Translations under genes and position numbers: made by a program
In this document: in pieces, positions 1 to 64,000 of the stretch
Layout: the number at the start of each line of letters is the position of its first letter
Numbering within the stretch: the first letter of the stretch is position 1
The notes under the pieces: generated by a model
Seen by the model: only the letters and a program-made list of their open reading frames with translations
Told to the model about the DNA's origin: nothing
Database searches by the model: none
Source: Synechococcus sp. PCC 7336
GTDB taxonomy: Bacteria; Cyanobacteriota; Cyanobacteriia; Thermostichales; PCC-7336
DNA length: 64,000 nt
Assembly (NCBI RefSeq): GCF_000332275.1
Contig: NZ_CM001776.1
Coordinates: 4,648,008 to 4,712,007, forward strand
Reading direction: 5' to 3'

Positions 1-2
1 TG

Positions 3-107
3 CTGCCTGCGCTGGGAGTCATGGTCGGGCTCTCAATTGTTTCGTATTTTCGCTACCGCCGTTATTGTTACCAGGAGTCTGGCAAGCAAGGAGAAGATTT
101 GAGATGA
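3..107 (+). CDS. C-terminal end of a membrane protein (5' end outside window)
   Basis: An open frame enters from the left edge and ends with TGA at 105-107. The visible 34 residues are a hydrophobic stretch (LPALGVMVGLSIVSYF) followed by a basic, tyrosine-rich tail (RYRRYCYQ), which looks like the last membrane helix and cytoplasmic tail of a small integral membrane protein. Its stop overlaps the start of the next gene in an ATGA junction, so the two are probably translated together. Because the next gene resembles the cysteine-rich CopZ domain, a MerT-like metal transporter is possible, but too little is visible to decide. Confidence 0.45.
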   Translation: MPALGVMVGLSIVSYFRYRRYCYQESGKQGEDLR

Positions 108-562
108 GTGAATGTTGTAGCGTGTCTCAACCGTCCCGGACTCAAAGGATTTGTCCGATTGATGGCAGTTTGGGGCAACCCGTGCAGCCGATTACCCTGA
201 AAAGTCTACTCAGCCCTGCTGCTCTCATACATTTCGAGCCTCAACAATCCTATAGTTTTTGTTCTAGCCCCGCCTGCGAGGTGGTCTATTTTTCGCCACA
301 GGGGCAGACCTTCACAACGGTTGATGTGAAAGTGCCGGTTTGCCAAAAAGAGGGGGGGGAAGATGTGCCGGTTTGCTATTGCTTTGGTTGGACGCGGCAG
401 CGGATGCGGCAGGCGATCGCCCAGAGCGATCCCATTGATGTGTGTGAATTCATCTCCGAGCGCGTTAAAGCTCGTCAGTGCGGTTGTGAGGTGAATAACC
501 CTCAGGGGCGCTGTTGTTTGGCCAATGTGCGAGCGGCGATCGCCTCTATGTCAGATCGATGA
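104..562 (+). CDS. CopZ-like cysteine-rich metal/Fe-S protein
   Basis: A 152-residue soluble protein with at least thirteen cysteines. The start is the ATG at 104, which overlaps the upstream stop (ATGA). An N-terminal MSECCS is followed by a CPIDG motif, a CSSPAC pair near residue 54, a VCYCFGW motif near residue 96, and a C-terminal CGC...RCC cluster. This arrangement resembles the N-terminal domain of archaeal CopZ, which binds a [2Fe-2S] cluster and a zinc ion and is thought to help reduce and deliver copper; here it stands alone without the HMA domain. Coupling to a membrane protein suggests a role in metal uptake or detoxification. The family call comes from the cysteine pattern; the metal is inferred. 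Confidence 0.6.
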   Translation: MSECCSVSQPSRTQRICPIDGSLGQPVQPITLKSLLSPAALIHFEPQQSYSFCSSPACEVVYFSPQGQTFTTVDVKVPVCQKEGGEDVPVCYCFGWTRQRMRQAIAQSDPIDVCEFISERVKARQCGCEVNNPQGRCCLANVRAAIASMSDR

Positions 563-675
563 ACACTGGTGTTGCAGGAAGCCCCAAAATAATTTCGCAC
601 TGCCCTGTGATGCTGTTCCGAGCCCACAAAAAAAGCAATTAAAGCAGACGTATCGACCAGAACCGCACGAGTCAC
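502..675 (-). pseudogene. Truncated PIN-domain toxin (VapC-like) remnant
   Basis: Reading leftward from a GTG that overlaps the antitoxin stop by 4 bases (GTGA), the frame gives TRAVLVDTSALIAFFVG, the typical N-terminus of a PIN-domain RNase toxin with its first catalytic aspartate (VDTSAL). About 36 residues look like PIN sequence. The frame then runs into the antisense of the CopZ-like gene and stops at 502-504, where a VapC would be about 130 residues long. The remaining acidic residues are absent, so it should be inactive. The junction near position 565-590 marks a deletion or rearrangement. Confidence 0.6.
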
Positions 676-941
676 AGGCGATCGTACAGAACATCATCAA
701 CCGATTCAGCATAGTTAGTCGTTCCTTCTTCCCGGCGATCGCCCACTTCGCCCTCTCTAGCAGGTACCTCAATTGCCCCACACAACTCCCAAGTACTGGT
801 TTGACTAATGTCGAACGGCACAACGTCCCGATTCAAATGCTGTTTCAAAGCCCCCAGAACAATCGCCTGAAGCAACTCGCGATCTACTTGCTCCAGCGCC
901 TCAATCCATTCATCGGGAACCGCAATCGTTAACTCAGCCAT
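672..941 (-). CDS. Antitoxin-like protein (VapB partner of the truncated toxin)
   Basis: An 89-residue acidic protein starting at the ATG at 941 (MAELTIAVPDEWIEALEQVD). Its length, a short beta-strand-like start followed by helices, and a 4-base overlap with a following PIN-domain start fit the antitoxin of a type II toxin-antitoxin pair, as is common in cyanobacteria. Since the toxin is truncated, this gene is probably an orphan and may be decaying. Assignment rests on context and general antitoxin features rather than on a diagnostic motif. Confidence 0.55.
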   Translation of the reverse strand: MAELTIAVPDEWIEALEQVDRELLQAIVLGALKQHLNRDVVPFDISQTSTWELCGAIEVPAREGEVGDRREEGTTNYAESVDDVLYDRL

Positions 942-1003
942 CGTCTTGAATCCTAACCAGCCACCCAGAAACTAACACACCCAACGCGATCGCCCCTCAG
1001 CCC

Positions 1004-1147
1004 CTACCGTCGCCAAACTGTCCCTCTCCGCTCGTACTCCAACTCCAACTCCACCGCAGCCATCTCCACCGCCGTCCTCAACACCTCGAAAGGGGCGATC
1101 GCATCCAACTCGTCAAACCCATCGAAAATAACCACTTGAACTTTCAT
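1004..1147 (-). pseudogene. N-terminal remnant of a DJ-1/PfpI-family protein
   Basis: From an ATG at 1147 the reverse strand encodes MKVQVVIFDGFDELDAIAPF and continues to a stop at 1004-1006, 47 residues in all. The VVIFDGFDELDAIAPFEVL stretch matches the opening strand and helix of DJ-1/PfpI (glutamine amidotransferase-like) proteins, which are normally about 190-230 residues. The nucleophile-elbow cysteine region is missing, so this is a non-functional fragment. It lies between the toxin-antitoxin remnant and accC. Confidence 0.5.
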
Positions 1148-1261
1148 GCCAAACGCCTAATTTAAAGACACCACCCCCAGCCAGAGATCCCCAGCCCAAT
1201 ATCCTGACGCGCCGCCAATAACCCAAAACTCCCCTCCAGCCCAGCCCGCGTGCTAGGATTT

Positions 1262-2653
1262 ATGACTGTCCCAATCAGGCGCAGGGCATTGACCGTTCAA
1301 CCCATTCAAAAGCTACTGATCGCCAATCGTGGCGAAATCGCCCTTCGCATCATTCGCACCTGCGCCGAACTGGGAATCGCCACCGTTGCCGTCTATTCCA
1401 CTGCCGATCGCGACTCCCTTCCCGTCCAACTGGCCGACGAAGCCGTCTGCGTGGGCGAGCCCCCCAGCAACCGCAGCTACCTCAACATCCCTAACATTAT
1501 CTCCGCCGCCCTCACCACCGGAGCTGACGCCATCCACCCCGGCTACGGCTTCTTAGCCGAAAACGCCCGCTTCGCCGAAATATGCGCCGATCACAACATC
1601 ACCTTTGTGGGGCCGCGCCCGGAAAACATTCGCAACATGGGAGACAAAGCCACCGCCCGCGCCACCATGCAGGCCGCCAAAGTACCCACCGTCCCCGGCA
1701 GCCCCGGCCTGATTGAATCGGACAAAGCGGCGATCGCCACTGCAGAAGCGATTGGCTACCCCGTCATCATCAAAGCCACCGCAGGCGGCGGCGGTCGCGG
1801 TATGCGGGTGGCCTGGAGTGCCGACGACCTGCTGGGCATGATGCGCACTGCCCAAGGGGAAGCCGAAGCCGCCTTTGGCAATGGGGGCGTCTACATCGAA
1901 AAATTTGTCGAAAACCCCCGCCACATCGAATTTCAAATTTTGAGCGACAGCTACGGCAACGCCATTCACCTGCACGAGCGGGACTGCTCCATCCAACGCC
2001 GCCACCAAAAGCTGCTGGAAGAAGCCCCCAGCCCCGCCCTGACCGATCGCCTGCGACAGGCAATGGGAAAGGCTGCCGTGCGGGTGGCCAAGGCGATTAA
2101 CTATGTCGGAGCGGGCACCGTCGAGTTCCTCGTGGATAAACACGGTAACTTTTACTTCATGGAGATGAATACCCGCATTCAGGTGGAACATCCCGTCACC
2201 GAAATGATTACTGGCCTTGACTTAATTGCCGAGCAATTGCGGGTGGCGCGGGGCGAGAAACTCCGCTGGAAGCAGGCAGATGTGCCGCTGATGGGTCACG
2301 CGATCGAGTGCCGCATCAACGCCGAAGAGCCCGATCGCGATTTTCGCCCCCACCCCGGCAAAATCAGCGCCTATCTCCCTCCCGGCGGCCCCGGCGTCCG
2401 GGTCGATTCCCATATCTATACCGACTACTCCATCCCCCCCAACTATGACTCCCTGATCGGCAAGCTGATCGTCTGGGGACCCGATCGCCAGTCGGCCATT
2501 CAACGCATGCGGCGGGCCTTGGGGGAATGTGCCATTACCGGCGTGCCCACGACGATTAATTTCCACCAAAAGATTCTGCACAACGAGGCCTTCTTGGCGG
2601 CGGAGGTCTACACCAATTTCATTCAGAAGCACATGTTGCCGGAGTCTAAATAG
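1262..2653 (+). CDS. accC: Biotin carboxylase subunit of acetyl-CoA carboxylase
   Basis: Carboxylates the biotin on AccB with bicarbonate and ATP, the first half-reaction of acetyl-CoA carboxylase in fatty acid synthesis. The protein (463 residues from ATG 1262) has the N-terminal [14 protein letters not shown] signature, [15 protein letters not shown], the glycine-rich ATP-grasp loop [14 protein letters not shown], and the catalytic [15 protein letters not shown] segment. Length matches the family (about 450). The start is uncertain: GTG 1250, ATG 1262 and TTG 1289 are all in frame; AGGA lies just upstream of 1262, while the family norm (about MKFSKILIANRGE) would favour 1289. The gene overlaps the convergent HxlR gene by 8 bases. 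No accB is adjacent, as is usual in cyanobacteria, where acc genes are scattered. Confidence 0.95.
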
Positions 2654-3008
2654 CGCGCAGATCGGGCAGGGGCAGGTCGCGATCGCTGGCACGATCCAGC
2701 CCCCACTGATGCATCGCATTCAACACTGGCTTCAACTGGCGACCCGCTTCTGTGAGGGAATATTCCACTTTGGGGGGCACTTGTTTGTACACCTCCCGAT
2801 GGATGATGCCATCCGCTTCCAACTCGCGCAGTTGCTGGGTCAGCATTTTTTGCGTAATGCCGGTCAGGGCGCGGTGGAGTTGGTTAAACCGCCGCGTGCC
2901 CTCAAACAGTTCTCGCAAGATCAACACTTTCCAGCGCCCGCCGATCGCCTTGAGGGCAATCTCCACCGGGCAGGAGGCTTTTTCAGTTGGGCCTGACGAA
3001 TTCGCCAT
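2646..3008 (-). CDS. HxlR-family winged-helix transcriptional regulator
   Basis: A 120-residue DNA-binding protein with the HxlR signature: [20 protein letters not shown] near residues 13-32, then [29 protein letters not shown] (recognition helix) and the wing [12 protein letters not shown]. The ATG at 3008 is preferred over an upstream TTG at 3041 because GAGG precedes it at normal spacing. Cys13 sits where YodB/HypR-type members carry their redox-sensing cysteine, so thiol or quinone sensing is possible, but that is inference. It diverges from the CDGSH gene, and the region between contains inverted repeats that could be its operator. It overlaps the accC 3' end. Confidence 0.88.
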
Positions 3009-3054
3009 CGGATGGGCCTCAATAGTTTTGTTTTGGCTCAATAGTTTCTTTTGG

Positions 3055-3090
3055 GTAAGTACCTTACTAAAAAGTGCATACTTACACTTT
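3055..3090. promoter_or_regulatory. Nested inverted repeats, candidate HxlR operator
   Basis: Between the divergent HxlR and CDGSH genes lie overlapping dyads: GTAAG-tac-CTTAC (3055-3067), GTAAGTA (3055-3061) matched by TACTTAC (3079-3085), and AAAGTG (3071-3076) matched by CACTTT (3085-3090). Paired GTAC-type dyads upstream of an HxlR gene are typical of autoregulated operators. The region is AT-rich compared with its surroundings. Binding is inferred. Confidence 0.5.
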
Positions 3091-3186
3091 TCTCTGTGTC
3101 ATTGTAGATTGAATGCATGGGAATTCGCCAACTGCAAACGCGATATCCCGATCTCGAATTTACCCCATCTTTCAGGACAGAAATTC

Positions 3187-3423
3187 ATGAGCGAACCCGT
3201 TATTGCCGATCGCAAGCCCAGCGTGACAACTCTAGAATCCGGCACCTATTATTGGTGTGCTTGCGGTCAGTCCGGCAGTCAGCCCTTCTGTGACGGCTCC
3301 CATTCCGGCACTGAGTTTGCACCCCAGGAATTTGCCCTAGAAGAGACTGCCAAAGTGGCATTGTGCAATTGCAAGCACACTGACAATGCCCCCTATTGCG
3401 ACGGCAGCCACGCTAAACTCTAA
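3187..3423 (+). CDS. CDGSH iron-sulfur domain protein
   Basis: A 78-residue protein with two CDGSH-type motifs: WCACGQSGSQPFCDGSH (about residues 21-37) and LCNCKHTDNAPYCDGSH (about residues 58-74). Each supplies the Cys3-His1 ligand set for a redox-active, labile [2Fe-2S] cluster, as in tandem-motif CDGSH/mitoNEET-like proteins. It is divergent from the HxlR regulator and followed after about 55 bases by a pirin, so the three may form a redox-responsive group. The start is the ATG at 3187, consistent with family length. Confidence 0.92.
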   Translation: MSEPVIADRKPSVTTLESGTYYWCACGQSGSQPFCDGSHSGTEFAPQEFALEETAKVALCNCKHTDNAPYCDGSHAKL

Positions 3424-3480
3424 AATCTTGACTGCATTCCCCTCACCCACGGATACACGGATATCTGCCAGGAGGTGACC

Positions 3481-4179
3481 GTGATTACTCTGCGTAAATC
3501 TGGCGATCGCGGCCATGCCAACCACGGCTGGCTCGACTCCTATCACACCTTCTCTTTTGCCAACTACTACGATCCCGAGCACATGGGCTTTCGGGCTCTA
3601 CGGGTCATCAACCAAGATCGAGTCGATGGGGGGGCGGGGTTTGGTACCCACGGCCACCGCGATATGGAAATTGTTTCCTACGTGCTCGAAGGCGGTCTCG
3701 ATCACAGAGACAGTATGGGTAACGGCTCCACCATTCTCCCGGGCGACGTGCAGCGCATGACTGCGGGTACGGGGGTGTTGCACAGCGAGTTCAACCACTC
3801 GAAAACCGATCCCGTGCGGTTTCTACAAATTTGGATCGAGCCGGGTCGGCGGGGGCTCCAGCCGGGGTACGAGCAGAAGCTGTTTTCGCGAGCGGAGAAG
3901 CTCAATCAGTTGCGAGAGATCGTCTCTCCAGACGGTCGGGATGGGTCTGTCACCATTCATCAAGATGCTCGCATCTTTGCTGCGATTTTAGAGGCAGGAC
4001 AAAAGGTCGCGCACCAGTTGAATGAGAATCGCTACGCTTGGCTGCAGGTGGTTCGCGGCGCGATCGCGCTGAATGGATTGCCGTTAGTTGAGGGGGATGG
4101 TGCGGCGATCGCGGCGGCTGGAACGCTGACGGTGCAGGCTAGTGAGGAGTCTGAGTTGCTGTTGTTCGATCTAGCTTAG
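3481..4179 (+). CDS. Pirin-family bicupin protein
   Basis: A 232-residue YhhW/pirin-type cupin. The N-terminal cupin carries the metal site: [17 protein letters not shown] supplies two histidines, and [11 protein letters not shown] supplies the third histidine and a glutamate. The C-terminal domain is the shorter second cupin. Some relatives are quercetin dioxygenases; others are redox-sensing co-regulators, so the reaction here is open. The GTG at 3481 is preferred over the in-frame GTG at 3475 because AGGAGG (3470-3475) ends 5 bases before it, whereas 3475 lies within that ribosome-binding site. Confidence 0.88.
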
Positions 4180-4250
4180 GGACAATTCGATCGATCGCTT
4201 TGCTGCGAGGGCTCGCGAGGCTTGGAAGGTATGGGTTTGCTAGCTTTTCA

Positions 4251-4310
4251 GGGTTGACCGATGCCTGCATGCCCTCACCCCCGGCCCCTCTCCCTTGGGA
4301 GAGGGGAGGA
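4251..4310. repeat. Half copy of the dispersed palindromic miniature element
   Basis: The stretch from about 4251 (GTTGACCGATGCC, a degraded terminal repeat) through CCCTCACCCCCGGCCCCTCTCCC and its hairpin partner GGGAGAGGGG (about 4298-4308) matches one half of the element described in full at 26136-26409. It sits in the 330-base gap between the pirin and the TIR gene. The rest of that gap contains no convincing gene. Confidence 0.6.
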
Positions 4311-4509
4311 AGAAGCGGACGTAATTTTTTGCTTTTCTGCTCCTGCAGTTATGGTTGACGCTGCGGGGAGGAAGCAATGGCTGTGTGAGGGACTGGCACT
4401 TGTCAGGTCGTTTTGGGTGTAAAGCTTTGAGGGCGATCGCCGGTTGGGGTGGTTTTTGAGGCTTTGCCTGCTATTTTGGAGGCATTCGCGGCGGATAAAT
4501 TGTGACGGT

Positions 4510-5022
4510 ATGAGTGGGTTAGCCGATCGCCCGTTTGGCAAAGTTTTTATTAGCTATGCGCGTGAGGATGAGTGTTGGGCTAAAGAGCGCACTCGCGTGT
4601 TGCGGGGGGTTGGGGCGACGGTATTTTTCGATCGCGACAGTATTCTGGCGGGTTCGGCTTGGCCGGAGCAATTGCGGCGGGAGGTGGAAGGGGCCGATCT
4701 GGTTTGGCTGATGTGGTCGAAGTCTGCGGCGCAGTCGGATTGGGTGCGGCAGGAATATACGGCGGCGTTGGCGGCGGTGTTGGGGGAGAGAATTGGCGAT
4801 CGCGAGCAGTTGTTAGATTTTGCGATTGCCCGAGAGAAGCAGTATTGGCAGCGCAAGGCAAGAGATTTGGGCTTGCCAGAGGAAGAGGATGAAGCTCTCA
4901 GTGGAGGCGCGACTGCTGTTGTGTTGGCAGGGGGCTCCACCGCAGCGAGATATCACTCCAACGCACTGAGATATCACTGCACTGCAGCGAGATATGACTC
5001 ATCCGCAGCAACGATCCATTGA
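4510..5022 (+). CDS. TIR-domain protein with a short repetitive tail
   Basis: A 170-residue protein, almost entirely one TIR domain: FGKVFISYAREDECWA opens beta-A, FFDRDSILAGSAWP is the BB-loop region, and SAAQSDWVRQEYTAAL holds the glutamate that is catalytic in NAD-cleaving TIR enzymes. No second domain is visible, unlike most TIR defence effectors or scaffold proteins. The C-terminal 28 residues are an imperfect repeat of about 8 residues (TAARYHSN / ALRYHC / TAARYDSS). The ATG at 4510 is chosen; an in-frame extension to 4444 adds 22 atypical residues. The gene ends 2 bases before a miniature element. Role (defence, NADase or adaptor) is undetermined. Confidence 0.75.
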   Translation: MSGLADRPFGKVFISYAREDECWAKERTRVLRGVGATVFFDRDSILAGSAWPEQLRREVEGADLVWLMWSKSAAQSDWVRQEYTAALAAVLGERIGDREQLLDFAIAREKQYWQRKARDLGLPEEEDEALSGGATAVVLAGGSTAARYHSNALRYHCTAARYDSSAATIH

Positions 5023-5166
5023 TTACGTCAGTTCGACAGATGTCTGGTCCCCATCCCCTAAACCTTTCCCCTCTCGCGAAGCGTGGCGTCAGCCGTAAGT
5101 TTGAGGAAAAGGGAATAAAACGATAAATTGCGGATTTGAGGCTGTTGCTCCCCTCTCCCTGGGGAG

Positions 5167-6656
5167 CTATCCATTAGGCACAAGTCGATGGAGAGCTTAC
5201 TGTGACTGGATTATAAACTGCAGTAGAGACTGAAGCAGTTGTAGCCGGAGGGAGAGAAACCATGCAAGATTGGGTCAGCCAAGAAATCAACCCGATCCAC
5301 TTCGCCGATTTGCGACATGCAAAGCGGTTGGGGCAGATCGTCACAGACTTGAGTGAGCAGCCCACAGCGAGCGTGCCTCAGGCGAGTGGGAATGCCTCAG
5401 TGGCCCAAGGAACCTATCGATTTTGGGCCAACCCGAAGGTGAGCACGAGCAGCATTCTGGACAGTCATCGTGATGGAGTGGTCAGGCGGGCCCTCACGGG
5501 CAAGACGGTGCTGGCCATTCAAGACACAACGGATTTCGACTTCACCACTCACCCCCAGACCGAAGGGCTGGGCTTCATCAATCAAAGCCATCAACAGGGA
5601 ATCAAAGTCCACAGTTGTTTTGCGGTGAGCGGCGAGGGAGAACCCTTAGGTCTGTTGAGTCAATTCATCTGGAATCGCAAACAGCGGCGCGGGAAGAAAG
5701 AAAAACGCTCAGTGACTCCCATCGAGCAAAAGGAAAGCTATCGCTGGATAGCAACTCTCGCAGCCGTAGAGCGAGAGCTCGCGGGCCAAGAGCAAGTGGT
5801 TCATATTGGCGATCGAGAAGCAGACATCTTCGAACTGTTTGCCCATCCCCGTGCGGACAACAGGGAGTTACTCATCCGCGCAAGGCACAATCGCAAACTT
5901 AGCCACGAGCTGGGCAAGTTCATCCCCACCCTCGAACAAGCCCCAGTCTTGGGAGCGATGAGCCTGCAAGTGCAGCGTAATCCCAAGCGAGCGGCCCGCA
6001 TTGCCCAGTTGCAGGTGCGGGCGATGGCGGTGACGCTGGAGGTGCCATCGCATCACCTCAAAGCCGCGAGCTTAGAGCCCGTGCGCCTCAATGCCATCTT
6101 CGTGGAAGAAACCGTCCCCCCTGATGATGGCGCTCAGCCGATTCGCTGGTTTCTGCTGACCAGCTTGCCAGTTGAGAGCTTCGAGCAGGTCTGTCAGTGC
6201 ATCCGCTGGTATAGCTACCGCTGGCTGATTGAGCGGTTTCACTTCACCCTCAAAAGTGGCTGTGGCATCGAACAGCTCCAACTGCAAAGCTATGAGCGCT
6301 TGCTCAAGGCTCTGGCAACCTACAACGTTGTAGCTTGGCGATTGATGTGGCTGACCTACCGCGCTCGACTCACCCCGCAAGCCTCCTGTGAGCTCGTTTT
6401 ACAGCCTGCTGAATGGCGGCTGTTACGACGCAAGTTTGTGCCGAAAAGTCGCTCTCAAAAGCCACCCACTCTGCAACAGGCAATGCTGTGGATTGCTCGA
6501 TTGGGAGGCTTCTTGGCTCGCAAGGGCGATGGCAACCCTGGATTGAAGACGCTTTGGCGAGGGCTGACCAAACTCCACCATTTGCTTGAAGGGGCTCAAC
6601 TGGCTTCTCAAAGCTAGTGCCTGTCTATGGTTCAGCTACTTTTGCCTAATGGATAG
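5167..6656 (+). mobile_element. Complete IS4-family insertion sequence, copy 1 (1490 bp)
   Basis: Terminal inverted repeats CTATCCATTAGGCA (left, 5167) and TGCCTAATGGATAG (right, ending 6656) continue imperfectly for several more bases. One transposase gene fills the element. The target duplication CCCTGGGGAG is visible at both edges. The second copy at 37724-39213 has the same length and an apparently identical transposase, indicating very recent transposition. Confidence 0.93.
5262..6617 (+). CDS. IS4-family DDE transposase, copy 1
   Basis: A 451-residue transposase. The N-terminal DNA-binding region (ASVPQASGNASVAQGTYRFW) resembles the Tn5/IS50 type. DDE motifs follow: AIQDTTDFDF (first D, near residue 87), HIGDREADIFELF (second D), and the diagnostic YREK box Y-2-R-3-E-6-K in YSYRWLIERFHFTLK. 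All catalytic residues are present. GGAGG precedes the ATG by about 10 bases. The translation is the same as that of the second copy. Likely active. Confidence 0.95.
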   Translation: MQDWVSQEINPIHFADLRHAKRLGQIVTDLSEQPTASVPQASGNASVAQGTYRFWANPKVSTSSILDSHRDGVVRRALTGKTVLAIQDTTDFDFTTHPQTEGLGFINQSHQQGIKVHSCFAVSGEGEPLGLLSQFIWNRKQRRGKKEKRSVTPIEQKESYRWIATLAAVERELAGQEQVVHIGDREADIFELFAHPRADNRELLIRARHNRKLSHELGKFIPTLEQAPVLGAMSLQVQRNPKRAARIAQLQVRAMAVTLEVPSHHLKAASLEPVRLNAIFVEETVPPDDGAQPIRWFLLTSLPVESFEQVCQCIRWYSYRWLIERFHFTLKSGCGIEQLQLQSYERLLKALATYNVVAWRLMWLTYRARLTPQASCELVLQPAEWRLLRRKFVPKSRSQKPPTLQQAMLWIARLGGFLARKGDGNPGLKTLWRGLTKLHHLLEGAQLASQS

Positions 6657-6817
6657 CCCTGGGGAGAGGGGCCGGGGGTGAGGGCCAGAGCCATCCAACT
6701 CAGGTATTTATTCGAGCGAGCGATCCTCCTGCACCTGCAAGATTGAGTTATCGACAAGCAGCCCGAACTTGCTAGGCTGAGCGCAAAGACCGATCGCTCC
6801 CAGCCGATCGGTAACCG

Positions 6818-7735
6818 GTGGCCTCAGTGAACGATCGCATAACCGTCCTTTTTGCAGATATCTGCAACAGCACGACCCTCTACGAAACACTGGGCGATCG
6901 CGACGCCCAGCGCACCATTGGAGCATCGTTAATGCAAATGAGCGCGATCGTGCGAGATTGCAATGGCAAACCCCTCAAACTCTTGGGAGATGGCATTATG
7001 GCCGCCTTCGATCGCCCCGAAGACGCCTGTCGAGCCGCCTGCGAAATGCAAGCCCAACTGACCGACTACTTCCGAGCGGGGTCGATTCGCTCGGGATTGC
7101 GGGTGGGTTTAAACTGCGGCTCCGCGATCGCCCAAGACGAAGATCTGTTTGGGGATGCCGTCAACATCGCCGCCCGCCTAGCCGAAGATGCCAATGTCAA
7201 TCAAATTTTGACCACCCGAGAGACGATTGAGACATTGCCGCCTCAATGGCAAGAGATGACCCGCCCCGTAGGGCAGTTGTTCGTCAAAGGCAAGCGGGAA
7301 CAAGTGGAAGCGTGGCAACTGATTTGGCAAAAAGAAGGACTCACCATTGCTCGATTCGAGGTGGGCACAGCCAAGCAAACCTGTGCCGCCATAGAAGTGC
7401 GCTTGGGCGATCGCACCGAACGGGTGGATCGAGATCGCCCCAGTTTAACCATCGGTCGGGTGGAAGAGAACGATCTCAGGGTCAACCGCGATCTGGTCTC
7501 CCGCCAACACGTTCGGATTGAATTTCGCCGCAACAAAATCGTCCTGATCGATCGCAGCACCAACGGTACCTTCGTCTATCTCGACTCCGAGCAACCCACC
7601 TTCGTCCGTTGGGAAGAATTGGTATTGAAAGGCAGTGGTTGGTTGGGACTGGGACAGGAAATGTCACCCGAAGAACCGGGAGCAATTCAGTTTCTCTGCA
7701 GCCGTTCCCCCGAAGTCAGCGATCGCAGTCACTGA
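6818..7735 (+). CDS. Class III adenylate/guanylate cyclase with C-terminal FHA domain
   Basis: A 305-residue soluble fusion. Residues about 7-150 form a class III cyclase domain: FADICNST supplies the first metal aspartate (Asp14), KLLGDGIMAAF the second (Asp58), and FGDAVNIAARL the transition-state Asn116 and Arg120, so it should convert ATP or GTP to the cyclic nucleotide. Residues about 205-285 form an FHA domain (TIGRVEENDL, SRQHVRIEF, STNGTF), which binds phosphothreonine. This is the first gene of a co-directional cluster that includes a Ser/Thr kinase, so phospho-dependent recruitment or control of the cyclase is a reasonable inference. Start: GTG 6818, with another in-frame GTG at 6827. 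Confidence 0.93.
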   Translation: MASVNDRITVLFADICNSTTLYETLGDRDAQRTIGASLMQMSAIVRDCNGKPLKLLGDGIMAAFDRPEDACRAACEMQAQLTDYFRAGSIRSGLRVGLNCGSAIAQDEDLFGDAVNIAARLAEDANVNQILTTRETIETLPPQWQEMTRPVGQLFVKGKREQVEAWQLIWQKEGLTIARFEVGTAKQTCAAIEVRLGDRTERVDRDRPSLTIGRVEENDLRVNRDLVSRQHVRIEFRRNKIVLIDRSTNGTFVYLDSEQPTFVRWEELVLKGSGWLGLGQEMSPEEPGAIQFLCSRSPEVSDRSH

Positions 7736-7767
7736 GCCATCGATGCCTACCATGCTTGAATCTCCTT

Positions 7768-7822
7768 ATCAAGGCTGCCCCTCCCCTCTCCCTTGGGAGA
7801 GGGGCCGGGGGTGAGGGCCACA
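7768..7822. repeat. Half copy of the dispersed palindromic miniature element
   Basis: CCCCTCTCCC-TT-GGGAGAGGGGCC followed by GGGGGTGAGGGCCA is the right half of the element described at 26136-26409. It lies between the cyclase-FHA and FHA genes and could form a strong hairpin in a shared transcript. The left half is absent or unrecognisable. Confidence 0.6.
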
Positions 7823-7847
7823 CACTGCGCAACACAAAGGGGACATC

Positions 7848-8543
7848 GTGAGCCACATTACCTTTGCTTGGACAGAAGCCGATCTCCGGGTGACCCGCAC
7901 CGTCGATCTCGATCGAGCCACACAACCCCAAGGCAGCATTCGCATCGGTCGCGACCCCGAGCAATGCCATCTCGTCCTGCCTTCGGTCACCGATCGCGAT
8001 CGCACTGTCTCCCGCTGCCACGCCGAGATCGCCCTCGACACCAGTCAATATGGCTTTTATCTGCGCAATCTCAAACCCAATAACCCCGTCTATGTGGACG
8101 GTCAGTTAGTCGGCGATCGCCTGCGGCTCCGGCAGGGCAGTCTCATTCGTCTGGGTCGAGTCGAGATCGTCGTCGAAGCGATCGCCGCCGTTCCAGAAAC
8201 CATCATTGAGCCCTCCCCCGGCCAACAACCCACCCTGATTTCCCCCCCTGCAGATCCCTCTCCCCCTTCAGGCAATCTGGCATCGCCTCAGTTCGACAGT
8301 CCCATGCCCCCCACCAATCCGCATCAAGCCCCGCCGAGCCCGGATGCCGAGCCCCCAGCCGTTATCCCCCAGCCAACCCCAGCAACCCCTATCGAGGCTG
8401 CCGAGTCCATCCTCGATCGCGTTAAAGATCGCCTGTTCTCCTGCCCCAACGGCCACAAATACGAGCTAGAAGAAGCCAAACAATTGGGCTGGATTTGCAA
8501 ATTTGATGGCTATCTCATCACCAGCACCTTTGTCGCCGATTAG
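7848..8543 (+). CDS. FHA-domain protein with proline-rich linker and C-terminal CPNGH motif
   Basis: A 231-residue protein. The N-terminal FHA domain (about residues 25-105) has IRIGRDPEQC, SRCHAEI and LKPNNPVYVDG in order. A long proline/serine-rich linker (about residues 115-180) leads to a compact C-terminal domain of about 45 residues (DRLFSCPNGHKYELEEAKQLGW, then CKFDGYLI), whose cysteines and histidine could bind zinc. Start is the GTG at 7848, preceded by AAAGGGGA. It probably docks onto phosphorylated partners of the kinase encoded 2.5 kb downstream; the partner is not known. Confidence 0.85.
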   Translation: MSHITFAWTEADLRVTRTVDLDRATQPQGSIRIGRDPEQCHLVLPSVTDRDRTVSRCHAEIALDTSQYGFYLRNLKPNNPVYVDGQLVGDRLRLRQGSLIRLGRVEIVVEAIAAVPETIIEPSPGQQPTLISPPADPSPPSGNLASPQFDSPMPPTNPHQAPPSPDAEPPAVIPQPTPATPIEAAESILDRVKDRLFSCPNGHKYELEEAKQLGWICKFDGYLITSTFVAD

Positions 8544-8612
8544 ACTGCTAAATTTGCTTTTTTACGAGGATTTACAGAATGTAGCAGGTTTTTCTGTCAA
8601 CGTTTAAGAAAT

Positions 8613-8656
8613 GCAATCCATGATTGCCGCATTCAGTCAAGCTCGTTCATGATTGC
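8613..8656. promoter_or_regulatory. Repeated CATGATTGC sites before the FHA-flavoenzyme gene
   Basis: CATGATTGC occurs at 8619-8627 and again at 8648-8656, 29 bases apart, immediately upstream of the ATG at 8679. The first copy is also half of an inverted repeat, GCAATC-cat-GATTGC. The spacing would place both on one helix face after roughly three turns. They may be a regulator site, but nothing else supports this. Confidence 0.25.
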
Positions 8657-8678
8657 AGTTGAGATAGGCAGGTAAAAT

Positions 8679-10628
8679 ATGTCCGGCACGATCGCCATTA
8701 CACTCAGTTGGACCGAGCCCGATACGGGGCTGGCGCGCCAAGCAACCTGTCGGGCGCCGATCGTCTTGGGCAGAGTGGCGAGTGCTTTGCCTGCCACCCT
8801 TGGAGACCGCTCCACCCACCCCATTGTTCTGGACTACACCAATATTTCTCGCTACCACCTGCTGATTGACTGGCAGGGCGATCGCCTGATGGCGATCGAT
8901 CGCAACAGCCGTAACGGCACCTACCTCAACGGACAGCGGATTCAGCAAACGCAATTATCCAGTGGAGCCGTCGTGCAGCTAGGCCCCTATGCCATTCAGG
9001 TCAGCTACGCGAGCGCCGCTGGTACGGCAGAGGTTCCCCCCATCGCCGCCTCGACAGGCCAACCCAGGCCCCTCGTCCGCCGCCTGCGCAGCTCTCGGGA
9101 ATTGCTAGAAGATCGACAGATCGACCCAGCAGAGCTCGCGGCTAGCGGCTTACCGGTTGCCGAAATTGACTTCGCCACCGTCGGAGGGGGGTTGGGCAGT
9201 TATATTTGGGCCGATTATTTGCGCATTTTTGGTGCCGCTGTCGATCGCATCGCAGCCTTGGGCATGCGCGGGCAAGCTCCCTACGACAACTACAAACGCC
9301 TCTGTCTCAATTCCCAAATTCCCTTACACGAACGCCTGCGTTCCAACTCGGATTCCTGCCCCGACAACATCTGGGGTTGGCCCAGTTATGCCCTGCGCGA
9401 AGCTTGTCACGACTTGACCCACGGCAGTATTGCCACTGCAGCGCGCTATCTGTGGCAGGTGTTTGCCGAACCCACATTTGTCGAAACCTACACCCCCCGC
9501 GCGGGCAATGTGTTCGACTCGATCGATCGCGAAGCGAACCGAATTGGTTGGGATCGCATCTGGCGCTACGGTCGCGTCAAATCCATTCGTCAGACCACCG
9601 ATGGCCGCTACGCGATCGCCTACGCCCAATCGGAAGATCGCAGCGATCCGGCCTTCCTTTTGGCCCGTTACGTACTCGTCGCCACCGGCTATCCCAAAAT
9701 CCAGTTTTTGCCCGACCTGCAAACCTACCGCGAAACCTACGGCGACTTTAAGTCAGTGGTGAATGCCTACGAAGATTGCAGCCACGTCTACCAACAACTG
9801 GCCCAATCGGGCGGTACGGTGCTGTTGCGGGGGCGAGGCATCGTGGCCTCTCGCATCATTCAGCGACTCTCTGAAATCCGCCAGCAGACGGGGGCTGACG
9901 TACGGGTGTTGCACTTAATGCGATCGCCCAAACCCAAAGGCAATCGCTATCGCTGGGCGCAACGCAGCGTCGCCCACCACTTCGAATTTCAACCTTTTAA
10001 CTGGCCCAAAGCATGCTGGGGCGGAGATTTGCGGGATGTCTTGGAGCAAACCGACGAGCGGACGCGAGACGACCTGATTAAAGTCTGGGGAGGCACCACC
10101 ACCGCCGATCGACGCGACTGGCGAGAACTGACCGAACGCTCTCTGTCGCAGGGATGGTACTCGATTCGTTTTGCCACTGTCACTGCAGTGCAACCCAATC
10201 CTGCTGGGGGCACGATGACCCGAGTCAAAGAAGAGGCGGGGGAGCGGGAGATCGAGGCCGACTTCATCATCGACGCCACCGGACTCGACGCGGAGGTGAA
10301 ATTCAATCCCATGCTGGCAGATCTGGTCGATCGCTATCAGCTCCCCCTCAACCCCCGCAAGCGGATTGCCGTGGCCAATGATTTTGAAATTACGCCCCTG
10401 CGCCAAGCGCGCGGACGCATCTATGCGATCGGGGCGATCGCCTTCGGCGGCCCTTATGCTGCCGTCGATAGCTTTCTAGGCTTGCAATATGCCTGCCAGC
10501 GGGTGCTCGATAACATGGTCGAGTCGGGTGCCCCTAGCATTACCCGCCTGAACGGCTGGGGTTCCCTCTGCCAGTGGCTGGCATGGGCGGCCAACCAAGC
10601 GCCCGATCGTCGGAGGATTAGCCCGTGA
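8679..10628 (+). CDS. FHA domain fused to an FAD/NAD(P)-binding oxidoreductase
   Basis: A 649-residue two-part protein. Residues about 25-105 are an FHA domain (IVLGRVASAL, ISRYHLLIDW, NSRNGTYLNGQRI). From about residue 160 a flavoprotein fold begins with the dinucleotide loop EIDFATVGGGLGSYIWA, has a second nucleotide-binding strand VLLRGRGIVASRII, and ends with the FAD motifs IIDATGLD and IYAIGAIAFGGPYAAVD. The layout recalls flavin-dependent N-hydroxylating or Baeyer-Villiger-type monooxygenases, but no substrate motif is recognisable. The FHA part implies recruitment to a phosphorylated protein. The stop overlaps the next gene by 4 bases (GTGA), so the small membrane protein is co-expressed. 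I know of no characterised example of this fusion. Confidence 0.85.
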   Translation: MSGTIAITLSWTEPDTGLARQATCRAPIVLGRVASALPATLGDRSTHPIVLDYTNISRYHLLIDWQGDRLMAIDRNSRNGTYLNGQRIQQTQLSSGAVVQLGPYAIQVSYASAAGTAEVPPIAASTGQPRPLVRRLRSSRELLEDRQIDPAELAASGLPVAEIDFATVGGGLGSYIWADYLRIFGAAVDRIAALGMRGQAPYDNYKRLCLNSQIPLHERLRSNSDSCPDNIWGWPSYALREACHDLTHGSIATAARYLWQVFAEPTFVETYTPRAGNVFDSIDREANRIGWDRIWRYGRVKSIRQTTDGRYAIAYAQSEDRSDPAFLLARYVLVATGYPKIQFLPDLQTYRETYGDFKSVVNAYEDCSHVYQQLAQSGGTVLLRGRGIVASRIIQRLSEIRQQTGADVRVLHLMRSPKPKGNRYRWAQRSVAHHFEFQPFNWPKACWGGDLRDVLEQTDERTRDDLIKVWGGTTTADRRDWRELTERSLSQGWYSIRFATVTAVQPNPAGGTMTRVKEEAGEREIEADFIIDATGLDAEVKFNPMLADLVDRYQLPLNPRKRIAVANDFEITPLRQARGRIYAIGAIAFGGPYAAVDSFLGLQYACQRVLDNMVESGAPSITRLNGWGSLCQWLAWAANQAPDRRRISP

Positions 10629-10987
10629 CCCCCACTCTGCTAGGCCGCTGGCAAACCCGCAGCCTCCTATTTTGGACGTTTGGCCTGATTGTCTCCATTC
10701 CCTTCGGGATTAACGCCATTGCGATTCTGATGGCGGCCTTTATCTTCGGCTTGGGCTGGGATGCTCTCTATACCCTCATGCAAAAATTTCGCTGGGACCG
10801 CGACTGGCCTGCCGCCCTCCAGCTCTTCGCCGGTATTTGGGAAGGATTGGTACTGTGGGTCGTCTTTCCGTTTCAGTTTAGTTGGCTGCATTACAGCCTG
10901 GTGTGGCTGTCGGTGTTTGTCGCTTCCCAAAGCCTGATGCGGATCCTGTTTCCCCGCTGGCGATTTTTTGGCGGTCGCTGGTTGTAA
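10625..10987 (+). CDS. Small membrane protein of the FHA cluster
   Basis: A 120-residue protein beginning with GTG inside the stop of the FHA-flavoenzyme gene. Three or four hydrophobic segments are visible (LLFWTFGLIVSIPFGI, IAILMAAFIFGLGW, LFAGIWEGLVLWVVF and SLVWLSVFVASQSLM). The family is not recognised. Tight coupling suggests it anchors or serves the flavoenzyme at the membrane. Confidence 0.75.
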   Translation: MTPTLLGRWQTRSLLFWTFGLIVSIPFGINAIAILMAAFIFGLGWDALYTLMQKFRWDRDWPAALQLFAGIWEGLVLWVVFPFQFSWLHYSLVWLSVFVASQSLMRILFPRWRFFGGRWL

Positions 10988-11060
10988 GGTGGATGCGATC
11001 GCTGCCATTGCCGCCATTGTTGTATCGAGTATCTCTAGTGACCGAGTTTGGGGATAGGCC

Positions 11061-12728
<1,668 letters not shown>

Positions 12729-12783
12729 TCCGCTCGATTGAGATCGTTCCTGGTTAGCGGCGATCGCCTCACCCGCTCGGAGC

Positions 12784-13488
12784 ATGTTGCAGACTCTCGC
12801 CATCTTCTTTTTCGCCACCCTAATTCGTGCCACCTTTGGATTCGGCGATGCACTAATTGCCATGCCATTGTTATCGCTGAGCTTAGGGGTCAAAATGGCG
12901 ACCCCTTTATTCGCACTCGTGGCGACGAGTTCGGCACTGGCAATCTTTGTTTCGACCTGGAGCGCGATCGATTTTAAAGCTGCTCGCCAACTGTTTATCG
13001 CGAGCCTCATCGGCATACCGATTGGACTCCTGCTGCTCAAAATTGTCCCCGAATCGTTAGTGTTGAGAATCTTAGGCGGATTCTTAGTGTTGTTTGGACT
13101 GTATCGGTTAATAGGAGCAAAGTTGCCCGATTTAAAGAGTCCTCTTTGGGGCTATCTGTTTGGCTTCATCGCCGGGGTTTTGGGCGGTGCTTACAATACC
13201 AACGGTCCACCCATCATCACTTATGCAACATTGCGTCGCTGGCCTCCAGAGCAGTTTCGAGCGACTCTGCAAGGCTATTTTTTCCCGACCGGTTTGGCGA
13301 TCGCCGCCAGTCACGGTCTCAGTGGCTTGTGGACGTTACAGATCTTTCAGCTCTATCTCGCTGCATTGCCAGCCGTACTCTCGGCCACATTCATCGGCAG
13401 TAAAATCCACCAAAAGCTCTCCCCAAAACGGTTCGAGCGACTCTTGTTTCTACTGCTGATTGTCTTGGGAGTCAGACTCGCAGTTTAA
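12784..13488 (+). CDS. TauE/SafE-family permease
   Basis: A 234-residue integral membrane protein with about seven or eight hydrophobic segments and the two family repeats: an N-terminal FFATLIRATFGFGDALIAMP and a central GFIAGVLGGAYNTNGPPIITY with the conserved NGPP turn. TauE/SafE members export sulfite or sulfoacetate, or take up organosulfur compounds. The sulfonate/nitrate-type ABC transporter genes that follow at 14006-17338 make a sulfur-compound role plausible. The ATG at 12784 gives a normal first helix. Confidence 0.88.
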   Translation: MLQTLAIFFFATLIRATFGFGDALIAMPLLSLSLGVKMATPLFALVATSSALAIFVSTWSAIDFKAARQLFIASLIGIPIGLLLLKIVPESLVLRILGGFLVLFGLYRLIGAKLPDLKSPLWGYLFGFIAGVLGGAYNTNGPPIITYATLRRWPPEQFRATLQGYFFPTGLAIAASHGLSGLWTLQIFQLYLAALPAVLSATFIGSKIHQKLSPKRFERLLFLLLIVLGVRLAV

Positions 13489-13607
13489 CGGGCGGGGCCG
13501 CTCCATCACTGAAAGGGATACAGCCCGAAAAGGGTAGCTTAGGAGCATCCTCTAATGCCACGAGCAGCGCATCGGATATCTATACTCAAAAACGTGAGTT
13601 TAATCGC

Positions 13608-13740
13608 GGACTACCCCCATCCCCCAATCCCCTCCCCCCAATGCCGAGAGCAGAGAAACCAGACGAAAAATAGAGTTTCCTGTTTCCTGGCTGTTGCCCC
13701 CCTCTCCCTAGGGAGAGGGGCCGGGGGTGAGGGCGCTTCG
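13608..13740. repeat. Divergent copy of the dispersed palindromic miniature element
   Basis: CCCCCATCCCCCAATCCCCTCCCCCC near 13614 and the hairpin CCCTCTCCC-TA-GGGAGAGGGGCC followed by GGGGGTGAGGG (about 13702-13734) are the two halves of the element; the ends are degraded. It occupies part of the 517-base gap between the TauE/SafE gene and the binding-protein gene. The rest (13741-14005) has no convincing gene. Confidence 0.6.
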
Positions 13741-14005
13741 GCGTCCTTGAATAACCGTTAAAAACTAAACTTTATCGCTCAATCGAGCCGCGCTCCATCT
13801 CAAACAAACCGAGAAGACGACATGCAAGTATCTTCTTATGCCAGTTATGGCTACGAACTTCTGAGAGATCGCTATAAATAAGTTTTAGATATCGCTCGAA
13901 AAATCAATGTTATGGCTGAATGCGGCGATCGGTATCGAGTATCACAAAGTCATCGAGTGAATGCCGATTCAATGGGCTCAACTCTAACGGCTTTGAGAGA
14001 AGAAA

Positions 14006-15472
14006 ATGATTGCGACAAGGTGCTTGAAAGGGGCTCGCGGTCTTGCTATATCGCTATTGATTGTTGGTGCTACAGCATTCAGTGTCAGTGCTGAAACAAT
14101 CCGTATTTCAATTGGAACGCAAGACCAAGTTATTAACACAGCCGTGGGGGGGGCAACCGTTCGCGAATTAGAACTCTTAGAAAAGTACCTACCCACCACC
14201 GGTCAGTATGAAGGAGTCGACTACAACATCGAGTGGTCGAGTTATACTTCTGGCCCGCCCATCACCAATAAGATGCTGGCCAATCAGATCGATATTGGCT
14301 TGATGGGGGATTTCCCTGCTGTAATTAATATGATTACTTTTCGCCAGGAAAGTGACATCGAATCAATCTACATCGGTACGTTAGCCTACAGCCCAAATGG
14401 TGCGGGGAACGCAGTTGTCGTGCCCAAGGCTAGCGATGTAACGTCGTTAGAAGATTTAGAGGGTGCGACGATTTCTGTTCCATTTGGTTCAGCTGCCCAC
14501 GGGATGGTGCTCAAGGCTCTTCAAGATGCTGGAATCGATCCAGAAAATGATGTCAGACTGATCAGTCAAGCCCCAGAGGTGGGTGGCACCAGTCTGCGCA
14601 CGGGACAAATTGACGCTCATGCAGATTTTGTGCCGTTTGGGGAACTATTCCCCTTCCGAGGGTTTGCCAGAAAGATCTTTGATGGCGCTCAAACCGGCGT
14701 CCCGACCCTACACGGCATTGTAGTGCGTAGCGATTTTGCCCGAGAGCATCCCGAAATTGTGGTTGCTTTCCTCAAAGCAATGCTTGAGGCTAATCAGACA
14801 TTTCGCGACAGTCCCGAAGCCATTTCAGCCCAGATTGAAGATTGGTCTGGCATCGATAAAGAAGTGGTCTATATGTTTTTAGGGCCTTCTGGTTTACAGC
14901 CTTTAGATCCCACCATTCGTCCCGTTCATTTAGAAGCGCTGCAAAGTAGCATTGCCACCTTGATTTCTTTAGGCAAAGTTGACGAAGGTATCAATCCCGA
15001 AGATGTCAATGGCTGGGTGGACGAGAGCTTCCTCACGCAGGCGATGGCAGAGATGGGGCTCGGCTACGACGAAGTGGTTGCTGCCGGTCAAAACTATCAG
15101 ATTGAAGGTAGTGATGCCTTGACCAGCGAACCGATTGAAGATCCGAAGATGGCGGCACAGTTTTGGGTTCAAGGAGAAGAAACGGTCACTCACTTCGCTT
15201 CGATTCAAAACATGATCGGTGGCTTGGCACAGTTGCTGGATGAGGGCAAAGCAGCGGATGTCATGTTCGTCCACGATCGCGAGAATGGCTGGAAGCTCTT
15301 TGCTGAAAACTCCTACTACGTCCGCGATGGCGAGGAAATTTCTGCGTTCCTGCTGAAAGAGGATGCCGACAGCTATGCGGCTTCAGTGGGGGCTGAAGTG
15401 ACTGACTTCAGAGCTCTGCAGGAGGCTGTCACTGCCAGTCAGGAAATCGCCAACCGGGATCTGGCTGAGTAG
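14006..15472 (+). CDS. ABC transporter substrate-binding protein with NosL-like C-terminal domain
   Basis: A 488-residue periplasmic binding protein of the NrtA/SsuA/TauA family. Residues 1-29 are a signal peptide (AISLLIVGATAFSVSA). The binding domain follows (ISIGTQDQVINTAVGGATV; MLANQIDIGLMGDFPAVINM; LEGATISVPFGSAAHGMVL) to about residue 340. The family is usually about 330 residues, so about 120 extra residues remain. These contain MAAQFWVQGEETVTHFASI and ENSYYVRDGEEISAFLLKED, resembling the NosL fold (AAQI...F..I...YYV......FL..EDA), but without the metal-binding CGM motif. Substrate is unknown; sulfonate, nitrate or another small organic anion is possible. Permease and ATPase genes follow. 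Confidence 0.85.
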   Translation: MIATRCLKGARGLAISLLIVGATAFSVSAETIRISIGTQDQVINTAVGGATVRELELLEKYLPTTGQYEGVDYNIEWSSYTSGPPITNKMLANQIDIGLMGDFPAVINMITFRQESDIESIYIGTLAYSPNGAGNAVVVPKASDVTSLEDLEGATISVPFGSAAHGMVLKALQDAGIDPENDVRLISQAPEVGGTSLRTGQIDAHADFVPFGELFPFRGFARKIFDGAQTGVPTLHGIVVRSDFAREHPEIVVAFLKAMLEANQTFRDSPEAISAQIEDWSGIDKEVVYMFLGPSGLQPLDPTIRPVHLEALQSSIATLISLGKVDEGINPEDVNGWVDESFLTQAMAEMGLGYDEVVAAGQNYQIEGSDALTSEPIEDPKMAAQFWVQGEETVTHFASIQNMIGGLAQLLDEGKAADVMFVHDRENGWKLFAENSYYVRDGEEISAFLLKEDADSYAASVGAEVTDFRALQEAVTASQEIANRDLAE

Positions 15473-15585
15473 GTGTTCTCCATTACACTTTGGCCGATTG
15501 AACTCGATTACCTTGCTAGAGTCAGTGGCTCCCTCAAAGCGATTGGCTCTGTGAGGTTCTTCAATTTCTGACCTTGGCTCTGCTT

Positions 15586-16446
15586 ATGACGCTGTCCAAA
15601 ACCTCCCCTGCCACTGCCGAATTGCTTGAGAGTATGCATCAGGCTCTCGTGAGCTTGAGATTCAAGCTTGCTAAAAATAAGCTGGCGCGTCGAACTCTGT
15701 CGCTGATTCTCTTTTTTGGGATTTGGCAAATTCTTTGCATCGCCAACTTTAATCTGCTGATTAATTTTCAATTTGTCCCATCACCGACCGAGGTATTTTC
15801 AGCCACAATTGAATTCCTCTCTGACGATCCGTTCGTCCATTTTAGATCGAGTATTACTAGAGTCCTGATTGGCTACGCGATCGCCGCCACGTTAGCGGTC
15901 ACCTTAGGAATTGCGATCGGTTCCTTCCAAACCGTGGAAGACTTATTGCTCCCCCCTCTAGAAATCTTGCGCCCCATACCCGCTGTAGCCTGGATTCCGC
16001 TAGCCATATTGATGTTCCCGTCTGCCGAATCTGGCATGATTTATATCACGTTTATTGGGGGGTTTTTCCCGATTCTAATCGCGACCATTCGGGGGGTAGA
16101 GAGTATGCTCGGCGATACAGTGCTGCTGAGGGTGGGGCAATGCTTGGGGGCTAAACCCTGGGATGTGTTTAAAGACATCGTGATTCCGGGAGCTTTGCCG
16201 AGCATTGCCAGTGGCTTGACGATTGGCATGGGTAATGCCTGGTTTTGTTTAGTGACTGCCGAGATCTTGGCCGGTCGCTATGGCGTTGGCTATATCACCT
16301 GGGAATCCTACGTTACTTCTAATTTCCCGCCGATTGTCATGGGTATGCTGGCGATTGGTTTAATGGGGGCCTTGAGTTCTTGGGTCGTGGATCGCGTCAT
16401 GGCTAGCCTGATGCCCTGGAGAACTTTGGAGAAGAAAGGGGTATAG
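15586..16446 (+). CDS. ABC transporter permease (nitrate/sulfonate/taurine type)
   Basis: A 286-residue inner-membrane protein with about six hydrophobic helices and the BPD-type EAA loop GQCLGAKPWDVFKDIVIPGALPSIASGL, which docks on the ATPase. SITRVLIGYAIAATLAVTLG and RPIPAVAWIPLAI are typical of the SsuC/TauC/NrtB group. It probably forms a homodimeric channel with the following ATPase and the preceding binding protein. The ATG at 15586 is chosen; a TTG at 15574 is also in frame. Confidence 0.92.
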   Translation: MTLSKTSPATAELLESMHQALVSLRFKLAKNKLARRTLSLILFFGIWQILCIANFNLLINFQFVPSPTEVFSATIEFLSDDPFVHFRSSITRVLIGYAIAATLAVTLGIAIGSFQTVEDLLLPPLEILRPIPAVAWIPLAILMFPSAESGMIYITFIGGFFPILIATIRGVESMLGDTVLLRVGQCLGAKPWDVFKDIVIPGALPSIASGLTIGMGNAWFCLVTAEILAGRYGVGYITWESYVTSNFPPIVMGMLAIGLMGALSSWVVDRVMASLMPWRTLEKKGV

Positions 16447-16495
16447 GTGTTTGTGGGGTCGATCGATGTCTGCCATTGCATGTCTGAGATAGAGA

Positions 16496-17338
16496 ATGAT
16501 TACTCAAAACGTTTTACAAACTATTCCAGCTTCTTCCTTAAATCTGACGAAAGGGTTAGTAGAAGTTCGGGCCTTATCTATTTCGTTTAAGCATCGAGGC
16601 GGACTGAATGAAGTCCTCAGATCGGTCCAGTTTCGAGTCCGACCGGGAGAGTTTGCTTGTTTGCTCGGCCCTTCGGGCTGCGGGAAATCTACATTGCTGA
16701 ACGCGATCGCCGGTTTTGTGGCCCCCACCCAAGGCTCGGTGGCGGTAGATGGCCGTCAGGTCACTAAGCCTGGGGCCGATCGTGGTTTTGTGTTTCAGCA
16801 ATATTCCCTTTTGCCCTGGAAAACAACCTTTCAAAATGTCGAACTGGGCTTGAAGTTTCGGCGCGTTCCCAGAGCAGAGCGACGAGAAATCGTCAATAAC
16901 TATCTCAACCGCGTGGGATTATACCATTACCGCAATGCCTATCCCCACCAGCTTTCGGGAGGGATGCAGCAGCGGGCCAGCATTATTCGGGCTCTGGTCA
17001 ACTCTCCCTCCGTTCTGCTCATGGACGAGCCCTTTGCCGCCCTGGATGCCCAAACTCGACACATGATGCAAGAGTTGTTGCTCGACATTTGGGATGAGTG
17101 CAAGACCACGATTGTGTTTGTGACTCACGATATTGAGGAAGCGGTCTTTTTGGGCGATCGTATTTTAGTCATGGGCGTGAAACCCGGCCGCATTAAGGCT
17201 GAAGTCGAGATTCCCCTGCAGCGTCCCCGCCATATCGACGACATGCTGACCCCCGAATTTACCCATTTAAACCGTCAGGTATTCGAACTGATCCGCGAAG
17301 AAACCCTCAAGAGTATGAATGGGACTGACCTAGCCTGA
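16496..17338 (+). CDS. ABC transporter ATP-binding protein (nitrate/sulfonate/taurine type)
   Basis: A 280-residue ATPase. Walker A is LGPSGCGKSTLLNAIAGF, the Q-loop is FVFQQYSLLPWKT, the signature is LSGGMQQRASIIRAL, Walker B is VLLMDEPFAALD, and the switch histidine is in VFVTHDIEEAVFLGDR. The WKT after the Q-loop and the DIEEA segment place it with SsuB/TauB/NrtD. It lies 49 bases after the permease and completes a three-gene importer. Confidence 0.95.
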   Translation: MITQNVLQTIPASSLNLTKGLVEVRALSISFKHRGGLNEVLRSVQFRVRPGEFACLLGPSGCGKSTLLNAIAGFVAPTQGSVAVDGRQVTKPGADRGFVFQQYSLLPWKTTFQNVELGLKFRRVPRAERREIVNNYLNRVGLYHYRNAYPHQLSGGMQQRASIIRALVNSPSVLLMDEPFAALDAQTRHMMQELLLDIWDECKTTIVFVTHDIEEAVFLGDRILVMGVKPGRIKAEVEIPLQRPRHIDDMLTPEFTHLNRQVFELIREETLKSMNGTDLA

Positions 17339-17437
17339 TGTCTGGCTGCCACTCGAAACCCTATTGATTGGTCCCCTCTGCCAAAATGATGGCTGATGCC
17401 ATGCTTCGCGAGGGCTTTGAGTGAAACTCAGCTCGAA

Positions 17438-18241
17438 CTATCCTTCAGCGATCGATTGTTCGAGCTGCAGAACTTCTTCCCTCGACAATTTCGTCAATTG
17501 GCTTACTCGATCGACAGACATGCCATTCGCCAACATCTCCCTCGCTACCTGCAGCAATCCTTGATGAATTCCTTCCTCGCGGCCTTCTTCGCGACCTTCT
17601 GCTAAGGCTTCTTGGTAGACTTTAGTCTGCTTCAAATCGCTCAAACCCAACATAGCTTCAATCTCCTCTCGACTCAGACGAGGGAACTTATACACCAGCA
17701 CAATCTCAATCAATTCTACGATCTCTCGCCGCAGGACCGCATCAGTCACCTGCTGGGCTCTCGCCAATAATTGGCGGGCACGGTCGCCTGCAGCCTCTTC
17801 CGACTCGATCGCCAATCGCACTCTTCCTACCCCCAGAGTTTCTTCTTTTTCCTCCAGCTCATCCAAATACAGTCGCTGCACGTAAGGACTGTCCAATAGG
17901 GGCTGGTAATTAATCCTGTTACTGGGTTCGATACTGCGGCGGGCAAACAACACCACCGCTCGCCAAGTGACGGTAGAGCTTTCGTGGCGAAGGTAGAGGA
18001 AGATCTCTGAGAACAGTCGCTTGTAGAGATTGGGGTCCGATTGGAACTGAACCTCACAGAACAATATGGGGTGCTGGGGGCCGAGGGGGAGAAAGACACC
18101 ATCGATGCGAAAGGCTGTCTGCTTCACCTCCACAGAATCAAACCGGTAGGATTGGGTCTCTTCAGCCGGTAAGCCGACCAGCTCGAAGAAGCTGGCGGGA
18201 TAGACTGCGAACAGCCGGTAAAAGATAGAATCTGTCTTCAC
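17438..18241 (-). CDS. Rpn-family (DUF2887-type) putative nuclease
   Basis: A 267-residue protein with an N-terminal PD-(D/E)xK nuclease fold: MKTDSIFYRLFAVYPASFFEL opens the domain, FRIDGVFLP supplies the acidic residue and ILFCEVQFQSD the E-x-Q core. The C-terminal part has EIVELIEIVLVYKFP and a charged EALAEGREEGREEG stretch, as in cyanobacterial Rpn/DUF2887 proteins. Relatives (E. coli RpnA) are recA-independent recombination-promoting nucleases and often occur in multiple copies. It lies beside an IS110 remnant in a mobile-DNA-rich interval. Confidence 0.85.
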   Translation of the reverse strand: MKTDSIFYRLFAVYPASFFELVGLPAEETQSYRFDSVEVKQTAFRIDGVFLPLGPQHPILFCEVQFQSDPNLYKRLFSEIFLYLRHESSTVTWRAVVLFARRSIEPSNRINYQPLLDSPYVQRLYLDELEEKEETLGVGRVRLAIESEEAAGDRARQLLARAQQVTDAVLRREIVELIEIVLVYKFPRLSREEIEAMLGLSDLKQTKVYQEALAEGREEGREEGIHQGLLQVAREMLANGMSVDRVSQLTKLSREEVLQLEQSIAEG

Positions 18242-18566
18242 GAGTTCAACAATCTCACCTCAAAGCCCCACAGGCTATTGATGTTAAACCAAGCCTAGTC
18301 AGAAACCTGTAGTTTTAATGAGGCACCTTTTAGTCCCCCTCACTAACGCTGTTAACCACTGCATTAGCCCCCTTGTATCTTGGAAGAGAGCAGTAGACCG
18401 CTAGCCCCCTAGGTGTAGAACGCCGTGATTTAGTCAAGGTCGCTGCTTGACTCATGCATCGACAACTCGAAAAATCGCCAGGGTCAAGAACCCGAATTGT
18501 CCAAGGTCGAGTGATGGATGGGATGACAAACAATGCGTTCAATCACGGAGTAGGAGCGTCTGGATC

Positions 18567-19516
<950 letters not shown>

Positions 19517-19592
19517 ACACTCGCCCCCTAAATCCCCCATTCTGGGGGACTTGCGAGAGATTTTCTTCGGCTTATTTAGTATTTGTAGATCG

Positions 19593-19765
19593 GGCTCATC
19601 GGTTCTGGCTATGCTGTCCGTCGTCCTAAAGAGTCCAAAAGCCTTGTTAGGTAAGGCTTTCATGAGATCTTGACCATAAAGAGGTATGTTTTACCGTCTA
19701 ATCCATTGCTGGCAAGGCTTTGAGCAGCTTTGGCATGGAACTAGCATACTGGGTCCGGTAGAGCC
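19593..19765. mobile_element. 173-bp miniature insertion with 8-bp target duplication
   Basis: Compared with the sister spacers, the first spacer contains 173 extra bases flanked by GTAGATCG on both sides (19585-19592 and 19766-19773); the uninterrupted spacers read GTGGATCG at that point. The insert begins GGCTCATCGG and ends CCGGTAGAGCC, giving short imperfect terminal inverted repeats. It has no coding capacity. It differs in sequence from the palindromic miniature element found elsewhere in the window. Confidence 0.75.
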
Positions 19766-19998
19766 GTAGATCGTTTGGTTTCGTGCGCAGCTATGTCAAC
19801 TGTCTAAGTGGCTAGAGAAGACTTCAAAAAAGTATACGAGCAATGCAGATCGCGATCGCCCTTCAATCTCTCATTCCTTCTTCAGGAACTCTCAACGACA
19901 ACCCAAAATTGTGGCCAAGTCCCCCACTAGTGGGGGATTTAGGGGGCCATAGTGCAAAGCTAATCGGGCAATATAAACACAAAACACGGTGAATTCTG

Positions 19999-20379
19999 AT
20001 GCCTCGAAAAGGCGATCGCATTCGAGGCAACTCTCCAGAAATCATCCAAGCTGCCCGAGAACTTCGTCAGCGTCTCACTCCTGCTGAAGTCCGTTTGTGG
20101 AATGCGCTTAAAAATAGACAGATAAACGGTTTCCGTTTTCGATGCCAGCATCCCGTTCAAGGATTTGTCGTTGACTTTTATTGTCCTGCTTGCTGTTTGG
20201 TTATTGAGGTTGATGGCAGTGTTCATGACAGCCGTGGGGAATATGATACGGCTAGGACAGAGAAACTGGAGACATTTGGGTATCGGGTGTTGAGGTTTGG
20301 GAATGAGGAGGTGATGGAGAATTTGGATAAGGTTGTAGAGAGGATTGTGGAGGGATTGGGATTTGGAGGGATCGGCTAG
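19999..20379 (+). CDS. DUF559 endonuclease-domain protein, copy 1
   Basis: A 126-residue protein of the DUF559/Vsr-like superfamily. ARELRQRLTPAEVRLWNAL is followed by FRFRCQHPVQGFVVDFYCPA and LVIEVDGSVHD, which form the restriction-endonuclease-like core with its acidic residues, and then YGYRVLRFGNEEV-type sequence near residue 95. It differs from the second copy at three residues (F/L, V/I and C/R in the central region). The gene is bracketed by inverted repeats. DUF559 proteins are predicted nucleases related to very-short-patch-repair enzymes and homing endonucleases; their biological role is not settled. Confidence 0.9.
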   Translation: MPRKGDRIRGNSPEIIQAARELRQRLTPAEVRLWNALKNRQINGFRFRCQHPVQGFVVDFYCPACCLVIEVDGSVHDSRGEYDTARTEKLETFGYRVLRFGNEEVMENLDKVVERIVEGLGFGGIG

Positions 20380-20695
20380 GTGTTTTGATGCTTTGCACTC
20401 GCCCCCTAAATCCCCCATTCTGGGGGACTTGCGAGAGATTTTCTTCGGCTTGTTTAGTATTTGTGGATCGTTTTGTTTCGCGCGTAGCTATGCTAACTAT
20501 CTAAGTGGCTAGAGGAGACTTCAAGAAAGTACACGAGCAATGCAGATCGCGATCGCCCTTCAATCTCTCATTCCTTCTTCAAGAACTCTCAACGACAACC
20601 CAAAATTGTGGCCAAGTCCCCCACTAGTGGGGGATTTAGGGGGCCATAGTGCAAAGCTAATCGGGCAATATAAACACAAAACACGGTGAATTCTG

Positions 20696-21076
20696 ATGCC
20701 TCGAAAAGGCGATCGCATTCGAGGCAACTCTCCAGAAATCATCCAAGCTGCCCGAGAACTTCGTCAGCGTCTCACTCCTGCTGAAGTCCGTTTGTGGAAT
20801 GCGCTTAAAAATAGACAGATAAACGGCTTGCGTTTTCGATGCCAGCATCCCGTTCAAGGATTTATCGTTGACTTTTATTGTCCTGCTTGCCGTTTGGTTA
20901 TTGAGGTTGATGGCAGTGTTCATGACAGCCGTGGGGAATATGATACGGCTAGGACAGAGAAACTGGAGACATTTGGGTATCGGGTGTTGAGGTTTGGGAA
21001 TGAGGAGGTGATGGAGAATTTGGATAAGGTTGTAGAGAGGATTGTGGAGGGATTGGGATTTGGAGGGATCGGCTAG
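20696..21076 (+). CDS. DUF559 endonuclease-domain protein, copy 2
   Basis: A 126-residue near-identical copy of the gene 697 bases upstream, within the same pair of inverted-repeat borders. Core motifs VDFYCPACRLVIEVDGSVHD and the C-terminal RFGNEEVMENLDKVVERIVEG are intact, so both copies look functional. Near-identity of genes and spacers indicates a recent tandem duplication or gene conversion. Confidence 0.9.
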   Translation: MPRKGDRIRGNSPEIIQAARELRQRLTPAEVRLWNALKNRQINGLRFRCQHPVQGFIVDFYCPACRLVIEVDGSVHDSRGEYDTARTEKLETFGYRVLRFGNEEVMENLDKVVERIVEGLGFGGIG

Positions 21077-21458
21077 GTGTTTTGATGCTTTGCACTCGCC
21101 CCCTAAATCCCCCATTCTGGGGGACTTGCGAGAGATTTTCTTCGGCTTGTTTAGTGTTTGTGGATCGTTTTGTTTCGCGCGTAGCTATGCTAACTATCTA
21201 AGTGGCTAGAGGAGACTTCAAGAAAGTACACGAGCAGTGCAGATCGCGATCGCCTTTCAAGCCCCGCTCCCTTCCCCAAAACCTCTCAACGATAACCCAA
21301 AATCGTGGCCAAGTCCCCCACTGGTGGGGGATTTAGGGGGCAGATGCAGCGATTGACAGCGCTAGTGAGACGTGCGAAATCGCCAACTCTTCAGCTAGAG
21401 ATCTCTATCGATCTATCCTCAAGACTAAAGCTTTCAATTTGGACATGTTTAGTTTTGC

Positions 21459-22235
21459 TTATTTATTATATAGGTGGAATTCATACTCATTACAACCTAA
21501 TTGTGCAGATCGAAAAATCATATCATTAATTCTCAAATAGCTTTCGATCAGCAAATATAGAGTTGAGATCGCTATAAAACCAAAGCTTATAGAGAGTACA
21601 ACAGACTTAAGGTTACTGTACTCCAGCCAGTTTTGAATTCGCTCTTCTATAAGATAAGGCTGAATGCTGTTTGAAAAAATATATACCAGCCCAGTCCAGA
21701 ATATCGCCAGAAATGTTCTTAAGGCGATTGAAAGAGGCTTGAATATTCGTCTCTCGATCTCCTCAATATTTGCTCTAACTTGCTTTAATTGATCGACAGA
21801 AGTGTTTTCTCTGTTTAAGATATGGACAACACAATCGACACACTTTTTCTGTCTTTTTGAGAAAATTCGAGATGTAAGTGTAGAGAAAACAGATACCAGA
21901 AAAGGTAAAATTAAACCAAATAAAATCAAAAGGGGCTGAATCACAAAGCCTGTATATATATCTTTCGATGCCGTAGGCTCATATCTGGAAAACACAAGCG
22001 CCAGGAGGCATAATCCCAAAAAACTTGTGAGGTTAAACTTCATATATCCTTTGCCAATAACATCCAAGCCAGCACACAGTAGTTTTATTGGATATATATA
22101 CTCTATTTTGAGAAATTCGATAGAGTTGTACCTGACAGGTGTGTCTCCAGTTATTTCTCGTTCGATTGCCGAGAGTATCTTTTGCGTTATTCTGTATGCC
22201 ATGTTAGAGACCAAAAGTCGAGTTGCACGAGACAT
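21459..22235 (-). CDS. Unrecognised membrane protein at the end of the HerA-NurA operon
   Basis: A 258-residue protein with an AT-rich coding sequence unlike its GC-rich neighbours, suggesting separate origin. Four hydrophobic segments are visible: SFLGLCLLALVFS and FVIQPLLILFGLILPFLVS in the first half, TFLAIFWTGLVYIFSNS and VVLSISFGFIAISTLYLLI in the second. Between them lies a charged helical stretch (EENTSVDQLKQVRANIEEI-like). The ATG at 22235, with GTAGGA just before it, is preferred over a TTG at 22253 that overlaps the HerA stop by 4 bases. It is co-directional and 14 bases behind HerA, so probably co-transcribed. The family is not recognised. Confidence 0.7.
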   Translation of the reverse strand: MSRATRLLVSNMAYRITQKILSAIEREITGDTPVRYNSIEFLKIEYIYPIKLLCAGLDVIGKGYMKFNLTSFLGLCLLALVFSRYEPTASKDIYTGFVIQPLLILFGLILPFLVSVFSTLTSRIFSKRQKKCVDCVVHILNRENTSVDQLKQVRANIEEIERRIFKPLSIALRTFLAIFWTGLVYIFSNSIQPYLIEERIQNWLEYSNLKSVVLSISFGFIAISTLYLLIESYLRINDMIFRSAQLGCNEYEFHLYNK

Positions 22236-22249
22236 GATTCCTACATTCT

Positions 22250-23902
22250 TCAATCAATACTAATCCCATCAATCGTCTGAGGCATCGCCCTCGGCTTAGG
22301 CGGCGCAGCCTTCGCCTTTCTCCCATTCCGCCGATGAGCCTGAAAATGACCCTGCCACAAGCCCAAAACATCCAACGTCTCCCCCCCATGCTTCGTCAAC
22401 CGCTGCCGAATCTTACACAACACCGGCGTATTCACACATACCCCCGCAATAATCGCCTGCCCCTTTGTCAACGCAGGCAACTCACTCAACAAATCCCGCC
22501 CCGCCGCCTCCACACCATGCTTTAAATTCTCCTGATCGATCGGATTCACAATCCGCATCAAAAACTGACTCATACACTGCGACAAAATATCCGAATCCAA
22601 CTTGCCCGGACGCTGAGTAATCAACCCCACCCCCAACCCAAACTTGCGCCCCTCACTCAAAATGGTCCGCAACACCTGCTTGCAGCGCGAAGGCTCGTGC
22701 GCCGGAGCAAACCGATGCGCCTCCTCCAACAAAATAAACACCGGACAAGGCAAATAATTCTCATCCCCCTCGCTCACCTTCTCCTTATGGGTATTCATCC
22801 GCGCCTGATTCGTCTGCCGCAACACCGCCGCCGCCAACACCTGCTGCTCTTCCTGATTAATCTCATTCATCTGCAAAATCGTCAGTTGACCGGGCTCGAA
22901 TAGATCTACAGGCGCAACCGAATGCTCGTGATTGCTGAAATAAGGCGATCGCTCGATCTTCTCCAACTTCCACTCCAACGCCGCCGCCGAAGACCCCTGC
23001 TGCCCGTCCTCCCCCGAATCGAGAGAATTAATCGTGTCAATCAAATCGGGAATCGTCCAACGATGCTCGTTAAACTGCGTCGTCTGCAAAAACGCCTTCT
23101 CCAAAAATGCCTTCTGCCGCTCCGACATCTCCGGCAACAGCGTCAAAATGTCGTAAAAATTCAACGACGACACCCGAATCCGCACCTCGTCGGGCGTCAA
23201 TACCTTTACCCTCGGCTGATAGCCATCTTCTCCCTCAAACGCCGGATGCCCCATCACCGTTGAGATCGTGTGATATTCCCCATGCGGGTCGAACACCAAC
23301 ACCGCCGCCCGGTTCTTCGGCAGCATCAACTCCTCCAGCAACACCCCCGCCGTATACGATTTCCCCGAGCCCGTCCCCGCCAAAATCGCCAGATGCGTAC
23401 TCACCAACTCCTTCACATCCAACACCACCGGCACCGTCCCCTCTCCCCGCAGCAGCAGGCTGCCAATCGCAGCCCCCCCCACCTCGTCATCCGCCCGCTT
23501 ATTCAGCACATTGCGCAACATCTCATCCGGCGCAAGATACACCTTGGCCCCCGGTTCGGGAGCCTGACGGGGGTTCATAAACCCCAGTGCAGCGTGAAAG
23601 TAGCCAATTACATCCACCGACACCGAGTAAATTTCGGGATTGGGATGGAAGAAACCCACCAGAGAGGCGATCGCACTCGGGTCGATATCCGTATCGGAAA
23701 AAATGCGATCGGGCAAGTGATCGATCAGTGCTAGATCCGAGATCTTTCCCAGAATCTTTTTGCCATCTGGCGTGTTGTAGTAGACATATTCGCCCACCTT
23801 GACCAAGCGACTGTCAGCCGTGATAAACACATATTGATTGGCGGTATCCCCCGGACCTTTGACGGTGCCAATGACCCGCTCCTGCTCGATCGCGTGAATC
23901 AC
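22250..23902 (-). CDS. herA: HerA-type DNA translocase ATPase
   Basis: A 550-residue P-loop ATPase of the HerA/FtsK clade. An N-terminal HAS-barrel region (EQERVIGTVKGPGDTANQY...GEYVYY) is followed by Walker A LAILAGTGSGKSYTAGVL near residue 185, Walker B PVFILLEEAHRFAP, and the C-terminal LITQRPGKLDSDILSQ and FLMRIVNPIDQENL motifs. HerA forms a hexameric ring that works with NurA to unwind and resect DNA ends. Its start overlaps the upstream HAS-barrel gene by 4 bases, and NurA is next, giving a complete NurA-HAS-HerA set. The system is best known from archaea; related HerA pairs act in bacterial defence. Confidence 0.92.
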   Translation of the reverse strand: MIHAIEQERVIGTVKGPGDTANQYVFITADSRLVKVGEYVYYNTPDGKKILGKISDLALIDHLPDRIFSDTDIDPSAIASLVGFFHPNPEIYSVSVDVIGYFHAALGFMNPRQAPEPGAKVYLAPDEMLRNVLNKRADDEVGGAAIGSLLLRGEGTVPVVLDVKELVSTHLAILAGTGSGKSYTAGVLLEELMLPKNRAAVLVFDPHGEYHTISTVMGHPAFEGEDGYQPRVKVLTPDEVRIRVSSLNFYDILTLLPEMSERQKAFLEKAFLQTTQFNEHRWTIPDLIDTINSLDSGEDGQQGSSAAALEWKLEKIERSPYFSNHEHSVAPVDLFEPGQLTILQMNEINQEEQQVLAAAVLRQTNQARMNTHKEKVSEGDENYLPCPVFILLEEAHRFAPAHEPSRCKQVLRTILSEGRKFGLGVGLITQRPGKLDSDILSQCMSQFLMRIVNPIDQENLKHGVEAAGRDLLSELPALTKGQAIIAGVCVNTPVLCKIRQRLTKHGGETLDVLGLWQGHFQAHRRNGRKAKAAPPKPRAMPQTIDGISID

Positions 23903-24516
23903 CGCATTGCTCCCATCGTAATTTTCCAGGACAGCTCTCGGCTGAGAATTTCAAGTGCTCGCTTCTGGCTGCCAAAAAACGATCCGCTCACTTCATCCAA
24001 CACCTGGCAAATCAACTGTTGCGCAAACGGCCCGCCATTGTTGAGCAGCAGGCCATAGTAAGTAAATTGTGGATTTTCGGCGCGATCGCGATGGAAGTCG
24101 TGAATCTCTTCTTCTTCCATGCGATAGACGCAAGTATTCACCGGAATCACATAGCGAGGAATTCCCTGCGTTCCGTAAGCTTGCTCGTCAAAATCCCCTT
24201 CGGCAGGCAACTCCATCGTGCCGATCAGCGCCACATTGAGCAGCGTGCGAATTTCAGTTTGTAAGTCGGGGGCAAAAATTGGGCTGGGATCGCTGGACAG
24301 ACGGGGGCCGGTATTGAGAAAGGAGGGATTGAATAATTGCGTGTTGTAGACCACCCCAACGGCATAGACCGGATCGGGTTCTTCGATCTCTAATTTGACA
24401 AAACTGCCGAAGCCGTAATCGTTCCCTGTTGGCGGGTCGGACACCTCCAGGCGATCGTCCACCTGCACCACATAATCGCAGTGGCTATGCGATTTCACCA
24501 CTTTGCCCAATTTCAT
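23899..24516 (-). CDS. HAS-barrel-type accessory protein between NurA and HerA
   Basis: A 205-residue protein that overlaps both neighbours by 4 bases. Its N-terminus (MKLGKVVKSHSHCDYVVQVD) through VKLEIEEPDPVYAVGVVYNT resembles the HAS-barrel found at the N-terminus of HerA ATPases, here as a separate polypeptide. The C-terminal half contains YGLLLNNGGPFAQQLICQVL. Encoded strictly between a nuclease and its translocase, it probably helps assemble the NurA-HerA complex. No catalytic motif is visible. Confidence 0.75.
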   Translation of the reverse strand: MKLGKVVKSHSHCDYVVQVDDRLEVSDPPTGNDYGFGSFVKLEIEEPDPVYAVGVVYNTQLFNPSFLNTGPRLSSDPSPIFAPDLQTEIRTLLNVALIGTMELPAEGDFDEQAYGTQGIPRYVIPVNTCVYRMEEEEIHDFHRDRAENPQFTYYGLLLNNGGPFAQQLICQVLDEVSGSFFGSQKRALEILSRELSWKITMGAMR

Positions 24517-25709
24517 CGCACCCGTCTCCGCCGCAATTTACTCGTCATCTTGCGCGACAGCCGCAAGTCCAATTCGTGCCGCTGCGACCAATCCTGCAAC
24601 ACCCGCATAAACGTACTGCGATCTTCTGCCCGCAACACTGCTGTTCGATCGGCTGTTTCAATTGCATAGGGATATCCCTTCCCAATAATGACCTCGCAGC
24701 GGACGATGTCAACGACCCAATCTAACAACCCCGCTTCGTGCATCCACAGGGGCAGTTCGAGGCGGACGGGATAGTTGTCGCCATTGGTTTTGAGATAGAT
24801 AAATCCAACGCGATCGCGCATTTCTGCGTAATCGGTCAAAATGCTGTCTTGCCCCCGCTGAGAGCCGCCGCGCGCGCAGATGAATAATGGCGTGCGATCG
24901 CCCCATTTCAGCATCGAATCGATCAATTGGGCATCGTGAATTTGCGGCGCATCCGGCAGGTCGAATAGGTGCTTCAACATCGCCGTCAAATCGCGGGTAT
25001 AGGTGGTATCCACATAGGCCACTAACGGCACGCGATTGTCTTCACTCGCCCGTAACAGCGGCAGGAGAGATTGCACGTAAGTCTTGCGAACGCTAGGGTC
25101 GTAAGCCTCTGCAAATGTCGCCACCAACGCTCCGTCAAAAAAGGTCAGACAGCGATCGCATCCAGCGCGATCTCGTAAGTATTGAACGAGGCGATCGCAT
25201 TCCAACTGAAAGCGGCGCAGGTGGACCCGCTGCTCGCGCGGCTCGCCACTGCTGCTGGCTTCCAAATCGTCGGGGGCTAACACCTCCAGCCAAATATCTT
25301 TGTCGTAACTCCCCGCCTGGCAGTGATGATTTTCGTACCACCCCACCTGCACCAATGCCACCGGAATCGAGACATCTTTCCCCAAACAAAGCTGGGAGCC
25401 ATCTACAGCAAAGGTGGGCACTCCCTCAATCGTGTCGCCCACCCATTTCAAACTCTCTTCTCGATTGTTCCATCTCGCCTTAAAGGGCACCCGCCAATGT
25501 CGATAGCGATCCCATTCCGAAGTGGGCAATGCTCCTGGAGCCGTTTCCCCAGCCAATCGCTGCGCGATCGCCAAGCTATTGAGATCCAATAGCTGTCTGA
25601 GGGCTTTCTGATAGAGCTGCCGCCGATACACCGCATCCGAATCGAAGTTGGCAAATGCATCGTGCTTGCGATCGAGCAGGTCGATAACTCGGGCAGTTTT
25701 GAGGGCCAT
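24513..25709 (-). CDS. nurA: NurA-domain 5'-3' nuclease
   Basis: A 398-residue nuclease. The NurA signature is VPTFAVDGSQLC near residue 95, with the metal-binding aspartate. Later acidic motifs are LTFFDGALVATF, VAYVDTTYTRDL and PYAIETADRTAVL. NurA resects DNA 5' ends together with the HerA translocase encoded two genes downstream. ATG 25709 is chosen (AGAGGTGG upstream); an in-frame ATG at 25733 would add eight residues. It is the first gene of the operon; the sequence upstream (25710-25937) shows no gene. Confidence 0.88.
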   Translation of the reverse strand: MALKTARVIDLLDRKHDAFANFDSDAVYRRQLYQKALRQLLDLNSLAIAQRLAGETAPGALPTSEWDRYRHWRVPFKARWNNREESLKWVGDTIEGVPTFAVDGSQLCLGKDVSIPVALVQVGWYENHHCQAGSYDKDIWLEVLAPDDLEASSSGEPREQRVHLRRFQLECDRLVQYLRDRAGCDRCLTFFDGALVATFAEAYDPSVRKTYVQSLLPLLRASEDNRVPLVAYVDTTYTRDLTAMLKHLFDLPDAPQIHDAQLIDSMLKWGDRTPLFICARGGSQRGQDSILTDYAEMRDRVGFIYLKTNGDNYPVRLELPLWMHEAGLLDWVVDIVRCEVIIGKGYPYAIETADRTAVLRAEDRSTFMRVLQDWSQRHELDLRLSRKMTSKLRRRRVR

Positions 25710-25937
25710 AACAACAGCCACCTCTAGCAGCATGCAAAATATGGATAGCGGCGATCTTGCCGATACCCCATTCTAGAGCGCTAGATACAGAATGCGACCG
25801 GAACGCGCTGGGATTTAAGGAATCTTTCGGGCATTACAGCGGCGATCGCCCTCCGAGCCATCCTGGCAAACTTCGCACTATTCAACTGGGTCATCTCCTG
25901 GAGGATGCAGGCCAGTCACAACCAGAACTGGCGAGAT

Positions 25938-26482
25938 TTCTGAATAAACTGCTCGAGGTGAGGCCGATTGACCATCGCTTAGCCAAGCGCGTTCAAGCCC
26001 ATGTGTTCCTCTGTGCGGGCTAAGGCCAAAGCTCGAAAGAAGCGGACGGAGGATAATTTGCCGGTACATAGTTTTCAGACCCTCCTGGCAGATTTGGCCA
26101 CGATTGCCAAAAATCAGGTGCAACCGAATTTGCCAACGTCAGTTCGACAAGTGTCTGGCCCCCATCCCCTAGCCCCTTCCCCCAATTCTGATGCTGCTGG
26201 CGAAATTCATATTCCGAAACATTGGCCATTTGTCTAGATGCCTGTGGCCCCCTTCCCCTAACCCCTACCCCCAACTTTGGGGGCAGGGGAACAAGGCCCC
26301 GTAAGGATTTTCGGCTGTTTCTCCCCTCTCCCAAACTTACGGCTGACGCCACGCTTCGCGAGGGGAGAGGGGCCGGGGGTGAGGGCCATGCAGAGTCATC
26401 GAACTCAGGTTTGCCAGGGGAAAAGCTGACGTTTGACAAGTTGACCCAGCCGACTCGGGTACAACAGCGAGCTTTAGATTGA
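25938..26482 (+). pseudogene. IS1634-like transposase remnant, interrupted by a miniature element
   Basis: Pieces of a DDE transposase C-terminus are preserved. FLNKLLEVRPIDHRLAKRVQ and AHVFLC end at a stop at 26021-26023. In another frame come NLPVHSFQTLLADLATIAKN and QVQPNLP. After the miniature element (26136-26409) come GEKLTFDKLTQPTRVQQRAL and a stop at 26480. The R.AHVFLC, LL.DLATI and PT..QQRA blocks are typical of IS1634-type transposases. If the element and one copy of its 7-bp duplication are removed, the last two pieces join in frame. The N-terminal two-thirds is gone. From 26483 to 26713 nothing further is recognised. Confidence 0.7.
26136..26409. mobile_element. Full-length palindromic miniature element (274 bp), reference copy
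   Basis: Left end ACGTCAGTTCGACAAGTGTC and right end ...CCATCGAACTCAGG are imperfect inverted repeats over about 25 bases. TTTGCCA flanks it on both sides (26129-26135 and 26410-26416), a 7-bp target duplication. Inside are two long GC-rich hairpins (CCCTTCCCC-type and CTCTCCC/GGGAGAG-type). The second is split by a nested small repeat, here in the orientation TTACGGCTGACGCCACGCTT. There is no coding capacity. Related copies lie near 4251, 5025, 7768, 13608, 28712, 37376 and 37585. Confidence 0.85.
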
Positions 26483-26713
26483 CTGGAGGTGACGCTGTAA
26501 TGTAGCCAGTAGCCCAGTTCGCAAAATGGCCTCGTTACTTGCACAGCAAAGGTTCCGAGCTTTTGTCAAAGAGGAACTTCAGGCTAGTGGCGGTTTTGGG
26601 TGGGGCTGAGGGGCGGGTTTGGATAAGTTTGCAGACTGCTTGCCAGTCACGACCAGAGATGGGGAAAGTAACGGGGATGCGGTGAATGGCAGCAGAAGTT
26701 ACTGACAGAGGTT

Positions 26714-29482
26714 TTATAGGAGTGGGCGCGCGATTTTCCAAGCGGCGATCGCATTCCCCCGCATGAGGGCGGCGACACCATTAAGGGCTTGAAACTCTGG
26801 GATGGAGGGGTCGAGGGCTAGGGCGGAGTCGATGGAGGGTTGGGCGGCGTTGGGTTTCCACTGATACAGGCGGACGAAGGCGAGGTAGGCGTGGGCGTAG
26901 GGATTTTTGGGGTCGAATTGAGTGGTCTTTTGCACGGCGGCGAGAGCGCCGGATACGTCCTGTTGTTGCACGCGGGCTAACGCCAAAGCGTAAATCCAAT
27001 CCAGATTATCGGGCTGCTGCTCCAAACGATAGGTTAGAGCTAAAGCGGCTTGTTCTAAATAGTCTTGGGTGGGATCGTATTGGTTGATGCGGCCCACCTC
27101 TCGAAAGACGAGATCGAGATCCCCCTGTCGCAACGAGCTCGCTAATTGACGCAACTGAGTCGGCAGATCCACCTCGGGGGCAGGAGAGGCAGTTGCCGCC
27201 GGATCGATGCGGAATGAGACATCGGGAACAGCGAGCGGATAGCTTTCGCCGGTTGCGCGGTTGAGATAGCTCGCCTGCAGGGTATAGGTGCCCGCGATCG
27301 CATTCGCAGGCGGCAGCGTGGCTGTCCGATCTAGCACTCGAAAGTTTCGATCGGAGTCCCGAGGGAGGAGCAGGCGACCGGCTCCCAAACCGCGATCGTG
27401 CAGCCATGCTGTCGAACCCTCTGCAACCGCCTGCGCCTCAAGCGAGTTGCGATCGGATTCCACCAATTGCCATTGCAACAGCACGATCGCCCCTTGCAAT
27501 TGTTCTGCCGGTCCCGACCAGAAATAGGTCACCGGTACCGGCTGACCGGGCGGAGCAGTAGCAGGGATCTCGATGGATTCGAGCCGGATGCGATCGCCAT
27601 CAGCAGAAACCGGCCCCATCTCCTCCACTGTCACAAATGGCTCGCCGCGTCGATAGAGTTTTAAGGTGCCTCGCGATCGTGGCAGTTCCCAACTATCCTG
27701 CAGGTCGAACTCTCCCCCCGTTTCCACTAACTGCACCATCTCCGCCTGAGGGGCAGGCACCGATCCTTGCTCGCCCGTTTTGGTCAAGAACCAGCTCATG
27801 GAGCGGGCATCTTGCCCGAGATCGCGATCGTTCACCCCCACCTGCCGTCCGTAGACGCGAAAACCTTGCAATGCCCCAAAGTAATTGACATTATGCTGAT
27901 TGACGCCCGGAGTTGAGGGCAACACGCCAATATTGGCTTGCAAATAAGGTTCGGCGGCGATCGCCGCTTCCACAACCTCGGCATGGGGCCATCCCCCTGC
28001 CAGTTCGGGCCAATGCCGCAATCCCAAACCGGACCTGCTGGCGATCGCCTGGGCAGGAACGAGGGGAAATAGATAAATCCCACTCAAAATCGCCATTGCA
28101 ACAGCCAAGGCCCAGCGCAATTGCCGTCCCCATCGCTGGCGACCCCAGGCCAATAAACCGCAGGCCGAGACGACCGCCACCACGGGCAGCAGCGGCAAAA
28201 TATAGCGTCCGTCCTTATTGACATTGAGGGAGGACATTACGTAGCCGCCGACCAGAAAAACCAGCAGCCAGCGGGATTGTGCCCCTATTCTCGGGAGCGA
28301 TCGCCGTTTTGCCAGGTGCCATCCTGCCGCCAGCACTAACCCCAGCAGCGATACCCCCAACAGCGGCCAAGACACCAGCGCGGGCAAGACCTCGAGATAA
28401 AACGTCCAGGCATCCAGTGAAGTCAACACTGGGTCTCCCTCAATCGCTGCCGAATCGATCGTGGCCCGCTTCCCCGCCGTCAGCATTAAAAACCAATTGG
28501 TGCTATACCACGGCCACCACACCACTGCCGAGAGCAACGTTGCCGCCAACAGTTGCAGCAACCGCCCCCAAGCCCGCTGCACCAACGCCGCCACCCCCAA
28601 CCACAGCATCGGCAGCGCCAAAAAAAACAGTGCCGGTTGTTTGGTCAGCAAAGCCAACCCGAGGGACAGCCCAAAGGCGATCGCCGCCAGCCATTGCCTG
28701 AGTAAGCCCCCAGCGTCTGGCCCCCATCCCCGAACCCCTTCCCCCCTCGCGAAGCGTGGCGTCAGCCGTAATTCTGGGGGAAGGGGAACCGAGCTGTAGA
28801 TTGCGGGTTTCAGACTCTTGCTCCCCTCTCCCCCAGGGAGAGGGGCCGGAGGTGAGGGCAATGCAGGGCCATCAGATGCCTGGGGACTAGGTTCGAGGGG
28901 AAGGCGCGATCGCAAACTAGGATCGGTCGATCGCCAGAGAGTCAAACAGCAAAAGCTAGCGGCGATCGCCGCCGTCAGGGGATAGTCCAGCAAAAACTCC
29001 AGCCGGAAACGATAGAGTCCCGGCATCAACGCACACAAAGCTGCAGCCCACACCCCAACCGCAGGGGAAAACAAGAGGACACCCAGCCCGTAGGCGGACA
29101 GCAACAACACAGCACTAAACAACAGCAGCGCATAGGTGGCCTGCTCCGGTCCCGTCCTGATCGCCATCTGCACTAGCGCTGCAGCAACGTAGGCTAGGGG
29201 AGGGATTTTCGAGCGCACTTGCCAGAAATCGTGCCACCAAGTCCCCGACAGCCACTCGGGAGTTTGCAGGGCTTGCCAATATCTCAGCGATCCCATCAGA
29301 TAATCGGCTGGATCCCAAGTGGGAACGGAGCGATCGAGGGCAAACCAGAGGCGATCGGCGATCGCGATCGCGATCCACAACAGCCCAATTGTCCACAGTC
29401 CCCGCCTCCACGAGAGGGGAACGTCCTTCGCCTTTTCCCTTGACTCAGCCAATTTCGACTCCACCCATTCAATCTCCGGCAA
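26714..29482 (-). CDS. Large ArnT/PMT-like membrane glycosyltransferase with TPR tail
   Basis: A 922-residue protein. The N-terminus has a cytoplasmic lead, a first helix (GLWTIGLLWIAIAIADRLWF) and the DPADY acidic motif typical of GT-C transferases (PTWDPADYLMG near residue 55). About ten more membrane helices follow to about residue 500. A soluble periplasmic region then contains beta-rich segments, and a C-terminal TPR-like part (NLDWIYALALARVQQQDVSG, then NPYAHAYLAFVRLYQWKP). It probably transfers a sugar from a polyprenyl-phosphate donor to an envelope component. Residues about 201-256 are encoded by an inserted miniature element (proline/glycine-rich, PSPPAPLPGGEG), read through without a stop. 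Whether the protein still functions is unknown. Confidence 0.8.
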   Translation of the reverse strand: MPEIEWVESKLAESREKAKDVPLSWRRGLWTIGLLWIAIAIADRLWFALDRSVPTWDPADYLMGSLRYWQALQTPEWLSGTWWHDFWQVRSKIPPLAYVAAALVQMAIRTGPEQATYALLLFSAVLLLSAYGLGVLLFSPAVGVWAAALCALMPGLYRFRLEFLLDYPLTAAIAASFCCLTLWRSTDPSLRSRLPLEPSPQASDGPALPSPPAPLPGGEGSKSLKPAIYSSVPLPPELRLTPRFARGEGVRGWGPDAGGLLRQWLAAIAFGLSLGLALLTKQPALFFLALPMLWLGVAALVQRAWGRLLQLLAATLLSAVVWWPWYSTNWFLMLTAGKRATIDSAAIEGDPVLTSLDAWTFYLEVLPALVSWPLLGVSLLGLVLAAGWHLAKRRSLPRIGAQSRWLLVFLVGGYVMSSLNVNKDGRYILPLLPVVAVVSACGLLAWGRQRWGRQLRWALAVAMAILSGIYLFPLVPAQAIASRSGLGLRHWPELAGGWPHAEVVEAAIAAEPYLQANIGVLPSTPGVNQHNVNYFGALQGFRVYGRQVGVNDRDLGQDARSMSWFLTKTGEQGSVPAPQAEMVQLVETGGEFDLQDSWELPRSRGTLKLYRRGEPFVTVEEMGPVSADGDRIRLESIEIPATAPPGQPVPVTYFWSGPAEQLQGAIVLLQWQLVESDRNSLEAQAVAEGSTAWLHDRGLGAGRLLLPRDSDRNFRVLDRTATLPPANAIAGTYTLQASYLNRATGESYPLAVPDVSFRIDPAATASPAPEVDLPTQLRQLASSLRQGDLDLVFREVGRINQYDPTQDYLEQAALALTYRLEQQPDNLDWIYALALARVQQQDVSGALAAVQKTTQFDPKNPYAHAYLAFVRLYQWKPNAAQPSIDSALALDPSIPEFQALNGVAALMRGNAIAAWKIARPLL
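28712..28880. repeat. Palindromic miniature element inside a coding sequence
   Basis: GTCTGGCCCCCATCCCC near 28715, the nested CTCGCGAAGCGTGGCGTCAG repeat near 28746, and the CCCTCTCCCCCAGGGAGAGG hairpin near 28825 identify the element. It ends near GGGCCATCAGATG. The outermost bases of the terminal repeats have diverged. It lies in frame inside the glycosyltransferase gene and contributes roughly 55 codons without a stop on the minus strand. Confidence 0.8.
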
Positions 29483-29522
29483 TGTCCGCGCAGCTCTCTA
29501 TTGATACCCCATCCTCCACCGT

Positions 29523-30236
29523 TCAGCGCGGTATGGGGAAAGGCAAGCTGCGGCTGACGCGACCCACTCGACAAATATGTTGACGGTACCGGCAGGCGAT
29601 CGCATCTTCTGCGGCAGGCAAAACCAGATCCCAAGCTAAGCCATCGCGGCCCCGCTCGGGTCCCGAGCTGTGCAAATAGCGGCCGTCCCCCCAATAGATT
29701 GCAACATGGTCTACGCGGCGATCGAATTGAAAGAAGATCAGATCGCCAGCCCGAAAGTCGGCCAGAGCGGACTCAGTGGGGATGCCCTCGCAAAGGGTCT
29801 GACAAAAATCCGCCTGTTGATAGGAATCGCGCGGCAGCCAAATGCCCGCTGCAGCAAAACTGCGCTGGACTAAGCCCGAGCAGTCGAAATTCGGACCGAC
29901 CGTACCTCCCCATAAATATCGATTGGCCTGTTGGCTGGCGGCAGCGGCATAAGCGAGTGCCGTCTGGAGGCGAGCTTCGATCTCTGCACTTGTGAGGGGG
30001 GCGACTGCGGCAGGAGGTGTCGTGACGGATGCTATTTGGGCGGGGTCGGATAGAGCTGCAGTTGCGATGTAGCCGCTATAGCCGTCTTCCAACAATTGAA
30101 TCGGCGTCGCTGCCGTGCCACTGTCCTCCTCCAACTGGTGGAAATAGCGACCGGGCCAACATTGGGTGACGAGACTGCTGCAACTCGGGCTTTCGAACAG
30201 GTCTAAGCTCGCTACACTTTGGTAAAGAAGGGTCAT
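29523..30236 (-). CDS. NlpC/P60-family cell-wall peptidase
   Basis: A 237-residue protein. An N-terminal SH3-like region (CWPGRYFHQLEE; YSGYIATAAL) precedes the C-terminal NlpC/P60 domain with the nucleophile in NFDCSGLVQRSFAAAG (Cys near residue 118) and the histidine in VDHVAIYWGDGRYLHSSG. Such enzymes cleave the gamma-D-Glu-meso-DAP bond of peptidoglycan stem peptides. No signal peptide is evident. The ATG at 30236 is 20 bases from the start of a divergent gene. Confidence 0.9.
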   Translation of the reverse strand: MTLLYQSVASLDLFESPSCSSLVTQCWPGRYFHQLEEDSGTAATPIQLLEDGYSGYIATAALSDPAQIASVTTPPAAVAPLTSAEIEARLQTALAYAAAASQQANRYLWGGTVGPNFDCSGLVQRSFAAAGIWLPRDSYQQADFCQTLCEGIPTESALADFRAGDLIFFQFDRRVDHVAIYWGDGRYLHSSGPERGRDGLAWDLVLPAAEDAIACRYRQHICRVGRVSRSLPFPIPR

Positions 30237-30256
30237 GGGCAGGAGGGGGAATTCAA

Positions 30257-31168
30257 ATGCAGGAGAAGGTACTGCCTAGCTTTGTGGATGCCACTCTACA
30301 GAGTTTGCTCGATCGGGCTATAGCCCATTTGGTGGAACAATTTGGCGATCGCGACGGTCAGCCGGGGGTTCATCCCGATACCCTAGCAATCACAGCGATC
30401 GACCTGGGCGCTCGACCGACCACTTGGGCGCACCACAACGGCGATCGCCCGATCTATCCCGCTAGTATTATCAAACTTTTTTATGTCGTGGCTTCTTATG
30501 TTTGGGAGGATGCGGGCAAACTGACCCCTTCGGCAGAGCTCGATCGGTCTCGCTATAGCGCGATCGTCCATTCCAGTAATGACGCCACCAGTTATCTGCT
30601 CGACATCCTCACGGGCACAACTTCAGGACCGGAACTCTCTCCGATCGCCTTTCAACTGTGGCAGGATCGGCGCAATGTTCTCAACCGCTACTTTCACGCC
30701 TTGGGGTTGCCCGGAAACTTTTGTCAAAAGACTTGGACCGATGGTCCTTACGGTCGAGATCGCCAGTCTTACGAGCTCAACAATCGCAATAGGCTGACAA
30801 CCAACGGGACAGCTTGGTTGATGCACTCGATTGTGACCGGTCAGGCGGTGTCTCCAGAGCGATCGCAGGCCATCCTCGGTTTGATGAAACGGGATTTAGA
30901 TCCAGCCACCTATATCGGAGATCCTGACAACCAAATCCAGGGATTTTTGGGGGAAGCCTTGCCCCTCGATGCCCAACTGTGGTCGAAGGCCGGAGAGACG
31001 AGTTTCAGTCGGCACGATTGTGCGCTGATTCAGTTGCCCGATCGCCCGCCCTACATTCTGGTGGCCTTCGGGGACGGACCGGAGTATTTCAACAATTGGA
31101 AGTGGCTGCCCGCACTGTCGCAGTTCTGGCTCGAGCAGATGCAGCCGCGATCGACATTGGCGGTTTAG
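30257..31168 (+). CDS. Serine hydrolase of the class A beta-lactamase fold
   Basis: A 303-residue protein with the SxxK motif in YPASIIKLFYV (near residue 73) and an SxN-like motif in IVHSSNDATSY (near residue 107). A KTG-like element may be LWSKAGETSF near residue 245. No signal peptide is obvious, which is atypical of secreted beta-lactamases. It may act on peptidoglycan-related peptides or be a stand-alone penicillin-binding-like protein. AGGAGGGGG precedes the ATG. It is divergently paired with the NlpC/P60 gene, which supports a cell-wall role. Confidence 0.8.
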   Translation: MQEKVLPSFVDATLQSLLDRAIAHLVEQFGDRDGQPGVHPDTLAITAIDLGARPTTWAHHNGDRPIYPASIIKLFYVVASYVWEDAGKLTPSAELDRSRYSAIVHSSNDATSYLLDILTGTTSGPELSPIAFQLWQDRRNVLNRYFHALGLPGNFCQKTWTDGPYGRDRQSYELNNRNRLTTNGTAWLMHSIVTGQAVSPERSQAILGLMKRDLDPATYIGDPDNQIQGFLGEALPLDAQLWSKAGETSFSRHDCALIQLPDRPPYILVAFGDGPEYFNNWKWLPALSQFWLEQMQPRSTLAV

Positions 31169-31208
31169 TGGGGCTGGGGGAAAACGATCTCTGAAATGGA
31201 ATTTCAAG

Positions 31209-31745
31209 TTAGCGATCGCGATCGGACAACGCTTGAATTGCACGAGCATTACTCTCCGTCACACGCTCGATCCTTTGCAGAATTTCCTCGTGACTTAATT
31301 GCATCTGGGCGAGCTGTCCAATCAGGTGGCTGTTGTCTCGCTGACCTGCGGCCGTCTGAGCCAGGATCTTTCGAATCCCCTCGAACCCTTGCTCCACCTG
31401 CTCTTGTCTTTGCTCTATCTGCTCCTGTCTCTGAACTGTTTGGGCGAGGGTTTGTTGGATTTCTTCGAACCCTTGCATGACCCGATCCTGTCGCCGATCC
31501 GTTTGAGCGAGGGTTTGTCGGATTTCTTCGAACCCTTGCATGACCCGATCCTGTCGCCGATCCGTTTGGGCGAGGGTTTGTTGGATTTCTTCGAACCCTT
31601 GCATGACCCGATCCTGTCGCCGATCCGTTTGGGCGAGGGTTTGTCGGATTTCTTCGAACCCTTGCATGAACCGATCCTGTCGATCGGCCAATTGCGTCAA
31701 GATTTGGCCCACCTGTTCGAAAGTTTCTTTCAGTTCTGCGTCCAT
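31209..31745 (-). CDS. Coiled-coil protein with tandem 21-residue repeats
   Basis: A 178-residue protein, highly charged and glutamine-rich. Four near-identical 21-residue units (QTLAQTDRRQDRVMQGFEEI plus R or Q) form a long parallel coiled coil, followed by QRQEQIEQRQEQVEQGFEGI and a C-terminal helix (LSHEEILQRIERVTESNAR). The repeats match the t-SNARE/apolipoprotein-like helical proteins common in cyanobacteria, whose role is not defined. The start is taken as ATG 31745 (MDAELKETFEQ); an upstream in-frame start at 31781 adds twelve unlikely residues. Confidence 0.7.
   Translation of the reverse strand: MDAELKETFEQVGQILTQLADRQDRFMQGFEEIRQTLAQTDRRQDRVMQGFEEIQQTLAQTDRRQDRVMQGFEEIRQTLAQTDRRQDRVMQGFEEIQQTLAQTVQRQEQIEQRQEQVEQGFEGIRKILAQTAAGQRDNSHLIGQLAQMQLSHEEILQRIERVTESNARAIQALSDRDR
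31464..31690. repeat. 63-bp tandem repeats in the coiled-coil gene
   Basis: Copies begin near 31464, 31527, 31590 and 31653. They are almost identical at the nucleotide level, and one position alternates (TGTTGGAT versus TGTCGGAT), so the array looks like a doubled 126-bp unit. Near-identity implies recent expansion, and copy number may vary between strains. Confidence 0.8.
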
Positions 31746-31857
31746 CAACCCAGCTTTTTTCACGTATCGCCAGCATAACACTCGTTTCTAGACGCCCTCC
31801 AAGCCGCCGCATCAGTAGGAAAGGACAACCTCGATCGCCAAGAGACCTAGCACTCAG

Positions 31858-32424
31858 CTAGGCGATCGCACCTCGAATCGCATCCACCCGACGATCGTAG
31901 TCCCCATCACTCAAAACCCTCTCGCTGCCTGTCAGAGCCATCGATGCCGCCAAGTCGAGCCAAGACCGACAGCCGCCATACTCGGAACAGTAGGGAATGT
32001 GGATGGGTTGGGGAAGTTTGCTCACCTGCAGAAGCAGCAGGTAAAGCGGCTGGCGAGGCTTCCAGTTAAAGCGTTCCGTGGCAAATTGTTCGTTCCAGAT
32101 GTGGTGGGGGAGCAGGCGCGCGAGGGGGGCAGCCTCGTCGATCGCGAGAATCTCGGTAATGTCTGCCCAAGCAGAAATCTCTACCGTTTGGGGATGCCAG
32201 CCAGAGGGGACGGGTTGGACGCGAGCGGCATAATCCAGTTTGAGCAGGTGGGGCTTTTGATGTTCGTAGGTGGGATAGAGCAAAACGCGATCGCCCTCGA
32301 CTTTAAATTGTCCTCCCTCCTCTCGAATGCCCCCCTTGCGCAACAGCAGAATCGTGTCGCCCGCCGCCAGAGCCCGCACGGCCACATCCCATTCCTTGAG
32401 CGCTGTTGTGAGAGAATGTTCCAT
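31858..32424 (-). CDS. DUF1802-family protein
   Basis: A 188-residue protein starting at ATG 32424 (MEHSLTTALKEWDVAVRALA). It carries the DUF1802 features TILLLRKGGIRE, VLLYPTYEHQKP and a tryptophan-containing HHIWNEQFATERFNWKP. The family is widespread in cyanobacteria and of unknown function; relatives have been described as restriction-endonuclease-fold-like, but no catalytic motif is evident here. It lies just after the VanY-type peptidase gene on the same strand, with opposite ends 16 bases apart. Confidence 0.85.
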   Translation of the reverse strand: MEHSLTTALKEWDVAVRALAAGDTILLLRKGGIREEGGQFKVEGDRVLLYPTYEHQKPHLLKLDYAARVQPVPSGWHPQTVEISAWADITEILAIDEAAPLARLLPHHIWNEQFATERFNWKPRQPLYLLLLQVSKLPQPIHIPYCSEYGGCRSWLDLAASMALTGSERVLSDGDYDRRVDAIRGAIA

Positions 32425-32440
32425 CGCGAGAGACCGTACG

Positions 32441-33223
32441 TTACTCCCCAATCTCAGTAGACGGAGGGCGATCGGCATAGAAAGTTCCCAAGCTGTCGAG
32501 ATCCCCTACAAACCGCCAATGCCAAGGCTCGTAACTCACTCCTTGCCCGTTATTTTTGGGAAACGACAGCTCGAATCCATAGCGAGCGGCATGGGCTTGC
32601 AGCCAGCGAAACGCAGGGGTGGACTCAAAAGTCACTTCAAAATGGGTTTGGGCGCGGGCGGCGTCGCCAATGTCGATGGCATAGCCAGTATGGTGCTCGC
32701 TGTGGCCGGGGGGCGCACTCACTGCTGCTCGCTCCTGAGGCCGCAACGCCCGCGACTGGGCAATTTCAAAAAACAGGAATTCTTGGGTTTCGATCGACCG
32801 AAATCCCGAAATTGGTACCAGTTCTATCCCATCCTGTTTCGCTGCTGCCCGCATCTGTCCGAAACTCTCGGCTGCCGCCGATCGCAATGTCTCAGTGCGC
32901 CCGCTAAACGTACCCACAGCAACGAGATCCTCTCGAGGTGCCTCTTCATACGCAAAGTGCCCCAATAGCAAACTGGGCTGGCGGGATACCGCCTCTACCG
33001 CATTCGCTGTCTGGGTAACATCCACCGCAGCGCGATCGACTCCCGCCCCATCCTCAGAACTCCCGTTGAAGCCAGCCAGCAGAACAGCAGCAACAACGGC
33101 GATCGATCCTCCTATTCCGCCCACAAACATCAACATACGAGGACTCACCTTGGCCGTTCCAGGCGCAGCCATCGACTGACGCTGAGCGATCGGCAAATCC
33201 TGATTTTCATCAAATTGCAGCAT
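32441..33223 (-). CDS. VanY/LdcB-type D-alanyl-D-alanine carboxypeptidase
   Basis: A 260-residue membrane-anchored peptidase. One N-terminal helix (MLMFVGGIGGSIAVVAAVLL) follows a short cytoplasmic segment, then a low-complexity linker, then the M15B domain. Zinc ligands are in PPGHSEHHTGYAIDIGD (His and Asp) and EPWHWRF (His), with catalytic glutamate in YEPWHW. FRSIETQEFLF is another conserved block. It trims peptidoglycan peptides in the periplasm. ATG 33223 is chosen; a longer in-frame start at 33274 precedes it. Confidence 0.9.
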   Translation of the reverse strand: MLQFDENQDLPIAQRQSMAAPGTAKVSPRMLMFVGGIGGSIAVVAAVLLAGFNGSSEDGAGVDRAAVDVTQTANAVEAVSRQPSLLLGHFAYEEAPREDLVAVGTFSGRTETLRSAAAESFGQMRAAAKQDGIELVPISGFRSIETQEFLFFEIAQSRALRPQERAAVSAPPGHSEHHTGYAIDIGDAARAQTHFEVTFESTPAFRWLQAHAARYGFELSFPKNNGQGVSYEPWHWRFVGDLDSLGTFYADRPPSTEIGE

Positions 33224-33275
33224 GCGAACGATCCGAAGGGCAGTTGGGGCTGACGGCGATCGCCATTGTGGCAAC

Positions 33276-33713
33276 CTACAGACCCAAGTCTGCCAAAATA
33301 TCGCTAGCGTGGGTATCGGTCTTCACCGAATCGTAGACTTTAATAATTTGACCGTCACCATCGATTACATAGGTGACGCGCTTGGCATAGCCGCCGCCAT
33401 CTACGTCGTAAGCCTGAGTCAGGGCACCTTCAGTGTCTGCCAAGAGGGGAAAGGGCAGGCCGTATTTGTTGGTAAAGGCTTGGTGAGAGTCGGAGTCATC
33501 CAAACTCACCCCCAACACAACAATGTCTTTGCCTCGGTAGTCGCTATAGTTATCGCGGAAGCTACAGGCTTCTTTGGTGCAGCCGGGGGTATCGTCCTTG
33601 GGATAGAAATACAGCACCACCGTTTTGCCTGCAAAGTCAGACAGAGAGACGCTATTGCCATTGGTGTCCTTTACCGTAAATGCCGGAGCGGGGGTACCGA
33701 CCGATAGGGTCAT
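33276..33713 (-). CDS. bcp: Thiol peroxidase of the BCP/PrxQ group
   Basis: A 145-residue atypical 2-Cys peroxiredoxin. The active-site segment LYFYPKDDTPGCTKEACSFRD carries the peroxidatic cysteine and the resolving cysteine five residues later (C-x4-C), the PrxQ hallmark. It reduces peroxides using thioredoxin and is cytosolic. ATG 33713 gives the standard MTLSVGTPAPAF start; an in-frame upstream start at 33770 is unlikely. Confidence 0.95.
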   Translation of the reverse strand: MTLSVGTPAPAFTVKDTNGNSVSLSDFAGKTVVLYFYPKDDTPGCTKEACSFRDNYSDYRGKDIVVLGVSLDDSDSHQAFTNKYGLPFPLLADTEGALTQAYDVDGGGYAKRVTYVIDGDGQIIKVYDSVKTDTHASDILADLGL

Positions 33714-33916
33714 GAAGGGAATCCTCGTAACGATTGAAGTATCTTGTCGAACCAGTGGCGATTGCAGCAAGCGAGCATCCTACAGAAAGTCAAGGGCAAT
33801 GCTGTCAATCGATCCTTGTGGGCAATCCTTTTGAATTGTCATCAAAGAGTTAGGGTTGCGTCAAGTTTGTGGACGATGGCAAGTCCTGCCTCAGCCGTCG
33901 TGTTATGTCTTTACCT

Positions 33917-34147
33917 CTACTGAGGTTCTCCTCCCGACCAGCGGTAGTCGAGGTCGATGCCCCGCTGTTGCCAATCTGCTTCTAAACTGCGCTGCAGACT
34001 GAGGGCTTTGCGCACGGCGACGATCAGCTCCTGCGTGCGGGCGCGGTTGGCATAATCTCGATCTTGCACTGCCGGAGAGGTTTGCTGCTCCAAAATTTTT
34101 AGCAGCATCTCGTAGTGAACGTGGGCCGGAATGGGAATTTGGTTCAT
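33917..34147 (-). CDS. DUF5340-family small protein
   Basis: A 76-residue protein ([20 protein letters not shown] ... [10 protein letters not shown]). It resembles the small DUF5340 family found next to trpC in cyanobacteria. It overlaps the 3' end of trpC by 4 bases, so translation is probably coupled. No function is known; the helical N-terminal half suggests a binding partner. Confidence 0.75.
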
Positions 34148-35034
34148 GCGGATGTCTCTAATAACGATCGCACGGCGGCGGCTGGATCGGCGGTCGCGAC
34201 CAACGACTCTCCCACCAAGACGGCACGCACCCCTCGGGCTTGTAGAAAGCGAAGGTCGTCTGGAGTGTGAATGCCAGATTCGCCCACCAGTAGGATGTCG
34301 CGCTCGACCAACGCCTGCTTGCGCTCGGCCGCGATCTCGGCGGTGGTACTGAGATCGACCGTGAAGTCGGTCAAGTTGCGGTTGTTAATGCCCACTAACC
34401 GAACGCCGTCAAGGGTTAAAACGCGATCGAGTTCGGCCAGAGTGTGAACTTCCACCAGGGCAGCCATGCCCAATCGCTCGATAATGGCGAGAAAGTATTT
34501 TAAATCGGAGTCGCTGAGAATTTTAGCAATCAGCAATACCGCATCGGCACCGAGCGATCGCGCCCAGAAGAGCTGGTAGGGGAACAGAATAAACTCCTTA
34601 CAGAGGATAGGCAAATCCACTGCCGCTCGAATGTCGCGCAGGTAATCGCCACTGCCCTGAAAAAACTTCTGGTCTGTCAGCACCGACAGACAACTGGCCC
34701 CCCCGGCCTCGTAGGCTTGGGCGATCGCCACTGGGTCGAAGTTTTCGCAAATCACCCCTTTACTGGGGGAGGCCTTCTTGACCTCGGCAATCAGAGCCAC
34801 GGCATCCGCTGAATTCCGTAAGGCTCCCACGAAATCCTGCGGGGCTGGCGCAGCGGCCACCTGCTGGCGCAACTGAGCCAAGGGGACTTGTGCTCGCAGG
34901 CGATCGACTTCCCGATTTTTGTGCCAGACAATTTCTTCGAGAATGTGGCGCGGCTCTGCCTCGGGCAGTTTGACTTGGTAGGTCAGGATATCCACTTCAA
35001 CAGGGGGGGCAGGAGCGCGACGGCGAATTTCCAT
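34144..35034 (-). CDS. trpC: Indole-3-glycerol phosphate synthase
   Basis: Closes the indole ring by decarboxylative cyclisation of CdRP, the fourth step of tryptophan synthesis. The 296-residue protein starts [14 protein letters not shown] (ATG 35034) and shows the family blocks [14 protein letters not shown] (catalytic lysine), [44 protein letters not shown] and [15 protein letters not shown]. Cyanobacterial TrpC enzymes carry an N-terminal extension like the one here. An upstream in-frame start at 35226 would give an implausible extension. It forms an overlapping pair with the DUF5340 gene. Confidence 0.96.
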
Positions 35035-35214
35035 ATTGGCGGCAATCACAATAGAACGAGATCGGAACGGGGAGATAAGGAACGGAAAGGAGGGCAGACC
35101 GTCACTGCAGTATTGCCCCAATCGAGGATGCTGTTCTCTAGCATAGAGGGTGGCCGATGCGAAAATCGCTAGATTCGAGTTGGCGGCGATCGCTTCAACG
35201 ACTTGAGAGGGCCG

Positions 35215-36147
35215 ATGCAAGCTCAAATTCTAACGGTTGGCAGCCTGAATATGGATGTGGTGGTGCGGGTGCCGCGCCATCCTCTGCCGGGGGAAACGAT
35301 TTTGGGCGGTCCCTACCAAACTTTTCCGGGGGGAAAAGGGGGCAATCAGGCGGTGGCGGTGGCGCGGGCTGGGGGGCGATCGCAGTTGCACGCTCTCGTG
35401 GGTGAGGATGGGTTTGGGCGAGAACTGCTGCAAGCTTTAAGCGACGCAGGTGTAGATACGGCTGCGGTTGCAGCGATCGCCGGACCGAGTGGTATCGCAT
35501 TGATTGTGGTGGACGATCGCGGCGAGAATTCTATTGTGGTCAGTCCGGGCGCAAATGCTCAACTGCTGCCCGAGCGCCTCAATTTGTCAGCGATCGCCCG
35601 GGCCGATCTGTTGATGCTGCAATTGGAGATCCCGCTGGAGACGGTGGCAACGGCGATCGCCGCCGCCCAACACGATGCTCCAGTATTGCTCAATCCTGCT
35701 CCAGCACAGCCCCTTGCGGATGAGGTGCTACAGCAAGTGACATACCTCGTGGCAAACGAGAGCGAGGCGGCACTGTTGACGGGCCGAAGGACGGATGAAA
35801 TTAGCGATCGCGAGGCGGCCCTCGCGGCGGCCCGAGAATTGCGCGATCGCGGGGCAAAAACGGCGATCGTCACGCTGGGCGAGCGGGGAGCGGTGTGGTC
35901 CGATCGGGGGGGTGAAGGACAGGTGTCTGCCTATGCGGTTGAGGCGGTGGATACCACTGCGGCGGGGGATGGGTTTTGTGGGGCGTTGGCGGTGGGATTA
36001 GCAGAAGGGATGGGGGTGGAGCGGGCGGTGAGGTTTGCCAATGCAGCAGGGGCGATCGCGGTGACGGGGATGGGGGCGCAGGGGAGTTTGGGCGATCGAG
36101 AGGCGATCGAGGGCTTGCTTCAGCGTTCAAACATGCTGGAATTCTAG
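35215..36147 (+). CDS. rbsK: Ribokinase / PfkB-family sugar kinase
   Basis: A 310-residue PfkB-family kinase. The start is ATG 35215 (GAGAGG upstream); an in-frame GTG or ATG at 35203 adds four residues. Signature 1 is [20 protein letters not shown], the ribokinase N-terminal block, and signature 2 is [20 protein letters not shown] with the catalytic aspartate. It phosphorylates ribose to ribose-5-phosphate. No ribose transporter is adjacent, so the exact sugar is not proven. Confidence 0.9.
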
Positions 36148-36161
36148 ACTGGCAGTGCCGG

Positions 36162-36956
36162 CTAAGCGGCAGATTTACTATCTCTGCGAGGAAAGCGCTC
36201 GATTTGAGCGATGCCGTAGAAAATGAGTTGTTGTTTTTGCTGTCGTACGCGATCGACACGCAACTGCGTGCCATCTAGAGCAAACTTATCCAGGTCCAAT
36301 AACTGGTTGACATGTGCCACGATCGCCTGCCCCAACTCTACGGCTGCGGCCTCGCCAGCATAGGTCACATCGACAAACCGAATTTTCCGCCTGTCTTCTG
36401 TCTGCAAGCGCGCCGTAAAGTCTACTGCGACAGGCTCTCCAGCATTGCCGATCTGAATCTGAGACTGAATGCGCAGTGACTTGTCGTCATTGAGGGTCAT
36501 CTCAGTGTTTTGAAAGTGGAGGGGCTGCTCGCGAAACTGCAGCCGCTGCAGTTTATCGATGACAAATGGCGTATTGAAGGAGGTCGTCAAGTCGTCCTGA
36601 GTCAGAACGACGCGCATCGTTGCTTGGGTCGGCTGGCGCAATTTCACCTGGCCTTGGAAGATCGCGCCGAAGTCGATCGCCACCGATTGCAGGTAAAGCT
36701 CCATCGACTCGATCCGCAAGCCGTTGTACATCAGCATGCTATTGCTAATTAACTCAAAGCTATCGATACTCCCCTGTAGCAACTTGGCAACAGGCTCTGC
36801 CCGCACGTTAGCTTCGAGTTTTTCGGTGCGCTCGAACAGGGCGGCGATCGCTGCAGTCACAGCTTTACTGACGATGCGATCGCCACCCTGACCTGAAAAT
36901 GGAAGGCCTCCAAACACAGTGATCTCAAGTCCTTTTCGCTGCCGTACTATCCGCAC
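36162..36956 (-). CDS. DUF2993 (LmeA-like) lipid-binding protein
   Basis: A 264-residue protein beginning with GTG at 36956. It lacks an obvious membrane helix. The beta-rich body contains the DUF2993 layout, with the SFELISNSMLMYNGLRIESM segment, then QAIVAHVNQLLDLDKFALDGTQLRV near the C-terminus. DUF2993/LmeA proteins are phospholipid-binding envelope proteins; cyanobacteria have several. Function here is inferred only from the family. It is convergent with rbsK, with a 14-base gap. Confidence 0.75.
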   Translation of the reverse strand: MRIVRQRKGLEITVFGGLPFSGQGGDRIVSKAVTAAIAALFERTEKLEANVRAEPVAKLLQGSIDSFELISNSMLMYNGLRIESMELYLQSVAIDFGAIFQGQVKLRQPTQATMRVVLTQDDLTTSFNTPFVIDKLQRLQFREQPLHFQNTEMTLNDDKSLRIQSQIQIGNAGEPVAVDFTARLQTEDRRKIRFVDVTYAGEAAAVELGQAIVAHVNQLLDLDKFALDGTQLRVDRVRQQKQQLIFYGIAQIERFPRRDSKSAA

Positions 36957-36985
36957 TCTATCTCGGATAAGCAGGTTGTGAGTCG

Positions 36986-37294
36986 ATGGGACAGGACCAA
37001 CTCGAACGCAAAGCCATGGAAAGCCCAGTGGCGACAGGTGGTGCAGTGGCTGAAGCGTTAGGCGAATTAGAAGAAGCGAAAGTCAACTATATGCAGGACT
37101 TGCAAATCACCGCAGAATTCAATGACCAAAACGGTCTCGGCATTTCTTTCCGCAATCTCGCTCGTTTCTACCAATCCACCCAAGACAACAGCCTTATATC
37201 CACAGTTGCCGAAACACTAGGCGTTACCGTCGAACAAGTACAGGAGTTATTCGCTAACTTCTCTGACGGCGAAAGTGATACCGTAGCAAGCTGA
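36986..37294 (+). pseudogene. Remnant of a TPR-repeat protein
   Basis: A 102-residue frame whose centre, YMQDLQITAEFNDQNGLGIS and FRNLARFYQSTQD, matches the last TPR of large cyanobacterial TPR/NB-ARC or TPR/CHAT proteins, with the frequent VAETLGVTVEQVQELF tail. The expected many upstream repeats are missing, so this is most likely a C-terminal fragment left after deletion. The ATG at 36986 would permit translation of a small protein, so a residual function is not excluded. Confidence 0.55.
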
Positions 37295-37375
37295 GGAGGC
37301 GAAAGTGAGCGATTGAGCTCCATTGTTTGGGGCTGAAAATTCAACGGTGTTAGCAAGGGCGATCTATGCACTTCC

Positions 37376-37532
37376 ATCTGAGTTGGATGGCGCTGCATTG
37401 GCCCTCACCCCCGGCCCCTCTCCCGAGGGAGAGGGGAGAAAGAGACTGAAACTCGCTGCTTTATGGTTCCCTTGCTCTCAGAATTTGGGGAAGGCGTTGG
37501 AGAGTCGGGTGAGACGCTTGTCGAATTGATGT
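37376..37532. repeat. Palindromic miniature element, inverted copy
   Basis: It starts near TCTGAGTTGGATGGCGCTGC, continues CCCTCACCCCCGGCCCCTCTCCC-GA-GGGAGAGGGG, and ends GACGCTTGTCGAATTGATGT. These are the right and left ends of the reference element in opposite orientation, with a shortened middle. It lies in the noncoding stretch between the TPR remnant and the second IS4-type copy. Confidence 0.7.
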
Positions 37533-37723
37533 CATACCAATTAACTGAAATTGGGCTACAGATGCCATGCCGATTCTGTTGGGAACGTCAGTTCGACGGG
37601 TGTCTGGCCCCCATCCCCTAGCCCCTTCCCCCCTCGCGAAGCGTGGCGTCAGCCGTAATTTGGGGGAAGGGGAACCGAACGGTAGATTGCGGGTTTGAGG
37701 CTGTTGCTCCCCTCTCCCAAGGG

Positions 37724-39213
37724 CTATCCATTAGGCACAAGTCGATGGAGAGCTTACTGTGACTGGATTATAAACTGCAGTAGAGACTGAAGCAGTTGTA
37801 GCCGGAGGGAGAGAAACCATGCAAGATTGGGTCAGCCAAGAAATCAACCCGATCCACTTCGCCGATTTGCGACATGCAAAGCGGTTGGGGCAGATCGTCA
37901 CAGACTTGAGTGAGCAGCCCACAGCGAGCGTGCCTCAGGCGAGTGGGAATGCCTCAGTGGCCCAAGGAACCTATCGATTTTGGGCCAACCCGAAGGTGAG
38001 CACGAGCAGCATTCTGGACAGTCATCGTGATGGAGTGGTCAGGCGGGCCCTCACGGGCAAGACGGTGCTGGCCATTCAAGACACAACGGATTTCGACTTC
38101 ACCACTCACCCCCAGACCGAAGGGCTGGGCTTCATCAATCAAAGCCATCAACAGGGAATCAAAGTCCACAGTTGTTTTGCGGTGAGCGGCGAGGGAGAAC
38201 CCTTAGGTCTGTTGAGTCAATTCATCTGGAATCGCAAACAGCGGCGCGGGAAGAAAGAAAAACGCTCAGTGACTCCCATCGAGCAAAAGGAAAGCTATCG
38301 CTGGATAGCAACTCTCGCAGCCGTAGAGCGAGAGCTCGCGGGCCAAGAGCAAGTGGTTCATATTGGCGATCGAGAAGCAGACATCTTCGAACTGTTTGCC
38401 CATCCCCGTGCGGACAACAGGGAGTTACTCATCCGCGCAAGGCACAATCGCAAACTTAGCCACGAGCTGGGCAAGTTCATCCCCACCCTCGAACAAGCCC
38501 CAGTCTTGGGAGCGATGAGCCTGCAAGTGCAGCGTAATCCCAAGCGAGCGGCCCGCATTGCCCAGTTGCAGGTGCGGGCGATGGCGGTGACGCTGGAGGT
38601 GCCATCGCATCACCTCAAAGCCGCGAGCTTAGAGCCCGTGCGCCTCAATGCCATCTTCGTGGAAGAAACCGTCCCCCCTGATGATGGCGCTCAGCCGATT
38701 CGCTGGTTTCTGCTGACCAGCTTGCCAGTTGAGAGCTTCGAGCAGGTCTGTCAGTGCATCCGCTGGTATAGCTACCGCTGGCTGATTGAGCGGTTTCACT
38801 TCACCCTCAAAAGTGGCTGTGGCATCGAACAGCTCCAACTGCAAAGCTATGAGCGCTTGCTCAAGGCTCTGGCAACCTACAACGTTGTAGCTTGGCGATT
38901 GATGTGGCTGACCTACCGCGCTCGACTCACCCCGCAAGCCTCCTGTGAGCTCGTTTTACAGCCTGCTGAATGGCGGCTGTTACGACGCAAGTTTGTGCCG
39001 AAAAGTCGCTCTCAAAAGCCACCCACTCTGCAACAGGCAATGCTGTGGATTGCTCGATTGGGAGGCTTCTTGGCTCGCAAGGGCGATGGCAACCCTGGAT
39101 TGAAGACGCTTTGGCGAGGGCTGACCAAACTCCACCATTTGCTTGAAGGGGCTCAACTGGCTTCTCAAAGCTAGTGCCTGTCTATGGTTCAGCTACTTTT
39201 GCCTAATGGATAG
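37724..39213 (+). mobile_element. Complete IS4-family insertion sequence, copy 2 (1490 bp)
   Basis: Same length and terminal repeats (CTATCCATTAGGCA at the left) as the copy at 5167-6656, and the same transposase translation. Target duplication is CCCAAGGG, 8 bases, against 10 for the first copy. It was inserted in the same hairpin of another copy of the palindromic miniature element. Confidence 0.93.
37819..39174 (+). CDS. IS4-family DDE transposase, copy 2
   Basis: A 451-residue transposase identical in translation to copy 1, with intact DDE residues and the YREK box (Y-2-R-3-E-6-K). Absence of differences suggests that both copies moved recently or were homogenised. Confidence 0.95.
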   Translation: MQDWVSQEINPIHFADLRHAKRLGQIVTDLSEQPTASVPQASGNASVAQGTYRFWANPKVSTSSILDSHRDGVVRRALTGKTVLAIQDTTDFDFTTHPQTEGLGFINQSHQQGIKVHSCFAVSGEGEPLGLLSQFIWNRKQRRGKKEKRSVTPIEQKESYRWIATLAAVERELAGQEQVVHIGDREADIFELFAHPRADNRELLIRARHNRKLSHELGKFIPTLEQAPVLGAMSLQVQRNPKRAARIAQLQVRAMAVTLEVPSHHLKAASLEPVRLNAIFVEETVPPDDGAQPIRWFLLTSLPVESFEQVCQCIRWYSYRWLIERFHFTLKSGCGIEQLQLQSYERLLKALATYNVVAWRLMWLTYRARLTPQASCELVLQPAEWRLLRRKFVPKSRSQKPPTLQQAMLWIARLGGFLARKGDGNPGLKTLWRGLTKLHHLLEGAQLASQS

Positions 39214-39302
39214 CCCAAGGGAGAGGGGCCGGGGGTGAGGGCAATGCAGCGCCATCCAACTCAGGTTGAGAATAGAAGCAATCGCCACTGGCAAGAGAGC
39301 TC

Positions 39303-41387
<2,085 letters not shown>

Positions 41388-41450
41388 TCAGGGTCGAGCT
41401 GCTTTCGGGACAGGCAGCAACGCAAAGGGACTGGCATTCCTACAGGAAAA

Positions 41451-41838
41451 TGGAGCTGACGGGAGTCGAACCCGTGTCCGCACTAGTTAATCACCCTTCA
41501 CTCATTCACTGGCGTAGTTGCTCTAATCCTCACAACGGGAACCGCCGCTTATCCCCGGCGGTGGGATGCTCCAGTTTAGTCTTGAACCAGTAACCTACCG
41601 GAGGAGTTTACTAGCAGCATCCGCTGGGGTTTTGACTGAATCCGCTTAGCGGAGTGACGAATCAGTCCTCGATCGAAAAGTGTTCGACTTAAGCGACTGC
41701 TACTGCAGAGGCCTTACGAGAAAAAGCAACGATGTTGTTGGCACTTAATGTGCTCGAGCCTGTATTTACGGGATAAGCTCAATCCCGACCAGAATCACAA
41801 AGGAACTTTCGCTAACGCGTCGAAACCGTTACAGCCCC
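41451..41838 (-). ncRNA. ssrA: Transfer-messenger RNA (tmRNA)
   Basis: Rescues stalled ribosomes. Reading the minus strand, the 5' end is GGGGCTGTAACGGTTTCGAC (41838) and the 3' end closes with the T-arm GGGTTCGACTCCCG and acceptor strand CAGCTCC plus A; CCA is not encoded. The tag reading frame (41742 to 41689) resumes at GCC and encodes ANNIVAFSRKASAVAVA, then TAA. The ANNIV start is typical of cyanobacterial tags; the AVA end is less usual than LAA or VAA. One-piece tmRNA, 388 bases. Confidence 0.96.
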
Positions 41839-41875
41839 TCGGTATCTCTACAGTATAGCCCACGAAACCCGCGCC

Positions 41876-43012
41876 CTACCTCCTGCCGGGAATTAAGCTG
41901 CGGCTGAGCTTGGCGATCGCGCTGCTGGCAACGTCACTGTAGCGCAGCTTGCCGCACAAGATCTTCACCATCTTTTGAGTCGCTCCGGGGCTGCGGACGC
42001 CGATTTTATAGGCGATGCCGGGGACGCGATAAAACAGATTCGCAAGCCGCTGTGCCCACACCATTTCGCTGCCCCACTCCTCCTGCATCACTTGACTGTA
42101 GGCTTCGAGAGCGGAGCTAGAGCCCGATAGAGCAGCGTCGATCGCTTCAGCCGCTTTCAGTCCGCTGAAGATCGAGGGGCGAATACCCTCGGCAGTGAAG
42201 GGATCGACCACACAGGCGGCTTCCCCTGCCAGCACGGCATTCTGGGTGTGGAGGGTTTGATCGCCATCCCACAGCCACAGCGGGTGGCCGTATCTTTGCA
42301 CCCCTTTAAAATCCACATCGAACATCTGAGAGTATTCAGTCGCAATCTCCTGCAGGGGCTGCCGCTGCCCGCCTCGGAATGTGCCAATGCCAATGGAATA
42401 GCCGTCGGCTTTGGGGAAATTCCAGATATAGCCGTTTTTCACCATGCCGAACTCGAAATGGGCGGTAGTTGGTGCGGCCACATCCCCCAGAGCTTCGGCT
42501 TCGATCGCGCCGCCAAAGCGCGCCTTGCGCTGTTTAAATCCCAACCACCGCGCCATCGGCCCTTTCGCCCCATCGGCAGCAATCAGATAGCGCCCCCAGA
42601 CAGGACCGTCGGGGGTACTGACCTGCCAGCGATCGCTCTGAAACTCAATGCCTCGAGCCTCCGTCTCATCCCGCAGCTCCGCCCCCTGCTGTCGAGCCTG
42701 CTGGATTAAAAAGTGGTCGAATACATCCCGTCGCACCATCCAGATCGGCTCTGCCGCTGCGATCTCAGCTTCGACGGCAGCGCCCATTTTCCAGGTGTAT
42801 CGAATCGTATCCACTGTCAGGGAAATAGCGGGAGAAAAGTCGAAATCGAACCATTCGCCCACCACTGGCGAGACACCGCCGCCACAGGGCTTGTAGCGGG
42901 GGAGAGCTGCTTTCTCGACGACCAATACCGACCGTCCCTGCTTAGCCAGATGATAGGCTGCCGAACCGCCCGCTGGCCCAGAACCGACAATAATGCAGTC
43001 GTATGCGTACAT
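41876..43012 (-). CDS. Geranylgeranyl-reductase-family FAD flavoprotein
   Basis: A 378-residue flavoprotein with the FAD dinucleotide loop CIIVGSGPAGGSAAYHLA at the N-terminus, PRYKPCGGGVSP (the conserved PCGG motif of the family), YLIADGAKGPMAR-type sequence, and VLAGEAACVVDPFTAEGIRPS near residue 272. It resembles geranylgeranyl reductases (ChlP and archaeal lipid reductases) but is distinct from the usual ChlP in length and sequence. The substrate could be a geranylgeranylated lipid, pigment or quinone. No neighbouring gene indicates which. Confidence 0.85.
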   Translation of the reverse strand: MYAYDCIIVGSGPAGGSAAYHLAKQGRSVLVVEKAALPRYKPCGGGVSPVVGEWFDFDFSPAISLTVDTIRYTWKMGAAVEAEIAAAEPIWMVRRDVFDHFLIQQARQQGAELRDETEARGIEFQSDRWQVSTPDGPVWGRYLIAADGAKGPMARWLGFKQRKARFGGAIEAEALGDVAAPTTAHFEFGMVKNGYIWNFPKADGYSIGIGTFRGGQRQPLQEIATEYSQMFDVDFKGVQRYGHPLWLWDGDQTLHTQNAVLAGEAACVVDPFTAEGIRPSIFSGLKAAEAIDAALSGSSSALEAYSQVMQEEWGSEMVWAQRLANLFYRVPGIAYKIGVRSPGATQKMVKILCGKLRYSDVASSAIAKLSRSLIPGRR

Positions 43013-43215
43013 AACTCCCCTGTGGCAATCTCAATTGGCGCGATCGAAGTTATTTTACGGTTCGGTCGCACTCGATATTATGCCCGCCGACACTGATTTC
43101 ATCAGACAATTTGCAGGCTAGGCGGCAAGACGGCATTCCGCAGATACAATAGAAGCCAGCTTTATTACTGCGTCAGGATTGACGTAGAGTTAATGACGAA
43201 CCCAACCCTCGACAG

Positions 43216-43959
43216 ATGACTCAAGAAGAAAAGAAGCCCGTGCCGCCAGAATCTACCTATCCAGAACTGGAAGACGAAGAAGATTTGGACGAAGCGGAAT
43301 TAGAAGAGCTGATTCAGGCAGTTTCGGAGCCAGATGCCTCTGGCCAGCAGACCTCGCCTGAAAACGATCCCAATGCTGCCGAGATCGCCAAGATGAAGCA
43401 AGAAATTGATGCATTGCGGCAACAGGTGCTCGAGAAAGAAGATAACTACATGCGACTCTATGCAGACTTCGATAATTTCCGCAAGCGAACGCAGCGGGAA
43501 AAAGAGGGACTCAGTTGGCGAGAGCAGCAGAAAGTTATTCTTGACGTCCTGCCTGTGGTGGATAATTTCGAGCGCGCTCAACAAGCCATCAAGGTGGAAA
43601 CCGATCGCGAAAAGAGTATCCACGAGAGCTACCAAAGCGTTTACCGCTTGCTAGTAGAGGGGCTCAAAAAAATGGGGGTTTCTCGCATGAAAACCGTAGG
43701 CGAGCCCTTCAACCCCAACCTGCACGAAGCCATGATGCAGCAACCCACCGCCGAGAGCCCGGAGGGCACGGTCCTGCAGGAATTCCAACCGGGCTATCTC
43801 TTGGGAGACGAAGTGTTGCGTCACGCTATGGTCATTGTGGCTGCCCCTGCCGATCGGGAGGAAGAAAGTTCCGCTGGCGAAACAGATTCGACGGACAGCA
43901 GCGAATCTGAAGACGTTTCAGAGGGAGACGATGTGAGGTCTGAAGCCGAACAGGGGTAA
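43216..43959 (+). CDS. grpE: Nucleotide exchange factor GrpE
   Basis: A 247-residue co-chaperone that releases ADP from DnaK. An acidic N-terminal tail is followed by a long coiled-coil helix (MKQEIDALRQQVLEKEDNYM) with the RLYADFDNFRKR signature, the KVILDVLPVVDNFERA block, and the C-terminal beta-domain (FNPNLHEAMMQ, VLQEFQPGYLLGDEVLRHAMVIVA). The C-terminus is also acidic. It precedes dnaK and dnaJ in the same direction. Confidence 0.96.
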   Translation: MTQEEKKPVPPESTYPELEDEEDLDEAELEELIQAVSEPDASGQQTSPENDPNAAEIAKMKQEIDALRQQVLEKEDNYMRLYADFDNFRKRTQREKEGLSWREQQKVILDVLPVVDNFERAQQAIKVETDREKSIHESYQSVYRLLVEGLKKMGVSRMKTVGEPFNPNLHEAMMQQPTAESPEGTVLQEFQPGYLLGDEVLRHAMVIVAAPADREEESSAGETDSTDSSESEDVSEGDDVRSEAEQG

Positions 43960-44032
43960 ACTTCTGATGGAGTTCAGTGGTAATGCTGAGAAGTGAACGA
44001 TTTCTAGCTGCTGTTGCGGCTTTCGACACTAA

Positions 44033-44081
44033 TTCTAAGTTCAATTTCTAAGTTCTTCTAAGTTCAATTTCTAAGTTCAAT
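44033..44081. repeat. 13-bp tandem repeat between grpE and dnaK
   Basis: TTCTAAGTTCAAT occurs at 44033-44045, 44056-44068 and 44069-44081, with a truncated TTCTAAGTTC at 44046-44055. It lies in the 231-base gap before dnaK. No CIRCE element is present. The array may be a slipped-strand polymorphism or a regulator-binding cluster. Confidence 0.8.
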
Positions 44082-44190
44082 TCGAGGCATTTTGAGCCTG
44101 CCCCAGTCGCCATGACTTGTTCCAGCGCTTGAAACAGCCATTACCGACCACCTCTGCGCGTTAGCCACATCGGCGTTCATCGAGCACATT

Positions 44191-46008
44191 ATGGGCAAAG
44201 TTATTGGCATCGATCTCGGAACGACAAATAGCTGCGTCGCAGTACTAGAAGGCGGCCAACCGGTAGTCATTGCCAGTGCTGAGGGGGGGCGAACAGTCCC
44301 TAGCATTGTCGGATTTACCAAAAATGGCGAGCGTCTGGTCGGTCAGTTAGCCAAGCGTCAAGCGGTCACGAATGCCGAAAATACGGTGTTCAGTATTAAG
44401 CGATTTATCGGTCGCCGCTGGGAAGACACGGAGCAAGAGCGCAGTCGTGTTTCCTACAATACAGCCCGAGGTCGCGACGATACGGTGGAAGTGGAGATCC
44501 AAAATCGCACCTTTACCGCCCAAGAAATCTCTGCCATGATCCTGCAAAAGCTCAAGCAGGATGCCGAAAATTATCTCGGAGAAGCGGTCGCGCAGGCGGT
44601 GATCACCGTACCGGCCTATTTCAGCGATTCCCAACGACAAGCCACCAAAGATGCAGGCACTATTGCTGGCTTAGAGGTCTTGCGCATTATCAACGAACCC
44701 ACTGCTGCTGCGCTTGCCTACGGTTTGGATAAGCAGGATCGAGAGCAACACATCCTAGTCTTCGACTTGGGGGGCGGCACCTTCGATGTATCGGTGCTGC
44801 AACTGGGGGATGGTGTCTTTGAAGTCAAGGCCACCTCTGGCAATAACCATTTGGGGGGCGATGATTTTGACGAGCGTTTGGTCGCTTGGCTGATCGAACA
44901 ATTTAAAGCACAGGAATCGATCGACCTCAGTCAAGATCGCATGGCTTTGCAGCGACTGCGAGAAGCTGCCGAAAAAGCCAAGGTGGAGCTATCGAGCACC
45001 ACCTCCACCTTGATTAACTTGCCGTTTATCACTGCCGATGACTCTGGTCCCAAACACCTCGAAATGGAATTGCTGCGATCGCAATTTGAGGAGCTGGTCA
45101 AAGACCTCGTGCAGGCCACCATTCAACCCACCAAGCAGGCGCTAGAAGATGCAGGTATAATGTTCGATCGCATCGATCGCGTTATTTTGGTCGGAGGCTC
45201 CACCCGCATTCCTGCCGTACAGCAAGCCATTAAAGACTTTTGTGGCGGACAGACTCCCGATCGCTCCGTCAACCCCGACGAAGCCGTTGCCCTCGGGGCC
45301 GCTATCCAGGCCGGGGTGATGGGGGGGGAAGTTAAAGATCTCTTGCTGCTGGATATCACCCCCCTGTCCATGGGCATCGAAACCCTCGGTGGCGTGTTTA
45401 CCCGCATTATCGAGCGCAATACCACCCTCCCCACCAGCAAAACACAAGTGTTTTCCACCGCCACTGACAATCAAACCGTGGTGGAGATCCATGCCCTGCA
45501 AGGGGAGCGGGCGATGGCTAAAGACAATAAAACCTTGGGTAAATTCCAACTCACCGGCATCCCAGCCTCCCCCCGGGGCGTCCCCCAAATCGAAGTGGCT
45601 TTCAATATTGACGCCAATGGCATCCTGGATATTTCGGCTCGCGATAAAGGCACTAATCTGGAGCAGAGCATCACCATTAGCAATACGGGCGGCCTCAGTC
45701 CGTTAGAGGTGGAGCGCATGCGCCAAGAGGCTTTGGCCTATGCCGAAGAAGACCGCAACCGACAGCGATTGGCCGATGCGCGCAACCAAGCCGATAGTCT
45801 GCTTTACAATTACGAAGCCACTTTGCAAGACAGCAACGGCAGCCTCAATGCCGGACTGCGCGATCGCCTCGAAGCTGCTGCCGTCGGCCTCAAGCAGGCG
45901 ATCGGCAATGGCAACAACGACGCAAGCTCTCTCGACACTGCTATGGCAAAGTTGCGCGATGTCCTAACAGAAGCAGGAGCCAACCTCTACAGTTCGGATC
46001 TGCAATGA
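44191..46008 (+). CDS. dnaK: Chaperone DnaK (Hsp70)
   Basis: A 605-residue Hsp70. The ATPase domain shows [61 protein letters not shown] and [13 protein letters not shown]. The substrate domain follows from about residue 390 ([20 protein letters not shown]). The C-terminus is shorter than in most DnaKs and lacks the usual disordered EEVD-like end. It works with GrpE and DnaJ encoded on either side. Cyanobacteria usually have several DnaKs; this one is linked to grpE and dnaJ. Confidence 0.97.
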
Positions 46009-46231
46009 CGCGATCGCGACTCGGACATGGAGAGATACAATTATTAACAGTTATAGTGTCAGATAGGCTGTGTGACTGGCTCCATTCTCGCGATCGAAGC
46101 TAGCGCGCCGCCATGCTGTCTAGCCAATCTAGCGACCCCGCGATCGCTCTCCGTCACTTACCTGGGGTTGGCATTCAGTTGAGTTCGCATTCCCTCTATC
46201 CATTTCTAGTTGAGTTGTTTCGAGACCGCCT

Positions 46232-47353
46232 ATGGCCCGCGACTACTACGAACTACTGGGAGTATCCCGCGATAGTTCTAAAGAAGATATCAAGCGTGCT
46301 TATCGGCGGTTAGCCCGCAAGTATCACCCGGACGTCAACAAAGAGCCCGAGGCAGAAGAACTCTTTAAAGAAATCAACCGCGCCTACGAGGTGCTCTCCG
46401 ATCCGCAGGTTAAAGCTCGCTACGACCAGTTTGGCGAAGCCGGCGTGGGGGGCGCGGCGGCTGGGGCGGGCTTCCAAGATCTGGGAGATATGGGCGGCTT
46501 TGCCGATATCTTCGAAAGCTTTTTCACCAATTTTGGCGGGGCAGCAGCGGGGGGGCGGCGGCGGTCCGGTCCCGTGCGCGGTGACGACTTGCGCTTCGAC
46601 CTCAAGCTCAACTTTTTGGATGCCGTGTTTGGGGGCGAAAAGCAAATTCGCATCAGCCATCTAGAGGTCTGCGACGTCTGTCGCGGCAGTGGCGCTCGCG
46701 AGGGCTCCGGTCCCACCAACTGTCCCACCTGTGGCGGCGCCGGTCAGGTCCGGCGAGCCACTCGCACCCCTTTCGGCAGCTTCACCCAACTCACCATTTG
46801 CCCCACCTGCAACGGTGCCGGAGAGGTAATTGAAGATTTCTGCGATAACTGCGGTGGCGAAGGCCAGGTACAGACCAACAAGAAATTGCGCATCACGGTT
46901 CCACCGGGAGTCGACAGTGGCACTCGCTTGCGGGTTTCGGGAGAGGGGGATGCCGGTCGGCGCAGCGGCCCTTCAGGCGATCTGTACGTCTATCTGTTTA
47001 TCGAGCCCGATCGCGAATTTCAGCGGGACGGGATCGATATTCTGTCAGAGGTCAGCGTGAGCTATTTACAGGCGATTTTAGGGGCGCACATCCTTGTCAA
47101 CACGGTTGACGGAGAAGAAGAATTAACGGTGCCGACAGGGTCGCAGCCAGGGACTGTTCTGCGCTTGGAGGGGAAAGGGGTGCCCAAGTTAGGCAATCCA
47201 GTCGCCCGAGGCGATCATCTGATTACCCTCGTGGTCGAGATTCCAACCCGGACAAGTGCTGAGGAACGAGAGTTATTGCATCAGCTCGCAGAACTGCGGG
47301 GAGAGAGCACGGATAAAGGGGGCGGTCGCTTTTTAGGAGGACTGTTCCGATAG
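46232..47353 (+). CDS. dnaJ: Chaperone DnaJ (Hsp40)
   Basis: A 373-residue type I J-protein. J domain at residues 1-70 with the HPD motif in [10 protein letters not shown], a Gly/Phe-rich region (residues about 75-120), and the zinc-binding region with four CxxCxGxG repeats ([32 protein letters not shown]). A C-terminal substrate domain follows. It stimulates DnaK ATPase. 223 bases follow dnaK. Confidence 0.97.
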
Positions 47354-47417
47354 CTAATTGCAGGTCGAGACTGAGAACTGAGCTTCCGCAGGCGATCGCC
47401 ATTGCGAGGGTACTGAC

Positions 47418-47672
47418 GTGGTAACGCTAGATCTGCGAGGCGTCCCCTGTCCGCTCAATTTTGTTCGCACCAAATTGCGCCTAGAGCAGATGGCAGTGGG
47501 CGATCGCCTAGAAGTGTGGCTGGATGCCGGAGAGCCAATTCAACAGGTGCCCTCCAGCTTAGAGGTGGCCGGCCACCGGGTTGTCGAGCTAGAGGAACAG
47601 CCGGACGGATATTTCATGCTGCTGGCAGAACGGGGCCGCGATACAGACGAGTCGAAGATGGTGAAATCGTGA
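47418..47672 (+). CDS. TusA-like sulfurtransferase-family protein
   Basis: An 84-residue protein starting with GTG 47418. LDLRGVPCPLNFVRTKLRLEQ carries the conserved CPxP-like cysteine (Cys10), and the rest follows the two-layer TusA fold (GDRLEVWLDAGEPIQQVPSS). TusA transfers persulfide sulfur for tRNA thiolation and cofactor synthesis. It overlaps rsgA by 4 bases, suggesting translational coupling; the link to ribosome maturation is not obvious. Confidence 0.85.
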   Translation: MVTLDLRGVPCPLNFVRTKLRLEQMAVGDRLEVWLDAGEPIQQVPSSLEVAGHRVVELEEQPDGYFMLLAERGRDTDESKMVKS

Positions 47673-48778
47673 ACGATGCCGTCCCTACTCCCTCGATCTC
47701 CAGTCAGCGAGAGAACCTCTTACTCGGTACAGTACTTGCGGTGCAAGCCAATTACTATCGCGTCAGCCTGCACGATGCAGCCCATTGGCCTGCTAGCGAA
47801 CTGCTGTGTACCCGCCGCGCCCTGCTCAAAAAATTGGGACAGAACGTGGCTGTGGGCGATCGCGTCGCTATTGAAGAGCCCGAGTGGGGCAATCAGCGGG
47901 GGATCGTCGCGGCAGTTTTACCCCGGCAAACCTTTCTGTCCCGACCACCTGTGGCCAATATCGAGCAGGCACTGATTGTCTGCGCCCTGGCAGATCCTGC
48001 CCCCGATCCCTTGCAACTCAGCCGATTTTTGGTCCAAGCATCGGCTAGCCAACTGGATGTCTGGGTGTGTTTGAACAAATGCGATCTGGTCCGGCAGGAC
48101 GAGCGGCAGCAGTGGTGCGATCGCCTAGAATCCTGGGGGTATCGGCCCCTGCTAGTGAGTGCAGTCACAGGGGAGGGCTTAGAGGGATTGCAAGCAGCCT
48201 GTAGTGGCAAAATTTCGGTCATGGCAGGGGCTTCAGGGGCTGGCAAATCCAGCCTGCTCAATGCTCTGATGCCCAGCTTGCAATTGCGCACTCAGGCGGT
48301 CTCGGGACGGCTGCGGCACGGGCGACATACCACCCGACACGTCGAGTTATTCGAACTCCCCACAGGGGGATGGATTGCCGACACCCCCGGATTTAATAGC
48401 ATCGATCTGGATGCTTGCGACTCCAGCAGCCTGATTCGCCAATTTCCCGAAGTGGGCGATCGCCCCGATCGCTGTCAATTTGCCGACTGCGCCCACACCT
48501 CCGAGCCGGACTGTCAAGTGCGAGCCTTAGACTGGGAGCGCTACGAGTATTACAAGCTATTTTTGGCAGAAGTCTTGGAGCGGGAAGGGCAGGAGCGAGA
48601 GTCTGCCGATGGGGAGCAAGGGGTGAAATACAAAACAAAACGGGGCAGCAAGGTGTCCGAACCCCGCTTGAGCAGTCGATATCGCCAACCCTCGCGGCGA
48701 TCGCAGCGGCAGCAAGTGCAGCACATGCTCGGCGATGTGGAGACAATGTTGTCAGCGGAGGACACGGAGGACTTCTAA
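47669..48778 (+). CDS. rsgA: Ribosome small-subunit maturation GTPase RsgA
   Basis: A 369-residue circularly permuted GTPase that releases RbfA and checks 30S assembly. After an OB-fold N-terminus the G motifs run G4-G5-G1-G3: CLNKCDL (G4), then GASGAGKSSLLNAL (G1), HTTRH (G2-like) and DTPG (G3). A zinc site CQFADCAHTSEPDC follows. The C-terminus extends about 70 residues past the zinc domain, with basic R/Q-rich sequence (YRQPSRRSQRQQVQHML). The GTG at 47669 overlaps the TusA-like stop (GTGA) and fits family length. Confidence 0.95.
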   Translation: MNDAVPTPSISSQRENLLLGTVLAVQANYYRVSLHDAAHWPASELLCTRRALLKKLGQNVAVGDRVAIEEPEWGNQRGIVAAVLPRQTFLSRPPVANIEQALIVCALADPAPDPLQLSRFLVQASASQLDVWVCLNKCDLVRQDERQQWCDRLESWGYRPLLVSAVTGEGLEGLQAACSGKISVMAGASGAGKSSLLNALMPSLQLRTQAVSGRLRHGRHTTRHVELFELPTGGWIADTPGFNSIDLDACDSSSLIRQFPEVGDRPDRCQFADCAHTSEPDCQVRALDWERYEYYKLFLAEVLEREGQERESADGEQGVKYKTKRGSKVSEPRLSSRYRQPSRRSQRQQVQHMLGDVETMLSAEDTEDF

Positions 48779-48921
48779 TGAATTCGTCAAGTCCCTTTTT
48801 CCTGCATTCATTCGCGATATCTCCGCTACTCGGCTTGCGCAAAACGGTATTTTTATCGGTATCTATTCTGTAACTCAAAGCTCAGTGCTAAAATTTGTGG
48901 ACCGAATTTCTGGATGGTCCT

Positions 48922-50160
48922 ATGGGTCAATCCCCTTCCCTGGCGGTACAGCCACAAGCTACCTCAGATCTGTTTGCCCAACATGTCATGGCGACCTACG
49001 GTCGCTATCCGTTGGTCTTAGAACGAGGTCGAGGAAGCTGGGTTTGGGATCGCGATGGCAAGCAGTATCTCGATTGTGTCGCCGGCATCGCCACTTGCAC
49101 GCTGGGGCACGCCCACCCCGTTATGGTGGCAGCCGTCACTCGCCAAATGGAAACGCTGCACCACGTTTCTAACCTCTACTACATTCGCCCTCAAGGGGAG
49201 TTGGCGGAATGGCTGACGCAGCATTCCTGCGCCGATAAAGTCTTTTTCTGCAATTCGGGAGCCGAAGCCAACGAAGGGGCGATCAAACTCGCCCGCAAAT
49301 ACGCCCACACCGTTCTCCATATCGAAGAACCGGTGATTCTGACGGCTCATTCTAGCTTCCACGGTCGCACGCTGGCCACCATCACGGCCACGGGTCAGCC
49401 GAAGTATCGTCAGGGGTTCGAGCCACTCGTTTCTGGATTTGATTATATTCCCTTCAACGATATCGAGGGCACCAGAGCGGTCTTGGATCGCTATGCCGAT
49501 CGCGCTTGTGCCGTTTTGATCGAGCCTTTGCAGGGAGAAGGGGGAGTGGTCCCTGGCGATCGCGCCTATTTCCAATGGCTGCGTCAAGAATGCAGCCACC
49601 GCAACCTCCTGCTCGTGCTGGATGAAGTGCAAGTGGGGGTGGGGCGATCGGGCAAGTGGTGGGGGTACGAGCAGTTGGATATCGAACCCGATGTCTTTAC
49701 CCTTGCCAAAGGCTTAGCGGGTGGGTTTCCGATTGGAGCCTTATTGTGCAAAGAATCCTGCAACGTATTCCAGCCTGGAGATCACGCCAGTACATTTGGG
49801 GGCAATCCCCTCGCTTGTGCGGTGGGGCTAGCTGTGGTTGGCACGGTTGAGTCCGATCGCCTACTCGACAACGCCCGCGAGCGCGGGCAGCAATTGCGCC
49901 AGGGCTTGCAAGCGATCGCCGAACAGTTCCCCGCGCTGATTGAAGGCATTAGGGGCTGGGGTCTGATTAATGGGCTGGTTGTCAAAGTTGCTGCTGGAGA
50001 TGTGGTGCAGCAGGCGATCGCCGCCGGACTCCTACTCGTGCCTGCAGGCAAGCATGTCGTGCGTTTCCTGCCACCTTTGAATATTTCTGCGGCAGAAATC
50101 GACCTAGCGCTAGAGCGGTTGCAAGTGGCGTTAAAAGCCTTGTGCGTTGCGGCTGAATAG
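48922..50160 (+). CDS. argD: Acetylornithine aminotransferase
   Basis: A 412-residue PLP-dependent class III aminotransferase that converts N-acetylglutamate semialdehyde to N-acetylornithine in arginine synthesis. Motifs: CVAGIATCTLGHAHP, FFCNSGAEANEGAIKLAR, HGRTLATITATGQPKY, LLVLDEVQVGVGRSGKW, and the PLP lysine in FTLAKGLAGGFPIGALL. ATG 48922 (MGQSPSLAVQ) is chosen; a start at 48895 adds nine residues. Confidence 0.95.
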   Translation: MGQSPSLAVQPQATSDLFAQHVMATYGRYPLVLERGRGSWVWDRDGKQYLDCVAGIATCTLGHAHPVMVAAVTRQMETLHHVSNLYYIRPQGELAEWLTQHSCADKVFFCNSGAEANEGAIKLARKYAHTVLHIEEPVILTAHSSFHGRTLATITATGQPKYRQGFEPLVSGFDYIPFNDIEGTRAVLDRYADRACAVLIEPLQGEGGVVPGDRAYFQWLRQECSHRNLLLVLDEVQVGVGRSGKWWGYEQLDIEPDVFTLAKGLAGGFPIGALLCKESCNVFQPGDHASTFGGNPLACAVGLAVVGTVESDRLLDNARERGQQLRQGLQAIAEQFPALIEGIRGWGLINGLVVKVAAGDVVQQAIAAGLLLVPAGKHVVRFLPPLNISAAEIDLALERLQVALKALCVAAE

Positions 50161-50279
50161 CTTTGTCGACTAGCTGTTGCCCAATCGCTTGCTGGGTGTA
50201 TGACTGAATTCCAAATAGGATAAGGGGAAATCTCAAAACTTCTGACCAGATGGTCCCGATCTGCGATGCTCTTATCTTC

Positions 50280-50516
50280 TCACCCAGAGAACTCCTTCGG
50301 GAAATGCACCAATGCTTCCCGTCGCATTTCGGTAACGTCTTCTTCACTCAAATGAATATCCAAGTCTTTCCAGATGCCATAGAGACTGCGCTGTTTGTCG
50401 CTGCAGGACGATTGCTGCTGTAGCGATCTGGCATAGTGCAGAACTTCTTGAAGCTGCTTTTCTGAAAGCCCTTCCAGTTCCCGCGCGATTGCTTCCCTAG
50501 CCTCCTTCACCTTCAT
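50280..50516 (-). CDS. Small orphan antitoxin-like protein
   Basis: A 78-residue protein: MKVKEAREAIARELEGLSEK, a KQLQEVLHYARSL helix, then GIWKDLDIHLSEEDVTEMRRE ending FPKEF. This is the layout of cyanobacterial VapB-like/DUF2281-type antitoxins, where the GIWKD...EEDI...R.E tail contacts the toxin. No toxin gene lies directly downstream on the same strand. It sits alone between argD and the DUF4079 gene. Confidence 0.6.
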   Translation of the reverse strand: MKVKEAREAIARELEGLSEKQLQEVLHYARSLQQQSSCSDKQRSLYGIWKDLDIHLSEEDVTEMRREALVHFPKEFSG

Positions 50517-50643
50517 CTGTGTAGACCAACTAGCCCAACTATAGGAGTAGTTACAGCCTATCCCAATTGCTTTAGCAGTCTATCTAAATCTTCGAGCTCG
50601 GAAACGTCGTCGGAACCCAAACAAAAAACGATACTGGATTACG

Positions 50644-51111
50644 CTATATCCCCAGTATTTTTTGTACGATCTGCATGCCGGTCACCGCCTGCCAGCCAAA
50701 AACGCCCAGCATGGCAATGTTAGAGACAACATGGACGTTGCGAGCCCATTGTTTGCCCTGTTGCATGAAGGGCGACATTGAAGCGGCCAAGGCTACCAAC
50801 GTCATCATGCCCAGTCCCGCTAGTAGGTGAGCGCCAAAAAACAGCTTGCCATTGTTGATGTAGGTGACGGCCATGCCTCCGACGGTACTGACCACGATCG
50901 CGGCTAAATAAACGGCACCGAGGGCAAAGTGTTTCTGAGCGGGCTTGGCTTGAAGCAATTCCTTTTTCTCTTCCCCCTTGGCAGACCGCAGCTTGCGAAT
51001 CTTGAGCCCTAGCTTGAGGGCGTAGACGGCCATTGCTAGCAGAATCCACATCGTCAGGGGGTGGACAAAGGTCAATACCGTCGCGATGGGGTCGGGGAGC
51101 TGGAGATCCAT
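50644..51111 (-). CDS. DUF4079 membrane protein
   Basis: A 155-residue membrane protein starting at ATG 51111 (MDLQLPDPIATVLTFVHPLT). About four helices are visible: VLTFVHPLTMWILLAMAVYA, YLAAIVVSTVGGMAVTY, HLLAGLGMMTLVALAAS and VSNIAMLGVFGWQAVTG. The family is common in cyanobacteria, distantly resembles cytochrome-b561-type helices, and its role is not established. It is divergent from the ABC exporter gene. Confidence 0.85.
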   Translation of the reverse strand: MDLQLPDPIATVLTFVHPLTMWILLAMAVYALKLGLKIRKLRSAKGEEKKELLQAKPAQKHFALGAVYLAAIVVSTVGGMAVTYINNGKLFFGAHLLAGLGMMTLVALAASMSPFMQQGKQWARNVHVVSNIAMLGVFGWQAVTGMQIVQKILGI

Positions 51112-51228
51112 AGGTTTGAAAGCACAGAAACGATTGAGGACACACAACATTCAAACGCCAACAACGTCTAGCCCGTTGGGGCGATCGCCATCGGCACTCA
51201 CAGTCAACCTGGGACTGCAAGCAATCTT

Positions 51229-51243
51229 GTAACCTAACGTTAC
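51229..51243. promoter_or_regulatory. Palindromic site in the DUF4079/ABC-exporter divergent region
   Basis: GTAACCTAACGTTAC has arms GTAAC and GTTAC, and its core TAACGTTA (51235-51242) is a perfect 8-base palindrome. It lies about 190 bases before the exporter start and 118 bases before the DUF4079 start, in an AT-rich stretch. A regulator site is plausible but not shown. Confidence 0.3.
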
Positions 51244-51433
51244 ATTTATGATTGTAAAGCCTTCCTTTAGATTCGGAACAGTCTGGCCGCGACTTTTGTT
51301 GTTACCCTCCGTCTCCGAGCATCCTTCTCAAAGTCCCCAACAACTCTACGCCGCGAGACATCTTGCATCAATGCCCACCCCACCAGACCTACGCCCTTTG
51401 CTATGTTTGTGGAGATCTGAATTTTAGCCGCCT

Positions 51434-53428
51434 ATGACTGCCTCCCCCGAACCTCAAGCCAAGTTCCGCTTCGATAAACAGCTTTGGGATCGCTTTGTCG
51501 AAATTGCGCAGCCCTATTTCTACCCCACAGGCAAAGGTAGCGTTTTGACGTTTGCCGGACTTCTGGTGACAGCGATCGTGGCCGTTGTCTCGTTTACCTT
51601 CTTTCTTACCGTTGGCCTGACACTAGGCGGCCGAACAATCTTTCCCGAGTTTTTTAATAATGTTGCCTCGAACTTGGTAGAGCGAGTTGAAGGCTTAATA
51701 TCCTCTCCTGCACTCTATATTGCGGCAGGGGGATTGCTTGGCAGTGGATTGGTTTTTGCTTCCCGATACAAGCAATTGCAGCAGCGCTGGAGGCAGTGGC
51801 TGTTACTCAGTTTTTTGCTATTTCTCTCGTTTGCCGTCAATGGTATCAACGTCACAATTAGTTTCGTGTTTCGATTTGTCGATACTGCCCTCAATCAACA
51901 AGAACAAGAAACCTTCTGGCAATTTCTTTTCATTTATGCCGGTATTATTATCGCAGCGATCCCAATTTTAGTGATTTACCGATATACAAGACTGAAATTG
52001 GGGCTGTACTGGCGTGAATGGATGACCAATCACTTTTTAGGACGCTACTTCAATCAAAGAGCTTACTACGAGCTGGATTCTAACTCATCAAACACGGAAA
52101 TTGACAATCCAGATCAGCGGGTAACTGAGGATGTTAAATCTTTTACTTCTGTCACCCTGTCGTTTTTGCTCGATGTTTTAGACTCAATTTTGACGCTGAT
52201 TTCATTTACAGCAATCCTCTATGGCATCTCTAAAGCCTTGACGGCAGGATTATTGATCTATGCTGCTCTCGGGACAGCGATCGCCGTTATTGCCGGTCGC
52301 AAGCTAATTGGTATCAACTACGATCAACTTCGTCTAGAAGCCAACTTCCGATACGGCATGGTCCACGTTCGCGACAATGCTGAGTCGATTGCATTTTATC
52401 GAGGAGAGAATCTTGAAAGAAAACAGGTAATCGATCGCCTAGTAGAAGCCTTAAAAAACTTCGATCTGCTAATTATTTGGCAATCGATTATCGACTTGTT
52501 TCAGTACGGCTATAATTACTTCACACGCATTGTTCCCTATCTAATTGTTGCTCCACTATACTTTGCTGGCGAAAAAGATTTTGGTACTTTTGTCCAGGCT
52601 TCCATCGCATTTAGTCAAGTGCTAGGAGCACTCTCCTTGATAACTAATCGGATTGAAAGTATTGCTAGTTTTGCCGCTAGCATCAATCGTCTGGGAGCCT
52701 TTTACGAGCGTTTGGAAGATCCACACATCAGTTCGCAAGAACACCACAATAGCGAAATCGAAACCCGATATGCCTCAAGCTTATCCCTTCGAAATCTGAC
52801 ACTGCGAACCCCCAATTCAGAACAAACCTTAGTAACAGGTTTAAGTCTAGATATCGCGGGTAACGAAAGCTTGCTCATTATGGGGGCCAGCGGTTGCGGA
52901 AAAAGTTCGCTCTTGCGAGCGATCGCCGGATTGTGGACTAATGGAAAAGGTACAATTGCCCGACCAGACATCGGCGAGATGATCTTTTTACCTCAGAAGC
53001 CCTACATGCTGTTGGGAACTTTAAAAGATCAATTGGTCTATCCCAACGATCCTGCCAAAATCTCCGAAGATGAGATTTCCGTCACTCTTAAAGCTGTCAA
53101 TCTAGAGAGCTTGCCCGATCGCGTGGGGGGCCTAGATACTGAATCCGATTGGTCCAGCATACTGTCTTTAGGAGAACAGCAGCGGCTAGCCTTTGCCCGC
53201 GTTCTGATAACTCAGCCAAAATACGCCATTCTCGACGAATCTACTAGCGCACTGGACGTTCACAATGAACGCCGCCTCTACGACCTCCTCAAAATCAGAG
53301 GAATTGTTTACATTAGTGTCGGCCATCGCCCCACCCTATTGGACTATCACCAATCAGTACTGGAACTAGATGGCAAAACCGGATGGCAGCTCTCTCCAGT
53401 GGCAGACTATATTCCTACAGCAGCATAG
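51434..53428 (+). CDS. SbmA/BacA-like ABC transporter (fused membrane and ATPase domains)
   Basis: A 664-residue fused half-transporter. The membrane part (residues about 1-380) has six hydrophobic helices and the characteristic YYELDSNSSNTEIDNPDQRV and EDVKSFTS motifs of the ABC_membrane_2/SbmA-BacA family (like YddA). The ATPase part has Walker A LIMGASGCGKSSLLRAIAGL, signature LSLGEQQRLAFARVL, Walker B YAILDESTSALD and histidine in SVGHRPTLLD. It may export or import peptides, vitamin B12 or very-long-chain lipids; the substrate is not apparent. Confidence 0.9.
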   Translation: MTASPEPQAKFRFDKQLWDRFVEIAQPYFYPTGKGSVLTFAGLLVTAIVAVVSFTFFLTVGLTLGGRTIFPEFFNNVASNLVERVEGLISSPALYIAAGGLLGSGLVFASRYKQLQQRWRQWLLLSFLLFLSFAVNGINVTISFVFRFVDTALNQQEQETFWQFLFIYAGIIIAAIPILVIYRYTRLKLGLYWREWMTNHFLGRYFNQRAYYELDSNSSNTEIDNPDQRVTEDVKSFTSVTLSFLLDVLDSILTLISFTAILYGISKALTAGLLIYAALGTAIAVIAGRKLIGINYDQLRLEANFRYGMVHVRDNAESIAFYRGENLERKQVIDRLVEALKNFDLLIIWQSIIDLFQYGYNYFTRIVPYLIVAPLYFAGEKDFGTFVQASIAFSQVLGALSLITNRIESIASFAASINRLGAFYERLEDPHISSQEHHNSEIETRYASSLSLRNLTLRTPNSEQTLVTGLSLDIAGNESLLIMGASGCGKSSLLRAIAGLWTNGKGTIARPDIGEMIFLPQKPYMLLGTLKDQLVYPNDPAKISEDEISVTLKAVNLESLPDRVGGLDTESDWSSILSLGEQQRLAFARVLITQPKYAILDESTSALDVHNERRLYDLLKIRGIVYISVGHRPTLLDYHQSVLELDGKTGWQLSPVADYIPTAA

Positions 53429-53632
53429 GTTACATCCTCGATCCCCTCTGTCGAAACAATTGCCTCTCGCACTTTCCTACTCCATATGTAGAGGCTATGC
53501 TGACTGTATTCAGCAGATATGCACTATATAGAGTGTTCTGTCCGATGGAACAAGTATCCTTTGTCGTTTGTATCGCGAAGGATTTGGTTTCCGCCGACAG
53601 CGGGCTCAATCAGCAGTGGAGAGCGATCGCGT

Positions 53633-54571
53633 ATGACCTACGAGTTGCCGAGAAATCAAGCCGAGCGACGGTCTGCAGCTCGCCGACGAACTTCTGGCCG
53701 AGAGGGACAGCCCTCGGTGCCAGAGCCGCAACCGAGCATTCCGTTGCGGCCGGTTCCCAACTCGGGTGCCCCACAACTGCCCCATCTCCACCGCCGATCG
53801 CTGCCTCAGGACTCATCGGATGACGCCGTATCCCAACATGCCTATCGCCAATTGCTGGCAGAACTGCGATCGCACGAGCATACCCACGCCCAATTGCGCG
53901 ATCGCCACCAGCAACTGCTAGCAGAACTGTCCGCCATGCGAGAGCGATATGCCGATGCCTTGTCCCCCTCTCTCCCAGACATCTCCCCCCAGTCAGATTT
54001 TCCTAAACCCCCGACTGATACCGAGGCCGTGGCAGCGGTGACTCCACCCCCCATCGCACTTCCCTCTTTCAGTTCGATCTCCCCTGCTTCAACCCATCTC
54101 GAATCGCCCCCCCCTCCAACTGCTCAACCCGACTTTAGTTTTCTATCGCGACTGCGCCAGCACGAACACCAAAAACACCAGCGACAGACCATCCGACACC
54201 ATTCTTTACCTCTCCCAACTCCTCAACAGCACCAGCCAGCCCCCACTCTGCAAGCTCCTTTCTTCCCAGACAGATTCAACGACTCCTCACCTCCAGCAGG
54301 CCATCCCCAACTACAAGCATTTGAGGAACTAATGCAGCCATTTCGGGAAGACCCCACTGCCGAGTTACCCGATTTCTCCGATTACGAAAGCTTGTACGCC
54401 AAAGCCCGCGATCGCCATCGCAGCAACACGACTCCTGTCTGGATATGGATGTTAGTTGCGCTCTCGCTATTGGTGGGCTCCTTCAGTCTGGGATTTTTGC
54501 TGATGCAGTTATTTGTCCGACGCGGTGTTCCCAACCCACCCGCTCGCCCGCCTGCTGTATCGGTGCAATAG
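53633..54571 (+). CDS. Proline-rich protein with one C-terminal membrane helix
   Basis: A 312-residue protein with no recognised domain. ATG 53633 gives MTYELPRNQAERRSAARRRT. Low-complexity proline/serine/histidine-rich regions surround a coiled-coil stretch (residues about 60-110, LLAELRSHEHTHAQLRDRHQ). A predicted membrane helix lies near the C-terminus (VWIWMLVALSLLVGSFSLGF). The open frame extends upstream to 53519, but that region lacks coding character. The protein would be largely cytoplasmic and anchored at its C-terminus. Confidence 0.6.
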   Translation: MTYELPRNQAERRSAARRRTSGREGQPSVPEPQPSIPLRPVPNSGAPQLPHLHRRSLPQDSSDDAVSQHAYRQLLAELRSHEHTHAQLRDRHQQLLAELSAMRERYADALSPSLPDISPQSDFPKPPTDTEAVAAVTPPPIALPSFSSISPASTHLESPPPPTAQPDFSFLSRLRQHEHQKHQRQTIRHHSLPLPTPQQHQPAPTLQAPFFPDRFNDSSPPAGHPQLQAFEELMQPFREDPTAELPDFSDYESLYAKARDRHRSNTTPVWIWMLVALSLLVGSFSLGFLLMQLFVRRGVPNPPARPPAVSVQ

Positions 54572-54721
54572 TCACTGAAATCTGAATTCCCGAACTCCAA
54601 TCTCAGCTCCCTAAAATCAGCTCCAAATGTCGGGATTTCCTCTTACACTATGGGTGTCGGTGGCATTTGCACCAATCGATGTCGTCTCGTCCTTCAGCCT
54701 TCAACCTGCTTGCACTCACCC

Positions 54722-56104
54722 ATGGTTTCTACTCCAGCCCTGCCCGTCCTCCCCACCATCGCCGCATCTCCCAATCAGTCTCTCTATCCCATTACCGCCA
54801 CCATCAACGCCGCTGGCCATCTAGAGGTTGGCGGCTGCGATGTCGTGGAGCTTGCCACTCAATACGGCACCCCTCTTTATATTGTTGACGAAACCACCAT
54901 TCGCCAAAGCTGCCGCAGCTATCGAGACAGTTGGAGCCGCCATTACAGTGACGAAGCCGATAAAGCCTTGGTGCTCTACGCCTCCAAAGCTTGGAACTGC
55001 AAGGCCATTTGCGCACTGGTGGCTGAGGAAGGGCTGGGGTTGGATGTCGTCTCTGGGGGCGAATTGTATACCGCGCTAGAAGCAGGGGTACCGGGCGATC
55101 GCATTTACCTGCACGGTAACTACAAATCTGCAGCGGAATTGCAATTGGCGATCGATGCAGGTGCAACAGTCGTGCTGGACAACCTACACGAACTCCAAAT
55201 GTTGACGCATTTGGCCCAGGGACAGCAACAGCCCGTGCGGGTGATGGTAAGGGTCACTCCCGGCATTGAGTGTCACACCCACGAGTACATTCGGACAGGT
55301 CACCTAGATAGTAAATTTGGCTTCGATCCCAACGCTTTGGACGATCTGTTCGAACGCCTCAGTCAAGTTCCTCAGCTCGCCTTTGTCGGGTTGCACGCCC
55401 ACATCGGCTCCCAAATTTTCGAGCTGCAACCCCATACCGATCTGGGTAACGCAATGGTCCAGTTTTGGTTGAAAGCTCGACGCTACGGTCTCGACCCCAC
55501 CGAACTGAACGTGGGGGGCGGTTTGGGCATTCGCTATACCGAAGCAGACGACCCCCCATCAATTGACGAATGGGTGCAAGCGGTTAGTGCGGGCATCAAG
55601 CAAAGCTTCGATCTCGCGGGACTGCCCCTGCCCAAAGTTCTGTGCGAACCCGGTCGCTCCCTCGTCGGCTCCTCCACGATCACGGCCTATACCGTCGGCG
55701 GCAGCAAAGAGATTCCCGAGATTCGCACCTACTTGTCTGTAGATGGGGGCATGTCCGATAATCCTCGCCCCATCACCTACCAAGCTGCCTATACGTCGGC
55801 GATCGCCAACCGACCCAACGCCGACCCCGTCCAAACCGTGACAGTGGCGGGCAAGCACTGCGAATCGGGGGATGTGCTCCTCAAAGATGTTCGACTGCCA
55901 GCGATCGCCCCTGGCGATATTCTCGCGGTGCTCGCTACCGGTGCCTACAACTACAGCATGGCTTCTAACTACAACCGCATTCCCCGTCCTGCGGCTCTCT
56001 TGGTCGATGGGGGGCGGGCAGACACGATTATCGAACGGGAAACATATTCAGATCTCGTGCGTCAAGATCGTTTGCCGATTCGGTTGACCGCGCGCGCACG
56101 GTAA
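54722..56104 (+). CDS. lysA: Diaminopimelate decarboxylase
   Basis: The last step of lysine synthesis, decarboxylating meso-DAP. The 460-residue protein has an N-terminal region through PLYIVDETTIRQSCRSY, the PLP-binding lysine in VLYASKAWNCKAICALV, GLDVVSGGELYTAL, LHGNYKSAAEL, HAHIGSQIFEL, GGGLGIRY, CEPGRSLVG and the substrate residues in CESGDVL. ATG 54722 gives a sensible start; an earlier in-frame start at 54650 is less likely. cdaA starts 14 bases downstream. Confidence 0.95.
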   Translation: MVSTPALPVLPTIAASPNQSLYPITATINAAGHLEVGGCDVVELATQYGTPLYIVDETTIRQSCRSYRDSWSRHYSDEADKALVLYASKAWNCKAICALVAEEGLGLDVVSGGELYTALEAGVPGDRIYLHGNYKSAAELQLAIDAGATVVLDNLHELQMLTHLAQGQQQPVRVMVRVTPGIECHTHEYIRTGHLDSKFGFDPNALDDLFERLSQVPQLAFVGLHAHIGSQIFELQPHTDLGNAMVQFWLKARRYGLDPTELNVGGGLGIRYTEADDPPSIDEWVQAVSAGIKQSFDLAGLPLPKVLCEPGRSLVGSSTITAYTVGGSKEIPEIRTYLSVDGGMSDNPRPITYQAAYTSAIANRPNADPVQTVTVAGKHCESGDVLLKDVRLPAIAPGDILAVLATGAYNYSMASNYNRIPRPAALLVDGGRADTIIERETYSDLVRQDRLPIRLTARAR

Positions 56105-56117
56105 GGAATCGTCGCCC

Positions 56118-57029
56118 ATGTTCCGGGCTTTTTCAGCATGGTTGCGATCTCTAAACCTCTCAATTTCGCCCGCAATGCTGGTGGACTGGGGGTTAGTCAT
56201 CCTGCTGATTTGTTTTGCCTTGTATGTCACCCGCAAAACCCGAGCCGTCTGGCTGGTCAGGGGGTATGTTCTACTGTTATTGCTGTCTTCTATCACCCGT
56301 CCCCTCACCATCCTGCATCAAGTACTCAATGCAGTTGTGATCGGAGCCGCCGTGGCACTGGCCGTGTTGTTTCAGCCCGAATTGCGCAAGTTGCTGGAGC
56401 AATTGGGCCGGGGGGATTGGTTTGAGTTTTTGCCCGTTTTAGGCAAACCCTCTGCAGCCAGCAATAGTCGGCGGGCAGAAAATGCAATTGACGAACTGGT
56501 TCAAGCCGTGCGCGAACTCTCCCAAAACCGTATTGGCGCTCTGATTGTGCTTGAATTGGAACAGCCCATCGATGCTCGGATCTTTACCGAACCGGGGGTA
56601 CCGATTCAAGGAAATCTCTCGAAAGAGTTGTTGCAAACCATCTTTCAACCCTCCACGTTGCTCCACGATGGGGCCGTATTGGTCAAGGGCGATCGCCTCA
56701 AGGCGGCAGGTGTCATTTTGCCGATGTCCGATCGCGTCGCCTCCCGCCAATTGGGTACCCGACATCGAGCCGCAATGGGTATTACCGAGCAGACTCGGTG
56801 TTTGTGCATTGTGGTATCTGAAGAGACGGGGTCGATTTCTTTAGCCGAGGCGGGTCGGTTAGAGCGCCCGTTAACCAGTGCGCAGTTGCGGGAACTCTTA
56901 GTGAAATACCTACAACCACAGCTAGAAACTGGGACGATGCCGGTATCTTGGAAAGGTTGGACCCATCGCATTGTCGGTTCGTCCCGCCGTTTGATCTCTG
57001 TCGTGCGGGAGACGCTGTCAAAAGAATGA
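56118..57029 (+). CDS. cdaA: Membrane diadenylate cyclase CdaA (c-di-AMP synthase)
   Basis: Makes c-di-AMP from two ATP. The 303-residue protein has three N-terminal membrane helices ([50 protein letters not shown]) and a DAC domain with the DGA motif ([12 protein letters not shown]) and the RHR motif ([13 protein letters not shown]). It sits between lysA and uppS and shares a 4-base overlap with uppS, tying c-di-AMP synthesis to lysine/DAP and undecaprenyl supply. A glmM gene, the common partner, is not nearby. Confidence 0.95.
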
Positions 57030-57775
57030 CTGCCCCTTCAAGTCTGCTGACCGATTTACCTTCTGACCTAGATGCGAGCAGCCTGCCGCGACACGTTGCC
57101 GTGATCATGGATGGCAACGGCCGTTGGGCTCAGCAGCGCCAAGCGCCTCGGGTGATGGGACACCGCAAAGGTGTGGATGCCCTCAAGGCACTGCTGCGCT
57201 GTTTTAAAGATTGGGGAATTCCTGCCCTGACCGCCTACGCCTTCTCGACAGAGAATTGGGGTCGCCCGCTGGAAGAAGTTGACTTTTTGATGGTGCTGTT
57301 CGAGCGAGTGCTGAGGGCAGAGTTGAAGGAGCTGATTCGGGAGGATGTCCGCATTCGATTTGTGGGCGATCGCACTCAGTTGCGCCCTTCGCTGCAGTCA
57401 GAAATTGCTGGGGCGATGCAAGCTACGGCCCACAATCAGGGAGTGCAGTTTACGGTTGCCATCAACTACGGCAGCCGAGAAGAGATTGTGAGAGCTTGTC
57501 GGCGCATCGCTTTAGAAGTGCAGCAGGGGAATTTGAATCCAGCAGAGATTGACGAGAAGTTGTTTGCCCAACATCTCTATACCCACGATCTCGAAGATCC
57601 CGATCTACTCATTCGTACGAGTGGCGAACAGCGGCTGAGCAATTATCTGCTCTGGCAGATGGCTTATACGGAACAGTATTTCACCAGTACGTTGTGGCCA
57701 GATTTCGATCGCGCTGCTTTCCACAAAGCTCTGCTCAGCTATCAAGAACGCCACCGTCGATTCGGCAGGCTGTAG
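57026..57775 (+). CDS. uppS: Undecaprenyl diphosphate synthase (cis-prenyltransferase)
   Basis: Elongates farnesyl diphosphate to the C55 lipid carrier for peptidoglycan. The 249-residue protein has [15 protein letters not shown] (catalytic Asp), [36 protein letters not shown], and [22 protein letters not shown] 57026 overlaps the cdaA stop (ATGA). Family length fits. Confidence 0.96.
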
Positions 57776-57816
57776 CTCCCTCTTTTCAATAGCTCGATCG
57801 AATGGTGCGAAAAGTC

Positions 57817-58392
57817 TTATTTACGCGGACAAATTACGCCATAACCACCGTGATTGCGCTCGTAGATAACGTTGATTTCGTCAGTGTCGGCGTTGCGGAA
57901 CACAAAGAAATCGTGATCGACTAAGTCGAGTTGATGGAGCGCGTCGCTCACGCTCATGGGCGGCATCGCAAAGTATTTAGAGCGCACAATTTCGGGAGGA
58001 AGCTCGGGTTCGCGATCGAGATTCGGAGCGGTGTTGAGGGGCTGTTGGCTCACTGCTACAGAGGTTTTAGGGCGGTGCTTAGTTTTATCGCGCCCGTTAC
58101 GCTCTTTAAACTTGCGTAACTGACGAGCTATTTTATCCGAAACGCGATCGATACTGGCATACATATTTTCGCTACTTTCTTGAGCGCGGATTACCTTGCC
58201 ATTGGCATATAGGGTAACTTCAGCTGAATGACTATTGCTAATGCGGGGATTGCGTTCGACAGATAAATTAATATCAACCTCACTAGCAAGATGGGAAAAA
58301 TGACTGACGGCTCGTTCTATTTTCTCGTGGACATATTGGCGAATGGCATCTGTAATATCAATGTTTCTACCTTGAACAACCAGCTTTAGCAT
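57817..58392 (-). CDS. hpf: Long-form ribosome hibernation-promoting factor (LrtA-type)
   Basis: Dimerises and silences ribosomes under stress or in the dark. The 191-residue protein has an N-terminal S30AE domain ([20 protein letters not shown] ... [14 protein letters not shown]), a linker, and a C-terminal dimerisation domain ([40 protein letters not shown]). Cyanobacterial LrtA transcripts are light-repressed and have a long leader. GGAGG lies seven bases before the ATG at 58392; a longer start at 58434 is unlikely. Confidence 0.95.
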
Positions 58393-58887
58393 TAGGATGC
58401 CTCCTCCGTTTGCGCGAGCAAATCCTTTCCTCAAGAAAGGTTGAAAGATTGGGAGATAGCATTTTCATTAGATGAAGATTGCTAGAGTTCTCCGTTTCTC
58501 TATATCTCGATTCTACGACAATCTTGCTGTAAACAATAACTCAAAAGCGTAAAATCACTAACGAGACTCTGCGATTGACCGAGCAATCAGTCCGTGAAGT
58601 CTGTTACAAAAATTCAACAAAGCCATAGCAATTGTGCCGTGAATTTCACAACCCTAGATTTACCGCACCCCCTAAAGGCAGGGAAGCCTGCAGCAGCTCG
58701 AGCTAGGACAATCGTGGATTCACGTTAACATCGCCACAATCTGCGATCGCCGTTTCTTTAAGGCTTCTTTAACGTTAGGGGGCTGTCAAGCCCATTGACC
58801 TAAAGCCGCAGATCCTAGAGAGTCCGTCCTGAAACACCTGCCAGGGCGTTAATCTGGTAAGGGCTGTAGCGCGAGGATCGAAGGAGT
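58393..58887. other. Divergent intergenic region between hpf and the esterase gene
   Basis: About 495 bases with no convincing gene. The hpf side (58440-58620) is AT-rich, with a likely long leader, as known for lrtA. The esterase side has a HIP1-type site (CTGCGATCGCC near 58740) and, nearer the ATG, GAAGGAG at 58881-58887. Direct TTAACG-type repeats (near 58720 and 58764) are present. Specific promoters cannot be assigned. Confidence 0.4.
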
Positions 58888-59544
58888 ATGACAGGCGAGA
58901 GTACCCAATTGCTAGAGGCGCTCGAGCTTGCCCCGCAATTCCCCTCGAGCAGTGAGTCTGAGGCGATCGCTCAAGTGGTCTGTTTGCACGGTTGGGGAGA
59001 CAATGCCCGGGGTTTTATGCCGCTAGCGTCCTCCTTGGGGTTGCCTCACTGTCGTTTTTGGTTTCCCAATGCGCCGTTTCCCCATCCCCAGACGACAGGG
59101 GGGCGCGCTTGGTTCGATCTGAATAATTGGAATGGTCTAGAGGTCAGCGTTCGCTTGCTGCGGAATTGGCTGTTGGATTTGGAACGACACTCCGGCATCC
59201 CTATCAGCAAAACAGTGCTGTTGGGGTTTTCCCAGGGGGGAGCTATGACCCTCAAAGTTGGATTGGAGCTAGAACCCAGGTTGGCTGGGGCGATCTGTTT
59301 GAGTGGATTTTTAACCGGATCGCCCCAACTGCGCGATCGCTCCTCCCCTCCGCCGCCCGTGCTGATGCTCCACGGCAAGCGAGACCCCGTGGTGTTATTG
59401 GACTATGCCCATCAAGCCAAACGGATTTTAGAGGCCCTCGAGGTGCCATTAGACTATTTCGAGTTGGATGCTGGCCACGAGCTTCCCGCAGCAGCGATCG
59501 GTTTGATGCAGCAATTTCTCAAGCGGCTGTCGGCTCGCACTTAA
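58888..59544 (+). CDS. Carboxylesterase / phospholipase-type alpha/beta hydrolase
   Basis: A 218-residue enzyme of the phospholipase/carboxylesterase (acyl-protein-thioesterase-like) group. VCLHGWGDNARGFMPLA holds the oxyanion-hole region, VLLGFSQGGAMTL the nucleophile (near residue 117), and GKRDPVVLLD the aspartate, with the histidine in DAGHELPAAA. RFWFPNAPFPHP is the characteristic substrate-loop block. GAAGGAG precedes the ATG. The acyl substrate is unknown. Confidence 0.92.
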   Translation: MTGESTQLLEALELAPQFPSSSESEAIAQVVCLHGWGDNARGFMPLASSLGLPHCRFWFPNAPFPHPQTTGGRAWFDLNNWNGLEVSVRLLRNWLLDLERHSGIPISKTVLLGFSQGGAMTLKVGLELEPRLAGAICLSGFLTGSPQLRDRSSPPPPVLMLHGKRDPVVLLDYAHQAKRILEALEVPLDYFELDAGHELPAAAIGLMQQFLKRLSART

Positions 59545-59597
59545 CTTAGATGTTGGCGAAAGATCGGTGTTGGCAAAAGATCGGTGTTGGAGGAGGG

Positions 59598-60143
59598 CTA
59601 GTTTTCAGGCGTGGGAGGGGAGACGATTTGTCGATCGAAGATTTCGATATCCCACTGTCCCTGACCGTTGGTCTCGAAAGCAATATAGCGGCCATCGGGA
59701 GAAATCGTGGGATTGCGAACGTCACCGGGGCGGCGACGGCTGATGTTTTCTCTCACTCGGGTTTCGCGATCGTAGAGAAACACCTCTGATTTGCCCAATT
59801 CGCTCGACACATACACGATATAGCGACCGTCAGCACTGATATCGGGGGAGGTGGCAGAGTCTTCTTCTGAGTTCAGCCTAGGCAATTCCAGCAACCGTCG
59901 GGCTTGGCGATCGTAGAGATAGATATTATCGCTGCCCACCCGCGACGACGAAAACACCACATAGCGACCGTCAGCACTCAAAGCAGGGGCACTGTCTGTG
60001 AAAACGCTGTTGAGCCCCTGTCCGCCCACTGTCGGGCGGGGGGTTTGAAATTGCCCGGGACCGCATCCCCAGAGAACAACACTCGCTGCCACGATCGCAC
60101 TGACTTGCGGCCAGTGGCTTGGCCAGAATTTGAGCTGCAGCAT
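59598..60143 (-). CDS. TolB-like PD40 beta-propeller lipoprotein
   Basis: A 181-residue lipoprotein. Signal sequence with lipobox VVLWGC (Cys27). Three PD40/WD40-like repeats, each with SPDGRY/SADGRY and a YDR block (ALSADGRYVVFSS; DISADGRYIVYVS; TISPDGRYIAFET). Only half of a propeller, so it may dimerise or be a short form. Binding partner is unknown. Confidence 0.88.
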   Translation of the reverse strand: MLQLKFWPSHWPQVSAIVAASVVLWGCGPGQFQTPRPTVGGQGLNSVFTDSAPALSADGRYVVFSSSRVGSDNIYLYDRQARRLLELPRLNSEEDSATSPDISADGRYIVYVSSELGKSEVFLYDRETRVRENISRRRPGDVRNPTISPDGRYIAFETNGQGQWDIEIFDRQIVSPPTPEN

Positions 60144-60215
60144 GGGTCGTTTGCCTAAGGATCTAATGTCCGCTCTAGCAGGTTTATTCGGGCTGTGTCA
60201 ATTGCAGACTGAGTC

Positions 60216-60431
60216 CTAGCCCTCTTTGTTCAAGAAGGGCAGCATTGCCATCGTGCGGGCTCGCTTGATGGCAACCGTCAAGTGCCGCTGTTGCTGAGCA
60301 GTCAAACCGGTAATGCGGCGGGGCAAAATTTTACCGCGCTCGGTGATGAACTTCTTGAGCAGTTCGGTGTCTTTATAATCAATTGGATCGCCCGGTTTGA
60401 TCGGGGACATCCGCTTGCGGAAGTAGGCCAT
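60216..60431 (-). CDS. rpsR: 30S ribosomal protein bS18
   Basis: 71 residues starting at ATG 60431 ([20 protein letters not shown]). The conserved core is [19 protein letters not shown] and [20 protein letters not shown]. It binds S6 and the 16S rRNA platform. Located directly after rpmG on the same strand, a common cyanobacterial arrangement. Confidence 0.97.
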
Positions 60432-60550
60432 CGATAACTCTCTAACAGGTCGTGAATAAATGGGCACAAAGGTATAGTGCAACTGAATGAGCCGCTAAAC
60501 CCACACGATAACAATCTTGCCGATCGCGATCGTGCTAGCAGAGGCTGCAG

Positions 60551-60745
60551 CTACTTAATTTCTTTGTGAACCGTATGGGTATTGCAGTGGGTGCAGAACT
60601 TTTTCAGCTCCAACCGACTGGTAGTGTTGCGACGATTCTTCATCGTGGTGTAGCGGGACACACCGTTAGACCGCTTGTTGTTGTTGGTGCGGCATTCAGT
60701 GCATTCCAGCGTAATCACAATGCGAACGCCCTTCGCTTTAGCCAT
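60551..60745 (-). CDS. rpmG: 50S ribosomal protein bL33
   Basis: 64 residues ([20 protein letters not shown]). It carries a C+ zinc-binding set: the CTEC pair near residues 15-18 and the CTHC pair near residues 52-55 ([15 protein letters not shown]), so it needs zinc. It is followed by rpsR, 119 bases downstream. Confidence 0.97.
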
Positions 60746-60769
60746 GGGTTACTCGATTTTTAGACGCAA

Positions 60770-61759
60770 TCATAGATTATCGAGCTTATCCTGCAAATTT
60801 TCAACCCAGTTGCGCATTTGCTTGCCAGCTTTCCGCCCTAAAGTCTTGGCGTTTTTGCCAGCATCCCGCACGGACTCGTCCTCTCCCACTTGCGAAACCA
60901 GATCTCCCAGAGCTCCTTTCACGTCCTCGACAAACTCGCCCGCTTCGCCCTCTTCCAAAAACTCAGCCAGTTTCTCGTCGAGTTGGTAGCCTTCCTCGCA
61001 GTTAATCACCTGCGTGCGGGCAGCGCGATCGTGCAGGCTTTGGCGCTTTTCCTTATCAAAAATGGCAAACAGGCTGTCAGCCACTAGCGGTACTCCCAAT
61101 GCCTCGGTGGCAATTAGCAGCGAAGATACGCCTTCGCGGGCCACAGAGCGAATCAGAGAGGGAGGTTCGTCAGTTTGGGTATCGACCGTTTTAATATTTA
61201 AAGCCCACTTGCCCGCGCTTTGCCCCGTGCGCGATTGCCAATAGCCGCGATTGACCATCCAAGTGGCAAAAAACGCGCCATAGCCCATCACCCCGATTGC
61301 CTCGGCACCGCCGCCCCCTAAAGCCGCCAGTGCTTGAGCAAAGTAAGACACCCCCAAGCCAATGCCAAAATCGATCGCAAAGGCCCCCGCCCGCTTTTTC
61401 AAGCTGGCTAAGTGGGTGGCAGTATCAGTTTGAGACTCCGTTTGGGTACGGGTGTCGATTCTGGGATAGGCAATCTTTGGTGCCGGAGGCAGCGCGTCAA
61501 AACTTTTCCATTCCCGCGTTTTTTCCTGCAACTCGCGGTTCGGCTGCGGTTGCCTTTGCGACTGTCTCTGCGGTTGGTATCGAGAGCCTTGTAGGGGAGG
61601 TCTGAGAGGTTGCTCGGGCCGCCCTCGATACTCGGGCCGCCGAGGTTGATACTCGGGGGGGCGAGGGGGTTGCTGCTCGGGCTGCCGAGGTGGCTGCTGC
61701 TCGGGCTGCCGCTGGCGTGGAGATTGATACTTGCGAGAATCGGGGTCTCGATTTGTCAT
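60770..61759 (-). CDS. RDD-family membrane protein with low-complexity N-terminus
   Basis: A 329-residue protein. The first 80 residues are a Pro/Gln/Arg-rich low-complexity region (RQPEQQPPRPPEYQPRRPEY). The RDD domain (residues about 120-235) has RAGAFAIDFGIGLGVSYFAQ, then helices around YGAFFATWMVNRGYW and GQSAGKWALNIKTV, and FDKEKRQSLHDRAARTQVI. A short C-terminal helical tail follows (LEEGEAGEFVEDVKGALGDL). RDD proteins are integral membrane proteins of uncertain transport or regulatory role. Start at ATG 61759. Confidence 0.88.
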   Translation of the reverse strand: MTNRDPDSRKYQSPRQRQPEQQPPRQPEQQPPRPPEYQPRRPEYRGRPEQPLRPPLQGSRYQPQRQSQRQPQPNRELQEKTREWKSFDALPPAPKIAYPRIDTRTQTESQTDTATHLASLKKRAGAFAIDFGIGLGVSYFAQALAALGGGGAEAIGVMGYGAFFATWMVNRGYWQSRTGQSAGKWALNIKTVDTQTDEPPSLIRSVAREGVSSLLIATEALGVPLVADSLFAIFDKEKRQSLHDRAARTQVINCEEGYQLDEKLAEFLEEGEAGEFVEDVKGALGDLVSQVGEDESVRDAGKNAKTLGRKAGKQMRNWVENLQDKLDNL

Positions 61760-62251
61760 TGCAGTAACCGCGCCTAAGCCTATCCGTGCGTGTACCTTTC
61801 TATGTTAGCTGCCCAATCTGCTGAATTTGCCTGGATTGGGCGAGTAGATATTGAGCCCGTACGGGATTTTGCGCAGTTTAGCAGATTTACGATTGCCCTG
61901 CCGCCCGAGAATGCCGGAAAATTCCAGCCAGTCGGTCGGTTGGCACAGGGGATACGGCACCCTGGGTCACAGTCCGAGCCCCACAGGATTTTTGCGCCTA
62001 AATGCTGACTAAATCCTTTTTGTCACCGGCCAGCTAACACCTGAAAATTCGGACAACCGTCCCCCAGCGACGGAAATCCGTACGAAAGACTGCGATCGCC
62101 CACTGGCCCGAGCTGCAAGCTCGAATGGAATCGCGATCGCTGTTGTCGGCGAACCGCCTAAGCCTTGAGAGACAACGCTTTCGCAAGAGCTAGAGTGTTA
62201 CAATCGCCGCAGTGGTTAGCCCCATCGAGACTCAGCAATCCCCTATCCAAC
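61760..62251. other. Intergenic region before secA
   Basis: About 490 bases between divergent genes (RDD and secA). No convincing coding sequence; the short open frame at 61790-62008 has no domain and no coding character. No tRNA or strong terminator hairpin was recognised. The sequence TTACAAT at 62198-62204 is a possible -10 element for secA, with no good -35. Confidence 0.4.
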
Positions 62252-64000
62252 ATGATCCAAGCGCTTCAGAAAATTTTGGGCGATCCGAACGAACGCAAAG
62301 TTCGTCAATATCGACCCTCTGTCAAACTCATCAACTCTTTGGAGATCGAGATTGCGTCTCTGTCTGACGAACAGTTGAAAGCGAAAACCACCGAGTTCAG
62401 GCAGCGCCTGGACAGTGGCGAGCCACTTGACGATTTGATGGTAGAAGCTTTTGCGGTCGTGCGGGAAGCTGGCAAGCGCGTTTTGGGCTTACGGCACTAC
62501 GACGTCCAACTGATTGGCGGCATGGTGCTGCACAAGGGCGAAATTGCCGAGATGAAAACGGGGGAAGGGAAAACCCTGGTATCCACCCTGCCCGCCTATC
62601 TGAACGGATTGACGGGGAAAGGCGTTCACATTGTGACGGTGAATGATTATTTGGCCCGCCGCGACGCCGAGTTAATGGGGCAAGTACACCGCTATTTGGG
62701 CCTCTCTGTGGGTTTGATTCAAAACGGCATGCCCCCTAGCGAAAAGAAACGCAATTATGCCTGCGACATCACCTACTGCACCAATAGCGAGTTGGGCTTC
62801 GACTATCTGCGCGACAATATGGCAACCACCATGCAGGAGGTGGTGCAGCGCCCCTTCAACTACTGCATCATTGACGAAGTAGACTCCATTTTGGTAGATG
62901 AGGCCCGCACGCCCCTGATTATTTCCGGCCAGGTGGAGCGTCCCACAGAGAAATACATGCAAGCGGCTGAAATTGCCAGCCAGCTAGAGGACGAAGACGA
63001 TTACGAAGTTGACGAAAAAGCCCGCAATGTCATCTTGACGGACGAAGGTTTTGAGAAAGCCGAAGAGCTGTTGGGTGTGACCGACCTGTTCGATCCGAAA
63101 GATCCGTGGGCCCATTACATCTTTAATGCGGTGAAGGCAAAGGAGCTGTTTACCAAAGACGTCAACTACATCGTCCGCAATAAAGAAGTGGTGATTGTCG
63201 ATGAATTTACGGGTCGGGTAATGGCGGGACGCCGTTGGTCCGATGGCCTGCACCAGGCTTTGGAAGCGAAAGAGCACGTCCCTATCCAAAAGGAGACCCA
63301 GACCCTCGCCTCCATTACCTATCAAAATCTGTTCCTGCTCTATCCCAAGCTATCGGGTATGACGGGGACCGCGAAGACTGAAGAAGCAGAATTTGGCAAG
63401 ACTTATAACCTCGAAGTGACGGTCGTTCCCACCAACGAGCCGAATATCCGGCGAGATGCCCCCGATGTGGTCTATAAAAACGAGCAAGCCAAATGGATCG
63501 CGGTGGCGAACGAGATCGAGGACATGTACGAGCAGGGACGGCCCGTCTTGGTCGGTACCACCAGCGTGGAAAAGTCCGAGACGCTCTCGGCTATCCTGAC
63601 CCAAATGAAGATTCCCCACAATCTCCTCAATGCTAAGCCGGAGAACGTGGAGCGCGAGTCCGAGATTGTGGCGCAGGCGGGTCGTAAGGGGGGAGTAACG
63701 ATTTCCACCAATATGGCGGGACGGGGCACAGACATTATCTTGGGCGGTAATGCCGACTTTATGGCTCGTCTGAAGGTGCGCGAGCGGCTGATGCCCAAGT
63801 TAATCCAGCTCGACCCGAACGACCCGATGTCGGGCGCGGCTGGAGCCGGACGGGGTAAGAAGAAGGGGTTCAGCCCAGGCAAGAAGCCCAAAAATTGGAC
63901 GATCGCCCCCGAGTTTTACCCCTGCGAACTCTCCGATAAAGCCAGCCAGCAATTGGATCGGGCGGTAGAAGCCGCCGTGGCGAAATACGGTGCCAACCGC
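62252..64000 (+). CDS. secA: Preprotein translocase ATPase SecA (runs off right edge)
   Basis: The motor of Sec protein export and thylakoid insertion. ATG 62252 begins [20 protein letters not shown]; 583 codons are visible with no stop. NBD1 carries Walker [19 protein letters not shown] and [15 protein letters not shown], then the preprotein-binding domain, and NBD2 begins [20 protein letters not shown], with [12 protein letters not shown] and [20 protein letters not shown]. The last visible region contains the cyanobacterial/chloroplast-type extension before [10 protein letters not shown]. Only the C-terminal third is missing. Confidence 0.97.

Follow-up and report, generated by a model that had tools for sequence, protein, structure and literature searches.

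Tandem DUF559 nuclease genes bordered by hairpin-forming palindromes in Synechococcus sp. PCC 7336, a probable copy of a widespread minimal mobile element

The window analyzed in this study is a 64,000-nucleotide stretch (positions 4648008 to 4712007) of the single-contig, 5.07-Mb genome of the cyanobacterium Synechococcus sp. PCC 7336. An array at window positions 19524 to 21340 contains two near-identical DUF559 genes and three border pairs with a 697-bp period, in the order border pair (A-spacer-B), gene, pair, gene, pair. Border pair 1 (19519–19950, 432 bp) comprises the A1 hairpin (19524–19553), a spacer with 181 bp more than those of the other pairs, and the B1 hairpin (19916–19946); its tails, CCCCCTAAAT, point out of the pair. 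It is followed by DUF559 gene copy 1 (19999–20379, plus strand, 126 amino acids; PF04480, E 3e-37), border pair 2 (20397–20647; A2 hairpin, 20402–20431; spacer; B2 hairpin, 20613–20643), gene copy 2 (20696–21076, plus strand, 126 amino acids), and border pair 3 (21094–21344; A3 hairpin, 21099–21128; B3 hairpin, 21310–21340), behind which no gene lies. Pairs 2 and 3 are 251 bp each, and the three pairs are mutually 89 to 95% alike. A broken IS110-family transposase gene in two ORFs (18795–19516, plus strand) stands just before border pair 1, outside the cassette.

Exact copies of CCCCCTAAATCCCCC occur at 19524 (+), 19932 (−), 20402 (+), 20629 (−), 21099 (+), and 21326 (−), with no further copy in the window, and the two genes are placed between borders 2 and 3 and between borders 4 and 5. 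Each site is part of a hairpin with a predicted folding energy, as single-stranded DNA, of −7.2 to −9.9 kcal/mol; the z-score was −3.4 for A but only −1.5 to −2.1 for B. The initial annotation of this DNA had described tandem DUF559 cassettes with alternating inverted, hairpin-forming borders, a 697-base period, and a third border without a gene, and our analysis recovered all of these features, the 697-base register being kept from about 19765 to 20660. The two gene copies differ by 4 bases and 3 residues in 381 bp, and the spacer of the border pair has no second occurrence elsewhere in the genome. Because the border pairs are direct repeats, unequal recombination suffices to explain the doubling of the DUF559 gene in the window, which is an ordinary tandem duplication and not a transposition.

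The two window proteins scored 127 to 130 bits against PF04480. R23, E30, W34, Q50, D59, E70, H76, and D83 are invariant across the aligned DUF559 family, and D72 is at least 90% conserved. Profile searches matched a gonococcal DUF559 structure (PDB 3hrl; E 2e-31) and I-Bth0305I (PDB 3r3p; E 2.5e-5), and Foldseek recovered 3hrl (2.6e-8), 3r3p (3.5e-5), and, more weakly, 1vsr. Profile, fold, and conserved acidic and histidine residues place DUF559 among the predicted PD-(D/E)XK, Vsr-like nucleases, and its catalytic domain is homologous to that of the EDxHD homing endonuclease I-Bth0305I.

We then considered the border repeat in the whole genome. The 16-mer CCCCCTAAATCCCCCA occurs 67 + 64 times on the two strands, compared with 0 + 1 for its mirror image, and only 6 of these 131 exact sites are at DUF559 genes. 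The border usually appears as convergent pairs 114 to 141 bp apart, with at least 36 pairs among the matches listed (101 sites), and all of the 18 or so pairs inspected were inside an approximately 282-bp miniature inverted-repeat transposable element (MITE) with 32-bp outer inverted repeats reading (T)AAACC...GTAGTTTT. Since the pairs are mostly found in this element, the border family in this genome was spread mainly by, or within, an unrelated MITE. Convergent pairs, fixed spacing, and many copies are the marks of REPINs, but here the pairs are carried by a MITE with terminal inverted repeats. The full MITEs (L006–L035) begin with AAACC after a T and end with GGTTT before an A, and a lone outer inverted repeat (AAACC..CTGTAG) was seen at window position 18286 (+), upstream of the broken IS110 gene. 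Elsewhere in the genome (G000:C1:3942786–3944963), the spacing of exact sites points to seven tandem border-bearing elements with a period of 338 bp. Neither of the two remaining full DUF559 genes in this genome has the window border; both adjoin a different G-rich palindrome, CCCTCATCCCC.AGCCCC.TCTCCC...GGGAGAGGGG..GGGTGAGGGC, which pointed to a general rather than a local rule. In L003 (own genome, 688877–692188), the DUF559 gene at 1456–1848 is followed immediately downstream by a type I-B cas7/cst2 gene (TIGR02585), and a T3-flanked relative in Baaleninema (L132; the types are defined below) seems to have the same neighbor.

To survey the surroundings of DUF559 genes, we drew DUF559 matches from 146 genomes of the phylum and examined 60 stretches of up to 20 kb each, searching for a layout of C-run, C-run, and G-run. 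The hairpins were sorted into three types: T1, with loop A..T, which is that of the window; T2, with loop TT..AA; and T3, BoxC-like, with CTCTCCC..GGGAGAG. The layout motif was present on both sides within 400 bp at 36 of 48 DUF559 loci (ORFs shorter than 400 amino acids), whereas random positions drawn from these stretches gave 0.4%. With a 250-bp limit, 25 of 57 DUF559 ORFs were flanked on both sides, whereas none of the 410 other ORFs shorter than 250 amino acids and only 4 of 788 non-DUF559 ORFs of any size from the same stretches were. The closest upstream motif was in reverse orientation more often than not (34 versus 9), and the closest downstream motif was mostly forward (27 versus 11), so that the tails are directed toward the DUF559 gene, as in the window. 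A T1–T3 palindrome was found on any side within 450 bp at 51 of 61 sampled cyanobacterial DUF559 loci (random positions, 5%). In a scan that added 80 DUF559 loci from many phyla and is biased toward relatives of the window clade, one was present at all 14 cyanobacterial loci (controls, 3–5%) and at 48 of 66 loci of other phyla (random positions, 4%). Text searches of a literature collection containing few subscription journals or preprints returned no published link between DUF559 and a repeat. Picosynechococcus PCC 7002, a tractable laboratory strain, carries on pAQ6 (L283) a T1-type DUF559 gene that has palindromes to either side and stands between a DUF499 gene, on its upstream side, and a DUF1156 methylase gene, on its downstream side; the same arrangement is present in PCC 7003 (L284). 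Single T1 palindromes also form long tandem arrays on one strand with approximately 45 to 47 bp spacing (G121:C1:206056–207060 and 384367–385200).

The type of palindrome followed the clade of the nuclease. In the protein phylogeny (146 DUF559 domains), the 118 rows carrying a type label required 11 type changes, compared with at least 38 (mean, 45) in 300 shuffles; for the 69 cyanobacterial rows, the numbers were 5 and at least 23 (mean, 31), respectively. A well-supported clade of 19 domains was exclusively T2 (one row unlabelled), and the 14-row clade of the window, which includes Symplocastrum, Drouetiella, Pegethrix, Phormidium, and Picosynechococcus, was exclusively T1. Ten genomes contain paralogous DUF559 genes with different types, each matching its clade, and in one of the genomes (G121) a T1 gene and a T2 gene are 5 kb apart. 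Such clade-matched types among paralogs of the same genome argue against insertion at any permissive spot. Matching beside the gene could nevertheless come from linkage within a cassette, without recognition. Genomes that hold the cognate clade had more exact T1 and T2 motifs (p about 0.0001–0.002, not corrected for phylogeny), which is partial support for an action in trans; G011 (106 T2), G039 (49), and G133 (37 T1) are exceptions, being rich in repeats while lacking the DUF559 gene that would match them.

A cassette encoding a 138-amino acid DUF559 protein occurs at five loci (G064, G048, G087, G127, and G072) with 94 to 97% DNA identity, which stops abruptly at ACCTAACCCCCC... and ...GGGGGAGAGGTC. 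The unit of palindrome, gene, and palindrome is exactly 601 bp in G064, G048, G087, and G072 and contains no gene besides DUF559; that of G127 is 556 bp and lacks the left half-pair. The right flank is common to G064 and G048. On the left, some 30 bp, themselves a dispersed repeat, are common to G064 and G072; the remaining flanks differ between loci. For G072 and G127, the cassette lies at the junction of a rearrangement, with conserved DNA on one side and foreign DNA on the other. When the flanks were searched for within the genera of G072, G127, and G087, the left flank was either rearranged or not found and no base-exact empty site was obtained, and the four 601-bp copies, compared without such a site, displayed no target-site duplication.

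DUF559 matches in long ORFs, which we had expected to serve as a negative control, proved to be in-frame cassettes. The hosts of these DUF559 domains, which are accompanied by translated palindromes (PSPPAPLPRGEG...PPSPQGEGGRGDEG), are Eco57I, Type ISP, and N6/N4 methylase genes; for one host, orthologs without the insert (G087, G136, G048, and others) have just a short variable linker at the site. One DUF559 domain (L121, in G011) is situated in an intein of an N6/N4 DNA methylase (TIGR01443 above cut-off), at the place of the endonuclease; further palindrome-coded stretches are found upstream of it. By contrast with homing endonucleases, most DUF559 cassettes are free-standing or in frame without an intein or intron. 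Several palindrome pairs that have no nuclease (L103 and L110) are likewise translated as in-frame parts of the restriction-modification genes that hold these cassettes. Rickettsia palindromic elements are in-frame palindromes as well. They share with the present case the maintenance of palindromes in frame inside protein genes, but their sequence is different and the DUF559 case carries a nuclease domain in the same reading frame.

Judged by sequence, the palindromes flanking DUF559 genes match the triplex-capable layout of the BoxC/PIT/TM_ECO elements (Hoyne et al. 2000; Holder et al. 2015, PMC4666352), with C-run, loop, C-run, loop, and G-run. Both have a short loop, are GC-rich and present in many copies, and have a tail with a repeated run, and the T3 palindromes hold the BoxC/PIT core CCCTC..CTCTCCC..GGGAGAGGG. 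The available text of PMC4666352 treats the motif as an orphan, reports no gene for mobility close to the E. coli copies, and describes no nuclease partner, cassette, or in-frame copies. Its TM_ECO table for MG1655 gives 23 copies, one at 1351204–1351239, and ycjD, an E. coli DUF559 gene, is at 1351407–1351760, 168 bp from this BoxC/PIT element. The element beside ycjD (element 9) fits the published BoxC/PIT consensus, and a half-palindrome overlaps the 3′ end of ycjD and codes for its final residues. The K-12 segment with ycjD and BoxC (658 bp) replaces the 7.9-kb eef operon of ATCC 25922; this alternation has been reported (PMC12817139), and the available part of that report makes no mention of the repeat.

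The arrangement also resembles REP/REPIN sequences with their RAYT (the REPtron; PMC3733652, PMC3116915), in which a small nuclease gene is bracketed by palindromes, many palindromes occur elsewhere in inverted pairs, and the type follows the gene family. The REPtron partner is, however, an HUH/tyrosine transposase rather than a PD-(D/E)XK protein, and the GTAG or CGTC tag is absent from the DUF559 elements, whose tails read as given above in the window and CCCCCCTAA or CCCTCACCCC elsewhere. The DUF559 element would work like a REPtron but falls outside that family, having another enzyme and no GTAG/CGTC tag.

With a probability of roughly 60%, we interpret the window locus as one copy, doubled in tandem, of a minimal mobile element that is widespread and REP-like and in which a Vsr/homing-type nuclease takes the place of the RAYT transposase. 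This interpretation draws on the association of gene and palindromes, their orientation, the clade specificity, the fixed-length cassette with differing flanks, the in-frame residence, and the fold. The element would be a single-gene cassette, a DUF559 nuclease with a palindrome pair of matching type on either side, and the palindromes would be REP-like hairpins with a repeated C-run tail, of the intrastrand-triplex/PIT/BoxC kind. We infer that the nuclease recognizes or cuts its border: it would recognize palindromes of its own type in their extruded form, hairpin or triplex, and then nick or cut them. Through repair of the break, the pair of palindromes may be copied into a second break, with or without the gene, and the window duplication would have arisen by recombination between the direct-repeat palindrome pairs. 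The suggestion in the initial annotation of a self-propagating or homing unit was upheld in several respects, namely the flanking of DUF559 genes by palindromes far above chance in relatives and other phyla, the tracking of nuclease clade by palindrome type, the recurrence of the cassette in differing flanks, the homing endonuclease-like catalytic fold, and the intein case; it did not hold for the local expansion or for the border copies of the window's own genome, most of which lie apart from DUF559 genes. A broader proposal is that DUF559 proteins are the dedicated mobility enzymes of all BoxC/PIT/triplex palindromes, a PD-(D/E)XK system without a transposase that cuts structured DNA, is copied during repair, and can live in frame in restriction-modification genes. 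We put this forward tentatively, at somewhat less than even odds.

The strongest competing explanation is that DUF559 is a passenger, an accessory repair or defense gene, and that the palindromes are spread by IS200/RAYT, a MITE transposase, or recombination of unstable DNA, the match of types being due to linkage. It would account for the MITE with its own outer inverted repeats in the window genome and for the repeat-rich genomes without a matching DUF559 gene, and E. coli triplex motifs have been linked to genome rearrangement in the available text of PMC4666352. IS200-type (Y1) transposase genes in repeat-rich genomes had the motif in only 1 of 12 cases, and we rejected RAYT/IS200 as the palindrome partner on the basis of the 11 genes without palindromes. 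The absence of such flanking from the 410 other short genes of the same loci, the lack of a second gene in the moving cassette, and the rise of repeat counts elsewhere with the cognate nuclease (again not corrected for phylogeny) also speak against a passenger, and we consider this explanation unlikely. A role in genome upkeep, in which DUF559 would be a repair nuclease like Vsr, processing or policing hairpins and triplexes, adjacency being regulatory and neither part mobile by itself, is less probable still. The Vsr-like fold, the role in very-short-patch repair proposed for the Caulobacter DUF559 protein VsrA (PMC12907096), and the gene order of E. coli fabI-sapF, which is fixed within lineages, would fit it, but cassettes with 94 to 97% DNA identity whose flanks differ, and the presence of in-frame copies in restriction-modification genes of several unrelated kinds, do not. 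Finally, a local accident, in which palindromes were inserted around DUF559 by chance and unequal recombination doubled the gene without any gene-repeat link, agrees with the plain tandem duplication of the array and with the location of most border copies elsewhere in the genome, but it is contradicted by all of the survey statistics, and we rejected it because palindromes were more frequent at DUF559 genes than at either the control positions or the control ORFs.

Recognized for decades in both E. coli and cyanobacteria, BoxC/PIT triplex motifs have had neither a partner gene nor a spreading mechanism. A nuclease clade that predicts the palindrome type opens the question of their spread to direct tests, and suggests that palindromic repeats can owe their propagation to enzymes of a class not related to the RAYT transposases. 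If the reading of the locus as a copy of a minimal mobile element is true, it would give a role to DUF559, a domain of unknown function in many phyla, and a possible mechanism by which palindromes insert in frame into proteins.
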